DNA of 64,000 nt from Pseudoxanthomonas sp. GM95 (GTDB lineage: Bacteria; Pseudomonadota; Gammaproteobacteria; Xanthomonadales; Xanthomonadaceae). The stretch is from contig NZ_FOAX01000005.1 in NCBI RefSeq assembly GCF_900109775.1, positions 1 through 64,000 of the forward strand, written 5' to 3'. The position numbers and the translations under genes were made by a program. The notes beneath the pieces are model-generated. The model ran no database searches. It saw only the letters and a list, made by a program, of their open reading frames with translations, and had not been told where the DNA came from. Of this stretch, positions 1-64,000 are shown piece by piece. The first letter of the stretch is position 1. Each line of letters starts with the position of its first letter.

Positions 1-222
1 CGGGTCACCGGCTTCACCAATACCGAGGAAGCCGGCGTCGGCCTCACCGAGGTAGTGCCCTTCCTTGTCGAGGACGAACTCAAGGCCAAGGGCGGCGTCT
101 ACTCGCAGGGCCCGGACTGGGGTTCGTATGTGGTCACCGATGGCCTGCTGATTACCGGCCAGAACCCGGCCTCCTCGGCCGAAGCAGCCGCCGTGCTGAT
201 CAAGCAGCTCGCCCGGGCGTGA
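1..222 (+). CDS. DJ-1/PfpI-type glutamine amidotransferase-like protein, C-terminal part
   Basis: This is the last 73 codons of a gene that begins before the window. The reading frame is open from base 1. The residues (RVTGFTNTEEAGVGL, then PFLVEDELKAKGG, then a late LLITGQNPASS) match the C-terminal part of class I glutamine amidotransferase-like proteins of the DJ-1/PfpI/Hsp31 type, which act as chaperones, glyoxalases or amidases. The nucleophile Cys would lie upstream, so activity cannot be judged. Its stop overlaps the GTG start of the next gene, suggesting translational coupling. Confidence 0.75.
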   Translation, partial: RVTGFTNTEEAGVGLTEVVPFLVEDELKAKGGVYSQGPDWGSYVVTDGLLITGQNPASSAEAAAVLIKQLARA

Positions 223-521
223 GTGCCTACGTGGTGATGGTCCGCGAACGCGTGACCGATCCGGATGCGATGGAAACGTATGCCCGAATCGCGCCACGGG
301 CACGCGTCGGGCACGACATCACGCCGCTGGCGCGTTACGGCGCCCTGGACGTGCTCGAAGGCCCGCCGATGGACGGCGTGCTGATCCATCGCTTCCCCAC
401 CATCGAACAGGCGCGGGACTGGTACCACAGCTCCGCCTATCAAACCGCAAAAGTGCACCGCGAACGCGGTGCCGACTATCGCGTCTTCATCGTCGAAGGC
501 GTCAAGGAAACCGAACAATGA
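219..521 (+). CDS. DUF1330 family protein
   Basis: This small 100-residue protein has the ferredoxin-like alpha/beta dimeric fold of the DUF1330 family: YVVMVRERVTDPDAMETYARIAP at the start and HRFPTIEQARDWYHSSAYQ in the middle are typical. The family has no established reaction. The GTG start overlaps the stop of the DJ-1/PfpI gene by four bases (GTGA), so the two are probably co-translated. A start further upstream is not available without entering the neighbouring gene. Confidence 0.75.
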   Translation: MSAYVVMVRERVTDPDAMETYARIAPRARVGHDITPLARYGALDVLEGPPMDGVLIHRFPTIEQARDWYHSSAYQTAKVHRERGADYRVFIVEGVKETEQ

Positions 522-676
522 CTGCACGACTCGATCAACTCAAAGCTGCCGGCGAACACCTCGTGCACATCCCGCTTTGCAGCAACGCGCACCGTCAACG
601 GCACAACCCGAACCACTGGAACCCGTCGCGCACTTCATCCGCTGGCATAACCGCCCAAGCTTCTTTGCAAGACTGA
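518..676 (+). pseudogene. Short ORF after DUF1330, possible remnant of a carboxymuconolactone-decarboxylase-like gene
   Basis: An ATG overlaps the DUF1330 stop (ATGA) and opens a 52-codon frame. Only its first dozen residues (MTARLDQLKAAGE) resemble the usual N-terminus of carboxymuconolactone decarboxylase/AhpD-like proteins. The rest is rich in His, Asn, Arg and Ser and looks like no domain. I read it as a truncated remnant or a chance frame. About 250 bases without a recognisable gene follow, up to the GntR gene. Confidence 0.2.
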
Positions 677-924
677 CAAAGAGCGTGAACGGCCACGAGT
701 AAGGTTTCAGCAGCCAATCTCGGCAAATTGCACAAACAATCCGAGCACGCGCATCGCAAGGCCGCGTCTGGTCTTGCAAGGGTATTGAGGAATCGTGTCG
801 CAAGCGCGCAAATATGCGCTCAGTGCCACTGCAATTAATCAGGAACTAATCAGCGAGCGATCGTCTATAACCGCCCGCACTGCGCCAACCACCCGCTGCG
901 CGCACCTTCGAAAAGGAGCTCGCG

Positions 925-1554
925 ATGTGGCAGAAGAAGCAGTCAAAACGTGGCTTGCTCTACCAGCAGATCCGCAACGCCGTCCTCTTCGGGCGCTTTG
1001 CACCCGGAGAGCGGATCGATCCGACCACGCTGGCCGATGAGTTCAAGGTCAGTGGCACCCCGGTGCGCTTTGCCATGTACCAGCTGGTCGGCCGTGGGCT
1101 GCTCGAAGACCACGGCCGCAACGGATTCCAGGTGCCGCTACCGAGCGAGATCGCGCTGTATCACCTCCAGGACTGGATGGAGCGGCTGTTGTTGATGGCC
1201 TGCGAGATCGGCCCGGTGGCGATCGAAGCGGCAACGCCAGCGGTCGAACCAGAGCCGGGCCTGGATCTCACCAGGCGCACCTGGCGGTTGTTCGACGTGA
1301 TCGTGCATGCAGCCGGACAGCGACTGCTGACCGAGTCGGCCAGGAACACCAGCGATCGACTTGCGCCGATCCGGCACGCGATGCGGGGCATGATCGCCGA
1401 CGAGCATGCCGAGCTCGAATCGCTTGAGCGGCTGTGGCAGGAGCAGGACATCGCATCGCTTGGCCAGGCGCTGCAGCAATACCATCTGCGCCGCAAGCAG
1501 CTGGTGCCGCGCGTGGTGGCGCAACTCAGCGATCGCCGCCACGGCCGCATCTGA
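925..1554 (+). CDS. GntR-family transcriptional regulator beside the lasso peptide genes
   Basis: The 209-residue protein starts with a winged helix-turn-helix of the GntR family at about residues 8-72 (YQQIRNAVLFGRFAPGERID, then LADEFKVSGTPVRFAMYQL and GLLEDHGRNGF). The C-terminal part is mostly helical and resembles a reduced FCD-type effector domain, but without a clear set of metal-binding histidines. A strong Shine-Dalgarno (AAAGGAG) precedes the ATG. It lies 193 bases upstream of the lasso precursor on the same strand, so it is the likely local regulator. Its effector is unknown; the inverted repeat at 1672-1687 is a candidate operator. Confidence 0.8.
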   Translation: MWQKKQSKRGLLYQQIRNAVLFGRFAPGERIDPTTLADEFKVSGTPVRFAMYQLVGRGLLEDHGRNGFQVPLPSEIALYHLQDWMERLLLMACEIGPVAIEAATPAVEPEPGLDLTRRTWRLFDVIVHAAGQRLLTESARNTSDRLAPIRHAMRGMIADEHAELESLERLWQEQDIASLGQALQQYHLRRKQLVPRVVAQLSDRRHGRI

Positions 1555-1671
1555 CCGGGGCCGGCAGTCCTCCGAGGATGCGCCAGAACACGCCAGGATT
1601 TGCCCGTGCAATCAGCGCTGGGCAAGGCCGCAGGCCCAGTGCCCGAGCACCGCAAAGACCATAAGAAAATG

Positions 1672-1687
1672 ATTTGATAATCCAAAT
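1672..1687 (+). promoter_or_regulatory. Inverted repeat over a -10-like element upstream of the lasso precursor
   Basis: ATTTG-N6-CAAAT forms a perfect short dyad, and the spacer side contains GATAAT, a good -10-like hexamer. It sits 61 bases upstream of the lasso precursor start in an AT-rich patch within otherwise GC-rich DNA. I see no convincing -35 hexamer. It could be the operator of the upstream GntR protein at the precursor promoter; this is inference from position and symmetry only. Confidence 0.35.
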
Positions 1688-1747
1688 TTTGCGCTCCTAC
1701 GGTGTCCTGGTCATGGGTGGTCCATGACATGACCGAAGGAGTCGAAG

Positions 1748-1885
1748 ATGGAAACCAACGAGAACATCCGCAACGAGAGCGAGCACCTGATCGTGCTCGG
1801 CGTGGCCAGCGTGGCCACCAAGGGCGTCGGCCTGAGGAACGAGCCGATAGGGGGTCAGCCCACCCCGGGCATCTCCGAGGAGTGA
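1748..1885 (+). CDS. Lasso peptide precursor, xanthomonin-like (predicted 7-residue ring)
   Basis: The 45-residue precursor has a strong ribosome site (GAAGGAG, 7 bases before ATG). Leader residues 1-25 end in Thr-Lys, with the usual Thr at -2 and a L-x3-G-x5-T recognition pattern (L14, G18, T24); the YxxP part is absent. The predicted core is GVGLRNEPIGGQPTPGISEE (residues 26-45). Gly1 and Glu7 can close a 7-residue macrolactam, and positions 8 and 9 are Pro and Ile, so no 8- or 9-residue ring is possible. From memory, xanthomonins have this ring size, a similar IGG loop and a PG-ISEE type tail that is trimmed. Too short for most gene callers. Confidence 0.92.
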   Translation: METNENIRNESEHLIVLGVASVATKGVGLRNEPIGGQPTPGISEE

Positions 1886-1892
1886 CCCCACC

Positions 1893-1920
1893 GGAGGCGC
1901 GCCCGAGCGCGCGCCTCCTT
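1893..1920 (+). terminator. Strong hairpin between lasso precursor and B gene (partial terminator or mRNA stabiliser)
   Basis: Ten perfect GC-rich base pairs (GGAGGCGCGC with GCGCGCCTCC) enclose a six-base loop and are followed by only three T residues. The hairpin starts 7 bases after the precursor stop and ends 24 bases before the B start. In RiPP operons such a structure commonly lets precursor mRNA accumulate over that of the enzymes; here that role is inferred. Confidence 0.7.
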
Positions 1921-1943
1921 TGCCCGGGACCAAGGACACCTCC

Positions 1944-2606
1944 ATGCGGCTCAACGAGGATGTTTCGTTCTGCGAGCTCGATGGCCAGCTGTTCTTCATG
2001 GACATCGAACGCGATCGCTACTTCAAGCTCTCGCAAACACTTGAGCTCGAATTCCGCCATTACCTGCGCTTCCCGCATGCGCCCAACGCCGACCTCGATG
2101 CGCTGTGCCGCCGTGGCCTGTTGGTAGCCGACGACCAGCCACGCACCGGACCACCGCCCGGCCAAGTCCAAGTCGCCGAACGCAGCGCACTCGAACTCGA
2201 GCCGCCACCGTGCAGAGGGAGCCTGCCACCCAGGCAGGTCGTTCTGGCCGTGCTGCTCTCGCACTGGCAGCTATCCATGTGGAGCCTCAAGCGCACGCTC
2301 CTGTCACTGGCCGCATACCGCTCGCGCAGGACCGCGCGGCGCCTGGGCGAACCTTCCGAACAGCGCCTGCTCGCCGCGGCGCAGACCTTCCGGCGCATCC
2401 GTCCCAGCGTCCCACTGCCAACACGCTGCCTGGTCGACTCCATCGCGATGGTCCGGTTCCTTGCCGACCAGGGCCTGTACGCGGACCTGGTCATGGGCGT
2501 GGCCTGCGATCCGTTCTCGGCCCATGCCTGGGTCCAGCAGCAGGAGCTGGTGCTCAACGAATCGCTGGGCACGGTGCTGGCCCACGTGCCGATCAGGGTG
2601 GTGTGA
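1944..2606 (+). CDS. Lasso peptide B protein: fused leader-binding (RRE/PqqD-like) and transglutaminase-like leader protease
   Basis: With the ATG at 1944 the protein has 220 residues. Residues 1 to about 75 form the PqqD-like recognition element (RLNEDVSFCELDGQLFFMDI, then YFKLSQTLELEF) that binds the leader. The C-terminal half is the transglutaminase-like cysteine protease that removes it: Cys162 (TRCLVDS) and His194 (AHAWV) are visible, followed by LVLNES where an acidic partner is expected. The domains are split (B1, B2) in many clusters but fused here. An in-frame TTG at 1920 lies inside the hairpin and is unlikely. The stop overlaps the C gene start (TGATG). Confidence 0.88.
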   Translation: MRLNEDVSFCELDGQLFFMDIERDRYFKLSQTLELEFRHYLRFPHAPNADLDALCRRGLLVADDQPRTGPPPGQVQVAERSALELEPPPCRGSLPPRQVVLAVLLSHWQLSMWSLKRTLLSLAAYRSRRTARRLGEPSEQRLLAAAQTFRRIRPSVPLPTRCLVDSIAMVRFLADQGLYADLVMGVACDPFSAHAWVQQQELVLNESLGTVLAHVPIRVV

Positions 2607-4348
2607 TGCCCCACCCTTACCTTGCAGTGACCGCCGCGCTGATCGGGCAGCAGAGCGAGCGCGGCAACCGGATCGCCGACCGGCTTGCGGCGCGGCGCAT
2701 GGTGGCGCGCACCTGCGTAGGCTCGCTGGTGCTGTTCTGCCACCAACAGGCGCCGATCCTGGAGGTTCCCGGCGGCGGCGTGTTGCTCGGTGAGCTCTAC
2801 GACCGGCGCGGCCAGCGCGTCACCGACCTGTCCCCGCTGCACGCCATCCCGACCCAGCCAAAGCGCCGCGCGCACCTGCTCGCCCACTACTGGGGTGAGT
2901 ACCTGCTGTTCCAGCCCGTGGACGAAGGCAGCAATGCGTTCTGCGTCCTGCGCGATCCTTCCGGCGCGCTGGAGTGCGCCTACCTGCTGCAGGGGCAGCG
3001 CGGCTTTGTGACCTCCGATCTTGCGATCGCAACCAGCCTGGACCTGCATGCGGGCCGGATCGACTGGGACTACATCCAGCATGCGCTGCGCTACCCGCAC
3101 CTGAAAATCGCACGCACTGGCCTGCGCGAGGTCACCGAGCTGCTGCCAGGTTGCCTGCTGACCGTGGACGGCAACCACGCCCGGACCTCCATGGCCTGGT
3201 CGCCCTGGCAATGGGTCGAACCGGGCCAGCGTTTGCGCGATGCCAACGAGGCTGCACGCCTGGTCGGTGAGGCCACGCGCACCGTGGTCCAGGCGATGGC
3301 GCGTACCGATGGCCATGTGCTGCTGGAGCTCTCCGGTGGTCTGGATTCTTCGATCGTCGGCGCCTGCCTGGCGCAAACCGGCGCCAGGCTGTCCTGCTTC
3401 ACCGCCGTGACCCCGGTGCCCGGCGCCGACGAGCGCCGGTACGCCGTCCAGGTCGCGCGCGTCATGGGCTGCAGGCTGCTGGAGTCCACGCTGGACTATC
3501 AGCAGGCAAGCACCGCATTCGTACTGCCCAGGCACTCGCTGCGCCCGGCGGCCTGGGCACTGAGCCGCGCGGTGGGCGTGGCCGTCGACCGGGCTGCCGC
3601 CAGCCAACAGGCCGGCAGCCTGTTCTCCGGTGGCGGTGGAGATACGGTATTCGGCTATCTCAGCTCTGCGGCTCCCGCGGCCGACGCCTTCCGCCAGGCC
3701 GGCCTGGCCCAGGGACTGCGCGCCATCTCCGACTTGAGTGCGCTGCATGGATGCACCTGGGCCAGAGCCGCGCGGCTGACCGTGCGCAATCTGCTTCGTC
3801 CCCCAAAGCCCGCCTGCAGCCCAAACCTGGCGCTGCTGCCGGCGCAGGACACCACCGAGTCTTTGGAGTCCCACCCCTGGCACCACGCACCCGCCGGAAA
3901 CCTGGCCGGCGACCGGGAGCGGATCTTCGACCTGGCCAGTACCCAGCTGTTCCGCGATGCCACGCTGCGCGCCAGTGGGCGCAGGATCCGGATGCCGCTG
4001 CTCGCCCAGCCGGTGATGGAAGCCTGCCTGCGCATTCCCAGCTGGATGTGGATCGACCGTGGCCGCAACCGCGCCGTGGCCCGCGATGCATTCGCCGGCG
4101 TGCTTCCGCCAGAGGTGCTGCACCGACGCAGCAAAGGCAGCTTCATGAACTACAGCTACGCGGTGTACCGCAGGAACACCGACGAGATCTCGCACTTCCT
4201 GCTCGAGGGCCGCCTGACCGAGCGTGGCCTGCTGGACCGTCAGGCGCTCAGGCAGGTGCTCGCGCAGACACCGCAGGCCGGCGACCAGGCGTTCATGCGC
4301 GTGTTCGACTTCTGCATGATCGAGAACTGGATTCGCAACCATGGCTAG
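2606..4348 (+). CDS. Lasso peptide macrolactam synthetase (C protein, asparagine synthetase B-like)
   Basis: This 580-residue enzyme is homologous to asparagine synthetase B. The ATP pyrophosphatase loop SGGLDSS is at residues 243-249, and the N-terminal Ntn-like domain has no nucleophile Cys after the start. The family adenylates the Glu/Asp side chain at the ring position so that the freed core N-terminus attacks it. Here the substrate would be Glu7 of the core. The start ATG overlaps the B stop. An upstream in-frame ATG at 2105 is inside B and rejected. The gene ends tail-to-tail with the isopeptidase gene (4-base overlap). Confidence 0.92.
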   Translation: MPHPYLAVTAALIGQQSERGNRIADRLAARRMVARTCVGSLVLFCHQQAPILEVPGGGVLLGELYDRRGQRVTDLSPLHAIPTQPKRRAHLLAHYWGEYLLFQPVDEGSNAFCVLRDPSGALECAYLLQGQRGFVTSDLAIATSLDLHAGRIDWDYIQHALRYPHLKIARTGLREVTELLPGCLLTVDGNHARTSMAWSPWQWVEPGQRLRDANEAARLVGEATRTVVQAMARTDGHVLLELSGGLDSSIVGACLAQTGARLSCFTAVTPVPGADERRYAVQVARVMGCRLLESTLDYQQASTAFVLPRHSLRPAAWALSRAVGVAVDRAAASQQAGSLFSGGGGDTVFGYLSSAAPAADAFRQAGLAQGLRAISDLSALHGCTWARAARLTVRNLLRPPKPACSPNLALLPAQDTTESLESHPWHHAPAGNLAGDRERIFDLASTQLFRDATLRASGRRIRMPLLAQPVMEACLRIPSWMWIDRGRNRAVARDAFAGVLPPEVLHRRSKGSFMNYSYAVYRRNTDEISHFLLEGRLTERGLLDRQALRQVLAQTPQAGDQAFMRVFDFCMIENWIRNHG

Positions 4349-6429
4349 GGCCCGGCCATGGCCGTGCGCGCGGGCGCAGGTTCGCCCAGGTGCAGGCGCA
4401 TCTTGCGCCAGCCGGCGTACTGCGCGTCCTTGCCAGGATCAGGATCCTCCACGCCCTGCAGCCAGAACCGGAACCAGTCCAGGTTGCGCTGATACACCGC
4501 CAGCTTGTGCCTGGGCTGGAACTTCTGGTGCGGCTCGTTGGGGAAGGCGTAGAGCTCGGCCCTGCCCTGCTCCAGCAGCGGAATCGCATAGTCGAGCGCG
4601 TAGAGATATTCCTGCTCGGGCATCTGGAACAGGACCGGGATCTGGATCTGGTCGATCGCGTACTGCGGCGACAGCTGCCGCCAGCGCTCGGGCGTGGCCT
4701 GTGGGGACTCCAGGCCCCACAGCTCCTTGAGGCCATCGCGGAACTCGGCCCCCTTCATCGAGCCGAACAGGTAATAGGTCGAGGTCACCGAGGGTGAACT
4801 GACCGAAGCGGCCGTGAGCAACTTGCTGCGCATGGCCGTCCACATCGTCACCTCGCTGCCAAAGCTCAAGCCGCCCATGCCGACCCGACCCGCATCGATC
4901 TGCCCGTCAGCCGAGAGCAGCTTGACCACGCTGTCCACCGCCGACAGGGCCTCGTCATAGCGCTCCACCGGCTCGATCCGGTACGGCTGGCTGTTGATGC
5001 ACAGCGCGGCGATCCCGTGCGCGGCAAGGCTCGCAAACGGCCACTCGTCCCCGACCCCACCGCGCACAAAGCCGGTACACAGGTAGTAGCTGACGAACAG
5101 CGGCGCAGGCGCGCCACCGATCGGCGTGGCCGGGTAGTACTGCCCGGTGAACACCCGCCCGGCAGCATCGCGCCAGCGCAGTAATCGAACCGCCGAACCG
5201 GACATGGCCTGGGCAAGCGCGGCGTTGGGTTCATACAGCACCCTGGCAGCGCCGGTCTCCAGGTCGATCGCCTCAAGCCGCGGCGGCTGGTTGGCCGATG
5301 CGCTGACGCACACCAGCACCGCCTGGGCGATCCCGCACTTGCTCGCCCCGTCGCGGCCGCCATTGAGCAGGCCGGGCGCGTGCGCGACCTCGAACACCAC
5401 ATCGGTGCGCACGTCCCAGCGGAAGATCGATTGCGATCGCCCGGCATCAGGATCGGACACGGTGAACACCACCTCGTCGTGCCCAGGTCGCCACTGCACG
5501 AGCGAGATCTGCTTATCGGTGCACAGCGGATCGGCACAGACACGCTCGCGCTCTCCACGCCCTTGCAGCAACGCCGACAGGCGCACCGAAGGCGCAAGCT
5601 GCAGTCCGTGCTTCTCGCCGAACCGGGTCAGGATCGCCGCGCGCCCATCCATGTCCCGCGAGACCTTCCAGGCCTCGGTGAACGCCTTGTCTGGATCGGC
5701 ATCATCGCGCTCCGGGACCACCACGCCGGCAGCCAGCGAATGGACCTTGCCGCTGGCCAGGTCCATCGCCTTCCACACATCCGGGACATCGGCCAGCAGC
5801 GAGGCGCGATCGAACCAGACCTTGCCGTAGCGCTGCGTCGCCAACCGCCCGTCGACATTGCCCGAGCGCACCAGGCCCTGCCCCAGCGGGACTGAAGGAT
5901 CGATGCGAACGCCCCGTTCGCTCTCTGCCTGCTCGGCATCCAGCACCGCCTGGCGGTCCGGCCCGACGCTGTAGCGCAAGGTCCGGCCACCATCGACCAG
6001 CGCGAACGCCCGCACATCGCTCGCGTCATGGGTCAACGCCACGGCCCCGGCACCGCGGGTCGATGCCCGCCACACATCCACCCGCCCATCGACCAGCGCC
6101 CGGTAGTAGATCCACTGTCCGTCCGGCGACCAGGACACGCTGGCCGGCAGGGGCGTGCCGGCCGTCCCGCGCAGCACCGTGCCGCCGTCGGCTACCCGCC
6201 GCGGTGCACCGCCATCCAGGCCCTGCACATACCAGCTGGCATCGAAGGTGTTGCGCTCGATCGAGGCCTGCTCGATCCGGAACGCCACCTGGCGTCCGTC
6301 CGGCGAGATCACCGGCGCACTGAAATCGGCCACCTCCAACAGCTCGCGCGGCTCCACCGCCCGGGCCTGGCTTACCCAGCCAGACCCAAGCACCCACAGC
6401 AAAAAAAGCCAGGGACGCATGGCGCTCAC
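4345..6429 (-). CDS. Lasso peptide isopeptidase (S9 prolyl-oligopeptidase family), secreted
   Basis: A signal peptide (MRPWLFLLWVLG...SQARA) leads into a beta-propeller and a C-terminal alpha/beta-hydrolase domain. Counting from the GTG at 6429, the nucleophile is Ser522 in GLSFG and the His is His634 in NEPHQKF; the acid position reads PEQEY, so Glu may replace the usual Asp. Family members open the isopeptide bond of their cognate lasso peptide in the periplasm. GTG at 6429 overlaps the receptor stop (GTGA); an ATG at 6420 gives a better signal peptide and may be the true start. The pairing with a TonB receptor suggests uptake and recycling of the peptide. Confidence 0.88.
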   Translation of the reverse strand: MSAMRPWLFLLWVLGSGWVSQARAVEPRELLEVADFSAPVISPDGRQVAFRIEQASIERNTFDASWYVQGLDGGAPRRVADGGTVLRGTAGTPLPASVSWSPDGQWIYYRALVDGRVDVWRASTRGAGAVALTHDASDVRAFALVDGGRTLRYSVGPDRQAVLDAEQAESERGVRIDPSVPLGQGLVRSGNVDGRLATQRYGKVWFDRASLLADVPDVWKAMDLASGKVHSLAAGVVVPERDDADPDKAFTEAWKVSRDMDGRAAILTRFGEKHGLQLAPSVRLSALLQGRGERERVCADPLCTDKQISLVQWRPGHDEVVFTVSDPDAGRSQSIFRWDVRTDVVFEVAHAPGLLNGGRDGASKCGIAQAVLVCVSASANQPPRLEAIDLETGAARVLYEPNAALAQAMSGSAVRLLRWRDAAGRVFTGQYYPATPIGGAPAPLFVSYYLCTGFVRGGVGDEWPFASLAAHGIAALCINSQPYRIEPVERYDEALSAVDSVVKLLSADGQIDAGRVGMGGLSFGSEVTMWTAMRSKLLTAASVSSPSVTSTYYLFGSMKGAEFRDGLKELWGLESPQATPERWRQLSPQYAIDQIQIPVLFQMPEQEYLYALDYAIPLLEQGRAELYAFPNEPHQKFQPRHKLAVYQRNLDWFRFWLQGVEDPDPGKDAQYAGWRKMRLHLGEPAPARTAMAGP

Positions 6430-8903
6430 CAGTGCTTGGTCAGGGCAACGCTCAAGAAACGACCCACCGCCGAATAGTTGGTCGAGTCGTACGGCGCGTA
6501 GGTGAGCGAGACCGGCAGGTACGATGGCGGCGCGCGGTTGAGCAGGTTCTGCCCCGCCAGTTCGAAGGACATGTCATCCAGCAGTCCGCTGCCGGCATCG
6601 GTCTCGTAGCGCAAGGCCGCATCGATGGTGGTGAACGACCCACCGTCGGTCTCCAGGGTGGTGTCGGTGACCCCGCTCCTGTAGTTGCCGAACAGGCTGG
6701 CCATGAAGCCGCCCTGGTTCCAGACCGTCCCAAGCCGGGCATTGAGCTTGGCCGGGTTGAACAACGTTCCGGCCAGGGCATAGGGCGCCTGGCTCGCGGT
6801 CAGCGACTGGTTGCTGTCCAGGCGACTGGCCGAACCCCGCAAGGTCAACCGCCCTGCCCCGAGATCGAACCGGTACGAACCGGACAGGTCCAGGCCGTGG
6901 ATCTGCTGCCGCGATGCATTGACGTAGCGCCCGTCGATCACCGCCACCACCTGGCTCGGGTCATAGGCCTGCCCGACCAGGTCGTAGTAGTCGCTGACCC
7001 CGGCCAGGTAGGCCGCCTGCGCAGCCGCGCTGGGTGCCAGGGTCACGAAGTCGGCGTAGGTCGCATTGCCGAACACGTCGTAGGAAGTGATCGGCTGCAG
7101 GATGCGGTCGGTGTAGTCGATGTCGAACCAGGTCAGCTCCGCCTCCAACCCGGACAGCGCCTGCGGATGGAACGCCAGCGTTGCACTGCGGGTGCGGGCA
7201 CGTTCGGGTTTGAGGTCAGGATTGCCGCCGGACAACCACAGCGTTGTGGCATCGGCCGGATAACTGCCGCCGAAGGTCGAGGCCAGGTAGTAGATCCCGG
7301 TCTGCCCCGAGAACCGCTGCACCAGGGTCGGTGCCTTGAACGACTTGCCCCAGGAGGCCTTGAAGGTCAGGTCCTCGCTGGGCGCATAGATCAGGCCAAG
7401 CTTGGGCGTGGTCACCCGACCGTAGTCCCCATCCTCGGTGCGCAGCGCACCGGTCAGCTCAAGCCGTCGAACACCGGCAATCCCCTGCCCGGCCCCGACC
7501 AGCGGCAGGTTGAGTTCGGCATACGCGAACCGGCCGTCTTCCTCGCCGAAGGTATAGCCGCGCTCCAGGTAGGAGTTGTAGCGATACCCTGCCCCTGCCG
7601 CCAGGCGCGCCTCGCCGCCCGGCAACGACAGAAGCGGTCCTTCCACGCCGACGTCGTAGCTGCGCGAGCGGTTGGTGTAGGCACCATTGCTCGAGGACAG
7701 CACCTGCCCCGTCGCACTAAGCATGCTGCGCTGTACGTACTCGGTCTTGTCCTGGCCCAGCGTCCCACCGACGGTCAATGTCCAGTCCGCAGGCAAATGG
7801 ACTTCCACGCTGGGCGCCACCAGTGAGCTGTGGGTCTTGCCCGCATAGGGGTAATAGGTCGTGCTGTAAGCCTGCGAGGTCAGCATCGAACGGGCGCTGT
7901 GCAAGGCATCCAGATGCACATCCACCAGATCACCCAACCCCTGGTACAGACTGACCAGCCCGCTCTGCAGGTCGTTGTCCTGCCATAGCGTCGAAGGCTG
8001 CAGCATCGAAGCGGTGAAGTCGCGCTGGTCCGACCAGATTGGATCGTTGCTCGACCGCTTCCAGGTCGCGATCAGCCCGCCGCTGGACCAGGTCGTCCCC
8101 GCAACCACAAAAGAATCACGGGTCGTCAGCCCTCCCGAGGTGGCGCCACCGTAGCGCGCACCCACCGTGACACCATCGAAATCCGGCTTGAGGATCACGT
8201 TGGCCACCCCGCCAACCGCATCGGAGCCATACACCGCAGAAGCGCCATCGGGCACGATTTCGAGCCGGTCCACCGCTTCCACCGGGATCGCGCTGATGTC
8301 CACGGCCTGCGAGAAGCCGCCGTAGGCCATGCGCCGCCCATTGAGCAGCGTCAGGCTTGCATCCGGCCCCAGGCCACGCAGGTTCAACCCAGATCCACCG
8401 GTGACGTTCTGGTTGCTCGGGCCGCCCGCAGCAGCGCCAGAGGCCACGCCAGGATTCTGGCCGCCACCGAAGTTCTGCGGAACGCTGCGCACTACCTCCC
8501 CCAGATCTCCCAAGCCCTCCTCTTGGATCTGAGCAGCATCCAAAGTCACCAGCGCTGATGGCGACACCCCGCCCTTGATGCGAGTACCTGTTACCAACAT
8601 ACGGTCGAGCTGAAGTGGCTGGTTGTCATCGGCAGCCTCCGCACTGAGTACCTGTCTGTCACCAGCGACAGAAGGAGCTAATTGCTGTTGACCGAAAGCA
8701 GAAAACACGGGGAGCAACGAAATGGCAGCGGCACCGATGCGGTACCAATTGACTGTAAAAGCGCTGCTCCTTCTTAAAATAAGACGATTATTCTTTGGAG
8801 CGCGAGCGCTCGCGGCTTTTACTGTCCATCTGCACTCATATCCTTTGAGATGATTCGGGTGTGCAACTACTCCATGTGCAACGACGAGATTGCCGTTTAA
8901 CAT
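6426..8903 (-). CDS. TonB-dependent outer-membrane receptor of the lasso locus
   Basis: The 825-residue protein has a TonB-box-like segment (DRMLVTGTRIKGG) after residue 100, a plug domain (LNLRGLGPDASLTLLNGRRM), a 22-strand-type barrel, and a terminal aromatic Trp. It should import a ligand, plausibly the lasso peptide or what it binds, into the periplasm using TonB energy. The hydrophobic signal core (WYRIGAAAISLLPVFSAFG) begins only near residue 53, so the N-terminus is unusually long. The only in-frame ATG is 8903, preceded by GAGG. It is translationally coupled to the isopeptidase. No FecI/FecR pair is visible; the divergent XRE gene may regulate it. Confidence 0.88.
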   Translation of the reverse strand: MLNGNLVVAHGVVAHPNHLKGYECRWTVKAASARAPKNNRLILRRSSAFTVNWYRIGAAAISLLPVFSAFGQQQLAPSVAGDRQVLSAEAADDNQPLQLDRMLVTGTRIKGGVSPSALVTLDAAQIQEEGLGDLGEVVRSVPQNFGGGQNPGVASGAAAGGPSNQNVTGGSGLNLRGLGPDASLTLLNGRRMAYGGFSQAVDISAIPVEAVDRLEIVPDGASAVYGSDAVGGVANVILKPDFDGVTVGARYGGATSGGLTTRDSFVVAGTTWSSGGLIATWKRSSNDPIWSDQRDFTASMLQPSTLWQDNDLQSGLVSLYQGLGDLVDVHLDALHSARSMLTSQAYSTTYYPYAGKTHSSLVAPSVEVHLPADWTLTVGGTLGQDKTEYVQRSMLSATGQVLSSSNGAYTNRSRSYDVGVEGPLLSLPGGEARLAAGAGYRYNSYLERGYTFGEEDGRFAYAELNLPLVGAGQGIAGVRRLELTGALRTEDGDYGRVTTPKLGLIYAPSEDLTFKASWGKSFKAPTLVQRFSGQTGIYYLASTFGGSYPADATTLWLSGGNPDLKPERARTRSATLAFHPQALSGLEAELTWFDIDYTDRILQPITSYDVFGNATYADFVTLAPSAAAQAAYLAGVSDYYDLVGQAYDPSQVVAVIDGRYVNASRQQIHGLDLSGSYRFDLGAGRLTLRGSASRLDSNQSLTASQAPYALAGTLFNPAKLNARLGTVWNQGGFMASLFGNYRSGVTDTTLETDGGSFTTIDAALRYETDAGSGLLDDMSFELAGQNLLNRAPPSYLPVSLTYAPYDSTNYSAVGRFLSVALTKHW

Positions 8904-8979
8904 TTTCGAGGATCCTCGGTCGGAATATGCGCGCCTCTTGAGGGCGGAGACCCCTGAGCGATCAGCAGATTGAATTGCT

Positions 8980-9013
8980 CACGCCCTCTGGGCGTGTTAC
9001 TTATACGGTAACA
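8980..9013. promoter_or_regulatory. Two nested palindromes between the TonB receptor and the XRE regulator
   Basis: CACGCCC-TCT-GGGCGTG (8980-8996) is a perfect 7-bp dyad. It overlaps TGTTAC-N7-GTAACA (8995-9013), a perfect 6-bp dyad centred on an AT-rich TTATACG. Both lie in the 169-base divergent gap between the receptor and the XRE-family gene, where repressor sites are expected. Which protein binds is unknown. Confidence 0.4.
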
Positions 9014-9072
9014 GACAGAAAGGACGCAACACCTCATGCTGATCATCGAATCCCTTCGAGCTCGGTCAGGAA

Positions 9073-9411
9073 TTGGAAGACGCCCGATACATATTCGCCA
9101 GCCGGCTTCGCTCTGCGCGCCTTGCAGCGGGACTGACTCAAGAGGCTCTCGGCGTATCAGCAGGAATTTTGGCTGACGTGGCTAGAACACGCGTCAATCG
9201 CTACGAAAGAGGCGTGAACGAGTGCGATCTTCGCACCGCGAAGAAGCTTGCCAGCGCACTGAATTTGCCACTTGCCGCCTTATATGCCGAGACTGACGAA
9301 ATTGCAGAAGCAATTAAGGTGTTCTCTGGCCTTACAGTCTCAGAGCAGCGAGACTTGCTGAATGAAATAAAGAGCCGGGCTGCTAAAGACAGATCATCTA
9401 ATAATAATTAA
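9073..9411 (+). CDS. XRE-family helix-turn-helix regulator
   Basis: The 112-residue protein has a lambda-Cro/C1-type HTH at about residues 8-65 (RLRSARLAAGLTQEALGVSAGI, then RVNRYERGVNECDLRTAKKLASAL). A short charged tail follows (EIKSRAAKDRSSNNN). The start is a TTG with AGGA close upstream; an in-frame stop at 9040 leaves no ATG or GTG alternative. Its codons are more AT-rich than those of its neighbours. It may control the divergent TonB receptor, or belong to the mobile segment with the downstream recombinase. Confidence 0.75.
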   Translation: MEDARYIFASRLRSARLAAGLTQEALGVSAGILADVARTRVNRYERGVNECDLRTAKKLASALNLPLAALYAETDEIAEAIKVFSGLTVSEQRDLLNEIKSRAAKDRSSNNN

Positions 9412-9534
9412 CTAATAACTTTGCAAATAGCAGTTGCGCGAACTCAATAATCCGATTTGGCCGAAATTGCGCGCTCGCCAGCGACCTTGCCATGCACAGG
9501 GAAAAGCACGCGAGCGGAATGATTAAATAACAAC

Positions 9535-9564
9535 TTGATTAGTCATGATTATCGTGGGTATAAG
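9535..9564 (+). promoter_or_regulatory. Sigma-70-like promoter of the recombinase gene
   Basis: TTGATT and TATAAG are separated by 18 bases, and the -10 lies 28 bases before the ATG of the tyrosine recombinase. The whole 9412-9592 gap is AT-rich compared with its surroundings and holds no other gene. The call rests on hexamer similarity only. Confidence 0.4.
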
Positions 9565-9592
9565 CCTTAACTCATAGCGTACATTACATACT

Positions 9593-10678
9593 ATGAAAGA
9601 AATTATCGGAATTCCCGCCCTCGCCCATGCTTCCAACAGCCTGGTGCTGCCCGAACAGCTGGCGCAGCAAGCGGCCGATGCGGTGCGCGAGCTGCTCGCC
9701 GAGGCCGCTGCCGAAAACACCACCCGCAGCTACGCCACGGCGCTGCGGTACTGGGCTGGCTGGCACGCGGCGCGCTACGGCATCGAGCTGAGCCTGCCGG
9801 TGCCCGAGGCCGCGGTACTGCAGTTTGTGGTCGACCACGTCGTGCGGCGCTCGACCGAAAACGATCTGACCTGGGAATTGCCGCCGGTCGTGGATCAGGC
9901 GCTGGTCGCCTCGGGCCTCAAGGCCAAGCCTGGCCCCTGGACGCTGACCACGGTCCGTCACCGGGTCGCCGTCCTTTCAACGGCACACCGGCTCAAGCAG
10001 CTGCCCAATCCCTGCGAACAGCCCGCAGTGCGTCTGGTCCTGAGCAGCGCCCGCCGCGCTGCAGTTAAGCGCGGCGAGCGCCCGCGCAAAAAGACCGCGA
10101 TCACGCTGACCGAGCTCGAGGCCATGCTGGCCACCTGCGACGACAGCCTGGAAGGCATCCGCGACCGTGCCCTCCTCTGCTTTGCCTTCTCCAGCGGCGG
10201 CCGCCGGCGCAGTGAGGTCGCAGCCGCGGACATGCGCGATCTACGCCGGATTGGCGACAAGGGTTACATCTATCGCTTGGAGCACAGCAAGACACAGCAG
10301 GAAGGCGTCACGGCGACCTCGACCCCGGACAAGCCGGTGCTGGAGCGCGCTGCAGCGGCGCTCGAGGAATGGATCGCCGAGGCGGGCATCCAGGAGGGGG
10401 CGATCTTCCGTCGGCTATGGAAGCGGCGTGTCGGCCCTGCCCTGTCTCCTGCGGCTGTGGCCGAGATCGTGCAACGTCGGGCGAAGTTGGCGGGGATCGA
10501 GGGGGACTTTGGTGGGCACAGCCTGCGGTCGGGCTTTGTGACCGAAGCCAGCCGCCAAGGGGTCCCGCTGGCGGCGATCATGCAGATGACCGAGCACCGA
10601 GCGGTGTCGAGTGTTGTAGGGTACTTCCAGACTGGAGGCGCGTCCGCGAATCCCGCCGCTCGCTTGCTTGAAGATTAA
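9593..10678 (+). CDS. Tyrosine recombinase/phage-type integrase
   Basis: This 361-residue site-specific recombinase has an N-terminal SAM-like core-binding domain (NTTRSYATALRYWAGWHAARYG) and a C-terminal catalytic domain. The motif residues are visible: Arg in GGRRRSE, a Lys in HSKTQQ, HSLR, the second His in TEHRAVSS, and the nucleophile Tyr in VVGYFQ. It appears intact. It lies end-to-end with the phosphorothioation operon, so it probably mobilised or marks the edge of that island. No tRNA or att repeat was found nearby. Confidence 0.88.
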   Translation: MKEIIGIPALAHASNSLVLPEQLAQQAADAVRELLAEAAAENTTRSYATALRYWAGWHAARYGIELSLPVPEAAVLQFVVDHVVRRSTENDLTWELPPVVDQALVASGLKAKPGPWTLTTVRHRVAVLSTAHRLKQLPNPCEQPAVRLVLSSARRAAVKRGERPRKKTAITLTELEAMLATCDDSLEGIRDRALLCFAFSSGGRRRSEVAAADMRDLRRIGDKGYIYRLEHSKTQQEGVTATSTPDKPVLERAAAALEEWIAEAGIQEGAIFRRLWKRRVGPALSPAAVAEIVQRRAKLAGIEGDFGGHSLRSGFVTEASRQGVPLAAIMQMTEHRAVSSVVGYFQTGGASANPAARLLED

Positions 10679-10864
10679 ACCGGGCGATGCACTGCGGCAG
10701 ATAGTCAAATCCGACCAGCGCAGCTGGCATTCGGTTGTGAGGCCTGCTATCTCGGCAGACTTAGCCATACGCCAAGGATCGGCCTATGCCCCCAACGATG
10801 GATACGTCCGCCTACCGCGCGCTCAGCGCCCTTGCCACGACCAGAAGACCAGCAGGCGCCGACA

Positions 10865-12730
10865 TCACGGGGCACTCCAGAGTAGGATGATGAACTTGTC
10901 ATCGTTCCTGGCATCCTGCAGCAGGCGTGCGTCCAACGCCTGCCGCGCCTCTTCGACTGTCGGCGACGCGGCACAATATACGCAGACGGCCCGGCCGCCG
11001 ATGTCAGCCTTGCCCCCCGGTTTGATGGCCAGGCCGGTCAGCAGACGCACTACATTCGCGTCGAGGGCCTCACCATGAGCAGTGAGCAGATCGTCTACCG
11101 CCGACAAATCGAGGTGAAGCTCGTGTTGCTTGGCCTTGGCCCGTTGGATGGCATGGCCGACTAGCGGTAGGCCTTCCACCGCCGCGTCGGCCATGGCGCC
11201 CCGCAGGTCCGCGAGTCGGACTGCGACGCCGCTGAGCCGCCAGACCGACAGCGTCACGGGCAGTCCCACCCGAGCTGCGCGTGCCCCGTACTGGGCCGCG
11301 ATGTTCTGCGCCACATCCGGGCGCAGTTCGCCGACCACCTGCCAACCTGTCCCATAGGTGGTGCCGAAGGACAGAATCGATTCGGCGCGAACGTCGCGTA
11401 GATTCCACGTCAATAAATGGTTCTCCGCGTGCGCCATCATCGCACTCATCGGCACGTAATAATTGCCATCCAGTGTGATCGCCGGCAGCGTGCGTTGACC
11501 GCGTACGAACAGCACGGTGGAGCTATTAAACTCGGACTCCTTCGTCTGCGCGAGATCGCAAGCCTGGGTCAGGTTGAGCCAATCGGTGCCATCTGGATCA
11601 CGCAGCACCATCCCGAACCGGAGGTGCTTGCGTATCCAGTGTGCCTGCACCACGGGCGCCTCACCCGCCGGATACGCTGGCAGGCCCACTACGCTCGCGC
11701 GCCATTCCATGCTGTGCATCAGGCTATGGATCGCCGCGCGGGAGTCTCCGACCTCCGCAACGGGAGACAGTAAGTTGGCCGCGCGATGTTCGAGCAAGCT
11801 GGTATCCAGCTGCTGCAACGCGGGGCGCATCCCACCATCGGCTTCAAGGTCGGACAATAAGCGTCGGCTAATCGCATCTTCAACGTAGCGAACGTAATCG
11901 TCATTGTCTTTCGACGCCAGCTCGTGTAGTAGGTCCATCGCCTGCAAGTCCAGCTCCCACAACTTGCTAGCGGTGGCACTGGCGGCCGCGGTCAGGGCAG
12001 ACCCTGCATCGGTGATGAAGCGTTCCATCTTCGTGACGTCCACGCGGTCGCTCGCGAGCTGCCACAACGCGGCACGCCATGCCACCAAATGGGTATCAGT
12101 GGCCGGCTTCTCCATGATCCGCATCCGCGAGCTCGATACCTTTAGCCCCGGGCGGATGCTCTTGAAGTCGGCACGCAGTTGCTGCTCGTGCGAGGACATC
12201 AGGATGACTTGCAGGGGGCGTTCCTGCGTATGGTGAGTATCGAGCACTTCGCGAATGAAGGGCAGTGTCGCGTTTATCGTGGCGTCGACCAGAAAATAGT
12301 CGACGACGATCAGGTCGTAGAAAGCGTTATGCGGGATCGCGGGCTCCGGGTATATGTCGATGTTGTCAGCGGTGACCCCCAATTCCTTGAGCAGTTCGAT
12401 GACCCGCCGCACCGGAGCTGCGTGCTCATGGCGTGCAGTTAGCACCGCCTCGGCCGCGACGCGCAGTCGCGCCGGCGCGCGCTCGCGAATGGCGGGTTCG
12501 GCCAAGGGCTCAGCCAAGTCGTCCATGGCCTCGGGATTGCGGCCTTCTTGGGTCAACAGGTCGACATACGCCTCGCGATCGGGATCGTTAGGATCATTCA
12601 GCAACGCGGCCACCCGCGCGTCGGCGATCTGCAGGTCCGCATGCGAGATCCGGGCGGAGAGATCATCGTCGATCACCGCAACCCTCAGGATCTGCGCCTC
12701 GTTCAACTTGGCGGCCACGTCCATGCTCAT
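10865..12730 (-). CDS. Receiver-domain protein with large uncharacterised C-terminus, end of the phosphorothioation operon
   Basis: The 621-residue protein begins with a divergent response-receiver fold: acidic triad IDDD at 20-23, phospho-acceptor Asp144 in LIVVDYFL, Ser179/180 in ILMSS and Lys208 in IMEKP. About 75 extra residues are inserted between the first strand and first helix. Residues from about 220 to 621 resemble no domain I know, and contain no DNA-binding or nuclease motif that I can see. Its ATG overlaps the stop of the GHKL-protein gene (ATGA), so they are made together. It is probably the partner of that ATPase; signalling or effector role is inferred. Confidence 0.7.
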   Translation of the reverse strand: MSMDVAAKLNEAQILRVAVIDDDLSARISHADLQIADARVAALLNDPNDPDREAYVDLLTQEGRNPEAMDDLAEPLAEPAIRERAPARLRVAAEAVLTARHEHAAPVRRVIELLKELGVTADNIDIYPEPAIPHNAFYDLIVVDYFLVDATINATLPFIREVLDTHHTQERPLQVILMSSHEQQLRADFKSIRPGLKVSSSRMRIMEKPATDTHLVAWRAALWQLASDRVDVTKMERFITDAGSALTAAASATASKLWELDLQAMDLLHELASKDNDDYVRYVEDAISRRLLSDLEADGGMRPALQQLDTSLLEHRAANLLSPVAEVGDSRAAIHSLMHSMEWRASVVGLPAYPAGEAPVVQAHWIRKHLRFGMVLRDPDGTDWLNLTQACDLAQTKESEFNSSTVLFVRGQRTLPAITLDGNYYVPMSAMMAHAENHLLTWNLRDVRAESILSFGTTYGTGWQVVGELRPDVAQNIAAQYGARAARVGLPVTLSVWRLSGVAVRLADLRGAMADAAVEGLPLVGHAIQRAKAKQHELHLDLSAVDDLLTAHGEALDANVVRLLTGLAIKPGGKADIGGRAVCVYCAASPTVEEARQALDARLLQDARNDDKFIILLWSAP

Positions 12731-15072
12731 TCCTTGGGAAATTGCAGTACGAACGCACGGTAACGGCCGTCGTCGTCAGCGCCGTCGAGCGCCAGTTGAG
12801 CTTGGTGATACGTGGCGACCTCGGCAGCAAGGAACAGCCCCAGTCCCTGCCCTCGGGGGCGCATCGTGAAGCCCGCCGTGAACACCCGGTCCTTGTCCGC
12901 GGAGGCGATTCCAGGGCCGTTGTCCCACACCGACAGGGTCCTGGACTCGGGATCCAGTTCCAGATGGATCTCCCGTCCTGTTGCGCCCGCCTTTAACCCA
13001 CGCTGCAACCAATACACGGAGTTGGTGACCAGATTCTCCACGGCCAGGCTTACGAAGCCGCGAACCATGTTGACCATGAACGGGCTGACCCCTTCCTGGC
13101 CTGATGTGGTCAGCGTGGCGTGGATCTCGTGGCGCTCAAAGCGCGCCTCATAGCCGTGCAGGATTGTCTGCAGCAGCGCTGCGAGGTCGAATGGTTCCTT
13201 GCGATGGCGTCCCGAGGGCGTCAATGGATCGAGCTGCCGCAAGCGTGTGTTGATGGCCTTAATTTCGTTATCGAGCTTGACCAGGAGTGCCCGCGTCGCC
13301 GGCGACTCGTCCTTGGCCAGCTTCTGCAGCAGCTGCCGCGTGTGCCCTGTGGTCCGCGTCAGCTCATGCAAGACACCCGACATCACCGTGCCAACGCCTG
13401 CCAGCTCCAAGATGTCTTCACGACGCTCTCCCACCTGTTTGGCGGCGTCCTCAAAGCGCCTGGTTTCGGTCTTGATAAAATGCAGGTGCTTGGTGATTGA
13501 CTCGACGGTTTTCTTAGTGTCGTCCGGTACCCGGGCCCGGATCTCGGCCAACCCCTGCTCGGCCTGCTTGATCCGATTGCGAATAGTCTCTGGCGCCGAT
13601 TTGGTCACTTCGTCGAGCTGGCTGCGCTTCTCTTCCTCGCCTTCGTGGGTGATGTGGCGCCGGAGCTCGTCGATGGCATAGTCAAATAGGATGCTGCGCA
13701 CGAGCCGAGTCTGCCGGGACTCGATCAGGCCCTCCCGGTTGGACCGGTCGATCAGGTTGGGGTTCTCGATGCGACTGATCTCGACGGCGCCAACCGTCTG
13801 GATGCGATTGACGGCGAACCCGCCGCGCTTAAGCGCACTGCTGTCGATGGCCAGCCAATCTTCGCCCGAGGACTGCCCAGAGAAGCCCACCCGGAATCCA
13901 TCGCGGTAGATGGCCACACCGCCGCTCCACAGATCCAGCTCGGCTTTAGCTTCCTTGGTGGTGCCGTGCAAGGTAGTTTGCGCCCGCAGCGTGTCACGGT
14001 TGAACCAGCGAATGCGCGCCTTGAAGGGTCCGATCAAACGCAACTCGTCAGAGGTGGCCTCCAACTTGTGCGTTACCTCATCACGTGTGCGTAAGACCTT
14101 TTGCGGATCAATCCCGCGCTGGTGATCCACGAGTGTAGTCATGACCACCGTGTCGGTAGGTCCCTTCACCTCTGGAGTGAACACCAGCTCCAGGTCGGCC
14201 TGGGCGTGCTCGCTCAGAACCTTCTTCATACCTTCGATCGGGATGCGGTCTCCATCGTTGTAGTACACATCGATGGGAAATACGGCCTGCTTGGTCAACT
14301 CGGGAAATGGGTTTTGCAGACGGCGCAGAAACCCATCGACGAAGCGCTTTTCGACTTGGATGAGGTCCCAAGTTGCTCGCAGTGCGGCGATTTCGATCAC
14401 CGTCCCGGTGGCATGGTCGTGACCGGGCTCGACCGGGACGATATCGATGGGGATCTGCTCCAGCATCTCGTCTGTCTTATCAAAAACGCGCCAGTCAAAG
14501 TTGATCTGATGCGCGCTCTTTCGATCCACCCAGGAGGTGACAGCGGCCCGATCTCCCAGCCGCATCATGGCCAGTCGACCGATACCCTTGTTGCCAAGCA
14601 ACGTGCGTTGCAGTTCTTCGCTGGTCTGCGTGTTGTAGCGTGACGGCGTGCCGATCTGCAGAAACACGGTTTCTAGGTCGTGTTCATTCATGCCGGTGCC
14701 ACGATCGCTGACGGCAATCGTGTTGATCAGCTCGAGTACACCCACGACCTCCGGCCAACTCGTGGCGACCTGCAGTGCATGGATCAGGGCAACGGCATGC
14801 TTCGGTGCACCCTCAGGACCGGCAGAGAGGCGCTTGATGACATCGTCAGTGAAAGCACCGAGCCCATCCATGCCAGACGGATGCGACCGCGCTTGATCGA
14901 GAAGCATGTCGAGCTCGGCCTGTGGCAAGCCGATCCGGAAGTCGATGCGAACCCGCTTGGATTCTGCGTCGAATGCGTTCTTGATGAGCTCGTTCAGGGC
15001 GACCTCATCGGAGGTGATGAGTTCTGCACCCAAATGAATCAGCGTCCTGGCCGCTACCGAGAAGTTCGCCAC
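12727..15072 (-). CDS. Double-GHKL ATPase: MORC/Hsp90-like N-terminal domain plus histidine-kinase-like C-terminal domain
   Basis: The 781-residue protein carries two ATP-binding GHKL modules. The first has N-box ELIKNAFDA (28-36), VSDRGTGM and NKGIGRLAMMRLG, resembling MORC/paraMORC-type ATPases known from restriction neighbourhoods. A predicted coiled coil (about residues 500-570) leads to a kinase-like half with an H-box-like LHEL, N-box ENLVTNSVYW, DNGPGI and RGQGLGLFLA. It starts 78 bases after sspA and is coupled to the receiver protein by ATGA. A phosphorelay or ATP-driven conformational sensor linked to DNA phosphorothioation is inferred. Confidence 0.75.
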   Translation of the reverse strand: MANFSVAARTLIHLGAELITSDEVALNELIKNAFDAESKRVRIDFRIGLPQAELDMLLDQARSHPSGMDGLGAFTDDVIKRLSAGPEGAPKHAVALIHALQVATSWPEVVGVLELINTIAVSDRGTGMNEHDLETVFLQIGTPSRYNTQTSEELQRTLLGNKGIGRLAMMRLGDRAAVTSWVDRKSAHQINFDWRVFDKTDEMLEQIPIDIVPVEPGHDHATGTVIEIAALRATWDLIQVEKRFVDGFLRRLQNPFPELTKQAVFPIDVYYNDGDRIPIEGMKKVLSEHAQADLELVFTPEVKGPTDTVVMTTLVDHQRGIDPQKVLRTRDEVTHKLEATSDELRLIGPFKARIRWFNRDTLRAQTTLHGTTKEAKAELDLWSGGVAIYRDGFRVGFSGQSSGEDWLAIDSSALKRGGFAVNRIQTVGAVEISRIENPNLIDRSNREGLIESRQTRLVRSILFDYAIDELRRHITHEGEEEKRSQLDEVTKSAPETIRNRIKQAEQGLAEIRARVPDDTKKTVESITKHLHFIKTETRRFEDAAKQVGERREDILELAGVGTVMSGVLHELTRTTGHTRQLLQKLAKDESPATRALLVKLDNEIKAINTRLRQLDPLTPSGRHRKEPFDLAALLQTILHGYEARFERHEIHATLTTSGQEGVSPFMVNMVRGFVSLAVENLVTNSVYWLQRGLKAGATGREIHLELDPESRTLSVWDNGPGIASADKDRVFTAGFTMRPRGQGLGLFLAAEVATYHQAQLALDGADDDGRYRAFVLQFPKE

Positions 15073-15150
15073 GTTAGTCCTTTCCCGAGCTGGGGTCCTA
15101 CGTCTTGCATGGAAATTGCTGACTGCTGGAATCGCGAGGATCTGTCTCCG

Positions 15151-16332
15151 CTAGCCACTGTGTTCTTGGATGCGGCTGATGGCGACCGCGGTTCGTTCCG
15201 CGGCCACCTCGATGTCGTCCTCACGCGTGCTACGTCCCAGGGTGAATCGAATTACCTCCCCGGCCGTGCGCTCGTCCAAACTCACCGCGCGCAGCACATG
15301 GGAGGAGCGAAGTTCTCCCGCCGCGCACGCCGCGCCGGTCGAAGCCGACAGTGCCGGCGCTAATCGCGCGAGGAGATCCTCGGCATCCACGCCTGGGAAA
15401 CGCAGGCTCAAGTGTCCAGGCAGCCGCTGGGTGGGATGACCGATCAGTTGGACGGCAACCCCGTGTCGGGAGAGCGCAGCCAGAAATCCGGTGGCCAGCT
15501 GCTGCTGGCGCGCGGCATCCTGCACGATGCGCTGTCGGGCCAACTTGGCCGCGGTGCCAAAGCCGACTGCCAGGAAGGCCGGAACGGTACCCGACCGCAG
15601 GCCGCCCTCCTGGCCGCCACCGTGTAGTTGCGGTTCGAGTTGCCCCTGCACGGCGGGTGCCACGTATAGGGCGCCTATGCCCCCGGGGCCATAGAGCTTG
15701 TGGCTCGACACACACATCAGATCGCAATCCATCGCCTCCACATCCAATGGTATGCGCCCAGCCGATTGGGCAGCATCGACATGCAGCAGATGGCCATAGG
15801 CATGAGCGCGTTCGGCCAATTCGGGCAACGGTTGGAGCGTGCCAATCTCATTGTTACCGTGCGCGATCGCGACCACCCCCGGGGTGATGTGCGGCGCCCC
15901 CCACGCCTCCGTCAGTCTTGACATGTCGACCAACCCCGTGCCAAGCACCGCCAGTGGCGTGACTACGACCCCCACCCCAGACAGATAGCGTGCGGGTTCT
16001 CGCAAAGACTTGTGCTCCGTGTCAGCCAGCCACAGGTGCGTGCGCGCCCCGGTAGCTGAGAGCAGGCCCTTCAGCGCCAGGTTGTTGGCTTCGGTTGCGC
16101 CGGAGGTGAACACGACGCTTTCCGGCTGGCCACCAATCAGGGCCGCCACGGCCTCACGGGCGTCGTCAATAGCACGGGCAGCCCGGCGGCCGTGGAAGTG
16201 CTCGGAATGCGGGTTGGCATGGGCGTGGCGCAGCCAAGGCAGCATGGCCTCGACGACCTCGTCCGCCGGCGGCGTCGACGCCGCGAAGTCTAGGTACAAG
16301 GGTTCCTTCGCCGGTGCGGTCATACTGTGCAT
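15151..16332 (-). CDS. sspA: Cysteine desulfurase, SspA/DndA-like
   Basis: This PLP enzyme of the NifS/IscS class takes sulfur from cysteine for DNA phosphorothioation. Counting from ATG 16332 it has 393 residues, with the PLP lysine Lys212 in SSHKLYGPGG and the persulfide-forming Cys336 in GAACAAGE. The N-terminal YLDFAASTPP is typical. Two starts are possible (16332 or 16323); both sit just after the sspD stop, so coupling is likely. The frame stays open upstream within sspD, but that part is clearly not family-like. Encoding inside the operon, next to an SspD-like protein, argues for a dedicated sulfur donor. Confidence 0.87.
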   Translation of the reverse strand: MHSMTAPAKEPLYLDFAASTPPADEVVEAMLPWLRHAHANPHSEHFHGRRAARAIDDAREAVAALIGGQPESVVFTSGATEANNLALKGLLSATGARTHLWLADTEHKSLREPARYLSGVGVVVTPLAVLGTGLVDMSRLTEAWGAPHITPGVVAIAHGNNEIGTLQPLPELAERAHAYGHLLHVDAAQSAGRIPLDVEAMDCDLMCVSSHKLYGPGGIGALYVAPAVQGQLEPQLHGGGQEGGLRSGTVPAFLAVGFGTAAKLARQRIVQDAARQQQLATGFLAALSRHGVAVQLIGHPTQRLPGHLSLRFPGVDAEDLLARLAPALSASTGAACAAGELRSSHVLRAVSLDERTAGEVIRFTLGRSTREDDIEVAAERTAVAISRIQEHSG

Positions 16333-16333
16333 G

Positions 16334-17170
16334 CTACTTGTGACACACCAGGCAGGCCTTGCCGCCGGCAAAGATGTCGTCCATCGCGTTTGACTCAGCC
16401 TCGTCTTGCGGGCGCAGCGGATTGCGGCGAACTTTGGCCCGCGCGCGGGCCCGTCGCACCTCGTGCTCGCGCTCGATTGCGCGCATGCGCTCGGGTTGCT
16501 CCAGCTCATCCAACGATTCGCGATCGCTCCAGGTAAACGGTGAGCCGTGCTCGAGCGCGCTCTTCTCGTAGCGCTTGGCCTCCTCAAATCGGTCCGGGTG
16601 CTGCTGCTTGAGCCGGACCCACTCGATCTTCTGCTGGAAGAAGCAGAACGTGCAGCCACTGCGCGAGCGCCAGTCGTAGTACTTGGGCAACCCCACTCCG
16701 GCGCCGTTGAGGAGCTCCAGCACCCCGGCGTGATCAACGCCTGCTTCCCGGAAAGGCAAGTGAACGGTCAGGTTCTCGTGGCCGGAGTCGTAGCCCTCGC
16801 GGTGGGATTCGTCTGCGCGGATCGCCACGTAGCTGTGGACTTGGTCTCCGGCCTCCAGCCAGGGCCTGACCCAGTTTCGGAAGGGAACCAGCTTGAGCTG
16901 CCGGGTGCACCAGCGGGTCTTGACTGAGGGCAGGAAGTGTCCGTACTCGCGCAACCAGAAGTCGAAGTCCCGCTGCGGATTCAGGCGCAGGATCGACTTG
17001 CCCAGAAAGCCCTCCAGGCTTCCCAGGAACTCGTAGACCTCGGGCAATTCCTTGCCCGTGTCGGTGAAGAAGTACTGCAAATCCAACTCGGGGTGATGCA
17101 AGCGCATATAGACGGCCAGTGCAGCGCTGTCTTTGCCTCCAGAGATTCCCAGTACATGGCGATCAGCCAC
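16334..17170 (-). CDS. sspD: ATP pyrophosphatase/PAPS reductase-like sulfur transferase, SspD/DndC-like
   Basis: The 278-residue protein has the PP-loop SGGKDS at residues 10-15 and the PAPS-reductase-like fold. Cysteines in TRWCTRQ, SGCTFCFF and the C-terminal ACLVCHK could hold an iron-sulfur cluster as in DndC. In phosphorothioation systems this protein adenylates the DNA backbone or carries the sulfur delivered by SspA. The start is GTG at 17170, overlapping the sspC stop by 8 bases. Size and place between the ATPase and the cysteine desulfurase fit SspD. Confidence 0.85.
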   Translation of the reverse strand: MADRHVLGISGGKDSAALAVYMRLHHPELDLQYFFTDTGKELPEVYEFLGSLEGFLGKSILRLNPQRDFDFWLREYGHFLPSVKTRWCTRQLKLVPFRNWVRPWLEAGDQVHSYVAIRADESHREGYDSGHENLTVHLPFREAGVDHAGVLELLNGAGVGLPKYYDWRSRSGCTFCFFQQKIEWVRLKQQHPDRFEEAKRYEKSALEHGSPFTWSDRESLDELEQPERMRAIEREHEVRRARARAKVRRNPLRPQDEAESNAMDDIFAGGKACLVCHK

Positions 17171-20100
17171 GGCTCGCCTCCTTTGCTTGCAGTTCCTTCA
17201 AGACCAGTGCCCCGGCCTCGACCAGGGCGGCCAGCAGCAGATCCGGCTTCACAGCCTCGGTGCGCAACCGTTCGATCAGATCGTCGCGCATGCGGGTAAT
17301 GAGCAGGCTGTCGGCGTCGGCGATATCGATCGTCGCAGACACCGTGTCCTGCCCGCCGAACACCACGGCGAGAGCACGCCGGCCGGCTGGCCGTCCCTGC
17401 ACCGACGCCAACGCTTCAATACGACGGAACTCGAAGGCCCACTGCGATAACTGCACCGCGGCATGATCGAGGTCGTGATCGCTGAACTCGCGGGCCGGCT
17501 TGCTGACAGCGAGAGCTGCTAGGCTCTCTATGCCCTCCTCCGTCCCGCTGTAAGTCATCAGTCTGCCGACGAACGCCTCCAGCTTGAGATCGCCACTAAT
17601 GCCCCGCACAGCGTTCGCCCGGACCTGCAGCTTTGTCAGCTGCCCCTCGTGGTCGATGCGGTCCAGCATCTTGGCTTCCAGAGCCCGTAGCGCCTGCGGG
17701 TAGGCGTTGGTCAACTCTTCGATGACCCGGCCCACTTCGGCCACGACGGCCTTGCCGTCGCTCCCTGTCCCCAATTTTTCTGGGAGATCAACGAACAGGG
17801 TTTTGACCGGGTCGGAGGCCTGCACCAGCAGGCCACGGGTCTCACGTGCGAGCGTGCTGACCCTAGCCGTGCGCTGCGTCCACTGGGGCAACGAGAGCGT
17901 CCACGCCACCAGCGCACGTGCCGAGTCTAGGGGATCGGCCAGCACGGGGCGTTGAAGGGTCTCTTCCAACTGCGATGCCAGCAGGGTGAGCATTTGTTTG
18001 GCCGGGGCGTCCATGCACACCCACTTCCAGCCGATGCGCGCGGGATCCTGCAGCCATTCGTCAACGTCCGCATCGGTGAGGTCGGGGCTGAACATGCCGT
18101 CGACATAGACGGCGATCTCGCCGCGATGCACTAACAGAAACGCCAGCGCCAGGATCGGCAATACACCATTCTTTACGCCGTAGGGAGCTCGCCGCGCGGT
18201 TTCATACCACTCGGCCAAAGTGATGGCGCCGCCAGCGTCTGCCAGCTGCTGTCGCCAGATTTTCCACAAGTCGGTGAGCGAACCGGCGCCTTCTGAATCG
18301 GGTGTCTTCTCAGGCGAGGTGAAGACGCCCCTCCCTTTCACCGTTTTGTGTAAGCCCAATGCGGCCAGCACCGTGTAGTAGAGACCCGCGTCGGCGGGGT
18401 AGCCGCTGTAATCGAGTTCGGGGCGATCGCCGTGGGATAACATTCGGTGCATCAGCATTCGCTGAGCTTTCGCCGCGTTGGACGACAACACCTCGCGGTT
18501 GACCAATTCACTGAAGATATGGGGTGCAGGTTTGAACACCGCATCGCACACGCGGCTAGCCGTTGGCGAAAGGCCTTCTTCAGCGGTCGGCTGGTAGACT
18601 TTGTTCGCGCTGAACCAGACTGCGGTCGCAAAAGCGTCTCGCAATGCGGCCTCCAGATCACCGCGCAGCTGCTGCAGCCGCGCATTGATCTCGCGCCGGG
18701 CCACGCTATCGCTCTCCAACGAGGGGGTGGACTCCGCCACATGTTCCAAGGCCGCGAGCTCTCCGGCGTACTCCGCTAGCCGTTGATGCCCCTTAGGCAC
18801 TCCGAACAGGCTCAACGGATCGGACGTCTGTTTGGCCAGATCAAATGCTGCCTGTTCCAACCGCTCAATCGACGTTTCGCGATCGGGGATCAGCAAAACA
18901 AAACGACCGGTTTGTGAGGTGGTGTTTGGCGAAGTGTGGCTGCGGGCCCCATGAGGCGTCGTCACGATGCGCGTGAACCAGCGCAAGGTGCCCGTCGTGG
19001 AGTAGTGCTTGCGTGCGGTCAAGGGCGGCAGCACACCCAATCGTTTGAGCTGCTCGTCGATGCTGTGGCTACCTTCGCGCTTGGCCGTCTCGACTGCAGC
19101 ATCAATGTCAAAGTCGCTGCCCGCATAAACAGCCCAGGCGGCATTGTGCTTGCGGTAGATGATGATGCTGGTTGAAGCCAGATCGGCCAATGCTGCTTGC
19201 ACTACTTTGGGGGTAAAACTTCCAGCCGAACGTTCCAGCACGTCGTTGCTGGCGGCTAACCCAGAGCCATTGCGGAACAACTCGATCAGGGCGATCGTCT
19301 TGGCCAGGGAGACATGCGGCTCCCTGAAACGCGCCTCCACACGTTCAATGGCCTCGGCACTGATAGCCCAGCGGTGACCGTCCGCGGACGCGAGGATGGC
19401 TGGCTCGAAATTGGTGCGCAGGTAGTCCCAGAAGCGGGCGGGCTGGTAGTAATCGATCGACGCGCGATCGTGACCTGAAAGAAATTCACGGAATCCCAGC
19501 GGTTCGGCCGAGCTCAGGAAGCCGAACACACTGCGCTCGTTCTGACCGAAGCGGCGACGGGAGCATGGCCCTAACAATGCTGCGGTGACAGGATGCAAGG
19601 GCCAGCACCGATCCAAGGCATCTGCGAGGGTCGCCGGCGAGGCAGGTCGACGGCTGTGAATGGCCTTGGCGATGACCTGCGCTACAGCCTTGCTCTGAGC
19701 GTGCGGCTCCTGGGTATGAATGGCACCGCCGATCAGAGCGATAACCTCGTCAGTCCCTGCAACCACGGGGACGTCGACAAAGCGTCCCTGCACCTTCGCC
19801 CATTCGGACTGGACGCTGCGCCCAGAGCGTGTGGCGTATCGTTCGAAGGCTTGGTGCAGAATGCCAATGACCACAAGCTTGCCGTTGCTCCGACTGGCAG
19901 CTTCCGCGAGCTCCTGAAAAACATAGATGTCCTCGCCGGCCGCTGCCGCTGACTCAAGAAGCTTGCCCATCTCGTCCAGGACCAGCAGAACGCCACCCTG
20001 CTCGCCCGACTCGGCCCGCCGCAGTAGCTCGGCCACCACGTCGCGCCGGCCATTGCGCATCCGCTTCGGGCCACGCTGCGGCGCATGTTTATCGATTGCC

Positions 20101-20495
20101 TGACTGATGGCCTCTTCGATGGTTTGCCTGCGGCCCACCACCGGCACGACAAGCCATGGCTTCTTGCTACCAAAGGCTCGCCAGATGTCGTCGTCGTTCT
20201 CAATGCGCAGCACCTGCTTCGCACGCTTGCGAATCGCGGGGGTTCCACCTACCAACTGTGCCAAAGCCAGCGCGAGGGTCGATTTTCCGCCTCCGTAAGG
20301 CCCGGTCCAGGTGAATGCCCGCTGTTGCGACTCGTTGAGGTGTTGAGCCACGACCGACAGCGCGTTGCGGGTGCTTGTCTGGCTGATATAGCCATCAAGC
20401 GCGTCATGACGCGCTATATCAGCTTCCAACTGCACGGACCGTTGGAAGCGGGATGTCACCTGGATACGAAGATCGGTATTACTTGCCATAGGCAT
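17163..20495 (-). CDS. sspC: Large P-loop ATPase, SspC-like
   Basis: The 1110-residue protein has a Walker A motif GPYGGGKST (65-73) and a Walker B LLVLDEMGK (Asp174, Glu175) in an N-terminal AAA-type domain. The long helical remainder has no recognised motif. SspC-type ATPases work with SspB and SspD in single-strand phosphorothioation. Two ATGs (20495, 20489) overlap the sspB gene by 17 or 11 bases. The assignment to SspC rests on size, P-loop type and gene order; DUF499/BREX-like ATPases are related alternatives. Confidence 0.75.
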   Translation of the reverse strand: MPMASNTDLRIQVTSRFQRSVQLEADIARHDALDGYISQTSTRNALSVVAQHLNESQQRAFTWTGPYGGGKSTLALALAQLVGGTPAIRKRAKQVLRIENDDDIWRAFGSKKPWLVVPVVGRRQTIEEAISQAIDKHAPQRGPKRMRNGRRDVVAELLRRAESGEQGGVLLVLDEMGKLLESAAAAGEDIYVFQELAEAASRSNGKLVVIGILHQAFERYATRSGRSVQSEWAKVQGRFVDVPVVAGTDEVIALIGGAIHTQEPHAQSKAVAQVIAKAIHSRRPASPATLADALDRCWPLHPVTAALLGPCSRRRFGQNERSVFGFLSSAEPLGFREFLSGHDRASIDYYQPARFWDYLRTNFEPAILASADGHRWAISAEAIERVEARFREPHVSLAKTIALIELFRNGSGLAASNDVLERSAGSFTPKVVQAALADLASTSIIIYRKHNAAWAVYAGSDFDIDAAVETAKREGSHSIDEQLKRLGVLPPLTARKHYSTTGTLRWFTRIVTTPHGARSHTSPNTTSQTGRFVLLIPDRETSIERLEQAAFDLAKQTSDPLSLFGVPKGHQRLAEYAGELAALEHVAESTPSLESDSVARREINARLQQLRGDLEAALRDAFATAVWFSANKVYQPTAEEGLSPTASRVCDAVFKPAPHIFSELVNREVLSSNAAKAQRMLMHRMLSHGDRPELDYSGYPADAGLYYTVLAALGLHKTVKGRGVFTSPEKTPDSEGAGSLTDLWKIWRQQLADAGGAITLAEWYETARRAPYGVKNGVLPILALAFLLVHRGEIAVYVDGMFSPDLTDADVDEWLQDPARIGWKWVCMDAPAKQMLTLLASQLEETLQRPVLADPLDSARALVAWTLSLPQWTQRTARVSTLARETRGLLVQASDPVKTLFVDLPEKLGTGSDGKAVVAEVGRVIEELTNAYPQALRALEAKMLDRIDHEGQLTKLQVRANAVRGISGDLKLEAFVGRLMTYSGTEEGIESLAALAVSKPAREFSDHDLDHAAVQLSQWAFEFRRIEALASVQGRPAGRRALAVVFGGQDTVSATIDIADADSLLITRMRDDLIERLRTEAVKPDLLLAALVEAGALVLKELQAKEASRG

Positions 20496-21414
20496 GCCTC
20501 AGCAGCCGTTGCTTAAGCGCATCGGGAGCCTCCTTGAACATTCGGCTGACCTGACGGACACCCGCCGAGTCGCTCCAGCGCAATTGGCCTTCTGAAATGT
20601 TCTCGAGGTTGACCAATCGGTCACCGACCGAGTTCTCATCGAGTTTGAAAACACGTCCTGGCGCCCCAAATTCGTGCGCAATGGCCTCAAATGACAACGT
20701 CGCTTGGCCCGACCCGTCCACACGCTGTTTGGATTCCCAGAACTCCAGCAACGCAAGCGCAAACAGACCATCCGGCAGGGAGGCCTGTGGCCCGCGGCGG
20801 AAGCGAAAGGTTCCTGTGGGGCCCTCCGATAGCAATCCTAGATCAGCGAGCAAAGGCTCGGCCGCGTCGTCGGCTTCCCGCCCGTCGCGTCGTGCCACGT
20901 AGCAACGCACGCAGACGTCGACATCCCGCTTGAGCGTTACCGGGGAAACCCGATGCCCGCCCTGTGCGGCTGCCTGCGCGAGCGATGCCGTCACCGCATC
21001 CGTATCGAAGGTCTGCTCGGTGACGCGATTAAACAACCACCACCATGTCGTGGATCGTCTTCCACGGCCGGCGAGCAGCCAATGTACCCACCACGCACTC
21101 GCGGGTTTCTCAAGGTAGGGGTCGAGGCCACGGCTACCGAAGAGCGTCCGCCCGACGCTGCCGACCCCGATTTTTCCGCCGGTCTGCTCCTCGAGCACGT
21201 CGCAGGCCAGAGCCCAATGCCGAATCGCAGCGACCATGTTCTTTCCGACCCCGAACAGGCGAATGCCGTTCTCGGGGGCAAAAGCCAACTTGGCGTTGGT
21301 TGAGTAATACGAATGCGTCGCGGCCTCGTAGGCCTTGCGGAGCCACAATTGGCGTAAGGGAAAGGTCTCGTGACCGGAGAATTGGACGCTATCGGGAATC
21401 GGGCCGTTCAACAT
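20479..21414 (-). CDS. sspB: DUF4007 protein, SspB-like phosphorothioation nickase
   Basis: The 311-residue protein opens with the DUF4007 signature FSGHETFPLRQLWLRKAY, followed by FGVGKNMVAAIRHWALA. DUF4007 proteins are the SspB component, a nickase that opens one DNA strand for sulfur insertion. It is the first gene of a tightly overlapping operon (sspB-C-D-A, then the GHKL and receiver genes). Two palindromes occupy the DNA just before its ATG. The assignment relies on the signature and on the neighbours together. Confidence 0.8.
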   Translation of the reverse strand: MLNGPIPDSVQFSGHETFPLRQLWLRKAYEAATHSYYSTNAKLAFAPENGIRLFGVGKNMVAAIRHWALACDVLEEQTGGKIGVGSVGRTLFGSRGLDPYLEKPASAWWVHWLLAGRGRRSTTWWWLFNRVTEQTFDTDAVTASLAQAAAQGGHRVSPVTLKRDVDVCVRCYVARRDGREADDAAEPLLADLGLLSEGPTGTFRFRRGPQASLPDGLFALALLEFWESKQRVDGSGQATLSFEAIAHEFGAPGRVFKLDENSVGDRLVNLENISEGQLRWSDSAGVRQVSRMFKEAPDALKQRLLRHAYGK

Positions 21415-21425
21415 GCTCAGAGTCT

Positions 21426-21475
21426 ACTGGCGAACCTCGCCAGTGGACAACGTGCTCTCTGGCGAATTGCGCCAG
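21426..21475 (-). promoter_or_regulatory. Two related palindromes upstream of sspB (candidate operators, with a promoter-like spacer)
   Basis: ACTGGCGA-ACC-TCGCCAGT (21426-21444) and CTGGCG-AATTG-CGCCAG (21459-21475) share the TGGCG/CGCCA half-sites and are centred 32 bases apart, about three helical turns. The nearer one lies 11 bases from the sspB ATG. On the minus strand it fills the 18-base spacer between TTGTCC and TAGACT, weak -35 and -10 matches that would give an almost leaderless mRNA. A dimeric regulator probably binds here; no regulator gene is in the operon. Confidence 0.55.
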
Positions 21476-22296
21476 GCGTCGACGTCCAGTCGCAGGATTT
21501 TCACATAAGCGCCTGATTTTATTGGATATCGCCAAGGTGTAATGACCTCATTTTGCCATTACTGAGCTGGATCCTGCTCTGGCGTGTTGCGTCGCAGTAA
21601 ATTTGAGCCACCTCACCGCCCGTTCGCCTCCGTGTTGCTGAATGCGCGCAACGCTGCGTCCGATCCAAGCCAGGAGGAGTGTTCATACGGAAGCGAAGGA
21701 AGTTCAGCGTCAAGGTCAAGCGCGTTCCGACTGAACAGGCTTGAAGGCCGGGTGTGAGCCTGGGTGGCCCAAACTTAGGATCCGCGACACCCCGCTGACA
21801 ACTGATAAAAACGGGAGTCCCAGAGTCGGCGTCGAGACGCTAATAAGCAGCGGGACGCCTAGGTTTTTGGCGCACGCCTAGGATTGACCCGTTCGCCACC
21901 ATGGTGCGTCTGTGACGCGCCCCGGCTTTGAGTGCCACGATCGCCTGCTTGGATAGACGAACAACTTGTGCCGCCCATCTTCATTCTTATTGATGGGATG
22001 TTCGACTCGACTCTGTTCCGCTCTCGACGAACCGCGTAAGCGGCCGGTTGCCACGTCCGATAAGTTTGACTTGAACTGCCGAGGCTGCTTCAGCTCCCAT
22101 GGTGCGTGATCCTAGGGCCAGATCCTGTTAATAGGACTATCGCACAGCCGGGCGCAGCGATCGTGGGGAGAGGATCAGACTGCAGACGCATGCGCGCAGA
22201 CCTCCGCCTTGGCTTGGAAAGCACTACGCCTTACCCCCGATAAATCTTCCTAATCCCCTGCCCCCGCCGACGCCCGCTTTCGGCTAAAAGCTGCCG
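21476..22296. other. Gene-poor stretch between sspB and the GFA pseudogene
   Basis: About 820 bases hold no gene I can support. A 66-codon minus-strand frame (21519-21719) has no recognisable domain. An inverted repeat GTAATG-N12-CATTAC lies at 21539-21562, and the 9-mer ACGCCTAGG is repeated directly at 21855-21863 and 21874-21882. Composition is mixed and less GC-rich than the surroundings. It may be decayed DNA at the island edge. No tRNA, att site or insertion-sequence end was recognised. Confidence 0.5.
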
Positions 22297-22705
22297 CTAT
22301 TCATCAACCGGAAATTCGGCGTACTGATGCAGGTCGTCTCTGATGTGGTGCCAGGAGGCTTTAGAGCTTACGTGTATGTGGGCACTTGGCCTGATGCTTG
22401 GTTCATCTAACAGAGCCCCCAACTGGCACATGGACATATGCCCCGTCTCTTACCACTGAGAAAAGCAATGAACCGCATCTGCTACAGCGAGCATCGAACG
22501 TTGAGTCATCGCCATATCTTGTTATCCCCATCGCTCCTTGAAGCACGCGAAGAAACTCGCGCTCTGTACCAGCGAATGGCTTGAACGCCGAACCTGTGGC
22601 CAGACGACATTGAGAGCAATGACAAATCAGCGCATACCTAAAATTGTCGTTGACGTGATACTGCACCTGACCACACAAACACCGACCCCGTAAAGAGCGT
22701 TCCAT
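22297..22705 (-). pseudogene. GFA-family (glutathione-dependent formaldehyde-activating-like) zinc protein, frameshifted
   Basis: From ATG 22705 the frame reads a GFA domain: GRCLCGQVQY, CHCSQCRLATGSAFKPFAG and CSRCGSLLFSVVRDGAYVHVPVG, then stops after GSVR at 22403. Shifting by one base at about 22405-22412 restores the expected ending: DEPSIRPSAHIHVSSK, ASWHHI and a stop at 22297-22299. The zinc-binding cysteines are intact, but the product lacks its final third. One extra base explains it. A sequencing error is the alternative. This is a different GFA member from the intact gfa at 31.4 kb. Confidence 0.85.
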
Positions 22706-22949
22706 AGCGAGCCTGATCCAGTTAGTGCGCCAGCAAGACTGCGACAATTTCGGCTCGTGCCCCTTCCGCATAGCATCCCCAAGCTCCACGGAAATTTATT
22801 CCACAAGGAACAGGAGGCTTGCGACGAGGAAATTGCATGGGTTACAGCGCGCAAGGCGAGCGCTCCACGATGGTACAGCTCTAATATTTGTGCCGATGAA
22901 GCTACCGTGCACTTCCTCTCGTCATTTGTTCGCCTGTGCCCCCGGTCCG

Positions 22950-24320
22950 TCAGGCCTCAGCTGCGATCCCACCATGCATCCACTGGCCACGGACAAACCA
23001 GCCCAGTGCCAAGAGCGCCGTGGCTAGATTGCTCGTAGGAAAGGACCACCAGATGCCAACTGCTCCTAAGTGCATGTATGTCGACAGCACATAGCCGAGC
23101 GGCAACTGGACTAGCCACTGCGAAACCAAGGCAATGATCATGGCCTGCACCATCTGCCCCGAGGCGCGAAGGACCGCAACGACGCAGAACTGGACTCCGA
23201 TCCCACCCCACGACAGCGCCATGGTCCGGATGAATGTGCTGCCGGTCGCAATCGCAGCGGCATCGGAGGGCACCAGCAAAGCAACCAGCGTGGGCGCGCC
23301 TACAAACGCGACGACTCCGAGTATCGAGAGCATCCCAAACCCACCAGCAATGCCGAGCCGGGCGATCTTCATTGCGCGCTCCACCTTGCCAGCGCCCAGG
23401 TGCTGGCCCACCAGCGTAGACAGCGCCATCGACAGCCCAGCTGCGGGAATCGTGACAACCTGGAGGATGGTAGAGCCGATTCCGTATGCGGCAATCGGTA
23501 GCGTCCCGAAGCCAGCCACCATGTAGGACATCACGATCAAGCCCAACGCACGCGTCGACAGGTCAATCGACCCTGGCAGGCCAAGGAGGAATGCTTTGCG
23601 GATGTAGCCAGGATCCGGACGCAGATGAGTCCATTCCAGATGAATGCCGTGGCGCCCCTTGAGCAACACGACGATGCCCACCACAGCCGCTAGGCCCTGT
23701 GTGGCTACGGTCGCCCAGGCAGCACCGACAACGCCCAGGCCTGGCATCGGGCCCCATCCAAAGATGAAGAGCGGATCGAGCGCGAAGTTCAGCAAGACCG
23801 TGCCCAGGACGATGAGAAGCGGCAGGCGGGTCTGTCCGATGCCGCGCATCAACGCCTGGAACATAGCGTAGGCAAAGACAAAGACCACGCCAACGAAGGA
23901 CACGCGCATGAAGCCAAGCGTCCCATCACGCACGTTTTGCGCTACTCCGAGAATGTCGAGAAAGCTAGGTGCGAGCAGATATCCGGCGGTGCCGAGCAGC
24001 GCTGACGTGATCAGCACCATCATCATGGTCTGGCCGGCCACGTGATTGACCCTATCCTGCCGGCCGGCGCCGGCGTATTGCGCGATCAGCACAGAGCCAG
24101 CCATCGCAAGCCCAGATCCCAACGCAATGACCAGAAAGGTCACCGGAAAACTTAGTGCGATAGCAGCGACAGCAGAAGCACCAAGACGTCCGACCCAAAA
24201 GGCGTCGGTGAGTTGGTAGCCGGTCTGCAGCAGGTTACCCAGAATGATCGGCACTGAGAGGGCCATCAGCGTGCGCCCGATCGGCCCCTCCAGCATGCGT
24301 GTGCGCATCTTGTCGTTCAT
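22950..24320 (-). CDS. MATE-family multidrug efflux transporter
   Basis: The protein has about 456 residues and twelve predicted membrane helices in the MATE arrangement. It starts MNDKMRTRMLEGPIGRTLMA and continues with VPIILGNLLQTGYQLTDAFWVGRLG, typical of NorM/DinF-related exporters that use Na+ or H+ gradients to expel cationic drugs or oxidants. The ATG at 24320 is chosen because the 27 upstream codons are not family-like. Whether it is co-transcribed with the MDR oxidoreductase upstream (116-base gap) is unclear. Confidence 0.87.
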   Translation of the reverse strand: MNDKMRTRMLEGPIGRTLMALSVPIILGNLLQTGYQLTDAFWVGRLGASAVAAIALSFPVTFLVIALGSGLAMAGSVLIAQYAGAGRQDRVNHVAGQTMMMVLITSALLGTAGYLLAPSFLDILGVAQNVRDGTLGFMRVSFVGVVFVFAYAMFQALMRGIGQTRLPLLIVLGTVLLNFALDPLFIFGWGPMPGLGVVGAAWATVATQGLAAVVGIVVLLKGRHGIHLEWTHLRPDPGYIRKAFLLGLPGSIDLSTRALGLIVMSYMVAGFGTLPIAAYGIGSTILQVVTIPAAGLSMALSTLVGQHLGAGKVERAMKIARLGIAGGFGMLSILGVVAFVGAPTLVALLVPSDAAAIATGSTFIRTMALSWGGIGVQFCVVAVLRASGQMVQAMIIALVSQWLVQLPLGYVLSTYMHLGAVGIWWSFPTSNLATALLALGWFVRGQWMHGGIAAEA

Positions 24321-24436
24321 CGTTTCAAAAGCTTCTCTTCGCGCTACGTAACACACGTTCCCGGAGTCCGGCAAAACGTTGCCCTCCTCGCATGGCGCCA
24401 AGTCGCTGGACGAGCGTGATCAGGAACAGTTAGGGC

Positions 24437-25408
24437 TCAATGGCCAGGCAACAGCACCAGCTTGCCGCGCGCACGACCGGCCAGACTTATCTCAAGCGCA
24501 TCGCGCCAATCCTCCAACGCAAAGGTCTGCGCAACGGGGATGGAAAACTGCCCATCGGCAGCAAGCTGCCCATACGCACGCAGGGCGTCCCACCGAAGCT
24601 TGAAGCCGCCTTCGGCTTTGACGTTCTCCGCACCCATGCGCACCCCGGTCTTGGCTGCGCCTTCGAAGTCGGCAATCGTGATGACGCGGGTAGGATCTCC
24701 ACCCGCGAGCTTCACCAGGTCAGGCAGCGCACCGACAGACCCCGCTTTCAAGTTGACGGGCGCCGCGTCCACGATCACGTCTGGCGCTTGGTTGATCAGT
24801 GCACGCACGCGTTCCACCATTCCCTCGCCATGCGAGGCGACCAGGACACCCATTGCACGCAGCCGATCTGCAAAGGTGTCGCCAGCTGTCGCGATGACGT
24901 GAGCTCCTTCTCGTAATGCCATTTGGACGGCGGCAAAGCCCACCATCGTGCCGCCTCCGTTGATGAGCACCGTCTGTCCATTCTTGAGACCCGACCAGGC
25001 CACGTAACGGGCTGCAGTTTCAACCACCATCGGAAGCGCTGCTGCTTCTACGTGCGCCAGTCCTTCGGGAAGCCGCTCCCAATGGTTGAGGGCGGCGTAA
25101 TCAGCCGCACCTGCGCTGGGATAGGCCCTGAATTCGGCCGGACCGAAGACGGCATTGCCGACGGCGACGTCGGTCACTCCCTCGCCTACCGCAGTGACAA
25201 CGCCCGAAACATCCAGCCCGATGCCACATGGCAACTCCCGCGAAGACAGTCCACGGCAGAGCGCCCAATCGGCGGGGTTCAATCCGCAGGCATGCACGCG
25301 CACGACGATGTGCCCTGCCACGGGCGCTGGGATGGGCCCGATCTCCAGACGCAGGACATCGCCTGGCTCACCGTGTTCGTAAAACCGGATCGTTCTCGTA
25401 TTTTTCAT
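24437..25408 (-). CDS. NADPH:quinone reductase-like zinc-independent MDR oxidoreductase
   Basis: About 323 residues from ATG 25408 (MKNTRTIRFYEHGEPG), a medium-chain dehydrogenase/reductase of the quinone oxidoreductase type. GroES-like N-terminus with VVRVHACGLNPADW; nucleotide-binding region with VLINGGGTMVGFAAVQMA. No structural zinc cysteines are seen. The family reduces quinones or activated alkenes with NADPH. It is divergent from a TetR regulator, with two matching operators in the gap, so it is almost certainly that repressor's target and probably answers electrophile stress. Confidence 0.85.
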   Translation of the reverse strand: MKNTRTIRFYEHGEPGDVLRLEIGPIPAPVAGHIVVRVHACGLNPADWALCRGLSSRELPCGIGLDVSGVVTAVGEGVTDVAVGNAVFGPAEFRAYPSAGAADYAALNHWERLPEGLAHVEAAALPMVVETAARYVAWSGLKNGQTVLINGGGTMVGFAAVQMALREGAHVIATAGDTFADRLRAMGVLVASHGEGMVERVRALINQAPDVIVDAAPVNLKAGSVGALPDLVKLAGGDPTRVITIADFEGAAKTGVRMGAENVKAEGGFKLRWDALRAYGQLAADGQFSIPVAQTFALEDWRDALEISLAGRARGKLVLLPGH

Positions 25409-25477
25409 AGCCACAGGTTTCTCCACGCATCGATTGGCCTCCAAGGCCCATTGCTCAGGCACCCTGGATTCGTTAAA

Positions 25478-25521
25478 GTCAGTCACTGACATTAATCTAG
25501 ATTTTTACGTCAGTCACTGTC
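25478..25521. promoter_or_regulatory. Paired TetR operators between the MDR oxidoreductase and tetR-family genes
   Basis: GTCAGTCACTGAC (25478-25490) is a perfect palindrome around one central base, and GTCAGTCACTGTC (25509-25521) differs at one position. Their centres are 31 bases apart, on the same DNA face. Both lie in the 132-base divergent gap, the second 20 bases before the TetR start. A related core CAGTGACTG occurs at 26513-26521 upstream of the DoxX gene. Confidence 0.75.
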
Positions 25522-25540
25522 AATAGGAGCGTGAGCGCGC

Positions 25541-26122
25541 ATGCCAAAAATTCGAGGGGATGTCCGTCGTCGTATGCGGGAAGCCGCCCTGGCCCTCTTC
25601 AGCGAAAAGGGTTACGAGCGCACCACCGCCGCCGAAATCGCAGCCCGTGCCGGTGTCACCGAGCGCACGTTCTTCCGCCACTTCCCCGACAAGCGCGAAG
25701 TGCTCTTCAACGAGGCTGAGCTACATGCCAGGCTGGACGCGGCGATCGCAGAAGCGCCGCCTGCCCTAAACGCACTGGAGATCGTGGTGTGGGCGTTCAA
25801 GTCGGCTGCTCCCCTGTTCGAGGAGAACCTTCCCCTGGCGAACGTGGGGCAAGCGGTGATCGCGCAGACGCCCGCATTGCAGGAGCGTCAACTTGCCAAG
25901 ACCGCTTTGATCACCCGTGCTATCGCCAAGGCGCTCAAGCGTCGCGATATCGCCCCTGCGATCGCAGACCTTGCTGCTGCAACGGGCATGGCGCTCACGG
26001 GACACGCTTTGCGGACATGTGTGCAAGATCCATCGACGCCCTTGGTTAAGCACCTTGAGAACGCTTTTCAGACCTTGCAGGTATTGTCGAGCACTGAAGC
26101 ACACAGAACTAAAAAGAACTAA
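25541..26122 (+). CDS. TetR/AcrR-family repressor
   Basis: The 193-residue regulator has the TetR HTH at about residues 5-52 (RRRMREAALALFSEKGYERTTAAEIAARAGVTERTFFRHFPDKREVLF) and a variable helical ligand domain. It is divergent from the quinone-reductase-like gene and probably represses both that gene and itself through the paired palindromes in between. The ligand is unknown, plausibly a quinone or similar electrophile. The Shine-Dalgarno AGGAG lies about 12 bases before ATG, slightly far. Confidence 0.87.
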   Translation: MPKIRGDVRRRMREAALALFSEKGYERTTAAEIAARAGVTERTFFRHFPDKREVLFNEAELHARLDAAIAEAPPALNALEIVVWAFKSAAPLFEENLPLANVGQAVIAQTPALQERQLAKTALITRAIAKALKRRDIAPAIADLAAATGMALTGHALRTCVQDPSTPLVKHLENAFQTLQVLSSTEAHRTKKN

Positions 26123-26604
26123 TCGCTTCGTGCGTAGTCTCCTATTGCGCAGAAGCCGCCTTTACCTACCTTGATAGATCCCCCCTACAGCGCTGCACTT
26201 GCGCGTAGGGCCCGGGCCGAAGCTGTGTGACTACGTCTAATAGGAAAGCCCACTAGTGGCGGTCGATGCGTGCCGACGCGTTTGACGTAAGCGCCGCTAG
26301 GCTTTAGTGCCATTGATTGTTCCACGTAGGCCGACCGTGGGCTGGCGTGCTTACAAGATTCTGTCGTCGTCGCTAGTTGCCTGCTATCAAGCACCGTTGA
26401 GAGGCAACAGGCGCATTTGTGAGCACAGCCGAGGACGTAGGCATCAATAATTTTACTTATAGAAACAATTGATGTCGTTTCGCGTTATTTATTGATTTAT
26501 TTGTGATGAATACAGTGACTGCATCTGGCCACCGCGCCTGACGTTAGTCAGTGGTGCGTCAGTCGACCCAGAACCGCAAACCCACCCCAGCACGAGAATT
26601 CATC
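26123..26604 (+). promoter_or_regulatory. Intergenic DNA with AT-rich DoxX promoter region and a third TetR-like site
   Basis: The 482-base gap between tetR and doxX contains no gene I can support. From about 26440 to 26520 it turns markedly AT-rich, as expected of a promoter. CAGTGACTG at 26513-26521 equals the core of the two operators at 25478-25521, and a further half-site GTCAGTG occurs downstream. This suggests the DoxX gene belongs to the same TetR regulon. The first 300 bases show nothing recognisable. Confidence 0.45.
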
Positions 26605-27027
26605 ATGTCCACTTCAGCATCTTCCTCCACGACCCGTCGCTCTACTGCACTGCCTGCTACGTTTGATCTTGCGGGGCGCGTCCTGCTCGTTGTCCTGTTC
26701 CTAGTTTCTGGATTTGGCAAGCTCGCCGCCTACAGCGCAACCGCCGGCTACATGGCATCGGCTGGCGTGCCCCCCGTCATGCTGCCGCTGGTTATCGCAC
26801 TCGAAATCGGTGGCTCCATTGCAATCATCCTGGGATGGCAGACGCGGGTAGTCGCTTTCCTGCTGGCCGGCTTTACGCTTTTGACTGCCCTGCTGTTCCA
26901 CACAAATCTGGGCGATCAGATGCAGCAGCTGATGTTCATGAAAAACTTGGCCATCACCGGTGCCTTCCTGCTGCTCGTTGCAAACGGCGCAGGCCGCTTC
27001 AGTCTGGATGCACGCAAGCGGACTTGA
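26605..27027 (+). CDS. DoxX-family membrane protein
   Basis: The 140-residue protein has four predicted membrane helices (LAGRVLLVVLFLVSGFGKLAAY; VMLPLVIALEIGGSIAIILG; RVVAFLLAGFTLLTALLFH; KNLAITGAFLLLVANGAG), the DoxX/YphA pattern with the conserved SGFGKL and the E of the second helix. DoxX proteins are linked to thiol and oxidant stress. The ATG at 26605 follows GAGAA; an upstream in-frame start at 26551 gives a non-family extension. A TetR-like site precedes the gene and a bidirectional terminator follows it. Confidence 0.85.
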   Translation: MSTSASSSTTRRSTALPATFDLAGRVLLVVLFLVSGFGKLAAYSATAGYMASAGVPPVMLPLVIALEIGGSIAIILGWQTRVVAFLLAGFTLLTALLFHTNLGDQMQQLMFMKNLAITGAFLLLVANGAGRFSLDARKRT

Positions 27028-27056
27028 TCGTTTGCAAGGGGATTGCCACAACATAG

Positions 27057-27087
27057 AAAAAGGGCGGCTTTTAGCCGCCCTTTTTTT
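27057..27087. terminator. Bidirectional rho-independent terminator between doxX and lysR
   Basis: AGGGCGGCT (27061-27069) pairs perfectly with AGCCGCCCT (27073-27081) around a TTT loop. It is flanked by A-rich sequence on the left and seven T residues on the right, so it works in both directions. The lysR stop codon lies inside it, and the last codons of that gene form one arm. Confidence 0.92.
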
Positions 27088-28021
27088 GTTTCGGCTTTGG
27101 ACGATCCCTTGAGCCAACCTGACTATCTGAAAGCGTGCTCAAGACGGAAGCCAGCGCATCAAAGACAATTCGTACACGAGCTGCCACTGGACCCGGCTGA
27201 GGCCGGAAGACGTACAGACCCCATGGTGAGGGCTCCTCGCTCTCAAGCACCCTGACAAGCCCTCCTGAGTTTAGGTGGGGAAGCGCCATGTAGTCGGCGA
27301 GTTGGCCAAAGGCGATCCCGGACAAAACCGCCCCCATTTCGATATCTGCATCATCGGCAATCACCACAGGTGATGTCGGCGTCCACTGCGCCCCTGCCCT
27401 GAAATACCACGGCCATGGACGCCCCGTGTTTTGATCGAGCGCTGCCGCGACAGGCAGATTCGCCAGATCCTCAATCTTGTCCGGCGCTCCCAACTTTTGG
27501 ATCAGGTCCGGACTGGCCACCGTTAGCAACCGCATCTTGGCCGCTTCACGCGCGACGTACCGGCTGTCCCGCATGAAGCCAACCCGAAGACCTACGTCGA
27601 TGCCCTCATCGACGGCATCACTGATTCGATCCGACAAACGTACATCCAAGGTGATCGCTGGGTGTTGCTTGGCGATCTCCTCCATGGCGGGCAACACCGC
27701 GCGCGAGCCAAGACTGCGAGGAACGCTGACACGGACTAGGCCCGACACAGCTGCCTGCTGTTTGGTGTGAGCCGGACGCCACAGATCTTCGAATTGCGCC
27801 AGTGTTGGCGCCAAACGCGCCAGCAGTGCCTCTCCGAAGGCGGTGATCCGGACCTGGCGCGTACTCCTGTGGAATAGCGGCTCTCCGTAATGCTGCTCCA
27901 GCTGCTTGACCGCGCGGGTGACGCCTTGTGGCGAAGCCCCCAAGCGAATGGCGGCTTCGCGAAAACTGGGAGCCTCTGCTGCAGCACGAAAAATCCGGAG
28001 GAGTTCGAGTTCGCCTTGCAT
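27071..28021 (-). CDS. LysR-family regulator divergent from the SnoaL/GNAT/hydrolase cassette
   Basis: From ATG 28021 the protein has 316 residues. Wing-helix HTH at the N-terminus (LRIFRAAAEAPSFREAAIRLGASPQGVTRAVKQLEQHYGEPLFHR), then a periplasmic-binding-like effector domain. The C-terminal tail (RDRPKPKQKKGG) is encoded by the terminator stem. A GTG at 28060 would add 13 poorly matching residues. It is divergent from the SnoaL gene with a 151-base gap, and is therefore its likely regulator. The ligand is unknown. Confidence 0.82.
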   Translation of the reverse strand: MQGELELLRIFRAAAEAPSFREAAIRLGASPQGVTRAVKQLEQHYGEPLFHRSTRQVRITAFGEALLARLAPTLAQFEDLWRPAHTKQQAAVSGLVRVSVPRSLGSRAVLPAMEEIAKQHPAITLDVRLSDRISDAVDEGIDVGLRVGFMRDSRYVAREAAKMRLLTVASPDLIQKLGAPDKIEDLANLPVAAALDQNTGRPWPWYFRAGAQWTPTSPVVIADDADIEMGAVLSGIAFGQLADYMALPHLNSGGLVRVLESEEPSPWGLYVFRPQPGPVAARVRIVFDALASVLSTLSDSQVGSRDRPKPKQKKGG

Positions 28022-28172
28022 GGGGTGCCCACATAAAAACCAGCGCCTAGAGTATTCCACCTATAGGAATTATGAAATCTAAACCGTTCCATATACGGGC
28101 ATTTATAGAACGAGGAGACTGACCTCCATCCGCTGCCACGGCAGCTTTCCTCAACGCTTTCTGGAGCTACTC

Positions 28173-28580
28173 ATGAACGCAGCAGCGCTCGTGGACACCT
28201 ACTACGCAGCCTTCAACCGCGGCGACCGGCAGGTGATGCTGGCCTTGCTGACCGAGGACGTGGTGCATGACCTTAATCAGGGCGAAAGGCAAATTGGCCG
28301 CCAGGCGTTTCGATCGTTCCTGGAACGCATGGACAGCTGCTACGACGAACAGCTACGCGATATCACCTTGCTCTCCAGCGCTGACGGCACCCGAGCAGCT
28401 GCCGAGTACGTCGTCCATGGCATCTATCACAGCACTGATAAGGGATTGCCCGAAGCGATCGGTCAGGGCTATGTCTTGCCAGGGGGCGCGTTCTTCCAAA
28501 TTCGCGACCATCGCATCTGCCGAGTGACCAATTACTACAACTTGGAAGATTGGCTGAAACAGGTCAACAGAGGATCCTGA
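28173..28580 (+). CDS. SnoaL/ketosteroid-isomerase-like (NTF2 fold) protein
   Basis: A single NTF2-like domain of 135 residues (VDTYYAAFNRGDRQVMLALLTEDVVHDLNQG...FFQIRDHRICRVTNYYNLEDWLKQV). These folds bind small hydrophobic substrates and isomerise or hydrolyse them, but the reaction here is unknown. It is the first of three tightly spaced genes with a GNAT acyltransferase and a carbon-nitrogen hydrolase; the GNAT start follows its stop by one base. The trio appears to be a functional unit. Confidence 0.75.
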   Translation: MNAAALVDTYYAAFNRGDRQVMLALLTEDVVHDLNQGERQIGRQAFRSFLERMDSCYDEQLRDITLLSSADGTRAAAEYVVHGIYHSTDKGLPEAIGQGYVLPGGAFFQIRDHRICRVTNYYNLEDWLKQVNRGS

Positions 28581-28581
28581 C

Positions 28582-29268
28582 GTGCAATCCAACACACAGA
28601 TCCTAGTGCGCCACGGGCGGGAAATGAACCACTGGTTCGATGCGGTTGCCCACCTGCGGATGAAGGTGTTTCGCCAGTACCCCTACCTCTATGCGGGAAG
28701 TCTGGAGTACGAGCGCGGCTATCTGGCCAGCTACGCACGTTCACATGAAAGCGTTCTGATCCTCGTGGTTGATGGCAAATCTGTCGTGGGTGCGTCAACG
28801 GGAATTCCCTTGGCGCAGGCAGATAAAGCCTTTCAGCTGCCGCTTGCAGGACGTGGCGTCGACATCGACTCGGTTTTCTATTGCGGTGAGTCGGTGCTGT
28901 TACCCGAGTACCGAGGACAGGGCATCGGTCATCAATTCTTCGACCGCCGCGAAGCGCATGCGCACAAGCTGGAGAATTTCCAGTGGACTGCTTTTGCGAG
29001 CGTGGACAGGTCACATGAAGATCCCAACCGTCCGGCACAGTACCGCAGTAACGAGGCGTTCTGGTTAAAGCGCGGCTATGCGCCGTCGGACATGAAAGCA
29101 CAGCTGCATTGGCGGCAGATCGGTGATGACACGGAAACAACACACGCAATGACGATGTGGATGCGTGCATTGGAGAGAAAAGATGAAGATTGCAGTCGCC
29201 AAATACCAGATTCACCGGCCGGAAAGCTTCGAGAGTTTTGCGCAGCGTCAGCGCGACCTGCTGCTTGA
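28582..29268 (+). CDS. GNAT-family acyltransferase
   Basis: The 228-residue protein has a GNAT fold: LRMKVFRQYPYLYAGSLEYERGYLASYA at the start, then the acyl-CoA binding segment ESVLLPEYRGQGIGHQFFDRREAHA, corresponding to motif A (R/QxxGxG/A). The GTG start is preceded by AGAGGA. Its last 28 codons overlap the start of the following hydrolase gene by 86 bases, an unusually long overlap, so a shorter C-terminus in ancestors is possible. Substrate unknown; the neighbouring hydrolase and SnoaL protein suggest a small nitrogen compound. Confidence 0.75.
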   Translation: MQSNTQILVRHGREMNHWFDAVAHLRMKVFRQYPYLYAGSLEYERGYLASYARSHESVLILVVDGKSVVGASTGIPLAQADKAFQLPLAGRGVDIDSVFYCGESVLLPEYRGQGIGHQFFDRREAHAHKLENFQWTAFASVDRSHEDPNRPAQYRSNEAFWLKRGYAPSDMKAQLHWRQIGDDTETTHAMTMWMRALERKDEDCSRQIPDSPAGKLREFCAASARPAA

Positions 29269-30142
29269 GGCCAAGCGCGCAGGCGCTGACCTGGCTGTGT
29301 TGCCGGAGTATCTGGCGCTTGAACTCGCAGCTTTCTTTCCAGCCGACGTTAGCGCTGATCTACATGCCTCGTTCAAAGCGCTGCAACCGCTTCAGGACGC
29401 CTGGCTCAGCCTCTACTCCTCGCTATCGCGCGAATTGGGGATGTACATCCAGGCCGGTACGTTCATTGCGCAGACCGGCGAGCAACGCTATCGCAACCGT
29501 GCATGGCTGTTTGCACCCAACGGGATGTCTGGCTACCAGGACAAACTACAGCTGACCGGCTTCGAGCGCGCCCTGCGAGTCATCGATCCAGGCGATGAGG
29601 TCAAGGTCTTCGACGTCGCTGGCGTCGGGGCGGCAATAGCCGTGTGCTACGACAGCGAATTCCCGCTGCCTGTGCGCGCCCAGCGTGAGGCTGGGGCCAG
29701 CCTGCTGCTGGTACCCAGTTGTACCGACACTGCTGCTGGCGCGACGCGTGTCCGGGTTGGGGCAATGGCCAGGGCGCTTGAGAACCGTATGTTCGTTGCC
29801 CAGTCCGTTACCGCAGGACTGGCCGCGTGGAGCCCTGCCCTTGACGTCAATACAGGAGAAGCGGCGATTTTCGCGCCTATGGACTACGGCTTCCCTGACA
29901 ACGGTATCGTGGCTTCGACGTTAGGCCATCAGCCTTGGGCCATCTCCACGGTCGATTTTTCATTGCTGCGCACTAGCAGCACGCACTCGCATGTCCATGT
30001 CGATCGTGATTGGGCACCGCTGGCCAGATCCGGTGAACTCAAGGCGACATTCTCCCGATTGAAGGCACCAGTTCAACACCTCTGGAATGTCCAGGCTGGG
30101 AATGCTGAAGCACCCATTGCCCGGCGCTCCCGAGCGCTTTAG
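29183..30142 (+). CDS. Carbon-nitrogen hydrolase (nitrilase superfamily)
   Basis: From ATG 29183 (MKIAVAKYQIHRPES) the protein has 319 residues. The Glu-Lys-Cys triad is visible: Glu in VLPEYLALE, Lys in YQDKLQLTGFE and Cys in AVCYDSEFP. The superfamily hydrolyses nitriles, amides or carbamoyl groups, or runs the reverse condensation. Substrate cannot be read from sequence. GAGAAAAG precedes the ATG; an earlier ATG at 29165 adds six residues. It overlaps the GNAT gene by 86 bases. Confidence 0.82.
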   Translation: MKIAVAKYQIHRPESFESFAQRQRDLLLEAKRAGADLAVLPEYLALELAAFFPADVSADLHASFKALQPLQDAWLSLYSSLSRELGMYIQAGTFIAQTGEQRYRNRAWLFAPNGMSGYQDKLQLTGFERALRVIDPGDEVKVFDVAGVGAAIAVCYDSEFPLPVRAQREAGASLLLVPSCTDTAAGATRVRVGAMARALENRMFVAQSVTAGLAAWSPALDVNTGEAAIFAPMDYGFPDNGIVASTLGHQPWAISTVDFSLLRTSSTHSHVHVDRDWAPLARSGELKATFSRLKAPVQHLWNVQAGNAEAPIARRSRAL

Positions 30143-30216
30143 ATCCAAATCCGCAAGCAAAACGCAGATCGAGCATTTGCTGCTGCAACCCACTTCCTGA
30201 CCACACTGAGGATTGA

Positions 30217-31329
<1,113 letters not shown>

Positions 31330-31342
31330 TCACTCGCAACAT

Positions 31343-31366
31343 GCCCCGGTCTTTCCGGGCCGGGGC
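31343..31366 (+). terminator. GC-rich hairpin between frmA and gfa
   Basis: GCCCCGG and CCGGGGC pair across a 10-base loop, 13 bases after the frmA stop, followed by GCATCTTTG, so the T run is weak. It may stabilise or partly terminate the frmA transcript. The gfa start lies 30 bases further on with its own AGGAG. Confidence 0.5.
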
Positions 31367-31396
31367 GCATCTTTGTAACAACCACCAGGAGTCATC

Positions 31397-31975
31397 ATGA
31401 GCGACATCACTATCCATCCTTCCGTCGAAGGCGGCGTCACCGCCGGCAGCGACGGCTTCAACGGCGGCACCCTGCGCTGCCATTGCGCCAGCGACAAGGT
31501 CGAGGTTCAGATCTCGAGCAACGTTGCGCACAACCATGCCTGCGGCTGCACCAAATGCTGGAAGCCGGAGGGCGCAGCGTTCTCGGTCGTCGCCGTCGTC
31601 TCGCGCGATGCGGTCAAGGTGACAGCGCACCCGGAAAAGCTCAAGGTCGTCGATGAAACCGCCACAATCCGTCGCCATGCCTGCACCGGTTGCGGTGTGC
31701 ACATGTACGGCCGTATCGAGAACAAAACCCACCCGTTCTACGGTCTCGATTTCGTCCACGTTGAACTGTCCGACGAGAAGGGCTGGGAAGAACCGCGCTT
31801 TGCCGCGTTCGTGTCATCCATCATCGAAGGCGGCGGTGCCCGTCCAGAGCAGATGGATGGCGTGCGCGCCAAGCTGAGCAAGCTCGGCCTGCCCCCTTAC
31901 GACAGCCTCAACCCGCCGCTGATGGATGCCATCTCCACGCACATCGCCAAGGCGAACGGCGTGCTGGCTGTCTGA
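31397..31975 (+). CDS. gfa: S-(hydroxymethyl)glutathione synthase (Gfa)
   Basis: The 192-residue zinc protein carries the Gfa cysteine pattern: [27 protein letters not shown] and [12 protein letters not shown]. Its length matches Paracoccus-type Gfa rather than the short GFA-domain proteins. Gfa was described as speeding the condensation of formaldehyde with glutathione, feeding FrmA. It follows frmA with a 67-base gap holding a hairpin and is preceded by AGGAG. Confidence 0.93.
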
Positions 31976-31984
31976 TCAGGGATC

Positions 31985-32015
31985 GGTTGCTGGCGTGCAG
32001 CGCGCGCCGGCAACC
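31985..32015 (+). terminator. Hairpin between gfa and dmeF
   Basis: GGTTGCTGGCG (31985-31995) pairs with CGCCGGCAACC (32005-32015) with one wobble or mismatch, around a nine-base loop, and is followed by TCTTCC. It sits 9 bases after the gfa stop. It may end or reduce transcription before dmeF; the T run is short. Confidence 0.5.
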
Positions 32016-32081
32016 TCTTCCACATGACATACCTTGTCGCGATCGTCACTAAATCAAAGAAGATCTAAGGACACTGCCTCC

Positions 32082-33026
32082 ATGCACGTGCATCAGGACA
32101 TCCACCGTCATGACGGGCCCAGCACTGGCACGCCGCTGCACACCGAACGACAGGTCAAAAAGGCGCTGGTGCTGACCGTCCTGGTGATGGCGGCGCAGAT
32201 CGTCGGCGGCACCGTGCTCAATTCCATGGCGCTTCTTGCCAACGGCTGGCACATGAGTTCGCACGCGCTCATCCTGGGGCTGTCCCTTGTGGCTTACGCC
32301 ATTGCCCGCAGGCATGCCAGCGATGCGCGATTTGCATTCGGCCCTTGGAAAATCGAGGTGCTCGGTGGATACACCAGTGCCCTGCTGATGTTCTGCATCG
32401 CCATCTCGATGATCTTCGAATCGGTGCAGCGGCTGGTCACGCCCGAACCGATCCATGTCCGTGAGGCCATGATCATTACCGTGATCGGCCTGGCCGCCAA
32501 CCTGGTCTGCGCCTGGTGGCTGCGTGATCAACACGACCATGCCGCATCTGGCGCCCATGCGCACGAGGCCACCGCCCACAGGCACCCTGCCGCTGGCGGC
32601 AAGGACCTGAACCTTCGCGCGGCCTATCTACATGTCCTGTCCGATGCGACCACGTCGATGCTGGCGCTGTTCGCCCTTGGCGCCGGTACGCTACTGAACC
32701 TGGCTTGGCTCGATCCAGCGGTGGGCATTATCGGTGCGCTGATCGTCGCAAGTTGGGCGCTGAAGCTGCTCGGCAAGACCGCCGGCATCCTGCTCGACGC
32801 CGATCCGGACGGTCCGCTGGCAGGCGAGATCCGCCAGCTTGTCCACGACGAGGCGTGCAACGCCTCCATCCACAAGATGCAGGTCTGGCGCGTTGGCCGG
32901 AGCCATCACGCCTGTTCCATCTGCCTGGCCGCACAGGGCGAGGTGGACATCAACAACCTCAAGGCCCTGCTGCTGCAGAATCAACGCATCAAATTCGCCT
33001 CGATCGAGCTGGTTCCGGCGCTCTAA
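32082..33026 (+). CDS. dmeF: Cation diffusion facilitator, DmeF-like metal efflux transporter
   Basis: From ATG 32082 (MHVHQDIHRHDG) the protein has 314 residues and six predicted helices of the CDF type. Metal-site residues are visible in NGWHMSSHALILG and in LHVLSDATTSMLALFALG, and His-rich segments lie at the N-terminus and in the cytoplasmic loop (DQHDHAASGAHAHE, then HRHP). DmeF members export Co2+ and Ni2+. Co-occurrence with formaldehyde genes is common in proteobacteria, though the reason is not clear. AAGGAC precedes the start; the longer frame from 32034 is less likely. Confidence 0.87.
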   Translation: MHVHQDIHRHDGPSTGTPLHTERQVKKALVLTVLVMAAQIVGGTVLNSMALLANGWHMSSHALILGLSLVAYAIARRHASDARFAFGPWKIEVLGGYTSALLMFCIAISMIFESVQRLVTPEPIHVREAMIITVIGLAANLVCAWWLRDQHDHAASGAHAHEATAHRHPAAGGKDLNLRAAYLHVLSDATTSMLALFALGAGTLLNLAWLDPAVGIIGALIVASWALKLLGKTAGILLDADPDGPLAGEIRQLVHDEACNASIHKMQVWRVGRSHHACSICLAAQGEVDINNLKALLLQNQRIKFASIELVPAL

Positions 33027-33059
33027 TCACGCGAGAAAAACTCAGGTCGCAGCTAGATG

Positions 33060-33083
33060 GGCCGATCAGGAATCGGCCTTTCT
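33060..33083. terminator. Terminator between dmeF and the meta-cleavage operon
   Basis: GGCCGAT-CAGGA-ATCGGCC is a perfect 7-bp hairpin followed by TTTCT, 33 bases after the dmeF stop. The dmpH-like gene ends 52 bases further on from the other side, so the hairpin may serve both convergent transcripts. Confidence 0.8.
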
Positions 33084-33135
33084 ATTCGGATCTGTCTGGT
33101 ATGTAGCGCCACCATCGAAGATTGACCAACAGTCG

Positions 33136-33924
33136 TCAAATCAAGCGAAAGCCAGCGGTTCCCAATCCGTCCGCCCGCAAAAGGATCGAATCGCCAGCAG
33201 CGACGGGAATCGCTGCTGTTATCGCTCCTGACAGCACCAGGCTGCCGGCCGGGAGGCTCTGCCCACGGACATGCAGCATGTTGACCAGCATGGCAACCGC
33301 CGTCGCTGGATTGCCGAGCACGGCAGCGCCCGCGCCTACTTCCATTACCGCACCATTCTTCTCAAGCACAACACCGAGCGTTTCTAGGTCCACGCCTGCT
33401 GGAGAGACCGGGCGCGAGCCGACGACGTAACGCGATGCCGAAGTGTTGTCGGCGATCACGCTTGGCAGATCGAACTTGAAGTCGCGGTAGCGCGAATCGA
33501 TCAGCTCAATCGCTGGCAGCAAGAAGGCCGTGGCTGCCATCACCGCTGCCTCGTCGCAGTTCGGGCCGGACAGCGACTCGCTCGTGACAAAAGCGATTTC
33601 CGCTTCGACCTTTGGATGGATGAGCAACGCGGTCTCCACCAGGCCGCCATCATTGACCGCCAGGTCTTCGCTCAGGAATCCGTAGATCGGGGTATCGACC
33701 CCCATCTGCTTCATCTTGGGATAGGAGGTCAGGCCCATCTTCATACCGGTGATGCGCAGGCCGCGCCCTTGCTTGATCGCACGCAGCGCGTCCTGGATGT
33801 CGTACGCGGTATCGACATCGATGCCCGGATGCGTATCGGTCAGCTTGTCGACGTCGTAAACGTTGGACTGCGCTTCATCCAGCAGGCGGGCGCAGTCCTC
33901 GATGACTTCGGGTTCCAGACTCAT
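33136..33924 (-). CDS. dmpH: 4-oxalocrotonate decarboxylase (DmpH/XylI-like)
   Basis: The 262-residue enzyme belongs to the fumarylacetoacetase-related hydratase/decarboxylase family: [30 protein letters not shown] and VEAEIAFV hold the metal-binding Glu residues. DmpH decarboxylates 4-oxalocrotonate to 2-hydroxypenta-2,4-dienoate in complex with the hydratase. It is the last gene of the operon, and its ATG overlaps the aldolase stop (ATGA). The choice between decarboxylase and hydratase rests on the KMGLTS motif and on the other paralogue at 36.7 kb being closer to DmpE. Confidence 0.8.
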
Positions 33925-34961
33925 GCGCGTGCTCCTTCAGGCTGGAGTTCAAGCAGGTCTAGTGCAACATCGACGATCATGTCTTCCTGGCCGCCGACCA
34001 TGCGCCGCTTGCCCAGCTCGACCAGGATGTCCACCGTAGACAGGCCGTATTTTTTTGCCGCCGCCTCGGAGTGGCGCAGGAAGCTTGAATACACGCCGGC
34101 ATAGCCCAGCGCCAGGGTCTCGCGGTCCACGCGCACCGGCCGGTCCTGCAGCGGGCGCACGATCTCATCCGCCGCATCCATCAGCGTGTACAGGTCGCAG
34201 CCGTGGTTCCAGCCCAGTCGCTCCGCAGCGGCGATGAAGACCTCCAGCGGCGCGTTGCCCGCGCCTGCGCCCATGCCGGCCAGGCTCGCATCGATGCGGT
34301 CGCAGCCCTCCTCCACCGCGACGATCGAGTTGGCCACGCCCAGGCTGAGGTTGTGGTGCGCGTGCATGCCGGTCTGGGTCTCAGGCTTGAGCACGTCCTT
34401 GAAGGCACGGAAACGCTCGCGGATGTCTTGCATGCTCATCGCGCCGCCCGAATCGACCACGTACACCGTGGTGGCGCCGTAGGACTCCATCTTTTTTGCT
34501 TCGGCGGCAAGGTTCTGAGGCGTGGTCATGTGGCTCATCATCAGGAAGCCGACAGTATCCATGCCCAGGCTGAGCGCCGCCTCGATGTGCTGGCGCGACA
34601 CGTCGGCCTCGGTGCAGTGCGTGGCCACGCGCACGATGCGCGCGCCCGCCGCGTAAGCATCCTTCAGATCGTGCACGGTGCCGATGCCCGGCAGTAACAG
34701 CGTGGCGACCTTGGCGTACGATACGTTGGAGGCCACCGCTTCGATCCATTCAAGGTCGGTGTGCGCGCCAAAGCCATAATTGAAGCTCGAGCCACGCAGG
34801 CCATCGCCGTGTGCGACCTCGATCGAGTCGACCTTGGCCGCATCCAGGGCCCGGGCGATGTCGATGGCGTTCTGCACGCTGTACTGATGACGCACGGCGT
34901 GGTTGCCGTCACGCAGGGTGACGTCGGAGATGTACAGCTTCTTGCTCGGATCGTGGCTCAT
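33921..34961 (-). CDS. dmpG: 4-hydroxy-2-oxovalerate aldolase (DmpG-like)
   Basis: The 346-residue HMGL-family aldolase has the metal and catalytic segment [15 protein letters not shown] near residue 10, and [14 protein letters not shown] around residue 200. It splits 4-hydroxy-2-oxovalerate into pyruvate and acetaldehyde, and channels the acetaldehyde directly to its partner dehydrogenase DmpF. Both the upstream dmpF and downstream dmpH genes overlap it by four bases (ATGA), matching tight stoichiometry. Confidence 0.92.
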
Positions 34962-35908
34962 GCTGGCAGCTCCTGTGGATTGCGTTGAGCCAGCAGCGAT
35001 TGGGCCATGCGTTCTGCAGTGGCCAGCGCCGCGCTGGTCATGATGTCCAGGTTGCCGGCGTAGGCCGGCAGGTAATGTGCCGCGCCTTCGACCTCCAGGA
35101 AAATTGAGGTCTTCAAGCCGGTCATGAGGCCCACGCCCGGCACTTTGATCGGCGTGTCGATGCGTTCGAACTGCACACGCTGCTTGAGCCGGTAGCCGGG
35201 CACGTACTGGGCCACGCGCGCCACCATCGCATTGACGGCTGCCTCGATGGCGTCGGTGTCCGCGTCTTCGGACAGGGTGTATACGGTGTCGCGCATCAGC
35301 AGCGGCGGCTCGGCGGGATTGAGCACGATGATCGCCTTGCCCTTGGCGGCGCCACCGACCGACTCCAGCGCGTGCGAGGTGGTCTCGGTGAACTCGTCGA
35401 TATTTGCGCGCGTCCCTGGCCCGGCCGACTTGCTCGAGATACTCGCCACGATCTCGGCATAGTGAACCTTGGCCACCTGCGATACGGCCGCCACCATCGG
35501 CACGGTGGCCTGACCGCCGCAGGTGACCATGTTGACGTTGAGCGCTACCAGGTTGTCCTCCAGGTTGACCACCGGCACGCAGTACGGGCCGATCGCCGCC
35601 GGCGTCAGGTCGATCACCCGGATACCCGGCCTGGCCGCGCGTAACAGACGGTCGTTCTCGATGTGGGCACCGGCCGAAGTCGCATCGAAGACGATGTCGA
35701 TATCGGCGAATTGCGACGATGCGATAAGGCCGGCCACGCCGGTGGCGCAGGTGTTCACGCCCATCCTGGCCGCGCGCGCCAGGCCGTCGGAGGCCGGGTC
35801 GATGCCGACCAGCGTGCCCATCTGGACGGCCTGCCCGTGACGCAGGATCTTGATCATCAGGTCGGTGCCGATATTTCCCGAACCTACGATTGCGACTTTA
35901 AGAGTCAT
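34958..35908 (-). CDS. dmpF: Acetaldehyde dehydrogenase, acylating (DmpF-like)
   Basis: From ATG 35908 ([25 protein letters not shown]) the protein has 316 residues. An N-terminal Rossmann motif GSGNIG binds NAD; the catalytic Cys is in [12 protein letters not shown]. It converts acetaldehyde from the aldolase to acetyl-CoA. The frame stays open far upstream inside the hydratase gene, but only this ATG gives a family-like protein. It lies 38 bases after the hydratase stop. Confidence 0.92.
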
Positions 35909-35946
35909 TGCGGTCTTCCTCGTGCGGATGAATCGAGTTGGTCGAC

Positions 35947-36729
35947 TCAGGTAAATTTGACCTGCGCGCTGCCAATGCCGGAGATGCGCACCCGCATCGT
36001 GTCGCCGGGCGCCACGTCGACCAGGGGAACAAGAGCGCCAGACAGGATCACCTCGCCCGCCCTGAGCCCGATGCCGAACCGGCCCAGCGTGTTGGCTAGC
36101 CACGCGACACAATTGGTGGGTGAGCCCAGTGCGGCAGCGCCAGCACCAGTGGAGATGACCTCGCCGTTCTTCTCCACGACCATGCCGCAGGTACCCAGGT
36201 CGATACCTGCCACCGGGACGCGCGACTTGCCCAGCACGAAGGCTGACGCTGACGCGTTGTCCGCCACGGTGTCTGCTATGGCGATCTTCCAATTGGCGAT
36301 GCGCGAATCGACGATCTCAAAGCACGCCGCCAGCGATTCGGTGGCGGCCAGCACGTCGTGCGCAGTGATGCCCGGGCCTACCAGGTCGTGCCCCAGGATG
36401 AAGGCGATTTCGCCCTCGGCACGTGGCGCGATCATGCCGGCGAGCGATATCGCAGCGCCGTCTTCGTAGGCCATCGCATCGGTCAACGTCCCGAAGTCCG
36501 GCTGATCGACGCCCAGCATCTTTTGGACCGCGGCACTGGTCAGGCCAATCTTGCGGCCCACGATCTTTTCGCCTTCTTCCAGGCGGTATTGCAGCAGCGC
36601 TTCGGAAATGGCGTAAGCCGCCTCGATATTAATGCCCTGAACGCGCCCGGTCAGTGGCGGGATGGGCAAGGCGTCGCGTAGCGCGCGGTGCAGTTGCTGT
36701 GCGTGTAGCTGGATGTGCTCATGTTGCAT
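35947..36729 (-). CDS. dmpE: 2-oxopent-4-enoate (2-keto-4-pentenoate) hydratase (DmpE-like)
   Basis: The 260-residue protein has the hydratase motif [28 protein letters not shown] and the metal-binding [10 protein letters not shown]. The enzyme adds water to 2-hydroxypentadienoate to give 4-hydroxy-2-oxovalerate. It is a paralogue of the decarboxylase at the other end of the operon, with which it normally forms a complex. Its neighbours are the tautomerase upstream (11-base gap) and dmpF downstream. Confidence 0.88.
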
Positions 36730-36740
36730 GACGTGCCCTT

Positions 36741-36935
36741 TCAGTTGTTCGACGGGTCGCTTTTGAGTCGGTCTCCGACGGCAAAGCGCGTCGGCGGGAC
36801 CTCGTTGACCATCACCCGGACGGTCTGGATCGGCGCATCCAGGGTGTCTGACGCAACCTGCGCTACCTGGCGAATGAACTGCTGGATCTTTTCTTCTGGA
36901 CGTCCCTGGACCAGGGTGATGTGGATGATGGGCAT
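36741..36935 (-). CDS. dmpI: 4-oxalocrotonate tautomerase
   Basis: The 64-residue product is typical of 4-OT: after Met removal Pro1 (PIIHITLVQGR) is the general base and Arg11 is present. It isomerises 2-hydroxymuconate to the 2-oxo form, the substrate of the decarboxylase. It lies 8 bases after the MFS gene and 11 before the hydratase. The C-terminal tail (DRLKSDPSNN) is slightly longer than in the model enzyme. Confidence 0.88.
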   Translation of the reverse strand: MPIIHITLVQGRPEEKIQQFIRQVAQVASDTLDAPIQTVRVMVNEVPPTRFAVGDRLKSDPSNN

Positions 36936-36943
36936 GACTATCC

Positions 36944-38203
36944 TCAGGTCAGTTCGACGCCGCGCGTCTCGGGAAGGAACAGCAACACGATCAGCGCTGC
37001 CAGCGCGAAGAAGCCCGCCGTCGCGATCAATCCGACGCTGACGCCGTAGTTGCTGGCAAAAAAGCCGATCAGCGCAGGGGCGATGGCGGCGAAGGCACGC
37101 CCGCCGTTGTAGACAAAGCCTTGGGCAGTGGCGCGTACCGAAGTGGGAAACAGCTCAGCAAATGTCGGAGCGAAGCCGCTATAAAACCCGGTGCCGAAAT
37201 AAGCCACCACAATGCCGAAGGCCATCAGCACGGCAGGCTGCTGGATCGTCGCGAAAATCGGCACCGATACGGCCGAGGCTACAAAGAACAGGATGAAAGC
37301 CTTCTTACGACCGATGTAGTCGGCGATGTATCCGAAGGTGATGAACCCCAGCGCGGCGCCGACCTGCATGATCACGATCCAGACTGTCGACTTGACCAGA
37401 TCAAGACCCGGACCGCCCTCTGCCACTGGCGTGGCCAGATATGTTGGAATCCAGGTAAACAAGCCCCAATAGCCGCACATTGCGGTCATTGTGAAAGCCA
37501 GGCCCACGATCGTTCCGCGCGCATGATCGGTGAACAGCAAACGCACGGTCTCGATAAACCCGAGGCGCTTGGTCTGTTGCGACCAGATCTCTGGCTCCTC
37601 GACATGGCGGCGTACGTAGAACGCCAGCAGCGCGGGAATCAGCCCGACCGCGAAAACCCAACGCCAGCCACCAATCGGCACGACCACAGCCGCAACGATC
37701 GCGGCGAGCGCATAACCTGCAGCGAATGCGCTTTGTACCCAGGCCATCACTTTGCCGCGATGCTTGGCCGGCCAAGTCTCGCTAACCAGCGCCGAGCCCG
37801 CCGACCACTCGCCGCCGACGCCCAGACCGACAATTACGCGGAACAGCATCAGCTGCCCAAGGCTGCCGGACAGTCCGCACAAGGCAGTCCCGACTGAGTA
37901 GCAGATGATGCTGAGCATCATTGACTTGGCCCGGCCGATGCGATCGGCGAGATAGCCAAAGACCAATCCGCCTGCTGCTGTGGCCAGCAGGGTTGCCGAC
38001 ACGACGATGCCAGCGGCGGATTTATCGAAACCCAGTTCCGCGCCAACGTGTTTGATGACCATGGCGAAGAGCATCAAATCCATGATGTCCAGCGCCCATC
38101 CCAGGTATGCGCTTCGGAAGGTGTTCCATTGCTGCGTCGTGGCGCCCCGCCACCATCGATCGGTCGCGTTACCTGCAGGCTGAAGCGGTTCGGTCCGGCT
38201 CAT
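36944..38203 (-). CDS. MFS transporter, aromatic acid:H+ symporter-like, first gene of the meta-cleavage operon
   Basis: The 419-residue protein has twelve predicted helices, and the MFS loop motif GYLADRIGRAKSM between helices 2 and 3, repeated as GYIADYIGRKKAF. GVGGEWSAGSALVSETWP is typical of the sugar/aromatic-acid porter group. It should import the substrate of the operon, an unidentified aromatic acid. GGGAGGGG precedes the ATG. It is divergent from the cupin gene, with a perfect palindrome ending 20 bases before its start codon. Confidence 0.82.
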   Translation of the reverse strand: MSRTEPLQPAGNATDRWWRGATTQQWNTFRSAYLGWALDIMDLMLFAMVIKHVGAELGFDKSAAGIVVSATLLATAAGGLVFGYLADRIGRAKSMMLSIICYSVGTALCGLSGSLGQLMLFRVIVGLGVGGEWSAGSALVSETWPAKHRGKVMAWVQSAFAAGYALAAIVAAVVVPIGGWRWVFAVGLIPALLAFYVRRHVEEPEIWSQQTKRLGFIETVRLLFTDHARGTIVGLAFTMTAMCGYWGLFTWIPTYLATPVAEGGPGLDLVKSTVWIVIMQVGAALGFITFGYIADYIGRKKAFILFFVASAVSVPIFATIQQPAVLMAFGIVVAYFGTGFYSGFAPTFAELFPTSVRATAQGFVYNGGRAFAAIAPALIGFFASNYGVSVGLIATAGFFALAALIVLLFLPETRGVELT

Positions 38204-38222
38204 GCACCCCTCCCAAGGGCCA

Positions 38223-38311
38223 TGTATCGATCATCGATACACGTGTATCGTATTACTCGATCTGCGGACTAAAGTATCAGACTTTGGTCTCGTGTATCTT
38301 TCATCGATACT
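38223..38311. promoter_or_regulatory. Two matching palindromes, candidate IclR operators, between the MFS and cupin genes
   Basis: TGTATCGATCATCGATACA (38223-38241) is a perfect 19-base palindrome. TGTATCTTTCATCGATACT (38293-38311) matches 15 of its 19 positions. A further half-site TGTATCG is at 38244-38250. One site lies by each divergent start codon. The IclR-family gene two genes away is the likely binder, controlling both the meta-cleavage operon and the cupin-iclR operon. Confidence 0.7.
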
Positions 38312-38345
38312 CGTGATATCACTTTTGGCAGCAAGAGGAGATGCC

Positions 38346-39020
38346 ATGACCGCTTTGACGCTACGCCTGTACGAAGATCACCTGCCCGCTGGCTGTCCGG
38401 CCATCTACCTCTCACGCCTTCCACGGGCGCTCTACGTCCGGGACGGATCGGTGATGGCCGATGACGAAAGTGGCGGCAGGTTGATCGAAGCAGGCCAGGG
38501 CCATGTCCATGATGGCGGCCTATCGCTCGTTGCCGGCCAGGCCGACACGCTGCTATGGCGTTGGGAGCTGGAAGAATCGGCCCGCGCGCCCTCGCCTGCA
38601 CTGCCGTCTGCGCCGGCTACTAGCAGCCGCCTGCTTCTGGAGCAGGAGGTCGATCTAGACAGACGATTTGATTGGCTGATGCGCTGCGACCGCGTCGACT
38701 TCCCGCCTGGCGGCGTGGCCCTGACGCATGTCCACCAAGGTCCCGGCATTCGCATCGTGCATCACGGCCAGATCGCCATCGAGACCCTGGGCCAGCGCCA
38801 CGTTCACAATCCGGGAGAGGCCTGGTTCGAGCTGGGACATGCCCCCGTGCTCGCACCCACTACCGAGGATGGACCGACCGCTTTCGTGCGTTGCTTCCTG
38901 CTGCCGCGTGCATTGAAGGGGGTCAGCTCGATCCGTTATGTCCGCCCAGAGGATGCGCGCGCACCGAAGGTGCAGGAATACCGGGTGTTCGCTGAGCGTT
39001 TCATCAGTCTTCCTGACTAA
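38346..39020 (+). CDS. Cupin-domain protein of unknown function
   Basis: The 224-residue protein has an N-terminal half without clear similarity, and a C-terminal cupin-like beta-barrel: FPPGGVALTHVHQGPGIRIVHHGQIAIETLGQRHVHNPGEAWFE, with a His-x-His pair and further His residues able to hold a metal. It might be a dioxygenase, isomerase or binding protein; nothing decides this. The start at 38346 follows AAGAGGAG. It is divergent from the meta-cleavage operon and 11 bases upstream of iclR, so it should act in the same pathway. Confidence 0.6.
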   Translation: MTALTLRLYEDHLPAGCPAIYLSRLPRALYVRDGSVMADDESGGRLIEAGQGHVHDGGLSLVAGQADTLLWRWELEESARAPSPALPSAPATSSRLLLEQEVDLDRRFDWLMRCDRVDFPPGGVALTHVHQGPGIRIVHHGQIAIETLGQRHVHNPGEAWFELGHAPVLAPTTEDGPTAFVRCFLLPRALKGVSSIRYVRPEDARAPKVQEYRVFAERFISLPD

Positions 39021-39031
39021 GCGCCGTCACG

Positions 39032-39904
39032 ATGAGCGAGACACGGCAACCTCAGATTCGGTACGCTGAAAGGCCCTACGGCCCGCCATCCGCCATGAAA
39101 CGTTCCTCCTCGACAGCCGATGCAGACGCGACGGACACCTTGCCAGACGACGGTGCCACGCCTACTGCCATTGTTTCGCTGAAGATCATTGAAGCCCTGG
39201 TTTCAACGTCTTCAGGAATGGGGGTGACCCAACTTGGACAGCTCTTGGGAATGCCCAAAGCGCGCATGCACCGTCATCTGACGGTGCTGCGCGAGCACGG
39301 TTATGTAACTCAGGATCCGCGCACCAGCACTTATCAGGTCGGGTGGCAACTCTATCTGCTGGGCCAGGCCTGCAGCAGGCATTTCGACATCATGTCGCTG
39401 GCAAAGCCGATGCTAGAGCGGCTGCGGGACAAGATCGGGCAGACGGTGGTGGTGTCGAGCTTCACCGGCAGCGAGGTAGTGGTCATTGACGTCTTGCGGG
39501 GCACCTCGCCGGTGGAAATCAGCCTGCGCCAAGGCACTCGATTTGCGCTCAATAGCGTTGCCCAGGGAAAGATCGTCTTGGCCTATGGCCCATCGGCGCT
39601 GCTGGAGGAAACCCTGGAAGGTCCTCTAAAAGGCCTAACCCAACGCACCATCACTGATCCCGATCGCCTGCGCAGCGAGGTGGACCTGGTGAAACGCCGA
39701 GGTTGGGCTGATGCCCCCGAGGAGCTCTATACGGGCATCAACGCCCTGGCCGCCCCCGTGTTCCAGGCCGATGGTTCGCTGTTTGGCACCATCGCCATCG
39801 TGGGCTCTATCCACTACCTGCCCTCCACGGCAGACCTGACGACAATCGCCGACCTGCGACAAACCGCTGCGCAGATTTCCGAAGCTTTGGGCCACCAGGC
39901 CTGA
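39032..39904 (+). CDS. IclR-family transcriptional regulator
   Basis: The 290-residue protein has an N-terminal winged HTH (VSLKIIEALVSTSSGMGVTQLGQLLGMPKARMHRHLTVLREHGYV, about residues 47-100) and a C-terminal IclR effector domain (GQTVVVSSFTGSEVVVIDVLRG...FALNSVAQGKIVLAYG). An alternative ATG at 39095 removes 21 non-conserved residues. IclR proteins often control aromatic catabolism. It probably acts on the paired palindromes at 38223-38311. Gene order cupin-iclR suggests autoregulation. Confidence 0.88.
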   Translation: MSETRQPQIRYAERPYGPPSAMKRSSSTADADATDTLPDDGATPTAIVSLKIIEALVSTSSGMGVTQLGQLLGMPKARMHRHLTVLREHGYVTQDPRTSTYQVGWQLYLLGQACSRHFDIMSLAKPMLERLRDKIGQTVVVSSFTGSEVVVIDVLRGTSPVEISLRQGTRFALNSVAQGKIVLAYGPSALLEETLEGPLKGLTQRTITDPDRLRSEVDLVKRRGWADAPEELYTGINALAAPVFQADGSLFGTIAIVGSIHYLPSTADLTTIADLRQTAAQISEALGHQA

Positions 39905-40114
39905 GTTCGCGCCCGCAGTCATGCAATAGGCGCTAAGGCGCCGGTACCGGCAACGCCCTTCAACCTGCTGCGATCTGCAGCGGGACGTGCCGGTGTTGCT
40001 CCAACGACATGTTTTCAAGCGATGAGCGCTGCTTCGCACGCATGGCGCCCCTCGTACCGCCCTCGCAGGAGGGCTAGCCCTGCGTGCCATCCATGCTTCT
40101 TGGGAGAGGAGAAG

Positions 40115-41503
40115 ATGAACTTGCTTCGTATATCGCATTGCCCGCTGTCACTGGCCATCACCGTGGCGATTTTGTTGCCCGGTACTGCGTTTGCACAAAC
40201 AGCAAAGGAACGGGCGCTTGAAGCCCGCGTGGCCCAGCTGGAGACGCAGGTCCAAGCCCTGATCGGCGCGCAGCAGCAACAGACCTCCCAGATCGATCAG
40301 ACACAGGACCAAGTGGCCCAGACACAGCGCCAACTCGACCAAGTCCGTATCCCCGCCAGTGCAGTGCCCGCCGGCAAAGCCCCGATTCAAACCCAGTCGA
40401 TCATGCCCGGCGCCATGCAAGGCACTACCTTTGCCTTCGGTGGCTTCATCAAGATGGATGGCATGTACACCGAGACTTCGGATGGTCGCATGGCCGACGG
40501 CTCGGCCGGCCGCCTGTTCTACGTACCAAGCGCAATTCCGGTCGCCGCTGCGAGCGCGCAGGGAGGCGATGGCTACACCGACTTCCATGCACAGTTCTCA
40601 CGTCTGAATTTCTCGATGGACACCACCACCGACAACGGCGACAAGATAAAGGCCTTTATCGAGGCAGACATGTACGGGGGCGGCAGCAATGCGCTGTCGG
40701 GCAACGAAACCTCAACCAACACCTATGCCCTGACCCTGCGCCATGCTTATGTCACTTGGAACCACTGGCTAGCCGGCCAGACCTGGTCAAACTTCACCTC
40801 CGCCGAGGTCCTGCCCGATGCGGTCGATTTCCTCGGGGTGACCGATGGCGTGGCATTCGTGCGACAAGCTCAGCTGCGTTACACCCACGGCGGCTTTTCG
40901 ATGTCGCTGGAGAATCCGCAGACCAGCATCAGTGCATACCAGACAGGCGTACGCTCCAGCTCCGGTGACAATGCCCTGCCCGACTTCACAGCCAAGTGGG
41001 GGGTCAAGGGAAGCTGGGGCAGTTTCAACGTCGCGGCGCTTTTGCGTCAGTTTAAGTCAGCAGAAGAGGACACCAGCGGTGCCTCATTGAGCCTGTCAGG
41101 CAAATTCAACATGGGCGAGGCTGACGATATCCGCTACCAGTTCAACGGCGGCAAGGGCCTTGGCCGCTACATGGCCTTTGGACTGGCGCCGGACACCGTG
41201 CAGGACGCACAGGGCGGACTGCACGCTGAGAACTCCTATGGCGGTTATGTCGCCTGGCGTCACCTGTTCTCCCCGAAACTGCGCAGCAACCTGATGTACT
41301 CAGCCGCGCTGCTGGACAACGAAGTGGCCTACACCGGCTTTGCCATCACCGAGCGCTCCCAGTCCTGGCGCGCCAACCTGATCTATTCGCCTTTCTCAAA
41401 GCTGGACCTGGGAGCGGAGCTGAGCTGGGGACGACGCGACCTTGAAGACGAGCGTTCGGGTGACCTGCGGCGGATCCAAACCTCGGTCAAGTATTCGTTT
41501 TAG
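40115..41503 (+). CDS. DcaP-family trimeric outer-membrane porin
   Basis: From ATG 40115 the protein has 462 residues: a signal peptide (LAITVAILLPGTAFAQ), a coiled coil (ERALEARVAQLETQVQALIGAQQQQ), and a beta-barrel with the DcaP-type start TTFAFGGFIKMDGMYTETSDG. It ends in Phe. DcaP channels let dicarboxylates and similar anions through the outer membrane. GGGAGAGGAG is a strong ribosome site. The frame upstream from 40022 is not family-like. It may supply the aromatic acid used by the meta-cleavage operon. Confidence 0.87.
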   Translation: MNLLRISHCPLSLAITVAILLPGTAFAQTAKERALEARVAQLETQVQALIGAQQQQTSQIDQTQDQVAQTQRQLDQVRIPASAVPAGKAPIQTQSIMPGAMQGTTFAFGGFIKMDGMYTETSDGRMADGSAGRLFYVPSAIPVAAASAQGGDGYTDFHAQFSRLNFSMDTTTDNGDKIKAFIEADMYGGGSNALSGNETSTNTYALTLRHAYVTWNHWLAGQTWSNFTSAEVLPDAVDFLGVTDGVAFVRQAQLRYTHGGFSMSLENPQTSISAYQTGVRSSSGDNALPDFTAKWGVKGSWGSFNVAALLRQFKSAEEDTSGASLSLSGKFNMGEADDIRYQFNGGKGLGRYMAFGLAPDTVQDAQGGLHAENSYGGYVAWRHLFSPKLRSNLMYSAALLDNEVAYTGFAITERSQSWRANLIYSPFSKLDLGAELSWGRRDLEDERSGDLRRIQTSVKYSF

Positions 41504-41516
41504 ACGATCAAGATTC

Positions 41517-41546
41517 GGCCGCCCCGTGCTCGGGGCGGCCTTGCTT
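41517..41546 (+). terminator. Terminator after the DcaP gene
   Basis: GGCCGCCCC and GGGGCGGCC pair around a short loop 13 bases after the DcaP stop, followed by TTGCTT. The stem is strong but the T run interrupted. Confidence 0.75.
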
Positions 41547-41601
41547 ATTCAACATTGATTGAAGCCTATGCATTGCACGTGACATGTGCTTTGACCAAAT
41601 G

Positions 41602-42267
41602 CTACGCCGCCGTCAGCGCTGGCAGGCGCGCATTGACCCATAGGATGAAATCCTGCCGCATTGCTGGCGTCAGCTCGTGATCGGCATCGTAGGACTTGAG
41701 TGTGTGCGGTACGCCCAGGCGCTGCAGCAACTGCTGGGCACGTTCGGCAAAGAAATGACCCAGCTTGGAATCGCGGATGCCATGCAGCACCAGGCCGTGC
41801 ACCTCATGACTGGCGACGTCAGGTGCGATCTCCGGCTCCAGCTCCGGCAGGATCCGGCCGCTGAGCACACCGAAGCCGGCCACCGATGCCGGTGAGCTCA
41901 AGGCCACGCTGGCGCTCATGATCCCGCCTTGGCTGAAACCAGCAACCAGGGTGCGTGCCGGGTCGATGTCCAACCGCGCCTGCTGGGCAGCGATGAATTT
42001 GATCAACTGGCGGCGACTAGCATCGGCCTGGCCCGGATTGATCTGCGGGCCATTGGCACCGAACTGAACCTGGAAAAAAGCAAACATACCCGGCGCAAGG
42101 GTTAGCGGGCTGCGAACCAGAACCACATGCACGTCGGCGGGCAGTTCCTGTGCCAGCGGCCACAGGCTGCGCTCGTTGGCGCCTACGCCGTGCAGCAGCA
42201 CCACCAAGCCGCGGGGCGTGCCGACCGCAGCACGTTCGATGAAGGTCAATGTGTTGTCGTTGTTCAT
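41602..42267 (-). CDS. Serine alpha/beta hydrolase (carboxylesterase/phospholipase family)
   Basis: The 221-residue protein has an oxyanion segment LLHGVGANERSLWPLAQEL, the nucleophile in AGFSQGGIMS, an Asp in VLHGIRDSKLG and a His in DADHELTP. It is of the YpfH/carboxylesterase 2 type and probably cytoplasmic. Its ATG overlaps the dioxygenase stop (ATGA), so the two act together, and this enzyme may hydrolyse the ring-opened product. Substrate is unknown. Confidence 0.82.
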   Translation of the reverse strand: MNNDNTLTFIERAAVGTPRGLVVLLHGVGANERSLWPLAQELPADVHVVLVRSPLTLAPGMFAFFQVQFGANGPQINPGQADASRRQLIKFIAAQQARLDIDPARTLVAGFSQGGIMSASVALSSPASVAGFGVLSGRILPELEPEIAPDVASHEVHGLVLHGIRDSKLGHFFAERAQQLLQRLGVPHTLKSYDADHELTPAMRQDFILWVNARLPALTAA

Positions 42268-43079
42268 GCTGCCACCTTCGCCGGAACGGCGTCGTCGAAT
42301 CGATAGATGTCCATGGCCAGGAAGCCTGCATCGATGCCGGCATCGATGCGGGTAGCCCGGAAGTTTTCGCCTGCCGCACCCATGGCCACGTAGATCGGCT
42401 GCCAGTGCTCATCGGTGGGATGGGCGCGCTCAGCAGCAGGCGCCTGACGGCGGTAGTCGAGCATCGCGGCCACGTCGCCGGCAGCGAGCTTGCGCTCGAC
42501 CCAGTCGATGTAGGGCTGCACATATGGCGCCTGCTTGCCTTCGCTGTAGCTTCGCCAATCGTGCAAATTGTGGGTGATGCTGCCCGATCCGATCACCAGC
42601 ACGCCTTCGTCGCGCAGCGGCGCCAGCGCGCGACCCACCGCCAACTGGTGTTCGGGGCCGGCCATTGGCTGGATCGAGACTGGCACCACGGGAATATCCG
42701 CATCGGGATACAGCAGGCGTAACGGTACCCACACACCGTGATCCAGGCCGCGCTGTTGATCGATATGCGGATTCAGGCCAGCAGCCTGCAGCAACCGGGT
42801 CACGCGCTGGGCAACCTCAGGCGCTCCGGGCGCCGGGTACTGGAGCTCGAACAGCGCCTGCGGAAAGTTGCCGAAGTCGTGGATCGTTTCGGGCTGGTCG
42901 TGGCCGCCGACCAGCGGCGCGCGCGCCAGCCAGTGCGCCGAGGCCACGACGATCGCCTTGGGCCGCGGCAGGTCGCGGGCCAGCTCGGCCAAACGCACGC
43001 CGACCAACTTAGGGTCCAGAGCCGTCATCGGCGAGCCGTGGGAGATGTAAAGCGAGGGCAGACGGGTGGCGGTGTTCAC
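42264..43079 (-). CDS. DODA/LigB-type extradiol dioxygenase family protein (YgiD-like)
   Basis: The 271-residue protein matches the class III extradiol dioxygenase family: SLYISHGSPMTALDP and VVASAHWLAR supply metal-binding histidines, and SITHNLHDW and HPTDEHWQPIYVAMGAA follow. The family cleaves catechols next to the hydroxyl group, for example DOPA. The start is a GTG at 43079 (VNTATRLPSLYIS), because the needed His lies before the first ATG. It is coupled to the esterase gene and divergent from a LysR gene. It could be the missing ring-cleavage enzyme for the meta pathway, but its family usually takes DOPA-like substrates. Confidence 0.82.
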   Translation of the reverse strand: MNTATRLPSLYISHGSPMTALDPKLVGVRLAELARDLPRPKAIVVASAHWLARAPLVGGHDQPETIHDFGNFPQALFELQYPAPGAPEVAQRVTRLLQAAGLNPHIDQQRGLDHGVWVPLRLLYPDADIPVVPVSIQPMAGPEHQLAVGRALAPLRDEGVLVIGSGSITHNLHDWRSYSEGKQAPYVQPYIDWVERKLAAGDVAAMLDYRRQAPAAERAHPTDEHWQPIYVAMGAAGENFRATRIDAGIDAGFLAMDIYRFDDAVPAKVAA

Positions 43080-43182
43080 GACAAGGCCTGTGCCAGAAAG
43101 GAACTGAGGCGCGCAGACTATTGCGCCGTTGGTAGCCGATAAACTCCGCTGAAGGCCAGAATTTATTGCGAGAGGAGAAACA

Positions 43183-44097
43183 ATGGACACGATCGAAGCG
43201 ATGCGGGTGTTTGCCACGGTGGTCGAGCGCAGCGGGTTCTCCGCCGCTGCCGACGCGCTGGACATGTCCACGCCCAGCGTCACCCGCCACGTGGCCTGGC
43301 TGGAACAGCGCCTGGGCACGCGCCTGCTCAACCGCACCACCCGCCACGTCAGCCTGACCAGCGCCGGCGCGGCCTATCACGAGCGCTGCCTGAAGCTGCT
43401 GGCCGAGTTTTCGGCCACCGAGGCGGCGGTCACCGCGCAATCGCTGGAACCCTCGGGCACGCTGCGGGTCAATGCCCCGGTGAGTTTCGGCATTGCCCGC
43501 CTGGGAGACCTGATGGCCAGCTTCAGCCAGCTGCATCCGCAGGTCACCGTGGACCTGGACCTGTCCGACCGCCTGGTGGATCTGGTGGAGGAAGGCTACG
43601 ACGTGGCCATCCGCATCACCCGCCAGCCGGCCGGCTCGCTGATTGCCCGGCCCTTGGCCGAATCGGCGATGGCGCTGTGTGCCTCCCCTGGCTACCTCAA
43701 ACGCGCCGGCACGCCGCAGTCACTGGCCGCCTTGGCCGAACACGGCGTGCTGGGCTATCGCTATTGGCAAGGCGGCGACGAATGGCGCCTTGAGGGTCCA
43801 GACGGAGAGGAATCGGTGCGCGTGCGCGAACGTCTGCGCGCCAACAACGGCGACGTGCTGCGAGAGGCCGCCATCGCCGACATGGGCATCATCCTGCAGC
43901 CGGATTTCATCGTTGGCGAAGCCATCGCCGATGGCCGCCTTGTCCAGTTGCTGCCCACCTATAAGATCCCGCCGATAAAGATCTTCGCGGTGTACGCCAG
44001 CCGCAGCCACTTGGCGCCCAAGGTGCGCAGCTTCATTGATTTTCTGGTTGAGTCCTTCGGCAACAGCGAAAATTGGTCACGCACGCCTCAGGCCTGA
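43183..44097 (+). CDS. LysR-family regulator divergent from the dioxygenase/esterase pair
   Basis: The 304-residue protein has an N-terminal HTH (MRVFATVVERSGFSAAADALDMSTPSVTRHVAWLEQRLGTRLLNRTTRHVSLTSAG) and a substrate-binding domain (LRVNAPVSFGIARLGDLMASF), of the CrgA/DsdC-like type common in proteobacteria. GAGAGGAG precedes the ATG. The 103-base gap to the dioxygenase gene suggests it regulates that operon. Confidence 0.88.
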   Translation: MDTIEAMRVFATVVERSGFSAAADALDMSTPSVTRHVAWLEQRLGTRLLNRTTRHVSLTSAGAAYHERCLKLLAEFSATEAAVTAQSLEPSGTLRVNAPVSFGIARLGDLMASFSQLHPQVTVDLDLSDRLVDLVEEGYDVAIRITRQPAGSLIARPLAESAMALCASPGYLKRAGTPQSLAALAEHGVLGYRYWQGGDEWRLEGPDGEESVRVRERLRANNGDVLREAAIADMGIILQPDFIVGEAIADGRLVQLLPTYKIPPIKIFAVYASRSHLAPKVRSFIDFLVESFGNSENWSRTPQA

Positions 44098-44166
44098 ACA
44101 ACGCGGCATACGAATCACCGATGCTCGCCTCGCCTCGCCGCCCACGCTCGCTCAGCGAGGGTCGAT

Positions 44167-45444
44167 CTAGAGAGTTAGCTGCGCCTGTAGTGTAAAGACC
44201 CAGCTGTCCGGACGGCTGTCATAGCCACTCGGTCGCGCCACGTACTGCACCGAGGGGCGCAAGACCATCCACCGGGTGACCTGCACACCGTAGTTCAGCT
44301 CAACGAACTGCTCATCGGTCTGCATTTCCTTGCCGCTTAGACGCTGGTAGTTGGCCAGCCGATTGGAGATGTCCAGGCGATTCCAGGCCAAGCTCAGCGC
44401 ATCGTCCTCACGCGAAGCAACCAGACCGCGCCAGCTCACGCCAGCTTCCCACGAGTATCTCAGCAGGCCCGTCTTGGCATCGGCCTGGGTGGCCACGCCA
44501 AACACCGACAGACCGCGCACGGTATCCCCGGAAGGCTTCCACACACGCTGCGCCGCCTGCGCGTATGAGCCGCTGCGATGGGAGGCTTTTGGCGCAGTTG
44601 GATCGCCGATATCCGCGGCGTTGGAGGTATCTAGGTAGTAGCCGACCTTGTAGGTGCCGGTGTAGTCGTTCGCGGTCTTGCCATGGGTAAAGCCCACTTC
44701 TACGGGCAGAAAAATGCCGGTCTTGCCCTCTGCAGAAACCCGGAAGCCGTTTCCTGCCTGTTTACGGGTCGGATTGACATCGTAAACGCCGGTCTGTGCA
44801 TACCAGCCCGACGGATCGGCCCACTTGACCCGCAGGCCCCACTGACCGGTCGGATTGTCCAGCCAGCCCGAACTGTAGATCGGCCCCAGCGGATGGCCGC
44901 ACTGGCCGTTGTTGTTGAAGTTGCAGGTGTACGGCAAGCCACCGAAGTCGTTGCCCATCGAATAGAAGCCGCCCTTCAGGCTGAGCCGCTTGGCCAGGAA
45001 GAAGCGCTCGTAAGACAGTTCGTTGAAGCGCAGGTTCTGACCCTGGCCCCAGAAGGCCTGGTTCTGGATGTACGAACCGGTTGAGCGGTCATTGACGGCG
45101 TTGCCGAATCGATCTGACAACACCACACGCATCGTGCCGTCGAATCCGAACAGTTTGCCGGTGTCGATTACCGCGCCCAGGTCGATGTGCTCGGCGGTGG
45201 ACCAGCCGCTGCCGCGATAACCATCGCTGTTGATGCCGCTGGCCACCACGATGCGCGCGGTCGGGGTGATGCCGCGATCCTGCAGCCACAAGCGTGCGGC
45301 CCAGTTGGCGCTAAGCGGGGTCTGGGTGATGGTGTCGACCGACTTGGGCTTGGCCTTGGTGGCGTCGCTGTCGGCGGCCTGTGCCGATAGGCTGGTGGCA
45401 GCGGCCAGCAGTCCAGTGGCGATTAGGGAATACGAACGGTTCAT
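44167..45444 (-). CDS. OprB-like carbohydrate-selective porin
   Basis: The 425-residue protein has a signal peptide (LIATGLLAAATSLSAQA) and a 16-strand-type barrel resembling OprB: LWLQDRGITPTARIVVASGIN, FNELSYERFF, DPSGWYAQTGVYDVNP. It ends QAQLTL. It should admit sugars to the periplasm for the FAD dehydrogenase complex encoded just upstream. Its ATG overlaps the cytochrome c stop (ATGA), placing it last in that operon. Confidence 0.8.
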   Translation of the reverse strand: MNRSYSLIATGLLAAATSLSAQAADSDATKAKPKSVDTITQTPLSANWAARLWLQDRGITPTARIVVASGINSDGYRGSGWSTAEHIDLGAVIDTGKLFGFDGTMRVVLSDRFGNAVNDRSTGSYIQNQAFWGQGQNLRFNELSYERFFLAKRLSLKGGFYSMGNDFGGLPYTCNFNNNGQCGHPLGPIYSSGWLDNPTGQWGLRVKWADPSGWYAQTGVYDVNPTRKQAGNGFRVSAEGKTGIFLPVEVGFTHGKTANDYTGTYKVGYYLDTSNAADIGDPTAPKASHRSGSYAQAAQRVWKPSGDTVRGLSVFGVATQADAKTGLLRYSWEAGVSWRGLVASREDDALSLAWNRLDISNRLANYQRLSGKEMQTDEQFVELNYGVQVTRWMVLRPSVQYVARPSGYDSRPDSWVFTLQAQLTL

Positions 45445-46850
45445 GCGGAAGCCTTGTTGTGCTTATTTTTGTTCTTTTCGGCGCGGGCACGGCGGACCAG
45501 TAGCACCAAGGCCAGCAGCACCAGCACGCCGATGATCACGGCAGGCAACATCAGACGCGGTACTGATGCCAGCAGCGGCTTGTCGCCACCGGCGCGCATA
45601 TGCGCGACCTGTTCTGCGGTGACCTGATCGCCAGGACCAAAGTTGGTGCGTACGTAGGTCGCCACTGAAGCCACTTCGGCATCGGTCAGTGGCTGCACAT
45701 GCGAGCCTTCCGAAAAATGCGGCATTAATACGTGCTCGCCGCCCACTTCGCGATCCACGCCCTTGGCGATGGCGGCTAGCAGGTTTTGCGGGCGGGCCAG
45801 GCCCACCGTGGTGTTGTGTACCAACGAGGGGTAATACCCGTCCTTGCTGCCTTCGCCATGAGCGCCGTGGCAGCTGGCGCACAGGCCCGAATACAGCACG
45901 CCTCCGGAGGACGGAGAGGCGTCGGTGCCACGCACCGGCTGCTCACCTGGCGCCTTAACCGCATCACCCCAGGCAAAAGCGGCCTTACTTGCACCGGGCT
46001 CAGCCACGGCCGGTACGCTGCGCATGTAGGCCACGATGGCCGCGATGTCCTCGTCGTGCAGTTTGGACAGGCTGTTGGTCACCGCCTCAGCCATGCCGCC
46101 GCCCGCCTGGGCCAGGCCATGCACGCGACCGGTCTTCAGGTATTGGGCTAGCTGAGCATCGCTCCAGCCGCCAATGCCGCCGATCTTGTCGGAGGTGATG
46201 TTGGGCGCATACCAGTCGCCCAGCGAGCCACCGGCAAAAGCCTGGCTGCCCACTTCCTGCATCATCAGCCCGCGCGGCGTATGGCAGCTGGAGCAGTGCT
46301 CCAGACCTTCGACCAGATACGCGCCGCGATTCCACTGTGCGTCCTTTGACGGATCGGGCTTGAAGGTGGCCTTGTCCAGGTACAGCAGATTCCACACCGC
46401 CATTGAAGCGCGGATGTTGAACGGGAACGGCAGGTCGGTCTGACGCGCCTCGGCATCGACCGGCTTCACGTCCTGCATGAAGTAGGTGTACAGCGCATGC
46501 ACGTCTTCATCGGTGAGCTTGGCGTACGAGGTGTACGGCATGGCCGGATACAGATGCGCCCCATCCTTACGCACGCCCTCGCGAACGGCCTTGGCGAAAT
46601 CGGCTTCGCTGTACTTGCCGATGCCGTGGGTCTTGGAGGGCGTGATGTTGCTGGCCCAGATGTCGCCCAGCGGCGAGGTGATCGCGTAGCCACCTGCATA
46701 AGGCTGCCCGCCCTTGGGTGCGGTATGACACGCCGCGCAGTCGGCGGCCACCGACAGGTAACGACCGCGTTCGACCGTGTCGTCCGCACGGGAGACCTGG
46801 CTGGTCGCCGCCAGCAGCAAGGTCACGGCACCGAGGAAGAGTTTATTCAT
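45441..46850 (-). CDS. Triheme cytochrome c subunit of a membrane-bound sugar/alcohol dehydrogenase
   Basis: The 469-residue protein has a signal peptide, three heme-binding sites (CAACH, CSSCH, CASCH) spread along three cytochrome domains, and a C-terminal anchor helix (LMLPAVIIGVLVLLALVLLV). It is the electron-transfer subunit that passes electrons from the GMC flavoprotein to ubiquinone or oxidases. The ATG overlaps the flavoprotein stop by four bases. Order and size match gluconate and sorbitol dehydrogenase complexes. Confidence 0.9.
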   Translation of the reverse strand: MNKLFLGAVTLLLAATSQVSRADDTVERGRYLSVAADCAACHTAPKGGQPYAGGYAITSPLGDIWASNITPSKTHGIGKYSEADFAKAVREGVRKDGAHLYPAMPYTSYAKLTDEDVHALYTYFMQDVKPVDAEARQTDLPFPFNIRASMAVWNLLYLDKATFKPDPSKDAQWNRGAYLVEGLEHCSSCHTPRGLMMQEVGSQAFAGGSLGDWYAPNITSDKIGGIGGWSDAQLAQYLKTGRVHGLAQAGGGMAEAVTNSLSKLHDEDIAAIVAYMRSVPAVAEPGASKAAFAWGDAVKAPGEQPVRGTDASPSSGGVLYSGLCASCHGAHGEGSKDGYYPSLVHNTTVGLARPQNLLAAIAKGVDREVGGEHVLMPHFSEGSHVQPLTDAEVASVATYVRTNFGPGDQVTAEQVAHMRAGGDKPLLASVPRLMLPAVIIGVLVLLALVLLVRRARAEKNKNKHNKASA

Positions 46851-48487
46851 GCCGCACGCTCGATGGCATCAGCCGCGCGCAGAGCCAGCGCCGCCATGGT
46901 CAGGGTGCTGTTGACGACGCTGGCAGAGGCCATCGCGCTGCCACCTGGCAGGTACAGGTTGGGATGGTCATGCGCACGGCAGTCGCCATTGACGACCGAG
47001 TCGCGCGGGTCCGAGCCCATGATCGTCGAGCCCATAATGTGGTTGTTGGCGTTGAGCGCGGTGGTGATGACGAACTCTTCAGCATTGAACAGCGAGCCGA
47101 TGTGGCGCAGCTGCTCGCAGGACTTGTCGTAGCCCTTGCGTGCGTACTCACCCAGCGAGTAGTGGATGTCCGGGCAAGCCAGACCATGGCCGTCCACGCG
47201 GGTCTTGGATAGGGTCAGGCGGTTGTTCGGATCAGGCAGCGGCTCCAGGCTGATGGACAGGTCCACGCCATAAATCGAGCGGCGGCGGATCTCCGCATCA
47301 AGTGCCTCACCCACCAACCCCATTTTCAAGGCTTGGTCGGTTGCCGCAGCCACCCGGCTGATGTTGTTGAGGATGATCTTGGTCGAGGAGTATTCCAAGC
47401 GGAACGCGCCATCGCGTGGACCCACCATGCAGCTGGACTGCGCTGGGCCGCGGCCCAGCCACATCGGCCGGTCGGCGATGAATGAGCAGTGGAAGCCGGA
47501 GTGGTCCAGCATGTTGCGGCCGACCTGGTCGGAAGAGTTGGCAATGCCGTTCGGATTCTGTTCGTTAGCGGCCAACAGCAGCAGGCGCGGGGTTTCCAGC
47601 GCGTTACAGGCGATCACGAACTGCCGGCCGGTCGCCTTGTGGCTGACCTTCTTGTTGTCATACCAGTGCACGGCGGTGACGCGGTTCTGCGCATCGGTGT
47701 CGATGCGGTAGGCCACCGATTCGTCCAGCACCTTGGCGCCGGACTGCTCGGCGGCTTCGACGGTGTGGATGCCGTTGTACATCGCACCGATCGGGCAGAT
47801 CGGCTGGCAGTTGTTGTTGCCGCAGCAGGCCGGGCGATCGTTCCACGGCCGGACCATGCGGCCCTGCGGGATCGGCACCAGGTTGTAGCCGTGCGGATTG
47901 ACCACCTCGGCAAAGGCCTTGTCGCCGTTACCCCAGGGGATCATGTCGGCCAGGTACGGCTTGGAGCGCTCGGAGGGGCTCTGCTTGGCCGGATCATTCG
48001 GGCCGGAGACACCCATGGCTTCTTCGGCGCGGCAGTAGTACGGCTCGATGTCGTCGTAGCTGATCGGCCAGTCGCGGCCCACGCCGTAGGTGGACTGCAT
48101 CTTGAAATCCACCGGCAGGTGACGCCAGCACGAGGCGGCCCAGTGCCATGTCGTGCCACCGACGGCCTTGATGAAGCCCTGCCGGAAGCTGCTGGCATCC
48201 GGACCGCTCAATGCGACGTAGTCATTAGCTGGGTAATAGAGCGGCGCGGTCGCGAACGGCGACTGCGGGTAAGGCCCTTGGAAGTCACTGCCGAGTCGGC
48301 GTTCGAAGCTGACGTTGCGCCAGTTCTCGACCACGTCCGAGCGGTTCAACCGCGGGCCGGCCTCCAGGACCAAGACGGACTTGCCGGCGCGGACCAGCTG
48401 GTTGGCGATGAGGGCGCCGACGACGCCGGAACCGACGATCACGACGTCGGCATCGGCATCGCCGTCATGGAAAGTGGGCACTTTCAT
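46847..48487 (-). CDS. GMC-family FAD dehydrogenase, catalytic subunit of the periplasmic sugar dehydrogenase
   Basis: About 546 residues. FAD-binding GSGVVGALIANQLVRAGKSVLVLEAG at the N-terminus, and the GMC C-terminal segment NNHIMGSTIMGSDPRDSVV with the catalytic His/Asn region. Cys residues in CCGNNNCQPICPIGAMY suggest an iron-sulfur or disulfide element seen in these flavoproteins. It oxidises a sugar, sugar acid or polyol on the periplasmic side, exported with the Tat small subunit. ATG at 48487 is preferred over TTG at 48496. The substrate is not readable. Confidence 0.88.
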   Translation of the reverse strand: MKVPTFHDGDADADVVIVGSGVVGALIANQLVRAGKSVLVLEAGPRLNRSDVVENWRNVSFERRLGSDFQGPYPQSPFATAPLYYPANDYVALSGPDASSFRQGFIKAVGGTTWHWAASCWRHLPVDFKMQSTYGVGRDWPISYDDIEPYYCRAEEAMGVSGPNDPAKQSPSERSKPYLADMIPWGNGDKAFAEVVNPHGYNLVPIPQGRMVRPWNDRPACCGNNNCQPICPIGAMYNGIHTVEAAEQSGAKVLDESVAYRIDTDAQNRVTAVHWYDNKKVSHKATGRQFVIACNALETPRLLLLAANEQNPNGIANSSDQVGRNMLDHSGFHCSFIADRPMWLGRGPAQSSCMVGPRDGAFRLEYSSTKIILNNISRVAAATDQALKMGLVGEALDAEIRRRSIYGVDLSISLEPLPDPNNRLTLSKTRVDGHGLACPDIHYSLGEYARKGYDKSCEQLRHIGSLFNAEEFVITTALNANNHIMGSTIMGSDPRDSVVNGDCRAHDHPNLYLPGGSAMASASVVNSTLTMAALALRAADAIERAA

Positions 48488-48558
48488 GGAGAGCAATTCC
48501 AGGTTTTCAGATAAAGGGACCTGCGCGGATTAGCCGTGCAGGGATCACGAACGTGGGA

Positions 48559-49098
48559 TCAGGCCTGGCCACGCAGCGGCGCAGGCGCCGGTGCGACCCA
48601 CCAAGCGGGGCCGCCCATGGCGTAGGTTGGCGGCGACAGGCCATCGTCGGCCGGACGCTGCATGAGCGCGTCGCGATAGGCCACGGTGACAGCCTCGATG
48701 CCCTTGCCGACGGTGCCGGTGTACCAGGCAGCGATGATGGCCAGCGCCGCCGGCTTGGCATCGCCTGCGGCCTCGACCAGCGTGGCTGGCTCGGTGTAGG
48801 TGCCGGCCAGCAGTGCCAGGGCGGCAAACTGCGCGTGCAGCTCGGGCTGGAGTTTTGCGAATGCCGCATCGATGCGACCGGCAGTGACCGGATTGAGATC
48901 GGCCTTGCCGGTCAACGTCTGAGAAAGGCGCAAAAATTTACCGTCAGTGGCGGGCAATGCTTCAGGAGTGCCGGCGGCGGTCAGCGCATTGCCGCCAAGG
49001 GCCACTAAGAATGCGACCGAGCCCGCTCCCACCAAAAAGTCTCGGCGGGTCAACGACTCCAAGCGCTTATTTTCAGAGCCGGTGGTGAGAATGTTCAT
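48559..49098 (-). CDS. Small (Tat-signal) subunit of the sugar dehydrogenase complex
   Basis: From ATG 49098 the protein has 179 residues. The twin-arginine signal SLTRRDFLVGAG is followed by a hydrophobic stretch. The rest is helical (LQPELHAQFAALALLAGTY, AAWYTGTVGKG), as in gluconate 2-dehydrogenase subunit 3/sorbitol dehydrogenase small subunits. It carries the folded flavoprotein to the periplasm by hitch-hiking. It is the first gene of the four-gene operon. Confidence 0.85.
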   Translation of the reverse strand: MNILTTGSENKRLESLTRRDFLVGAGSVAFLVALGGNALTAAGTPEALPATDGKFLRLSQTLTGKADLNPVTAGRIDAAFAKLQPELHAQFAALALLAGTYTEPATLVEAAGDAKPAALAIIAAWYTGTVGKGIEAVTVAYRDALMQRPADDGLSPPTYAMGGPAWWVAPAPAPLRGQA

Positions 49099-49255
49099 GC
49101 GGTGGGTTACCCGATGGTTGCCTGCGCAAATATTACAAAGACGCCACGTTCGCCATCCGCATTTCATGCTGAATTTTCGTCAGCTCTTCAGGCGATAACG
49201 CGCCTCAGCGGAGCAAATAAGCTTCTTCATGGACGAAATCCGGGCAATGCTCCGA

Positions 49256-50443
49256 TTATCGGCCGCCTTTTACATTCAGCGCCTTTGAGGCATCGACAGA
49301 CGGTGGCGCGTCAATCGGCGCGCGTACCAGGAGATAAGGCGGCTTTCGCAAGTCTCGACCGCCATTGAAGCCGGGCAGACGATCCCACTGCCCCAGCGTC
49401 ACATAGACGTACTTATCAGTGGTGGCAATGCCATCGGGCCAGACGATGCGCGGGTCGCGGACCACCGTGTCCAGGTGTCCGTCGGGCCAGAGCCGGAGGA
49501 TGGCATCGTGCTCTCCGTCGGTGATGTAAAGGCGACCCTGCGCATCACTAGCCATGCCATCGGCAAAGCCCTTCTCGCCCAAATCGCTGACCGCCGAAGC
49601 CAGCGTGGCTTCGCTAGTGTCGAAATCGGACAGCACCGAGGTGGGAATGCTGTACAGCGCCCGGCTGGTCAATGGCGCGAAATACAGCGTCTGCGAATCC
49701 GGACTCAGCGTAATCGCGTCTGTGCCACCGACCGGGAATGTCGGATGCCTGGCGTCGTAGCGCATCGGCTTGCCATCCAGGATCGCCACGAACCCTGCCT
49801 GCGGCTGTGTCGAGACGTGGTGTGCCAGCACGCGACGCTGGCGCCCGCTGGCCAGGTCGACCACCACCAAGGCCGGCGAAGTGCCGAAAGACGAATCGCT
49901 GATGTAGGCAGTGCCCTTGCTGCCGTGGGTGAGGTCCACACGCAGGTCGTTCATGTGACTGTCCTGCAACAGCGCCGGCGCCTTGAGCGCCACGCTGGCG
50001 ATCACCTGGCCGCTATCCGGGTCGAAGCCGACGACTTTGGCCGCACCGTCCGGGATGCCGTCGATGCCGGCGCGCTTGCCATCGTCGATGACCCACAGGT
50101 TGCCGCGGGTGTCGGTGGTCATGCCGTGTACCGACACCAGCCACTGCGCCACTGGCGCCTGCGACGGCAGGCTCATCGCGGTCGAGGGAAACGGCACCAG
50201 CTCGCCGTCGACCAGCTCACCCAAGGTCATGCCAGTGTGGTTCTCGGCATGCCGCGGGAAGCCGACGAACACACGGCCCTTCGGAGTGACCGCGATACCC
50301 GATGGTCCGGGTCCATTGAACCGGGCAACGACTTCAAGCGATCCGGCCGGCGTGGCGGCAGGGTCGCTCGCGTCATCGGCAAAAGCGGCGGGAATGCACA
50401 ACGCCAGCGCGCAGCCAGCGGACAATAGCAGGGATGTTTTCAT
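49256..50443 (-). CDS. Secreted Yellow/major-royal-jelly-protein-like beta-propeller protein
   Basis: From ATG 50443 the protein has 395 residues with a signal peptide (MKTSLLLSAGCALALCIPAAFA). The propeller has MRJP features: GPGPSGIAVTPKGRVFVGFPRH, NLWVIDDGKRAGIDG, DAITLSPDSQTLYFAPL. Bacterial members are annotated as dopachrome-tautomerase-related or as gluconolactonase-like. Beside a sugar dehydrogenase operon (157-base gap) it could hydrolyse the lactone product; this is inference. Confidence 0.75.
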   Translation of the reverse strand: MKTSLLLSAGCALALCIPAAFADDASDPAATPAGSLEVVARFNGPGPSGIAVTPKGRVFVGFPRHAENHTGMTLGELVDGELVPFPSTAMSLPSQAPVAQWLVSVHGMTTDTRGNLWVIDDGKRAGIDGIPDGAAKVVGFDPDSGQVIASVALKAPALLQDSHMNDLRVDLTHGSKGTAYISDSSFGTSPALVVVDLASGRQRRVLAHHVSTQPQAGFVAILDGKPMRYDARHPTFPVGGTDAITLSPDSQTLYFAPLTSRALYSIPTSVLSDFDTSEATLASAVSDLGEKGFADGMASDAQGRLYITDGEHDAILRLWPDGHLDTVVRDPRIVWPDGIATTDKYVYVTLGQWDRLPGFNGGRDLRKPPYLLVRAPIDAPPSVDASKALNVKGGR

Positions 50444-50592
50444 GGGGAGTTCTCGCACATCGTGCGCCGCCAACCGGCGGCGGTGGGGGCGACCATTGTG
50501 CAAAACCGCGCGTCGATGTCAGGCGATCAACGGTGCTGGCTTGACGCAAAGACAGCAACGCTCAGCCATGCCGTGCATGCGTGCAGCGCCCG

Positions 50593-52227
50593 CTAGCGCG
50601 CGACAGGTGGCGCCGCCTGTGTATCGCCGGCCCTGCCACCGCCACGAAACCGGGCCCCGATCAGGGCAAGCTCGGCAGTGCGTTCGCAGATGCCGGCTTC
50701 AAAAGCGATGAGCGCATCCAGCGTTTGCTGCAGGCCTGCGCCCATCTGCGTGCCCACAGCCTGGACGAGGACCTGCAGACGTTCGACCAGCCCTTCTTCC
50801 AGCGCGGTCTGCATTCGCTCGTGACTGATGCCAATGATCGGCGCCGACGCGGCATCGGTCCCCCCGCCTGCTCCGGCCTCTGCGACCGGCTCGGCAGACA
50901 GCACGTCGTAACGGGCGCGTGCGTTGATCGCGATCGCCGCGTCCAGCTCGGGAAGTTCAATCCGATAGTCGCGGAAATTCGCCATCAACTGCCGCGCGAA
51001 GGCATCCCGCAGCTGGTCCGACACAGCCTGGACTGCCGCTTCAGTGTTGCGGCTTTCGGCATGCAGTTCCAGCGTGTCGTGGAGCTGCAGGATCACCGCT
51101 CGCGCGGCATCGGTCCGCAGTCGCTCCAGCCGCGGGGCAAGCGTGCCCTGCTCCTGCTGAAGGCTTTGGATCATGGCGTTGACCTTGTGCAGCAAGTCCG
51201 CCTCGAGGCTGCCGACCACGCATTCCTCGAAATGGTGAAGCTGCATGGCGAACGGCTTGCCGCCCTTGTAGTGCAGGGCGCTGTCCACCAGCGTATCGAG
51301 CGCGGCGCGCAGGCCACCGAATCCCGCCTCGTCCAGCCCATCGGGTGAATCGGCATACACCTTGGCGGCATGGACCGACACCGACAGCGGTTGGCGCAGC
51401 AGCCCTTCGTCCACACCCAGCTGCCGGAGCTTTTCGGCGGAGCGCTGTGCAACGTCCCGCTCCTGCAGTGCGCGGCGCTCTGGACACTTGTTGCACAGCA
51501 CCTTTTTGATCTGTCCGTCGATCTCGTCCTCGTCGAAGACATCGCTGCGCGTCAGCACCGGCTGCAGCGGCTTGCCGCGGTGCAGCTCGCGCGAGAGCTC
51601 CTCAAGTTCCTGGACCTGTCCAGGCGCGGTCGAGCTGGTGAGCCACAGCATGCCGTCGGCGCAATCGGTGAAGCGCAGCGTGAGCGCAGCATTTTCCGCG
51701 GTCGCCGAATGCAACCCCGGCGAATCCAGCAGCACCAGCCGTTGGCCCAATACGACGCCCTGCAGACGGGCGGTCGTTTCGGTCACGCCCTCGACCAGAC
51801 GCTCGGCGGTGTCTATGACCTGGCCTTCCACGACATGGAAGTAGCGCACCGCCGCGCCCTGGGCACGGGCCTGGTCGGCCAGGAAGTTGCACAGCGAGCT
51901 CTTGCCGGCGTTGAACTTGCCGAACACCAGCAGCATGCATGTGTCGTCGAACGCCTCGGCCAGCAGCCGCGCGGCGGTTAGGCGGTCCCACTGATGCTGC
52001 CACATGCCTGGCAGGCGCGCGATCAGCGTCTTCAGCTCGACCATCCCACCGGCCAGGGCACTGCCTTCGCCCAGGAACGTCAGCTCCACGCGGAGCGACT
52101 GCAGGTCCTGCTCCAGCGTGCCGTACCACCGGTCTAGCTCGCAACGATCGAGCGGCGACGGCGTCTGGCCAGTGTCAACAATGGGCGCTTCCGTGTCGCC
52201 GGCCTGCGGGCATAGCATCGCGGTCAT
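50593..52227 (-). CDS. Dynamin-like GTPase, second of a pair
   Basis: The 544-residue protein has a P-loop GKFNAGKSS (103-111), a G3-like LLDSPGLHS and a G4-like TRSD, then a long helical stalk region without a clear membrane helix. Bacterial dynamin-like proteins remodel or bind membranes and some protect against phage or membrane stress. Its ATG overlaps the stop of the other GTPase gene (ATGA), so the two are made together and probably form a heteromer. A cysteine-rich piece (CNKCPERR) follows the G domain. Confidence 0.75.
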   Translation of the reverse strand: MTAMLCPQAGDTEAPIVDTGQTPSPLDRCELDRWYGTLEQDLQSLRVELTFLGEGSALAGGMVELKTLIARLPGMWQHQWDRLTAARLLAEAFDDTCMLLVFGKFNAGKSSLCNFLADQARAQGAAVRYFHVVEGQVIDTAERLVEGVTETTARLQGVVLGQRLVLLDSPGLHSATAENAALTLRFTDCADGMLWLTSSTAPGQVQELEELSRELHRGKPLQPVLTRSDVFDEDEIDGQIKKVLCNKCPERRALQERDVAQRSAEKLRQLGVDEGLLRQPLSVSVHAAKVYADSPDGLDEAGFGGLRAALDTLVDSALHYKGGKPFAMQLHHFEECVVGSLEADLLHKVNAMIQSLQQEQGTLAPRLERLRTDAARAVILQLHDTLELHAESRNTEAAVQAVSDQLRDAFARQLMANFRDYRIELPELDAAIAINARARYDVLSAEPVAEAGAGGGTDAASAPIIGISHERMQTALEEGLVERLQVLVQAVGTQMGAGLQQTLDALIAFEAGICERTAELALIGARFRGGGRAGDTQAAPPVAR

Positions 52228-53486
52228 GCCTGTGCCTCCAGCCACTGCAGCGCGGCGGCCGCGCACGCCGCCTTATCGCGCGCGTCGACCGCGGCGGTGA
52301 TCAGCTCTGCCAAGGCCAGGCGGTCCTTGGATATCTCGTAGTAATGGGTGAATCGCGCTTGCAGATGCGCGCGACCCGGCTCCGCGCAATAGATCCGGCG
52401 CATGTCCTCCAGATACTTCACTGAGATCCCAAGCACCGCGACCATGACCGTGTTCAAGCTGGACGCCACGCAGCCAGGTGACGGCGGCAGCTCCTCAACC
52501 CCATGGCCAACGAGATAGCTACTGATCCGTCTGTTGACCTTGGTCAGCGCCAACTGCTGGCGCGCGCGTTCGAGCTTGCCGGCTGTGACCTGGAAGCGCT
52601 CCTCGTGCGTGTCGGGACGCAATGCATCGTCGGGACCGGGATGGTCAAGCAGCTCCTGGATCTCGTCCCTGGCCTTGTCCAGGACCTCTGACAATCCTGT
52701 GGAAAATGCAGCCGCCTGCGTGACCTGGGTCTCCAGTAGCGTAGCCAGGGCCTGATTGCGCGCATGCTGCAAGGTGCCTACTTCCTCGCGAACGTCGGCA
52801 TGTCGCAGCGCGACTTCATACTTGCGCGCTTCGGGCACTAGCGCGCAGGCCGCTTGCAGTGCCTCCTTCAGGGCGGGGATACCGCTGCGTGCTACTAGCA
52901 GCGCCTTGCCGCCTTCCATGCCCCTGCTGTAACGGACCGAGGACGTCAGGTGCACCGGGACATGCGGTGCCTGCGTGGCCAGCGCGTCGGTCACATGCGC
53001 CAAGTGGGTTTCATCCTCGAGCTGGTCGACCTGCGACAGTATGAAAAGCGTCTGCCGCCGGGTCCGCTGGTCGTCGGCATCGAGCTGACCAAGCAGCTGC
53101 CGCTCACTGTTATCCAGCTCGCCTTCCTTGGCCGCGTGAACCAGCAAGCGTATGTCCGAGCGCTGCCAGGCCGCGGTCAACGCTTCGCGGTCGTCGCCGC
53201 TTGCGACATCGGCATCGAGTCCGGGGGCATCCAGCCAGCGCACGCCGGCAGCCAGGTGCTCGGACAGGGCAATGGTCTGGCGTTTATCCGCCACGTCGAA
53301 GGCGCTGGCACCGCACAGCACGTTGAGCAGGCTCGACTTGCCATGGTTGTACTTGCCGATGACGGTGACGATCGGCGTCCCGTCTACCCGGGCGAGGATC
53401 TTCAGTCGCGCCAAGTCGTCAGACCGTCCTGGCAGCAACGACAGGATCGCGGTTTCCGCGTCCGTCCTATCCAAAAACACGTTCAA
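52224..53486 (-). CDS. Dynamin-like GTPase, first of a pair
   Basis: The 420-residue protein has P-loop GKYNHGKSS (44-52), G3-like WLDAPGLD and G4-like LSQVD. A mostly helical C-terminal half lies after residue 200. The TTG start has AAGGAG six bases upstream. No LeoC-like or YjcZ-like third gene was recognised. A terminator-like hairpin separates it from catA upstream, so the pair may have its own transcript. Confidence 0.75.
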   Translation of the reverse strand: MNVFLDRTDAETAILSLLPGRSDDLARLKILARVDGTPIVTVIGKYNHGKSSLLNVLCGASAFDVADKRQTIALSEHLAAGVRWLDAPGLDADVASGDDREALTAAWQRSDIRLLVHAAKEGELDNSERQLLGQLDADDQRTRRQTLFILSQVDQLEDETHLAHVTDALATQAPHVPVHLTSSVRYSRGMEGGKALLVARSGIPALKEALQAACALVPEARKYEVALRHADVREEVGTLQHARNQALATLLETQVTQAAAFSTGLSEVLDKARDEIQELLDHPGPDDALRPDTHEERFQVTAGKLERARQQLALTKVNRRISSYLVGHGVEELPPSPGCVASSLNTVMVAVLGISVKYLEDMRRIYCAEPGRAHLQARFTHYYEISKDRLALAELITAAVDARDKAACAAAALQWLEAQA

Positions 53487-53558
53487 GGCAACTCCTTACA
53501 GGAGGCCGGGATGCTTGCGCTCCCACCGGGCCACGCCAATGCCGGTCTCATTGGAAAC

Positions 53559-53589
53559 AAGGCAGGCGGACGCTCGGCCCGCTTGCCTT
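53559..53589 (-). terminator. Terminator-like hairpin after catA
   Basis: Eleven-base arms (AAGGCAAGCGG and CCGCCTGCCTT on the minus strand) pair with one mismatch around a nine-base loop and are followed by GTTTCC. It lies 18 bases beyond the catA stop and ends 72 bases before the first GTPase start. Confidence 0.6.
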
Positions 53590-53607
53590 CTGTACCGTCT
53601 GGACTGA

Positions 53608-54543
53608 TCAGGCCGCAACGCGCGCACGTTGGACGGCTTGGTTGTCTTCCCCATTCACCAGCTCGGTCAGGTGAAAATCGAAGAGGATCTCGTCGAATGC
53701 CTCTCCCATCTCCACACCATTAACCGGAGATCCGCCGGTGTGCTGCTTGATTTCCGGCACTAGTCCATTGCGCGTTGCAAAGGCGAAGTCGTCATTGACC
53801 AGCGGATCACCCGCGATATTGATCTGGGTGGTCAGCTTGCGGTGTCCGTCACCGCTGACGAAGAAATGGATGTGGGCCGGGCGCTGACCATGGCGCCCCA
53901 GCGCGAACAGCAGCTGCTCTGTCGGGCTGCCTGGCGGCACGCCATAGCCCTTGGGCACGATGCTGCGGAAGCTGTAATGACCTGCCTCATCGGCTATCAG
54001 GGTCCGGCGCATGTTGAAGGGACCCTGTACACCGGTTGGATCGAAGTGTGAGTAGAAGCCTCGCGTATCACAGTGCCAGACCTCAACCACGGCGCCAGGC
54101 AGGGGCTTGCCATCAGCGCCATGAACCGTGCCATGCATGAGCAGCGGCGTACCATTGGTGTCCCGACCGTCGTCCAAGCGTGCGTGTCCGTGCACGACAG
54201 GGGCACCGGCAACATATAGCGGGCCTTCGATCGTGCGCGGGGTCTCACCATCGATGCCCAGCGCTGCGTCCTTGGCGTCCAGGCGCAGGTCCAGGAAGTG
54301 GTCCAAGCCAAGCCCGGGCGAGATCAAGCCAGCCTGACCTGCTGTGCCCAGGGCATTGATCCACGCGATGCCAGCCCAGTACTCGTCCGGCGTGATGTCC
54401 AGCTCATCGATGGCCTTGAACAGATCGGTCATGAATCGATGAATGATGGCCTTGATGCGTGGATCACCCTCAGGCTTATCCAGTCCGCTCACGGTCTTGA
54501 GGAATTCTTGGACTTGCGGACGATCGAAAATATTGACGTTCAT
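53608..54543 (-). CDS. catA: Catechol 1,2-dioxygenase
   Basis: The 311-residue intradiol dioxygenase has the non-heme iron ligands in place: Tyr in DTRGFYSHFD, Tyr in VPKGYGVP, and two His in RPAHIHFFVSGDGH. The N-terminal helical dimerisation domain (QVQEFLKTVSGL) is complete. It opens catechol to cis,cis-muconate. ATG 54543 is chosen; the 18 upstream codons are not family-like. Gene order catB-catC-catA is that of classical ortho-cleavage operons. Confidence 0.93.
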   Translation of the reverse strand: MNVNIFDRPQVQEFLKTVSGLDKPEGDPRIKAIIHRFMTDLFKAIDELDITPDEYWAGIAWINALGTAGQAGLISPGLGLDHFLDLRLDAKDAALGIDGETPRTIEGPLYVAGAPVVHGHARLDDGRDTNGTPLLMHGTVHGADGKPLPGAVVEVWHCDTRGFYSHFDPTGVQGPFNMRRTLIADEAGHYSFRSIVPKGYGVPPGSPTEQLLFALGRHGQRPAHIHFFVSGDGHRKLTTQINIAGDPLVNDDFAFATRNGLVPEIKQHTGGSPVNGVEMGEAFDEILFDFHLTELVNGEDNQAVQRARVAA

Positions 54544-54618
54544 TGCTGTCTCCTTCATGGGTCGCATGTGCTGCCTGGTGCGCCGTGCTATAGGCACACA
54601 CCGGATTTGCGGGTTGTT

Positions 54619-54909
54619 TCAGCGGTCGTCGTGATGGACCGATGACGGGTGTCGGCACAACGGGGTCACCGCGATCTGCATGTACGGGAACAGTGGCAGG
54701 CTCAGCAAAAGGTCGTGCAGCTCGGTGTTGTCGGCGACATCGAAGATGCTGACGTTGGCGTATTCGCCGACCACGCGCCAAATATGGCGCCACTGGCCCG
54801 CGAGCTGCAGGTCTTGGAAACGCGCCTTCTCTTTTGCCTTAAGGTCGGCGGCGATGCCTGGGTCCAGGTCTAGCGGGATGCGGACATCCATGCGTACGTG
54901 AAAAAGCAT
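54619..54909 (-). CDS. catC: Muconolactone delta-isomerase
   Basis: The 96-residue protein matches CatC: MLFHVRMDVRIPLDLDPG, KAKEKARFQDLQLAGQWRHIWRVVGEYANVSIFDV and LLSLPLFPYMQIAVTPLCRHPSS. It shifts the double bond of muconolactone to give beta-ketoadipate enol-lactone. It lies between catB (13-base gap) and catA (75-base gap). CatD, the next enzyme, is not in the window. Confidence 0.93.
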   Translation of the reverse strand: MLFHVRMDVRIPLDLDPGIAADLKAKEKARFQDLQLAGQWRHIWRVVGEYANVSIFDVADNTELHDLLLSLPLFPYMQIAVTPLCRHPSSVHHDDR

Positions 54910-54922
54910 TCCTTGGGATCTC

Positions 54923-56107
54923 CTAATTCGTGTGTGCCTGCGTTGATACGCTGACGCGCTTGAGGCCGTCGCGCCGGAAATGACCAACCCGCTCCTCATC
55001 GAGCGTGATGCCCAGCCCGGCCCCGGTGGGCACAGCGAGCGAGAACTCTTGGTAGTCCAGCGGCTGGACCAGGATGTCCTCGGTGATCAGCAACGGGCCG
55101 AAGAGCTCCGTGCCCCACTGGAGCTTGCTGAAGGTCGAGAAGACATGTGCACTAGCGATCGTGCCGAACGCGCCTTCGAGCATCGTCCCGCCATACAGGC
55201 CGATGCCAGCCGCGTCTGCGATTGCGGCCACGTGCTGGGCGGCGAATAGGCCCCCGCTCTGCTCGATCTTGACCGCAAACACGTCGGCTCCTTGGACCCT
55301 GGCTAGATCGAACGCCGAATCTGGGCCGGTCAACGATTCGTCAGCCATCAGCGCGACTGGAAAACGGCGCATCAGGCGCGCCATCGCCGAAGCCGAGCGC
55401 ACCGGCTGCTCGACCAGCTCACAGCCGGCATCGGCCAGTGCGGCCATGCCAAAGGCCGCTTCCTGCTCGCTCCAAGCCATGTTGACGTCCACTCGGACCG
55501 AAGCACGCTCGCCCAGCGCCCGCTTGATAGCAGCTACGTGCGCGATATCGTCTTTGACCGCTCGCGCACCGATCTTCAGCTTGAAGATGTTGTGCCGGCG
55601 CAAGTCCAGCATCCTCTCAGCCTCGGCGATGTCGCGTGCGGTATCACCCGAAGCCAGCGTCCATGCCACGGGTAGACGATCGCGGCGGCGGCCACCCAGC
55701 AGCTCGGAGACCGGTAGCCCGACACGCTGGCCCTGCGCGTCAAGCAGCGCCGTTTCAACTGCGGTCTTGGCGAACCGGTTGTCCTTGACCATACGGCCGA
55801 CCCGATCCATCAACAGAGGGATGCGACTAGCCCCCTGGCCCAACAGGACGGGGGCGAAGTAGGTATCGATCGCCACCTTCATGCCTTCCGGGCTTTCGGC
55901 CCCGTAAGCCAAGCCCCCGATAGTGGTGCCTTCGCCGATGCCGACGATGCCGTCGCTGCAGTGGATACGCACCAGCATCAGCGTCTGGCCGACCATCGTA
56001 GTCACCGACAGCTTGTGCGGCCGGATCGTGGGCAGATCGACTAGGAAGGTTTCGATCCGCTCAATCACGGGAGCTGGATTTCCCGTTCTGTTGCTGTGCT
56101 CTTTCAT
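54923..56107 (-). CDS. catB: Muconate cycloisomerase
   Basis: From ATG 56107 the enzyme has 394 residues of the enolase superfamily. The K-x-K base motif is in NIFKLKIGAR, metal ligands in VRVDVNMAWSEQEA, LVEQPV and ADESLTGP. It cyclises cis,cis-muconate to muconolactone. The gap to the upstream channel gene is 8 bases. The 28 upstream in-frame codons do not resemble the family. Confidence 0.93.
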   Translation of the reverse strand: MKEHSNRTGNPAPVIERIETFLVDLPTIRPHKLSVTTMVGQTLMLVRIHCSDGIVGIGEGTTIGGLAYGAESPEGMKVAIDTYFAPVLLGQGASRIPLLMDRVGRMVKDNRFAKTAVETALLDAQGQRVGLPVSELLGGRRRDRLPVAWTLASGDTARDIAEAERMLDLRRHNIFKLKIGARAVKDDIAHVAAIKRALGERASVRVDVNMAWSEQEAAFGMAALADAGCELVEQPVRSASAMARLMRRFPVALMADESLTGPDSAFDLARVQGADVFAVKIEQSGGLFAAQHVAAIADAAGIGLYGGTMLEGAFGTIASAHVFSTFSKLQWGTELFGPLLITEDILVQPLDYQEFSLAVPTGAGLGITLDEERVGHFRRDGLKRVSVSTQAHTN

Positions 56108-56115
56108 TGGGGTGC

Positions 56116-57036
56116 TCAGAATGGAACGATTGCCTTGAACAGGAACTTGTCGCCGCCGAAGCGGTTTTCGACGCTGGTCTCGTGTGCCCATTGGCCGATC
56201 AGCGCAACATGGCCGGCGGTGGTGTATTTGATGCTGGGCCCGTAGGCGAAGACCTGGCCGCGACGCCCCGCACTCCAGACATCTGGCACCGCCGCGATGC
56301 GGCTACCGTCGACCTTATCGTCGGTGGTTTGCTTGAGGTAGTAGCCGGCCACGCCAAAGCCCCAGCTGCCCAGCGTGCGGCCCACGAGCCAGTCCACGTG
56401 TAGTTCATCGCCAGACTGGTAATCGGTGTCATCGTTCTTGGTCTTGATGTTGTACATGAACTTGGCCGAGGCCTCCCAGCCGCTGGCCGGGAGCCAAGAG
56501 AAGGCCAAGACCGGCTCAAAAGACCAGTAGTTGGAACCAATGCTGACACGCGGATCGCTCTTGTCGTAGCTGCCGGTCGGCACAAAGATGTCCAGGCCGA
56601 ACGTGGTATGCAGGTCACCGCGGTGCCAGCCAAGCACCAACGGATCAATGACGATGTCGCCCACGCCAAGCTTGCTGTCGCGTCCACCGAATGCAGGATG
56701 GGAGATCGAAAGGTTCACCACTGGCACGATCACGTGGAACGCGTAGTCCGCACCCAGAAGCTTGCTGTCGGTGACGTGCACCCAGCGCAGCGCGTCATAG
56801 GTCGCGTTGAGGGTGGCACGCTTGCCGTTCCCAAAATCGACCTTGTTGCCCGATGCGTTACGGAGGTCACCACTCCAGTAGCCTGCGTAGTTGAGGAAGT
56901 AGTTGCCTGGCGGTGGCAGTGCACCGGCGGCCCAGCTCTCGGCACCATTGGTGGACTGGTCGCCTCCTTCCTTGGCCAGCGCGGAGGCGGAGACACCCGC
57001 AAGCGCGCCCGCTATCAGCAGAATGGTCTTCTTCAT
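56116..57036 (-). CDS. Outer-membrane phenol-degradation (SphB/meta-pathway) channel
   Basis: From ATG 57036 the protein has 306 residues with a signal peptide (MKKTILLIAGALAGVSASALA) and a barrel of the family annotated as meta-pathway phenol degradation transporter: LPPPGNYFLNYAGYWSG and LVLGWHRGDLHTTFGLDIFVPTGSYDK. It ends in VPF. It should admit aromatic substrates, here probably salicylate or its precursors. It lies within the cat operon. Confidence 0.82.
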   Translation of the reverse strand: MKKTILLIAGALAGVSASALAKEGGDQSTNGAESWAAGALPPPGNYFLNYAGYWSGDLRNASGNKVDFGNGKRATLNATYDALRWVHVTDSKLLGADYAFHVIVPVVNLSISHPAFGGRDSKLGVGDIVIDPLVLGWHRGDLHTTFGLDIFVPTGSYDKSDPRVSIGSNYWSFEPVLAFSWLPASGWEASAKFMYNIKTKNDDTDYQSGDELHVDWLVGRTLGSWGFGVAGYYLKQTTDDKVDGSRIAAVPDVWSAGRRGQVFAYGPSIKYTTAGHVALIGQWAHETSVENRFGGDKFLFKAIVPF

Positions 57037-57156
57037 CGAATTTACCCGTTGGTTGTACCGCACCTGCACGGCGCGGAGGGCCAGAACGCAAAATGTTTGG
57101 CGTGCACACACGCGCCGCCACTCTTTCTCGGACAGTGGCGAAGCGAACACGGGCTG

Positions 57157-58608
57157 TCAGAACGGGTATGGCTGGTCGGCCGGCTCGACGGTAACCCACT
57201 TTATCTCGGTGAACTCCTCGATCACGGCAGAGCCGTCGAAACGTCCATAGCCGCTGTTCTTCATGCCGCCATAGGGCGCCTGTGGCTCGTTCTGTACAGT
57301 GGCGCCGTTGACATGCACGCAGCCGGCATCGATGTTGCGCGCCACTTCCAGCGCACGGGTGGTGTCGGAGCCGAATACTGCTGCGGACAAGCCGTAATCG
57401 GTGTCGTTGGCCACTCGGATGGCTTCGTCCACGCCGTTGACCCGGACGATGGTGGTAACCGGGCCAAAGGTTTCCTCGTCGTAGATCTCCATGCCAGGCT
57501 TGACGTGGTCGACAATGGTGGCCGGCATGACTACGCCGTCGGCAACGCCACCTGCCACGATCTTGGCGCCCTTGGACAGCGCGTCTTCCAGCATGCGATT
57601 GATACGTTCGGCGGACGAAGGATTGATCATCGGGCCGATCACGCAGCCCGGTTCCTTGGTCGGATCCTGCGACGACAACGCGCTGGCGCGCGCCGCGAAC
57701 TTGGCGACGAAATCCTCGGCAACTGCCTGGTCCACCACGAAGCGCTCGGTCGACATGCAGATCTGCCCTTGGTACAGGAACGAACCGAACACCGCAGCAT
57801 TGACCGCGCCGTCGATATCAGCATCATCCAACACCACGAATGGCGCCTTGCCGCCCAACTCGAGCAGGCAGCGCTTGAGGTGCCTGGCGCTTTCCACCGC
57901 GATGGCGCGGCCGACCTTGGTCGAGCCGGTGAAGTTGACCCGGCGCACTGCGCGGTGCGCGATCAGCGCGTTAGTGACGTCGGCGGCATGCTCGGGGCTG
58001 GTGGTGAGGAAGTTCAACACGCCTGCCGGAAAACCTGCCTCGTAGAACGCATCGGCCAGCAGTGCGTGGGTGCGCGGGCTCTGTTCGGAGCCCTTGAGTA
58101 TCACGGTGTTGCCCATCGCCAGCGGGTATGCAATAGCGCGCGTGCCCAAGATGACCGGGCCGTTCCATGGCACGACGCTGAGCACCACGCCGGCCGGCTG
58201 GCGCAGGGTCATGGACAGCGTGCCGGGCTTGTCGGTCGGGATGGTCTCGCCGCGGACCTGGGTGGTCAGGCCAGCGGCCTCGCGGATCAGGCCAACCGAG
58301 GCCATCACGTTGAAGCCGGCCCACAGCGCCGAAGCGCCGATCTCTTCAGCCATCACGCTGGACAGTTCGCCGATCTTGGCTTCCAGCGCGTCGGCGGCGG
58401 CCAGCAGCAGGCGCCGGCGCTCGCCGGGGCCGACCTTGGACCAGGTGGTGAAAGCGCGGGCACTGGATTCGGCAATGCGGGTGGCGTCTTCCACGGTGGC
58501 CGAACTGGCGGTGGTGACGGCCTTCTGCGACAGCGGGCTCAGCCGCTGGTAGGTCAGGCCGCTGGCGCCGGCCTGCTTCTTGTTGTCGATGACGAGTTCA
58601 ACATTCAT
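57157..58608 (-). CDS. nahF: Salicylaldehyde dehydrogenase-like aldehyde dehydrogenase (NahF-like)
   Basis: The 483-residue NAD-dependent aldehyde dehydrogenase has the catalytic Cys in GQICMSTERF and Glu in LLELGGKAPF. Residues ASALWAGFNVMAS, ETIPTDKPGTLSMTLRQP and the ending QPYPF closely resemble NahF from naphthalene pathways as I remember it. It oxidises salicylaldehyde to salicylate; vanillin or benzaldehyde dehydrogenase are alternatives. It is placed between the alcohol dehydrogenase (32-base gap) and the channel gene. An upstream open frame to 58977 is not family-like. Confidence 0.82.
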   Translation of the reverse strand: MNVELVIDNKKQAGASGLTYQRLSPLSQKAVTTASSATVEDATRIAESSARAFTTWSKVGPGERRRLLLAAADALEAKIGELSSVMAEEIGASALWAGFNVMASVGLIREAAGLTTQVRGETIPTDKPGTLSMTLRQPAGVVLSVVPWNGPVILGTRAIAYPLAMGNTVILKGSEQSPRTHALLADAFYEAGFPAGVLNFLTTSPEHAADVTNALIAHRAVRRVNFTGSTKVGRAIAVESARHLKRCLLELGGKAPFVVLDDADIDGAVNAAVFGSFLYQGQICMSTERFVVDQAVAEDFVAKFAARASALSSQDPTKEPGCVIGPMINPSSAERINRMLEDALSKGAKIVAGGVADGVVMPATIVDHVKPGMEIYDEETFGPVTTIVRVNGVDEAIRVANDTDYGLSAAVFGSDTTRALEVARNIDAGCVHVNGATVQNEPQAPYGGMKNSGYGRFDGSAVIEEFTEIKWVTVEPADQPYPF

Positions 58609-58640
58609 GGCGAAGATGCCTTTGTTGGTTGGCCGGCCGC

Positions 58641-59780
58641 TCACGCAGCCATGGAGGAGATACGCAGGATCGGCTTGATCGTCAGGCCTTTCTCGCTGTC
58701 TTCCATCGCCTGGTTGATCTGGTCGAATTCGTAGAACTTGCAGAGCTTGTCGAACGGGAAGCGGCCCTGCAGGTAGAGGTTGACCAGCACCGGGATGAAG
58801 GTCGAGGCCACCACGTCGCCCTGGACGATGCCCATCACGCGCTTGCCGGGGATCATCACGTCGTTGACGTTGAACGAGGCCTCGGTGCCCATCTTGGTCG
58901 CACCCACGATGCCGCAGGTGCCCAGGATGCCCACCGCGTCGATGGCCTGCCGCAAGACTTCGGCGCGGCCCGAGCATTCCAAGCTGTAGTCACTGCCGCC
59001 ACCGGTGATGGCGCGGATGGCTTCGACCGGATCCTGCTCGCGACTGTTGATGACGTGCGTGGCACCCAGCTCGAGCGCCAGTTCAAGACGCGAGGGCACC
59101 ACGTCCACCGCGATGATGATCGTGGCGCCGGCCACGCGCGCGGCCATGATGGCGGCAAGGCCGACGGCGCCCGTGCCAAACGCCGCAAAGCTGTTGCCCG
59201 CACGCACGCCCAGCGCCTTGAGCACGGCGCCGGCGCCAGTCTGGATCCCGCAGCCGAGCGGCCCCAGCAGCTCAAGCGGCGCTTCCTTGGGCACCTTCAC
59301 CACGTTGCGCTCGTTGGCGATCGAGTAGTTGGAGAAAGAAGACTGGCCAAAGAAGTGGTCATGCAGCACATGACCGTGCGCATCGCACATGCCGGTGGTG
59401 CCATCGGGACGTCCACCGCCGAAATTGAGCGGCGCCATGTTGGAGCAGTGCGCCGGATGGCCGGTTTCGCAAGGCGCGCAAAGTCCACACGACATGTAAG
59501 TCATCACCACGTGGTCGCCCGGCGCCACGACGGTGACGTCGGCGCCGACTTCCACCACCACGCCCGAGCCCTCGTGGCCCAGCACGATCGGCAGCGGCGA
59601 GGGAAAGAACTGATCGCGGAACACCATGTCGGTGTGGCAGACGCCCGAGGCCACCACCTTGACCAGGACCTCCTTGGGACCAGGAGTCATTACCTGGGCC
59701 TGCTCGATGCTCAGCGCGGCGCCCGGCTCGCGCACCACGGCGACGGTAGATGCGTGCTTGGTTTCAGTCAGTTGCGACAT
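58641..59780 (-). CDS. Zinc-dependent aryl-alcohol dehydrogenase (benzyl/salicyl alcohol type)
   Basis: The 379-residue MDR enzyme has the catalytic zinc residues in SGVCHTDMVF and GHEGSG, the structural zinc cysteines in CGLCAPCETGHPAHC, and GTGAVGLAAIMAARV for NAD. The pattern is that of XylB/aryl-alcohol or geraniol dehydrogenases. Together with the NahF-like enzyme it would convert salicyl (or benzyl) alcohol to the acid. The exact alcohol cannot be read. Confidence 0.83.
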   Translation of the reverse strand: MSQLTETKHASTVAVVREPGAALSIEQAQVMTPGPKEVLVKVVASGVCHTDMVFRDQFFPSPLPIVLGHEGSGVVVEVGADVTVVAPGDHVVMTYMSCGLCAPCETGHPAHCSNMAPLNFGGGRPDGTTGMCDAHGHVLHDHFFGQSSFSNYSIANERNVVKVPKEAPLELLGPLGCGIQTGAGAVLKALGVRAGNSFAAFGTGAVGLAAIMAARVAGATIIIAVDVVPSRLELALELGATHVINSREQDPVEAIRAITGGGSDYSLECSGRAEVLRQAIDAVGILGTCGIVGATKMGTEASFNVNDVMIPGKRVMGIVQGDVVASTFIPVLVNLYLQGRFPFDKLCKFYEFDQINQAMEDSEKGLTIKPILRISSMAA

Positions 59781-59837
59781 TGAAATTTACTCCCGGTTTT
59801 TACGATTAAGGGCGTCGTGAGGGCTTGTGCTGCGGCG

Positions 59838-61160
59838 TCAGGCCACGGATTTTCTATCGGACAGCAGCTGCCTGGCGGCGGTGACATCGCTGTCCAGGTC
59901 GTGGTTCCAGATCCAGTCGAATCGGGTTTCCAGAAGCTGCTTCAGCGCGGCCGGGTCACTGCCTGCTTCGGCTGAGCGGAATTCATACAGATCGCCCGCT
60001 TCGCGCGAGGTGCGCTGCACCGCGCAAGCGCGCGGCAGGCGAACGTTCTCGTAGGCTGCCAGCAGGCGCGGGACGTCGCTGGCCTGGAGCGAAGGGTCGC
60101 CCAACAGCTCGCTGAAGAAGTAGGCATCTTCTAGCCCCTGCCCCGCGCCGGCGCCCTGGTGGGGCAGCATGGCGTGGGCGGCATCGCCGATCAGGGCGAC
60201 ATTGCCGTCGATATAGGCCTCGATCTCGGGAATGTCGTGCAGAGCCCAGATCGTCGGGCGTTCAATGCTGTCGAGGATCACGCGCACCGCATCGCCGCAG
60301 CAGCTGAAATCGGCGAGCATTTCTTGCTTGGTCGTCTCGCGGACCCACGGCATGTCGGCAGGCCAGTCGCGATCCTCGGGACGGGTGATGAACGCCACAA
60401 TGTTGATCAGGGCCCCATGCCTGACCGGGAACGTCAGGATGTGGATGTTCTGCGCCAGGAACATCTGCGGCACGTCGACCATGCGCGGGTCCATACTCCC
60501 AGACACGAAGGCCGCACGCAGCGCCGCGGTATCGACCATCCCGCGATAGGCGCGGGTGCCAGAGAACACGGGGTTGGCAGCGGGCTTGCCGCGGCCCTGC
60601 AGCACCAGAGGACGCAGCGCGGACTTGATGCCGTCGGCCACGATGATCAGGTCCGCGATATGCGACGTGCCGTCGGTAAAGGTCACCTTCGACTGCATGC
60701 CATGGCGTTCGACATGCTTGGCCCGCTTGGAAAAATGGGCGGTGCCAGCGGGCAGTCGCGCTGCCAGCAGCTCCAGAAATTCAGCGCGATGTACCGAGGA
60801 CTGGCCTGTCGGTGCGGCGACGCTGGACGCGATATGGCGACCGTCATCGGCAAAGCGCCAATCGAACCAGATGTCCTGCCACGGCTCGGGCGTGCGATCG
60901 GCCAGGGCCAGGTATTCTTTTTCCAATCCCAGTCCGGCGACGGCACGGACCGCGTTGGGGCCGAACGAAACACCCGCGCCGACCTCGCCAAAACGTTCGG
61001 CCGATTCAAAAAGATCCACCTTCAGGTGGTCATGGTTGGCGAGTCCAATGCCCAGTGCGACACCGGCGATGCCGCCGCCGATGATGGCCACGCTCAGCGC
61101 GTGGTCAGATCCGCGAGCCGGCGTCTGTGCTTCCGGCGTTGCTTGTGCTGAAGGGGTCAC
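59838..61160 (-). CDS. nahG: Salicylate hydroxylase (NahG-like FAD monooxygenase)
   Basis: About 440 residues. FAD-binding GGGIAGVALGIGLANHDHL, DG motif IIVADGIKSALRPLV and GDAAHAMLPHQGAGAGQGLEDAYF are intact. FGEVGAGVSFGPNAVRA and the ending RFDWIWNHDLDSD match NahG closely as I remember it. The enzyme decarboxylates and hydroxylates salicylate to catechol with NADH and O2. The start is uncertain: GTG 61160 or 61166, or TTG 61184; AGAGAGG favours 61160. First gene of the operon, divergent from the LysR gene. Confidence 0.88.
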   Translation of the reverse strand: MTPSAQATPEAQTPARGSDHALSVAIIGGGIAGVALGIGLANHDHLKVDLFESAERFGEVGAGVSFGPNAVRAVAGLGLEKEYLALADRTPEPWQDIWFDWRFADDGRHIASSVAAPTGQSSVHRAEFLELLAARLPAGTAHFSKRAKHVERHGMQSKVTFTDGTSHIADLIIVADGIKSALRPLVLQGRGKPAANPVFSGTRAYRGMVDTAALRAAFVSGSMDPRMVDVPQMFLAQNIHILTFPVRHGALINIVAFITRPEDRDWPADMPWVRETTKQEMLADFSCCGDAVRVILDSIERPTIWALHDIPEIEAYIDGNVALIGDAAHAMLPHQGAGAGQGLEDAYFFSELLGDPSLQASDVPRLLAAYENVRLPRACAVQRTSREAGDLYEFRSAEAGSDPAALKQLLETRFDWIWNHDLDSDVTAARQLLSDRKSVA

Positions 61161-61266
61161 GATCACCTCTCTCTGGCTGGCCAATGCGCATCGATGCAGC
61201 TGCGCAGCGGGGCAGATCGTGGTCCTGAGGCCGACTCGTGTCTAAGATAAGTTCTGCCAGGTCATC

Positions 61267-61282
61267 ATGTCGGCCACGACAT
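61267..61282. promoter_or_regulatory. Palindrome between salicylate hydroxylase and LysR genes
   Basis: ATGTCG-GCCA-CGACAT is a perfect 6-bp dyad centred in the 200-base divergent gap, in the usual place of a LysR activator's recognition site. It does not fit the ATAC-N7-GTAT consensus of BenM/CatM. The binding protein is presumed to be the adjacent LysR regulator. Confidence 0.45.
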
Positions 61283-61360
61283 AGTGTTAACGTATGTCAC
61301 TGATCGGTAATGTTTGGTGCGTCGCACCATTCCCAATCAAGCTTTTTGGCAATTAGACCA

Positions 61361-62296
61361 ATGACTATCGATATCAAGCAGATCCGCAAGTTCGTTGCCG
61401 TCGCTGAGGCCCGCAATTTCACCCGTGCGGCTGAAGTCCTGCACATGACCCAGCCGTCCTTGAGCAAGCAAATCAGCCAGCTAGAAGATCAGCTCTCCAC
61501 GCTACTGTTCCAACGCGAAAGCAGGCCGATCCGCCTGACCGAAGCAGGCCGCCGCTTTTACGAGGATTCACTGGCAGTGCTTGATCGGATTGAGCAGATG
61601 GAGATCACTGCACGCAGACTGGGCTTAAGCAGCAAACGGATCTTCAATGTTGGATTTGTGGCATCAGCCCTCTATGGCGGCCTGCCCACGGTCATGCGCC
61701 GATTGATGGAGCAGCGGCCTGATCTGGATGTGCGTTGGCTGGAAATGACCTCGGTTGAGCAGCAGGACGCGCTCCGACGCGGACTGATCGACGTCGGCTT
61801 TGGACGGATCATCACTGGCGATGCCTCGGTCAAGCGCGTGATTCTTCGCGAAGAGCGCCTGTTCCTTGCCATCTCGCCTGAACATCGCCTCTCAAAGAAG
61901 CGCACAGCTGTTCGGTTACACGAACTGGACGGCTGTGCGCTTGTTGTCTATCCGAGCAAGCCTCGCCCGAGCTTCGCCGACCAGGTCCTGTCGCTGTTGC
62001 GCGAACACGGAGCGCGCCCGCAAGAGGTGCACGAGGTCAAGGAATTGCAGACCGCTCTGGCCCTTGTAACGGCAGGTAGTGGTGTCTGCCTAATACCAGC
62101 CACCGCACGCCACCTGCGCCCTGCCCTTGTCTATCGCCCCACACAAGACGCCGATGCAGTCAGTCCGATCGTGATGAACTATCGCGCCAAAGACGAAGAC
62201 CCAGTAATCGAAGTCATCAAGGCAGTGACCCGTAAGCTCTTCAGCGAAGCGCCTGCTTGGCTTGAGCCTGCCTACAATAAGATTCCGCAGTTCTGA
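61361..62296 (+). CDS. LysR-family activator of the CatM/BenM type
   Basis: From ATG 61361 (MTIDIKQIRKFVAVAEARNF) the protein has 311 residues: HTH to about residue 60 (TRAAEVLHMTQPSLSKQISQLEDQL), then an effector domain with features of CatM/BenM (NVGFVASALYGGLPTVMRRL, LVVYPSKPRPSFADQV, ALALVTAGSGVCLIPA). Such proteins respond to cis,cis-muconate. It is divergent from the salicylate operon and its likely activator. Its 3' end overlaps the convergent response-regulator gene by 56 bases. The 17 codons before this ATG are not family-like. Confidence 0.88.
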   Translation: MTIDIKQIRKFVAVAEARNFTRAAEVLHMTQPSLSKQISQLEDQLSTLLFQRESRPIRLTEAGRRFYEDSLAVLDRIEQMEITARRLGLSSKRIFNVGFVASALYGGLPTVMRRLMEQRPDLDVRWLEMTSVEQQDALRRGLIDVGFGRIITGDASVKRVILREERLFLAISPEHRLSKKRTAVRLHELDGCALVVYPSKPRPSFADQVLSLLREHGARPQEVHEVKELQTALALVTAGSGVCLIPATARHLRPALVYRPTQDADAVSPIVMNYRAKDEDPVIEVIKAVTRKLFSEAPAWLEPAYNKIPQF

Positions 62297-63053
62297 TGAC
62301 GCCGCTGCGTTGAAGTTTCGGCAGGGCTGCCAGCCTTCTTGGAAAGTTGGCCTGAAAATTCAAAGCGCGATCGGCCACCAGTTTAAATCCAACACCAGGG
62401 ACCGTCAGCAGCGTCGGATCACTCGATGCGCCACCCATGGCTTTCCGCAGATTGTAGATGTGGCTGCTGAAAGATTTCTGAGAAAGCTCGGCCTTGCAGT
62501 TGAGTGAGCTCATCAATGCCTTCCTCGACACCGGCTCGGGAAAAGCGCGCGCCAGGCAGAGGATCAAACGCCAACTTGTTGGATTCAGCGCAAGGGGACG
62601 CCCCCCCATAAGAACCTGATGGGCTTGCACATCGATTTCCAGCGTGCCCACCTGCAGTCTTTCCTGCAGCACCTGTCCCTTGGATCTGCGAAGCAACGCC
62701 ACGAGCCTCGCATGCAGCTCAGGCATCGCATAGGGAACCGATAGATAGTCGTCTGCCCCTTCTTTCAGTACCTGGACTTTGCGTTCTACACGCTGATCAG
62801 ACGAGATCCAAAGCAACGGCGCACTGCTCCGGAGCGATTTGCGAAGCTTTCCGATGAATTCGAATCCGCGGGCTTCCTCGACAGGCTCGACCGCCACGAT
62901 GGCATCGATCTGCCGCACATCAACGGATTGAAATAGCTCGGCCATCTGCATCCATGGCGTGATCCTGAAGGTCCAGCCTTCCGGAACATCCGGAAGCCGG
63001 CCGTGTATACCGTCGTTTTCGTCGATGATGAGGAGTAATTTCTGCCTGGACAC
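62241..63053 (-). CDS. OmpR-type response-regulator-like protein with degenerate receiver
   Basis: The protein (about 270 residues from GTG 63053; a TTG at 63119 adds 22) has an N-terminal receiver-like domain and a C-terminal OmpR-type winged helix (LEIDVQAHQVLMGGRPLALNPTSWRLILCLARAF, then SFSSHIYNLRKAMG). The phospho-acceptor region reads DAIVAVEPVEEARGFEF and the Lys position reads YLSVPY, so both the Asp and the conserved Lys are missing. It probably works without phosphorylation. No histidine kinase is adjacent; a membrane protein gene precedes it. No clear Shine-Dalgarno at either start. Confidence 0.7.
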   Translation of the reverse strand: MSRQKLLLIIDENDGIHGRLPDVPEGWTFRITPWMQMAELFQSVDVRQIDAIVAVEPVEEARGFEFIGKLRKSLRSSAPLLWISSDQRVERKVQVLKEGADDYLSVPYAMPELHARLVALLRRSKGQVLQERLQVGTLEIDVQAHQVLMGGRPLALNPTSWRLILCLARAFPEPVSRKALMSSLNCKAELSQKSFSSHIYNLRKAMGGASSDPTLLTVPGVGFKLVADRALNFQANFPRRLAALPKLQRSGVIRTAESYCRQAQAKQALR

Positions 63054-63128
63054 TGGGAAGCCGTTGACTAGAAAGTGTTGACGCGAGGATTGATGAGGTG
63101 TGGAACCGCCTGCTGCCAAGCAACCAAC

Positions 63129-63785
63129 TCAACGCAGGGCATACGGATGCACAGGAGTGTCTTGGGCTGATGACCAAGGTGCTTTGACTTGCTGGTGCAC
63201 ATATGACCATGAGGCCGCTAGGATAAAGGTGTAGCCGAGCAGCTCAGTGCCCTCCTCCACCGCGTTCTTGAACACGCGGATGTAGGCATCACCCAGCAAG
63301 CCCTGCCAAAGCGCGGTCATGCCGAAAAGGCGGGAATAGAACAACAGCAGAACCAGCCCCGTCGTGACCCCGGTGCCGCTACGGGATACGAGCAAACGCG
63401 CCAGTGCATTGATCGCCCTGCGCACGTCCTGCAGAGCGAAGATGAAGCAGCTCGCTGCAACCACTGCCACCAGTACCTGCCAAAATCCATGGAAGACTAG
63501 GTCCCACACTGCGTCCAGTTCCCGGATCAGCATGCAGGCCATGAAGCCAGCGGCCAGCACTGCAAATGCACGGTCACGCGGGTTGTGCCTTGCAAGGTCG
63601 ACGAAGGCCAGTGTGCTGAACAGCAGGAACAGCTCTTGTGTAATTTCGACCAATGACCATTCCCCCAGATCATCCTTGAGCCAGTGGAGATCGATATAGA
63701 GCGCGATCACCGGAAGGCTCACCATCCATGCAAAGAAAGCCGTCCTCATGACGTGGCTGATGATCGTTTTGAGGGCTGTATTCAT
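63129..63785 (-). CDS. Multi-pass membrane protein of unknown function
   Basis: From ATG 63785 the protein has 218 residues and about six predicted membrane helices (AFFAWMVSLPVIALYIDL, ITQELFLLFSTLAFVDL, FAVLAAGFMACMLI, WQVLVAVVAASCFIFAL, GVTTGLVLLLFYSRLFG, LLGYTFILAASWSYV). Conserved-looking acidic and Arg residues lie between helices (QELF, IRELDAVWDLVFH, EEGTELLGY). I do not recognise the family. It precedes the degenerate regulator gene by 75 bases (9 if the TTG start is used), so they may be one unit. Bases 63786-64000 hold nothing I can name. Confidence 0.6.
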   Translation of the reverse strand: MNTALKTIISHVMRTAFFAWMVSLPVIALYIDLHWLKDDLGEWSLVEITQELFLLFSTLAFVDLARHNPRDRAFAVLAAGFMACMLIRELDAVWDLVFHGFWQVLVAVVAASCFIFALQDVRRAINALARLLVSRSGTGVTTGLVLLLFYSRLFGMTALWQGLLGDAYIRVFKNAVEEGTELLGYTFILAASWSYVHQQVKAPWSSAQDTPVHPYALR

Positions 63786-64000
63786 TTGAGATGCGATTCC
63801 GCCGTGGATGATTCCGAGGGCAAACGCGCACTGAATCAGCGAGCGCCCCGTAGGGGGCCGACTACGCAATAATCGTTAGAACCCTATCGAAATTGTGACA
63901 TTTCAAGGCGAAAAATTCACCCTTCGTTGAATGAAACATGGCATTGCACGCAGCGCTGCAAATGCGCGTGCACCCTTCACGCGCTAGTTCATCTGGATGT

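Follow-up and report, generated by a model that had tools for sequence, protein, structure and literature searches.

A kinase-like GHKL protein and a receiver protein encoded next to SspABCD phosphorothioation genes in Pseudoxanthomonas

In Pseudoxanthomonas sp. GM95, a pair of genes (here called G and R) completes a six-gene operon with sspB, sspC, sspD and sspA, and the same pair is linked with sspBCD in distantly related bacteria. G joins a clamp-type GHKL ATPase to a histidine-kinase core, and R carries a receiver. By their sequences the two are a separate branch of the HEF_HK (PF19191)/Response_reg_2 (PF19192) two-component-like family, which was described beside cytosine methylases and restriction-modification (R-M) systems (Bellieny-Rabelo et al. 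2021, PMC8011034). The reading we lean toward is that the pair acts as a His-Asp switch driving the output domain of R, either as an added or as the sole effector arm of the Ssp system.

The six-gene operon

The window, meaning the whole stretch of 64,000 nucleotides that was analysed, carries six open frames on its minus strand from 10865 to 21414, in the order sspB-sspC-sspD-sspA-G-R, packed into one operon (Table 1). By their coordinates, sspB and sspC overlap by 17 nt, sspC and sspD by 8 nt, and G and R by 4 nt, while gaps of 1 nt and 78 nt separate sspD from sspA and sspA from G. Read from the sequence, the start of sspA is the ATG at 16332 (393 aa) or the one at 16323 (390 aa). PADLOC names homologues of SspB, SspC and SspD together with SspA in this one cassette, which makes it an SspABCD module by that tool and a candidate for phosphorothioation. 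A preliminary description of this DNA had called the four genes nickase, ATPase, PP-loop protein and desulfurase and the operon tight, and both calls hold; its word "fused" suits the single operon but not the genes, none of which is joined to another.

The convergent tyrosine recombinase gene is probably a mobility gene outside the system. A search for attachment repeats and promoters at the locus gave nothing clear, and a comparison of the insertion site with 37 other genomes of the genus found just two matches of about 55 bases to the right flank.

Table 1. Genes of the operon and the neighbouring recombinase gene in the window
Gene	Product	Coordinates	Strand	Model match
sspB	DUF4007 protein, 311 aa	20479..21414	minus	PADLOC SspB 5.1e-105; Pfam DUF4007 3.5e-79
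sspC	P-loop ATPase, 1110 aa	17163..20495	minus	PADLOC SspC E 0, 1284.7 bits
sspD	PAPS-reductase/PP-loop protein, 278 aa	16334..17170	minus	PADLOC SspD 1.6e-134; PAPS_reduct (Pfam) 6.1e-7
sspA	cysteine desulfurase, 393 aa	15151..16332	minus	PADLOC SspA 1.7e-111 (5'-truncated 373-aa piece, part below 16272)
G	GHKL (MORC/MutL-like), coiled coil, DHp with H569, HATPase_c; 781 aa	12727..15072	minus	
R	receiver, helices, C-terminal region with MazF-like fold matches; 621 aa	10865..12730	minus	
Recombinase gene	tyrosine recombinase, 361 aa	9593..10678	plus	Phage_integrase 2e-18

Linkage of the pair to ssp genes

Among 84,980 genomes, a pattern scan listed 20 full-length relatives of G. In all 20, R lies directly downstream and sspC and sspD are near. 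The preliminary description had left room for the two genes to prove unlinked to ssp elsewhere, which these listed relatives speak against, and had proposed looking for a conserved six-gene unit, which is present in L008 and L116 as well as in the window. A second genome of the genus, G758, has the order sspA-B-C-D-G-R, and two of two viral contigs have sspB, sspC and sspD beside G. Twelve plasmid loci were analysed (the plasmid matches H9, H11, H18 and H21 fall outside these, and L102, without annotation, was left out); R is next to G and ssp genes in 11 and sspC and sspD are visible in 10. The pair is placed between sspC and sspD in Chloroflexota, directly 3' of sspD or sspA at several loci, and beside sspBCD in one record of Acinetobacter baumannii. 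These examples span three phyla, and because the linkage is conserved, a chance association is very unlikely.

Over 26 loci the distances of G track those of R with r=0.96, whereas pairing either protein with SspC or SspD gives r 0.57-0.69, all values being uncorrected for species relatedness. Ssp-linked G proteins form a single clade (support 95/88) in a tree whose outer branches are long and unsure.

The locus L025 has BREX-like genes and no SspD inside its stretch; it was dropped as an exception to the linkage, since sspB, sspC and sspD lie just beyond the edge. An exception that remains is L067, a Salipiger plasmid whose distant G lies in an HNH/N6-methylase locus, with neither R nor ssp genes in the stretch. 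Distant GHKL proteins with no ssp link within the stretch are found in the genus too (L117, L118). Separately, two short phage-collection records gave distant GHKL matches of 22-25% identity.

The pair is rare, and most Ssp systems are without it. In an unselected sample, the stretches fetched from 10 other DUF4007 genomes were all without the pair, so it is not needed by Ssp.

Protein G

Pfam finds both GHKL domains of the double ATPase that had been read in G earlier, HATPase_c_3 at 5.2e-18 and HATPase_c at 3.6e-16. A GHKL domain of the MORC/MutL/Hsp90 type is followed by a coiled coil, a DHp and HATPase_c, the last two being a complete histidine-kinase core. The residues of the ATP site and H-box that were checked are conserved 20/20, and H569 is invariant. 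The kinases ThkA and ZraS align with the C-terminal half of the protein, and H569 falls on their phospho-His. The motif and box names H-box, N, G1, G2 and S5 follow general usage.

The match of the window's G to the HEF_HK model is 13.9 bits, under the Pfam cut-off of 24.1 bits, and at E up to 0.1 the model matches 12 of the 20 members of the G alignment, the window's included (best 4.1e-6). When profiles are compared, the alignment with HEF_HK is nearly full-length (hhalign prob 100, E 7.6e-47). G is of the HEF_HK type in its wider sense, having HATPase_c_3, a DHp with H-E and HATPase_c, and being homologous throughout.

Protein R

The receiver of R occupies residues of about 15-210, with a helical insert at about 25-125, and is followed by helices (212-342) and a C-terminal region. 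No model in Pfam, NCBIfam or PADLOC matches the R of the window; Response_reg_2, searched at E up to 1, matches two members of an alignment of 20, with 7.6e-4 as the best value, and the window's R is not one of them. The earlier call of a receiver stands despite this. Over 32 sequences, window included, D22, D144, K208 and S/T179 are each 32/32 and D21 is 31/32, which gives R the acidic pair, phospho-Asp, S/T and Lys of a receiver, and these residues are still kept where the identity of relatives to the window's R drops to 16%. G373, T388, C391, D392, R470 and R487 are conserved as well.

For the C-terminal region the fold matches, at E about 0.1 and without sequence similarity, are suggestive only of a MazF-type fold. 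MazF-type proteins are nine of the 10 best PDB fold matches of R (E 0.1-0.3, prob 0.90-0.99), although these come from few proteins (4me7, 4mzm, 1ne8 and others) and none has E < 0.001. A viral library adds PemK-like and endoribonuclease models at E 0.09-0.17. The catalytic residues of MazF are Arg and Thr. Identification of R as MazF by sequence was dropped: against the PemK alignment (seven rows, six of them usable, L069 being reduced to a single residue), hhalign gave the region a probability of 0.1 on a 100 scale. The R profile found one match among PDB sequences, at E 2.8. The domain and structure check proposed at the outset has yielded a kinase core and a receiver, and weak MazF-type fold matches for the C-terminus of R.

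SspFGH and SspE

Queries with SspF, SspG and SspH found nothing in the whole window or in the next stretch (L007). A Polaromonas SspF query found nothing in the genome of the window, while recovering two of two positive controls, and SspF is also absent from 14 of 14 other genomes that have the pair but no FGH in the stretch. The preliminary description had considered that G and R might be part of SspFGH. This identity was rejected on these empty searches and on the available part of PMC8092258, which gives SspF a Walker A motif and SspH an FtsK-like end, names nothing in SspG, and describes neither SspF nor SspH as GHKL or receiver. The SspABCD-SspFGH system has the same modification module as the window, and FGH-like genes adjoin the pair in some loci. 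SspFGH is reported to be toxic where the marks are lacking.

SspE systems share the modification module too. The window's genome has no protein with GmrSD_N, the DUF262 part of SspE, a domain found in eight of 14 control genomes, which bears out the earlier remark that no SspE follows sspA. Neither G nor R matches the SspE models of PADLOC. GmrSD_N proteins occur in five of the 14 genomes with the pair and no FGH, and in one of two FGH-bearing controls. SspE was considered for these genomes and set aside: the four proteins scanned, in a scan that left out G808 and G819, fit HEC-06 best, and SspE models fit more weakly and mainly at the N-terminus. Neighbouring ORFs of 400 aa or more number 46, of which two from A. 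baumannii (annotated ribonucleotide reductase) were excluded; among the 44 scanned, none matched SspE, with 25 of 26 PADLOC families listed.

The pair was earlier said to stand "in place" of a restriction gene. That does not hold across the family: SspFGH is present together with the pair in 11 of 34 rows of the Ssp-linked clade, so the pair is no plain substitute for FGH and an effector is not missing in every case. G and R are an added module that is able to stand alone too.

Comparison with other families

The HEF_HK/Response_reg_2 pair has the same HATPase_c_3, DHp and HATPase_c domains as G, an adjoining receiver protein of about 600 aa with the same receiver residues, and an adjacent modification gene. 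The C-terminal CDL...LR...R region of R aligns with a Response_reg_2-type partner (prob 77, E 2e-5). That pair sits with C5 methylases and Vsr, however, whereas G and R sit with sspBCD, and in the tree the Ssp-linked G clade is apart from three fetched C5-methylase-linked proteins. The terms phosphorothio, DUF4007, Dnd and Ssp occur nowhere in the text of PMC8011034.

The MORC/paraMORC ATPases of R-M systems (Iyer et al. 2008, PMC2292703) resemble G in having an N-terminal GHKL domain and adjoining DNA-modification genes. In the part of that paper at hand their C-terminal extensions are nuclease, TIR or unknown, in contrast to the kinase core of G, and "receiver" and "PP-loop" do not occur. 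Surveys of type 4 BREX (PMC12839542) and Dnd (PMC10853773) cover SspB/C/D homologues and phosphorothioation loci such as that of the window. The available portions of both lack HATPase and receiver, and that of the Dnd survey lacks GHKL; in the BREX survey "response regulator" and "histidine kinase" refer to PorX and Schlafen-type proteins. A histidine-kinase two-component system near the Ssp genes of A. baumannii was noted in 2025 (PMC12421847, in part). The earlier suggestion of something new has to be narrowed in view of the family, published in 2021, and of this kinase near Ssp.

A possible switch and its alternatives

In the proposed mechanism, SspABCD would place phosphorothioates on host DNA, and its stable partner would be a soluble two-component-like switch of the His-Asp type, made up of G and R. 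The N-terminal ATPase of G is most likely an ATP-driven DNA clamp or complex sensor. It would read DNA, or the SspB/C machinery on DNA, as marked (self) or unmarked (foreign), and gate the kinase core, leading to autophosphorylation on H569. The phosphate would pass to D144 of R and free or dimerise the C-terminal output region, which would be the effector, alone in the genome of the window or beside SspFGH elsewhere. The related pair beside cytosine methylases likewise combines a modification gene, a GHKL kinase and a receiver. A more specific version, in which the clamp senses missing phosphorothioates or the state of SspB/C, the phosphorelay turns on a MazF-fold output that halts the infected cell, and the parallel pair serves cytosine-methylation systems, is speculative and unlikely.

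The conserved His and Asp fit the "phosphorelay or ATPase switch" first suggested. As regulators, G and R would be a cytoplasmic two-component system tuning SspBCD (and SspFGH), or an epigenetic reader of phosphorothioate marks that alters host expression. The conserved kinase and receiver residues suit this, as does the occurrence of the pair both with and without FGH; signalling that controls R-M systems is favoured for the HEF_HK family in the Discussion of PMC8011034, a new Ssp variant or an epigenetic role is proposed in the available part of PMC12421847, and EutV, an RNA-binding response regulator, ranks third among the fold matches of R (E 0.12). Regulation is nevertheless rather unlikely, with no DNA-binding family among the five that R and its relatives match in Pfam at E up to 1, and no helix-turn-helix protein named in the best 50 of 330 fold matches of R. 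The effector reading has its own difficulties in the clade rows that also hold SspFGH and in a C-terminal region of R without a convincing nuclease or DNA-binding match. The latter also weighs on a DNA-cutting restriction arm, made of G as an R-M-type ATPase and R as an unrecognised nuclease. The N-terminal half of G does match restriction enzymes, namely the BbrUII/HgiDII family at 2.2e-19 (69.4 bits, where the cut-off is 550) and the type II restriction enzymes of PADLOC at 6.6e-7, and no separate endonuclease was noticed by eye among the listed ORFs of two of three fetched cytosine-methylase loci. MazF-type RNases apart, however, R and its relatives match no nuclease family in Pfam, PDB sequences or the listed folds, and the conserved residues of R are the receiver set and the six others named above, and we think such an arm quite improbable.

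The pair might also aid modification, with the clamp ATPase of G positioning SspB/C/D on DNA and R as a conformational adaptor. Its position between sspC and sspD in Chloroflexota, or directly after sspD or sspA, would agree with this, as would the DNA looping proposed for MORC-like ATPases in the consulted part of PMC2292703. Yet SspBCD with IscS is functional without the pair (PMC8092258, in the part available), 10 of 10 other DUF4007 genomes do without it in the fetched stretch, and its co-divergence with SspC and SspD is just moderate; a helper role is very doubtful. Integrases, transposition genes and plasmids around several loci, which look mobile, could mean that G and R merely share defence islands with Ssp. 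That is barely credible against linkage in 20 of 20 listed genome loci, across three phyla, within the ssp operon itself and in a single clade.

Significance

Wang et al. (PMC8092258, in the part available) found 2,211 of 2,678 sspBCD sets to be without sspFGH and sspE and raised other restriction counterparts as a possibility. G and R are a concrete candidate for part of these missing counterparts, though a rare one, seen in none of the unselected sample. Ssp is present in 61.91% of A. baumannii genomes, almost always without SspE (PMC12421847, in part), and the pair may be the one near Ssp in A. baumannii global clone 2. If G and R work as proposed, classical His-Asp signalling would be coupled to the distinction of self from non-self on DNA, and the methylase-side family of 2021 would become testable by the same route. 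If the reading of R as a MazF-fold toxin is true as well, the pair would add a third effector arm to Ssp immunity.

A six-gene operon and its distribution

The genes sspB, sspC, sspD and sspA of Pseudoxanthomonas sp. GM95 are followed by two genes, one for a 781-residue GHKL (MORC/MutL-like) protein with a histidine-kinase core (G) and one for a 621-residue receiver protein (R). This six-gene arrangement is real. The genes overlap by 17 nt (sspB/sspC), 8 nt (sspC/sspD) and 4 nt (G/R), with gaps of 1 nt between sspD and sspA and 78 nt between sspA and G. All four ssp genes of the preliminary description were identified by PADLOC. Its suggestion that G and R might be part of SspFGH, a known restriction partner of SspABCD, fails, since neither receives an Ssp name and no relative of SspF, SspG or SspH lies anywhere in the window.

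Genes of the operon and its neighbor in the window
Feature	Position	Strand	Remarks
sspB	20479-21414	-	PADLOC SspB, strong score
sspC	17163-20495	-	PADLOC SspC, strong score
sspD	16334-17170	-	PADLOC SspD, strong score
sspA	15151-16332	-	PADLOC SspA, strong score; start read from sequence
G	12727-15072	-	No Ssp name from PADLOC
R	10865-12730	-	No Ssp name from PADLOC
Tyrosine recombinase gene	9593-10678		Faces operon

The proposed linkage of G and R to sspBCD holds in other genomes. Scanning genome_contigs with a three-sequence G alignment and two peptide patterns gave 23 loci, three of which (L028-L030) matched the ATPase end alone; the other 20 encode full-length G, all with R as the next gene and sspC and sspD nearby. 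These two ssp genes are in the fetched stretch of 19 loci, along with sspB in 18 (it is past the edge in L014), and in the 20th, a Phycisphaerales bin (L025), sspB, sspC and sspD are just past the stretch. L003/L006 (G141) and L016, apparently the same record, were counted once. Both viral-contig loci with G also have sspBCD. Among plasmids, 17 records matched G by tblastn. Of the 12 loci analyzed, 11 have R next to G and also contain ssp genes; sspC and sspD can be seen in 10 of these, and L059 ends after sspB. The exception, a Salipiger plasmid (L067:8875-14063), has neither R nor ssp genes in the stretch; instead, a G relative, a 227-aa protein, a PtuB-like HNH nuclease and an N6 methylase stand in a row. 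A single operon on a Candidatus Chlorohelix plasmid (L061) has G and R inserted between sspC and sspD, in the order sspA-B-C-G-R-D-F-G-H.

As a control, G was also compared with 38 genomes of the genus, a set chosen without regard to Ssp. Matches below 1e-80 occurred only in GM95 and G758, where the order is sspA-B-C-D-G-R; most genomes gave weaker matches, to ordinary kinases. The genus also has two GHKL proteins of greater distance, one next to an AlkZ-like glycosylase and the other next to a C5 methylase, with no ssp genes in the stretch; these kinases, with small partners (L117:8552-13280, L118:8510-13083), are further modification-linked GHKL units.

Several loci have unusual neighbors. 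In Phycisphaerales (L025/L122), a second DUF4007-like (SspB domain) protein and an SspC/BrxC-type ATPase lie beside sspBCD and G-R, along with a 737-aa protein (possibly BrxL) and an HNH protein; L025 also has a PglZ-type gene (read by eye; one unnamed scanned row matched PglZ at 3.4e-7). In a Dokdonella bin, a DndB-domain protein (PF14072, 3e-29) directly follows R on the opposite strand (L008:14248-15516), and the sspC match is split over two overlapping frames (766 and 399 aa), which points to a break or to faulty assembly (L008:4531-7943). In A. baumannii CP040048.1, G-R and sspBCD adjoin annotated endonuclease, transposase and excisionase genes that look Tn7-like.

The reverse relationship is different. 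DUF4007 was found in 11 of 398 genomes of a phylum sample. The stretches fetched for the 10 genomes besides GM95, about 19.5 kb each (L057, 12.5 kb), contain neither G nor R, and three of the 10 have FGH-like genes (in one, SspH alone, at the edge). Over the 398 genomes, an R profile gave GM95 and one partial match of 51 positions, and of 369 class genomes tblastn with R matched two, GM95 and G141. Together with the linkage, this shows that G-R consistently goes with Ssp, whereas the majority of Ssp systems are without G-R.

Features of the two proteins

The two GHKL-type ATPase domains first described in G are seen as Pfam HATPase_c_3 (N-terminal) and HATPase_c (C-terminal). A 20-sequence profile matched the histidine-kinase cores of ThkA (1.9e-16, profile positions 540-774) and ZraS (4.9e-13) in the PDB, whose phospho-accepting histidine aligned with invariant H569, and the N-terminal part matched Hsp90-type proteins (4.9e-7 and weaker). 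The N-terminal half also matched the BbrUII/HgiDII restriction-enzyme family at 2.2e-19, far below the model cut-off. All residues tested in the N-terminal and kinase ATP sites, and the H-E of the H-box, are conserved in 20/20 sequences, as are five of six positions in a block at about 389-394, which may be the S5-like part of MORC-type ATPases. Kinases rank first in a structure search with the AlphaFold model (mean pLDDT 76.3), led by the HK853-RR468 complex (E 1.5e-10).

R was named by no library searched, and its description as a receiver is borne out by D22, D144, K208 and S/T179 (32/32 sequences, window included) and D21 (31/32). G373, C391 and R470 (32/32), D392 (31/32), R487 (30/32) and T388 (29/32) are also conserved. 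In the model, which is of good quality (mean pLDDT 85.9), helices are inserted into the receiver and also form the middle of the protein, and the C-terminal region is rich in strands. Foldseek gave nothing at E < 0.001; MazF-type toxins, from few proteins, make up nine of the first 10 PDB matches (E 0.1-0.3, prob 0.90-0.99). The remaining one of the 10 is EutV, a response regulator (E 0.12), and further down come receivers (E 0.5-0.7). Weak viral-library matches included PemK-like and endoribonuclease models, and no PemK sequence similarity was found. A MazF-like fold of the C-terminal region is a lead, and the MazF-like part would lie at about 366-491, judging by strand and helix order there (match ranges are not reported).

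Role and relation to known systems

G-R had been thought to stand in place of a restriction gene. Many G-R loci do show no other known effector, but FGH lies beside G-R in 11 of the 34 Ssp-linked rows of a 40-protein G tree. These 34 group together (95/88), separate from the C5-methylase pairs; the FGH label requires at least five changes, and the outer tree is unsure because of several long branches. Two rhizobial plasmids (L062, L066) have very similar G, with FGH beside R in one and absent from the other's fetched stretch, which reads as recent gain or loss. In another FGH row (L064/L100), on Rhizorhabdus plasmid pUPO218, an annotated IS5 transposase separates two parts of sspF (L100:8126-10948). 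A search for SspF found both positive controls (2/2) but nothing in GM95 or in any of the 14 genomes that have G-R without FGH in the stretch, and 44 scanned neighbor ORFs, of 46 with at least 400 aa, gave no SspE match among 25 of 26 PADLOC families displayed. G-R is therefore an addition to Ssp and can be the sole candidate effector seen.

G and R co-diverge (r=0.96). The MORC-like ATPase of G may sense DNA or the state of SspB/C, the signal would pass from H569 of G to D144 of R, and the C-terminal region of R would give the output. Since R matches no DNA-binding family and no further known effector is seen at many loci, G-R is favored as an effector rather than a regulator; a regulatory role stays alive because FGH often accompanies G-R.

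Against three fetched loci of a two-component-like family found beside cytosine methylases (Bellieny-Rabelo et al. 2021, PMC8011034), G aligned over nearly its whole length (E 7.6e-47), and the R alignment was confined to the C-terminal CDL...LR...R region (prob 77, E 2e-5). There too the modification gene comes first, in the order C5 methylase, GHKL kinase, receiver. Phosphorothio, DUF4007, Dnd and Ssp occur nowhere in that text. DefensePredictor (PMC13092281) has HATPase and REC among the domains of predicted, unvalidated systems, which may or may not include G-R, and HATPase and receiver do not occur in two surveys of BREX and Dnd loci (PMC12839542, PMC10853773). Beyond these and a 2025 report that noted a histidine kinase near the Ssp system of A. 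baumannii (PMC12421847), searches of open-licence literature gave no description of an Ssp-G-R unit. What is well supported is that this phosphorothioation system has its own branch of an already described two-component-like family, with a candidate role as effector.
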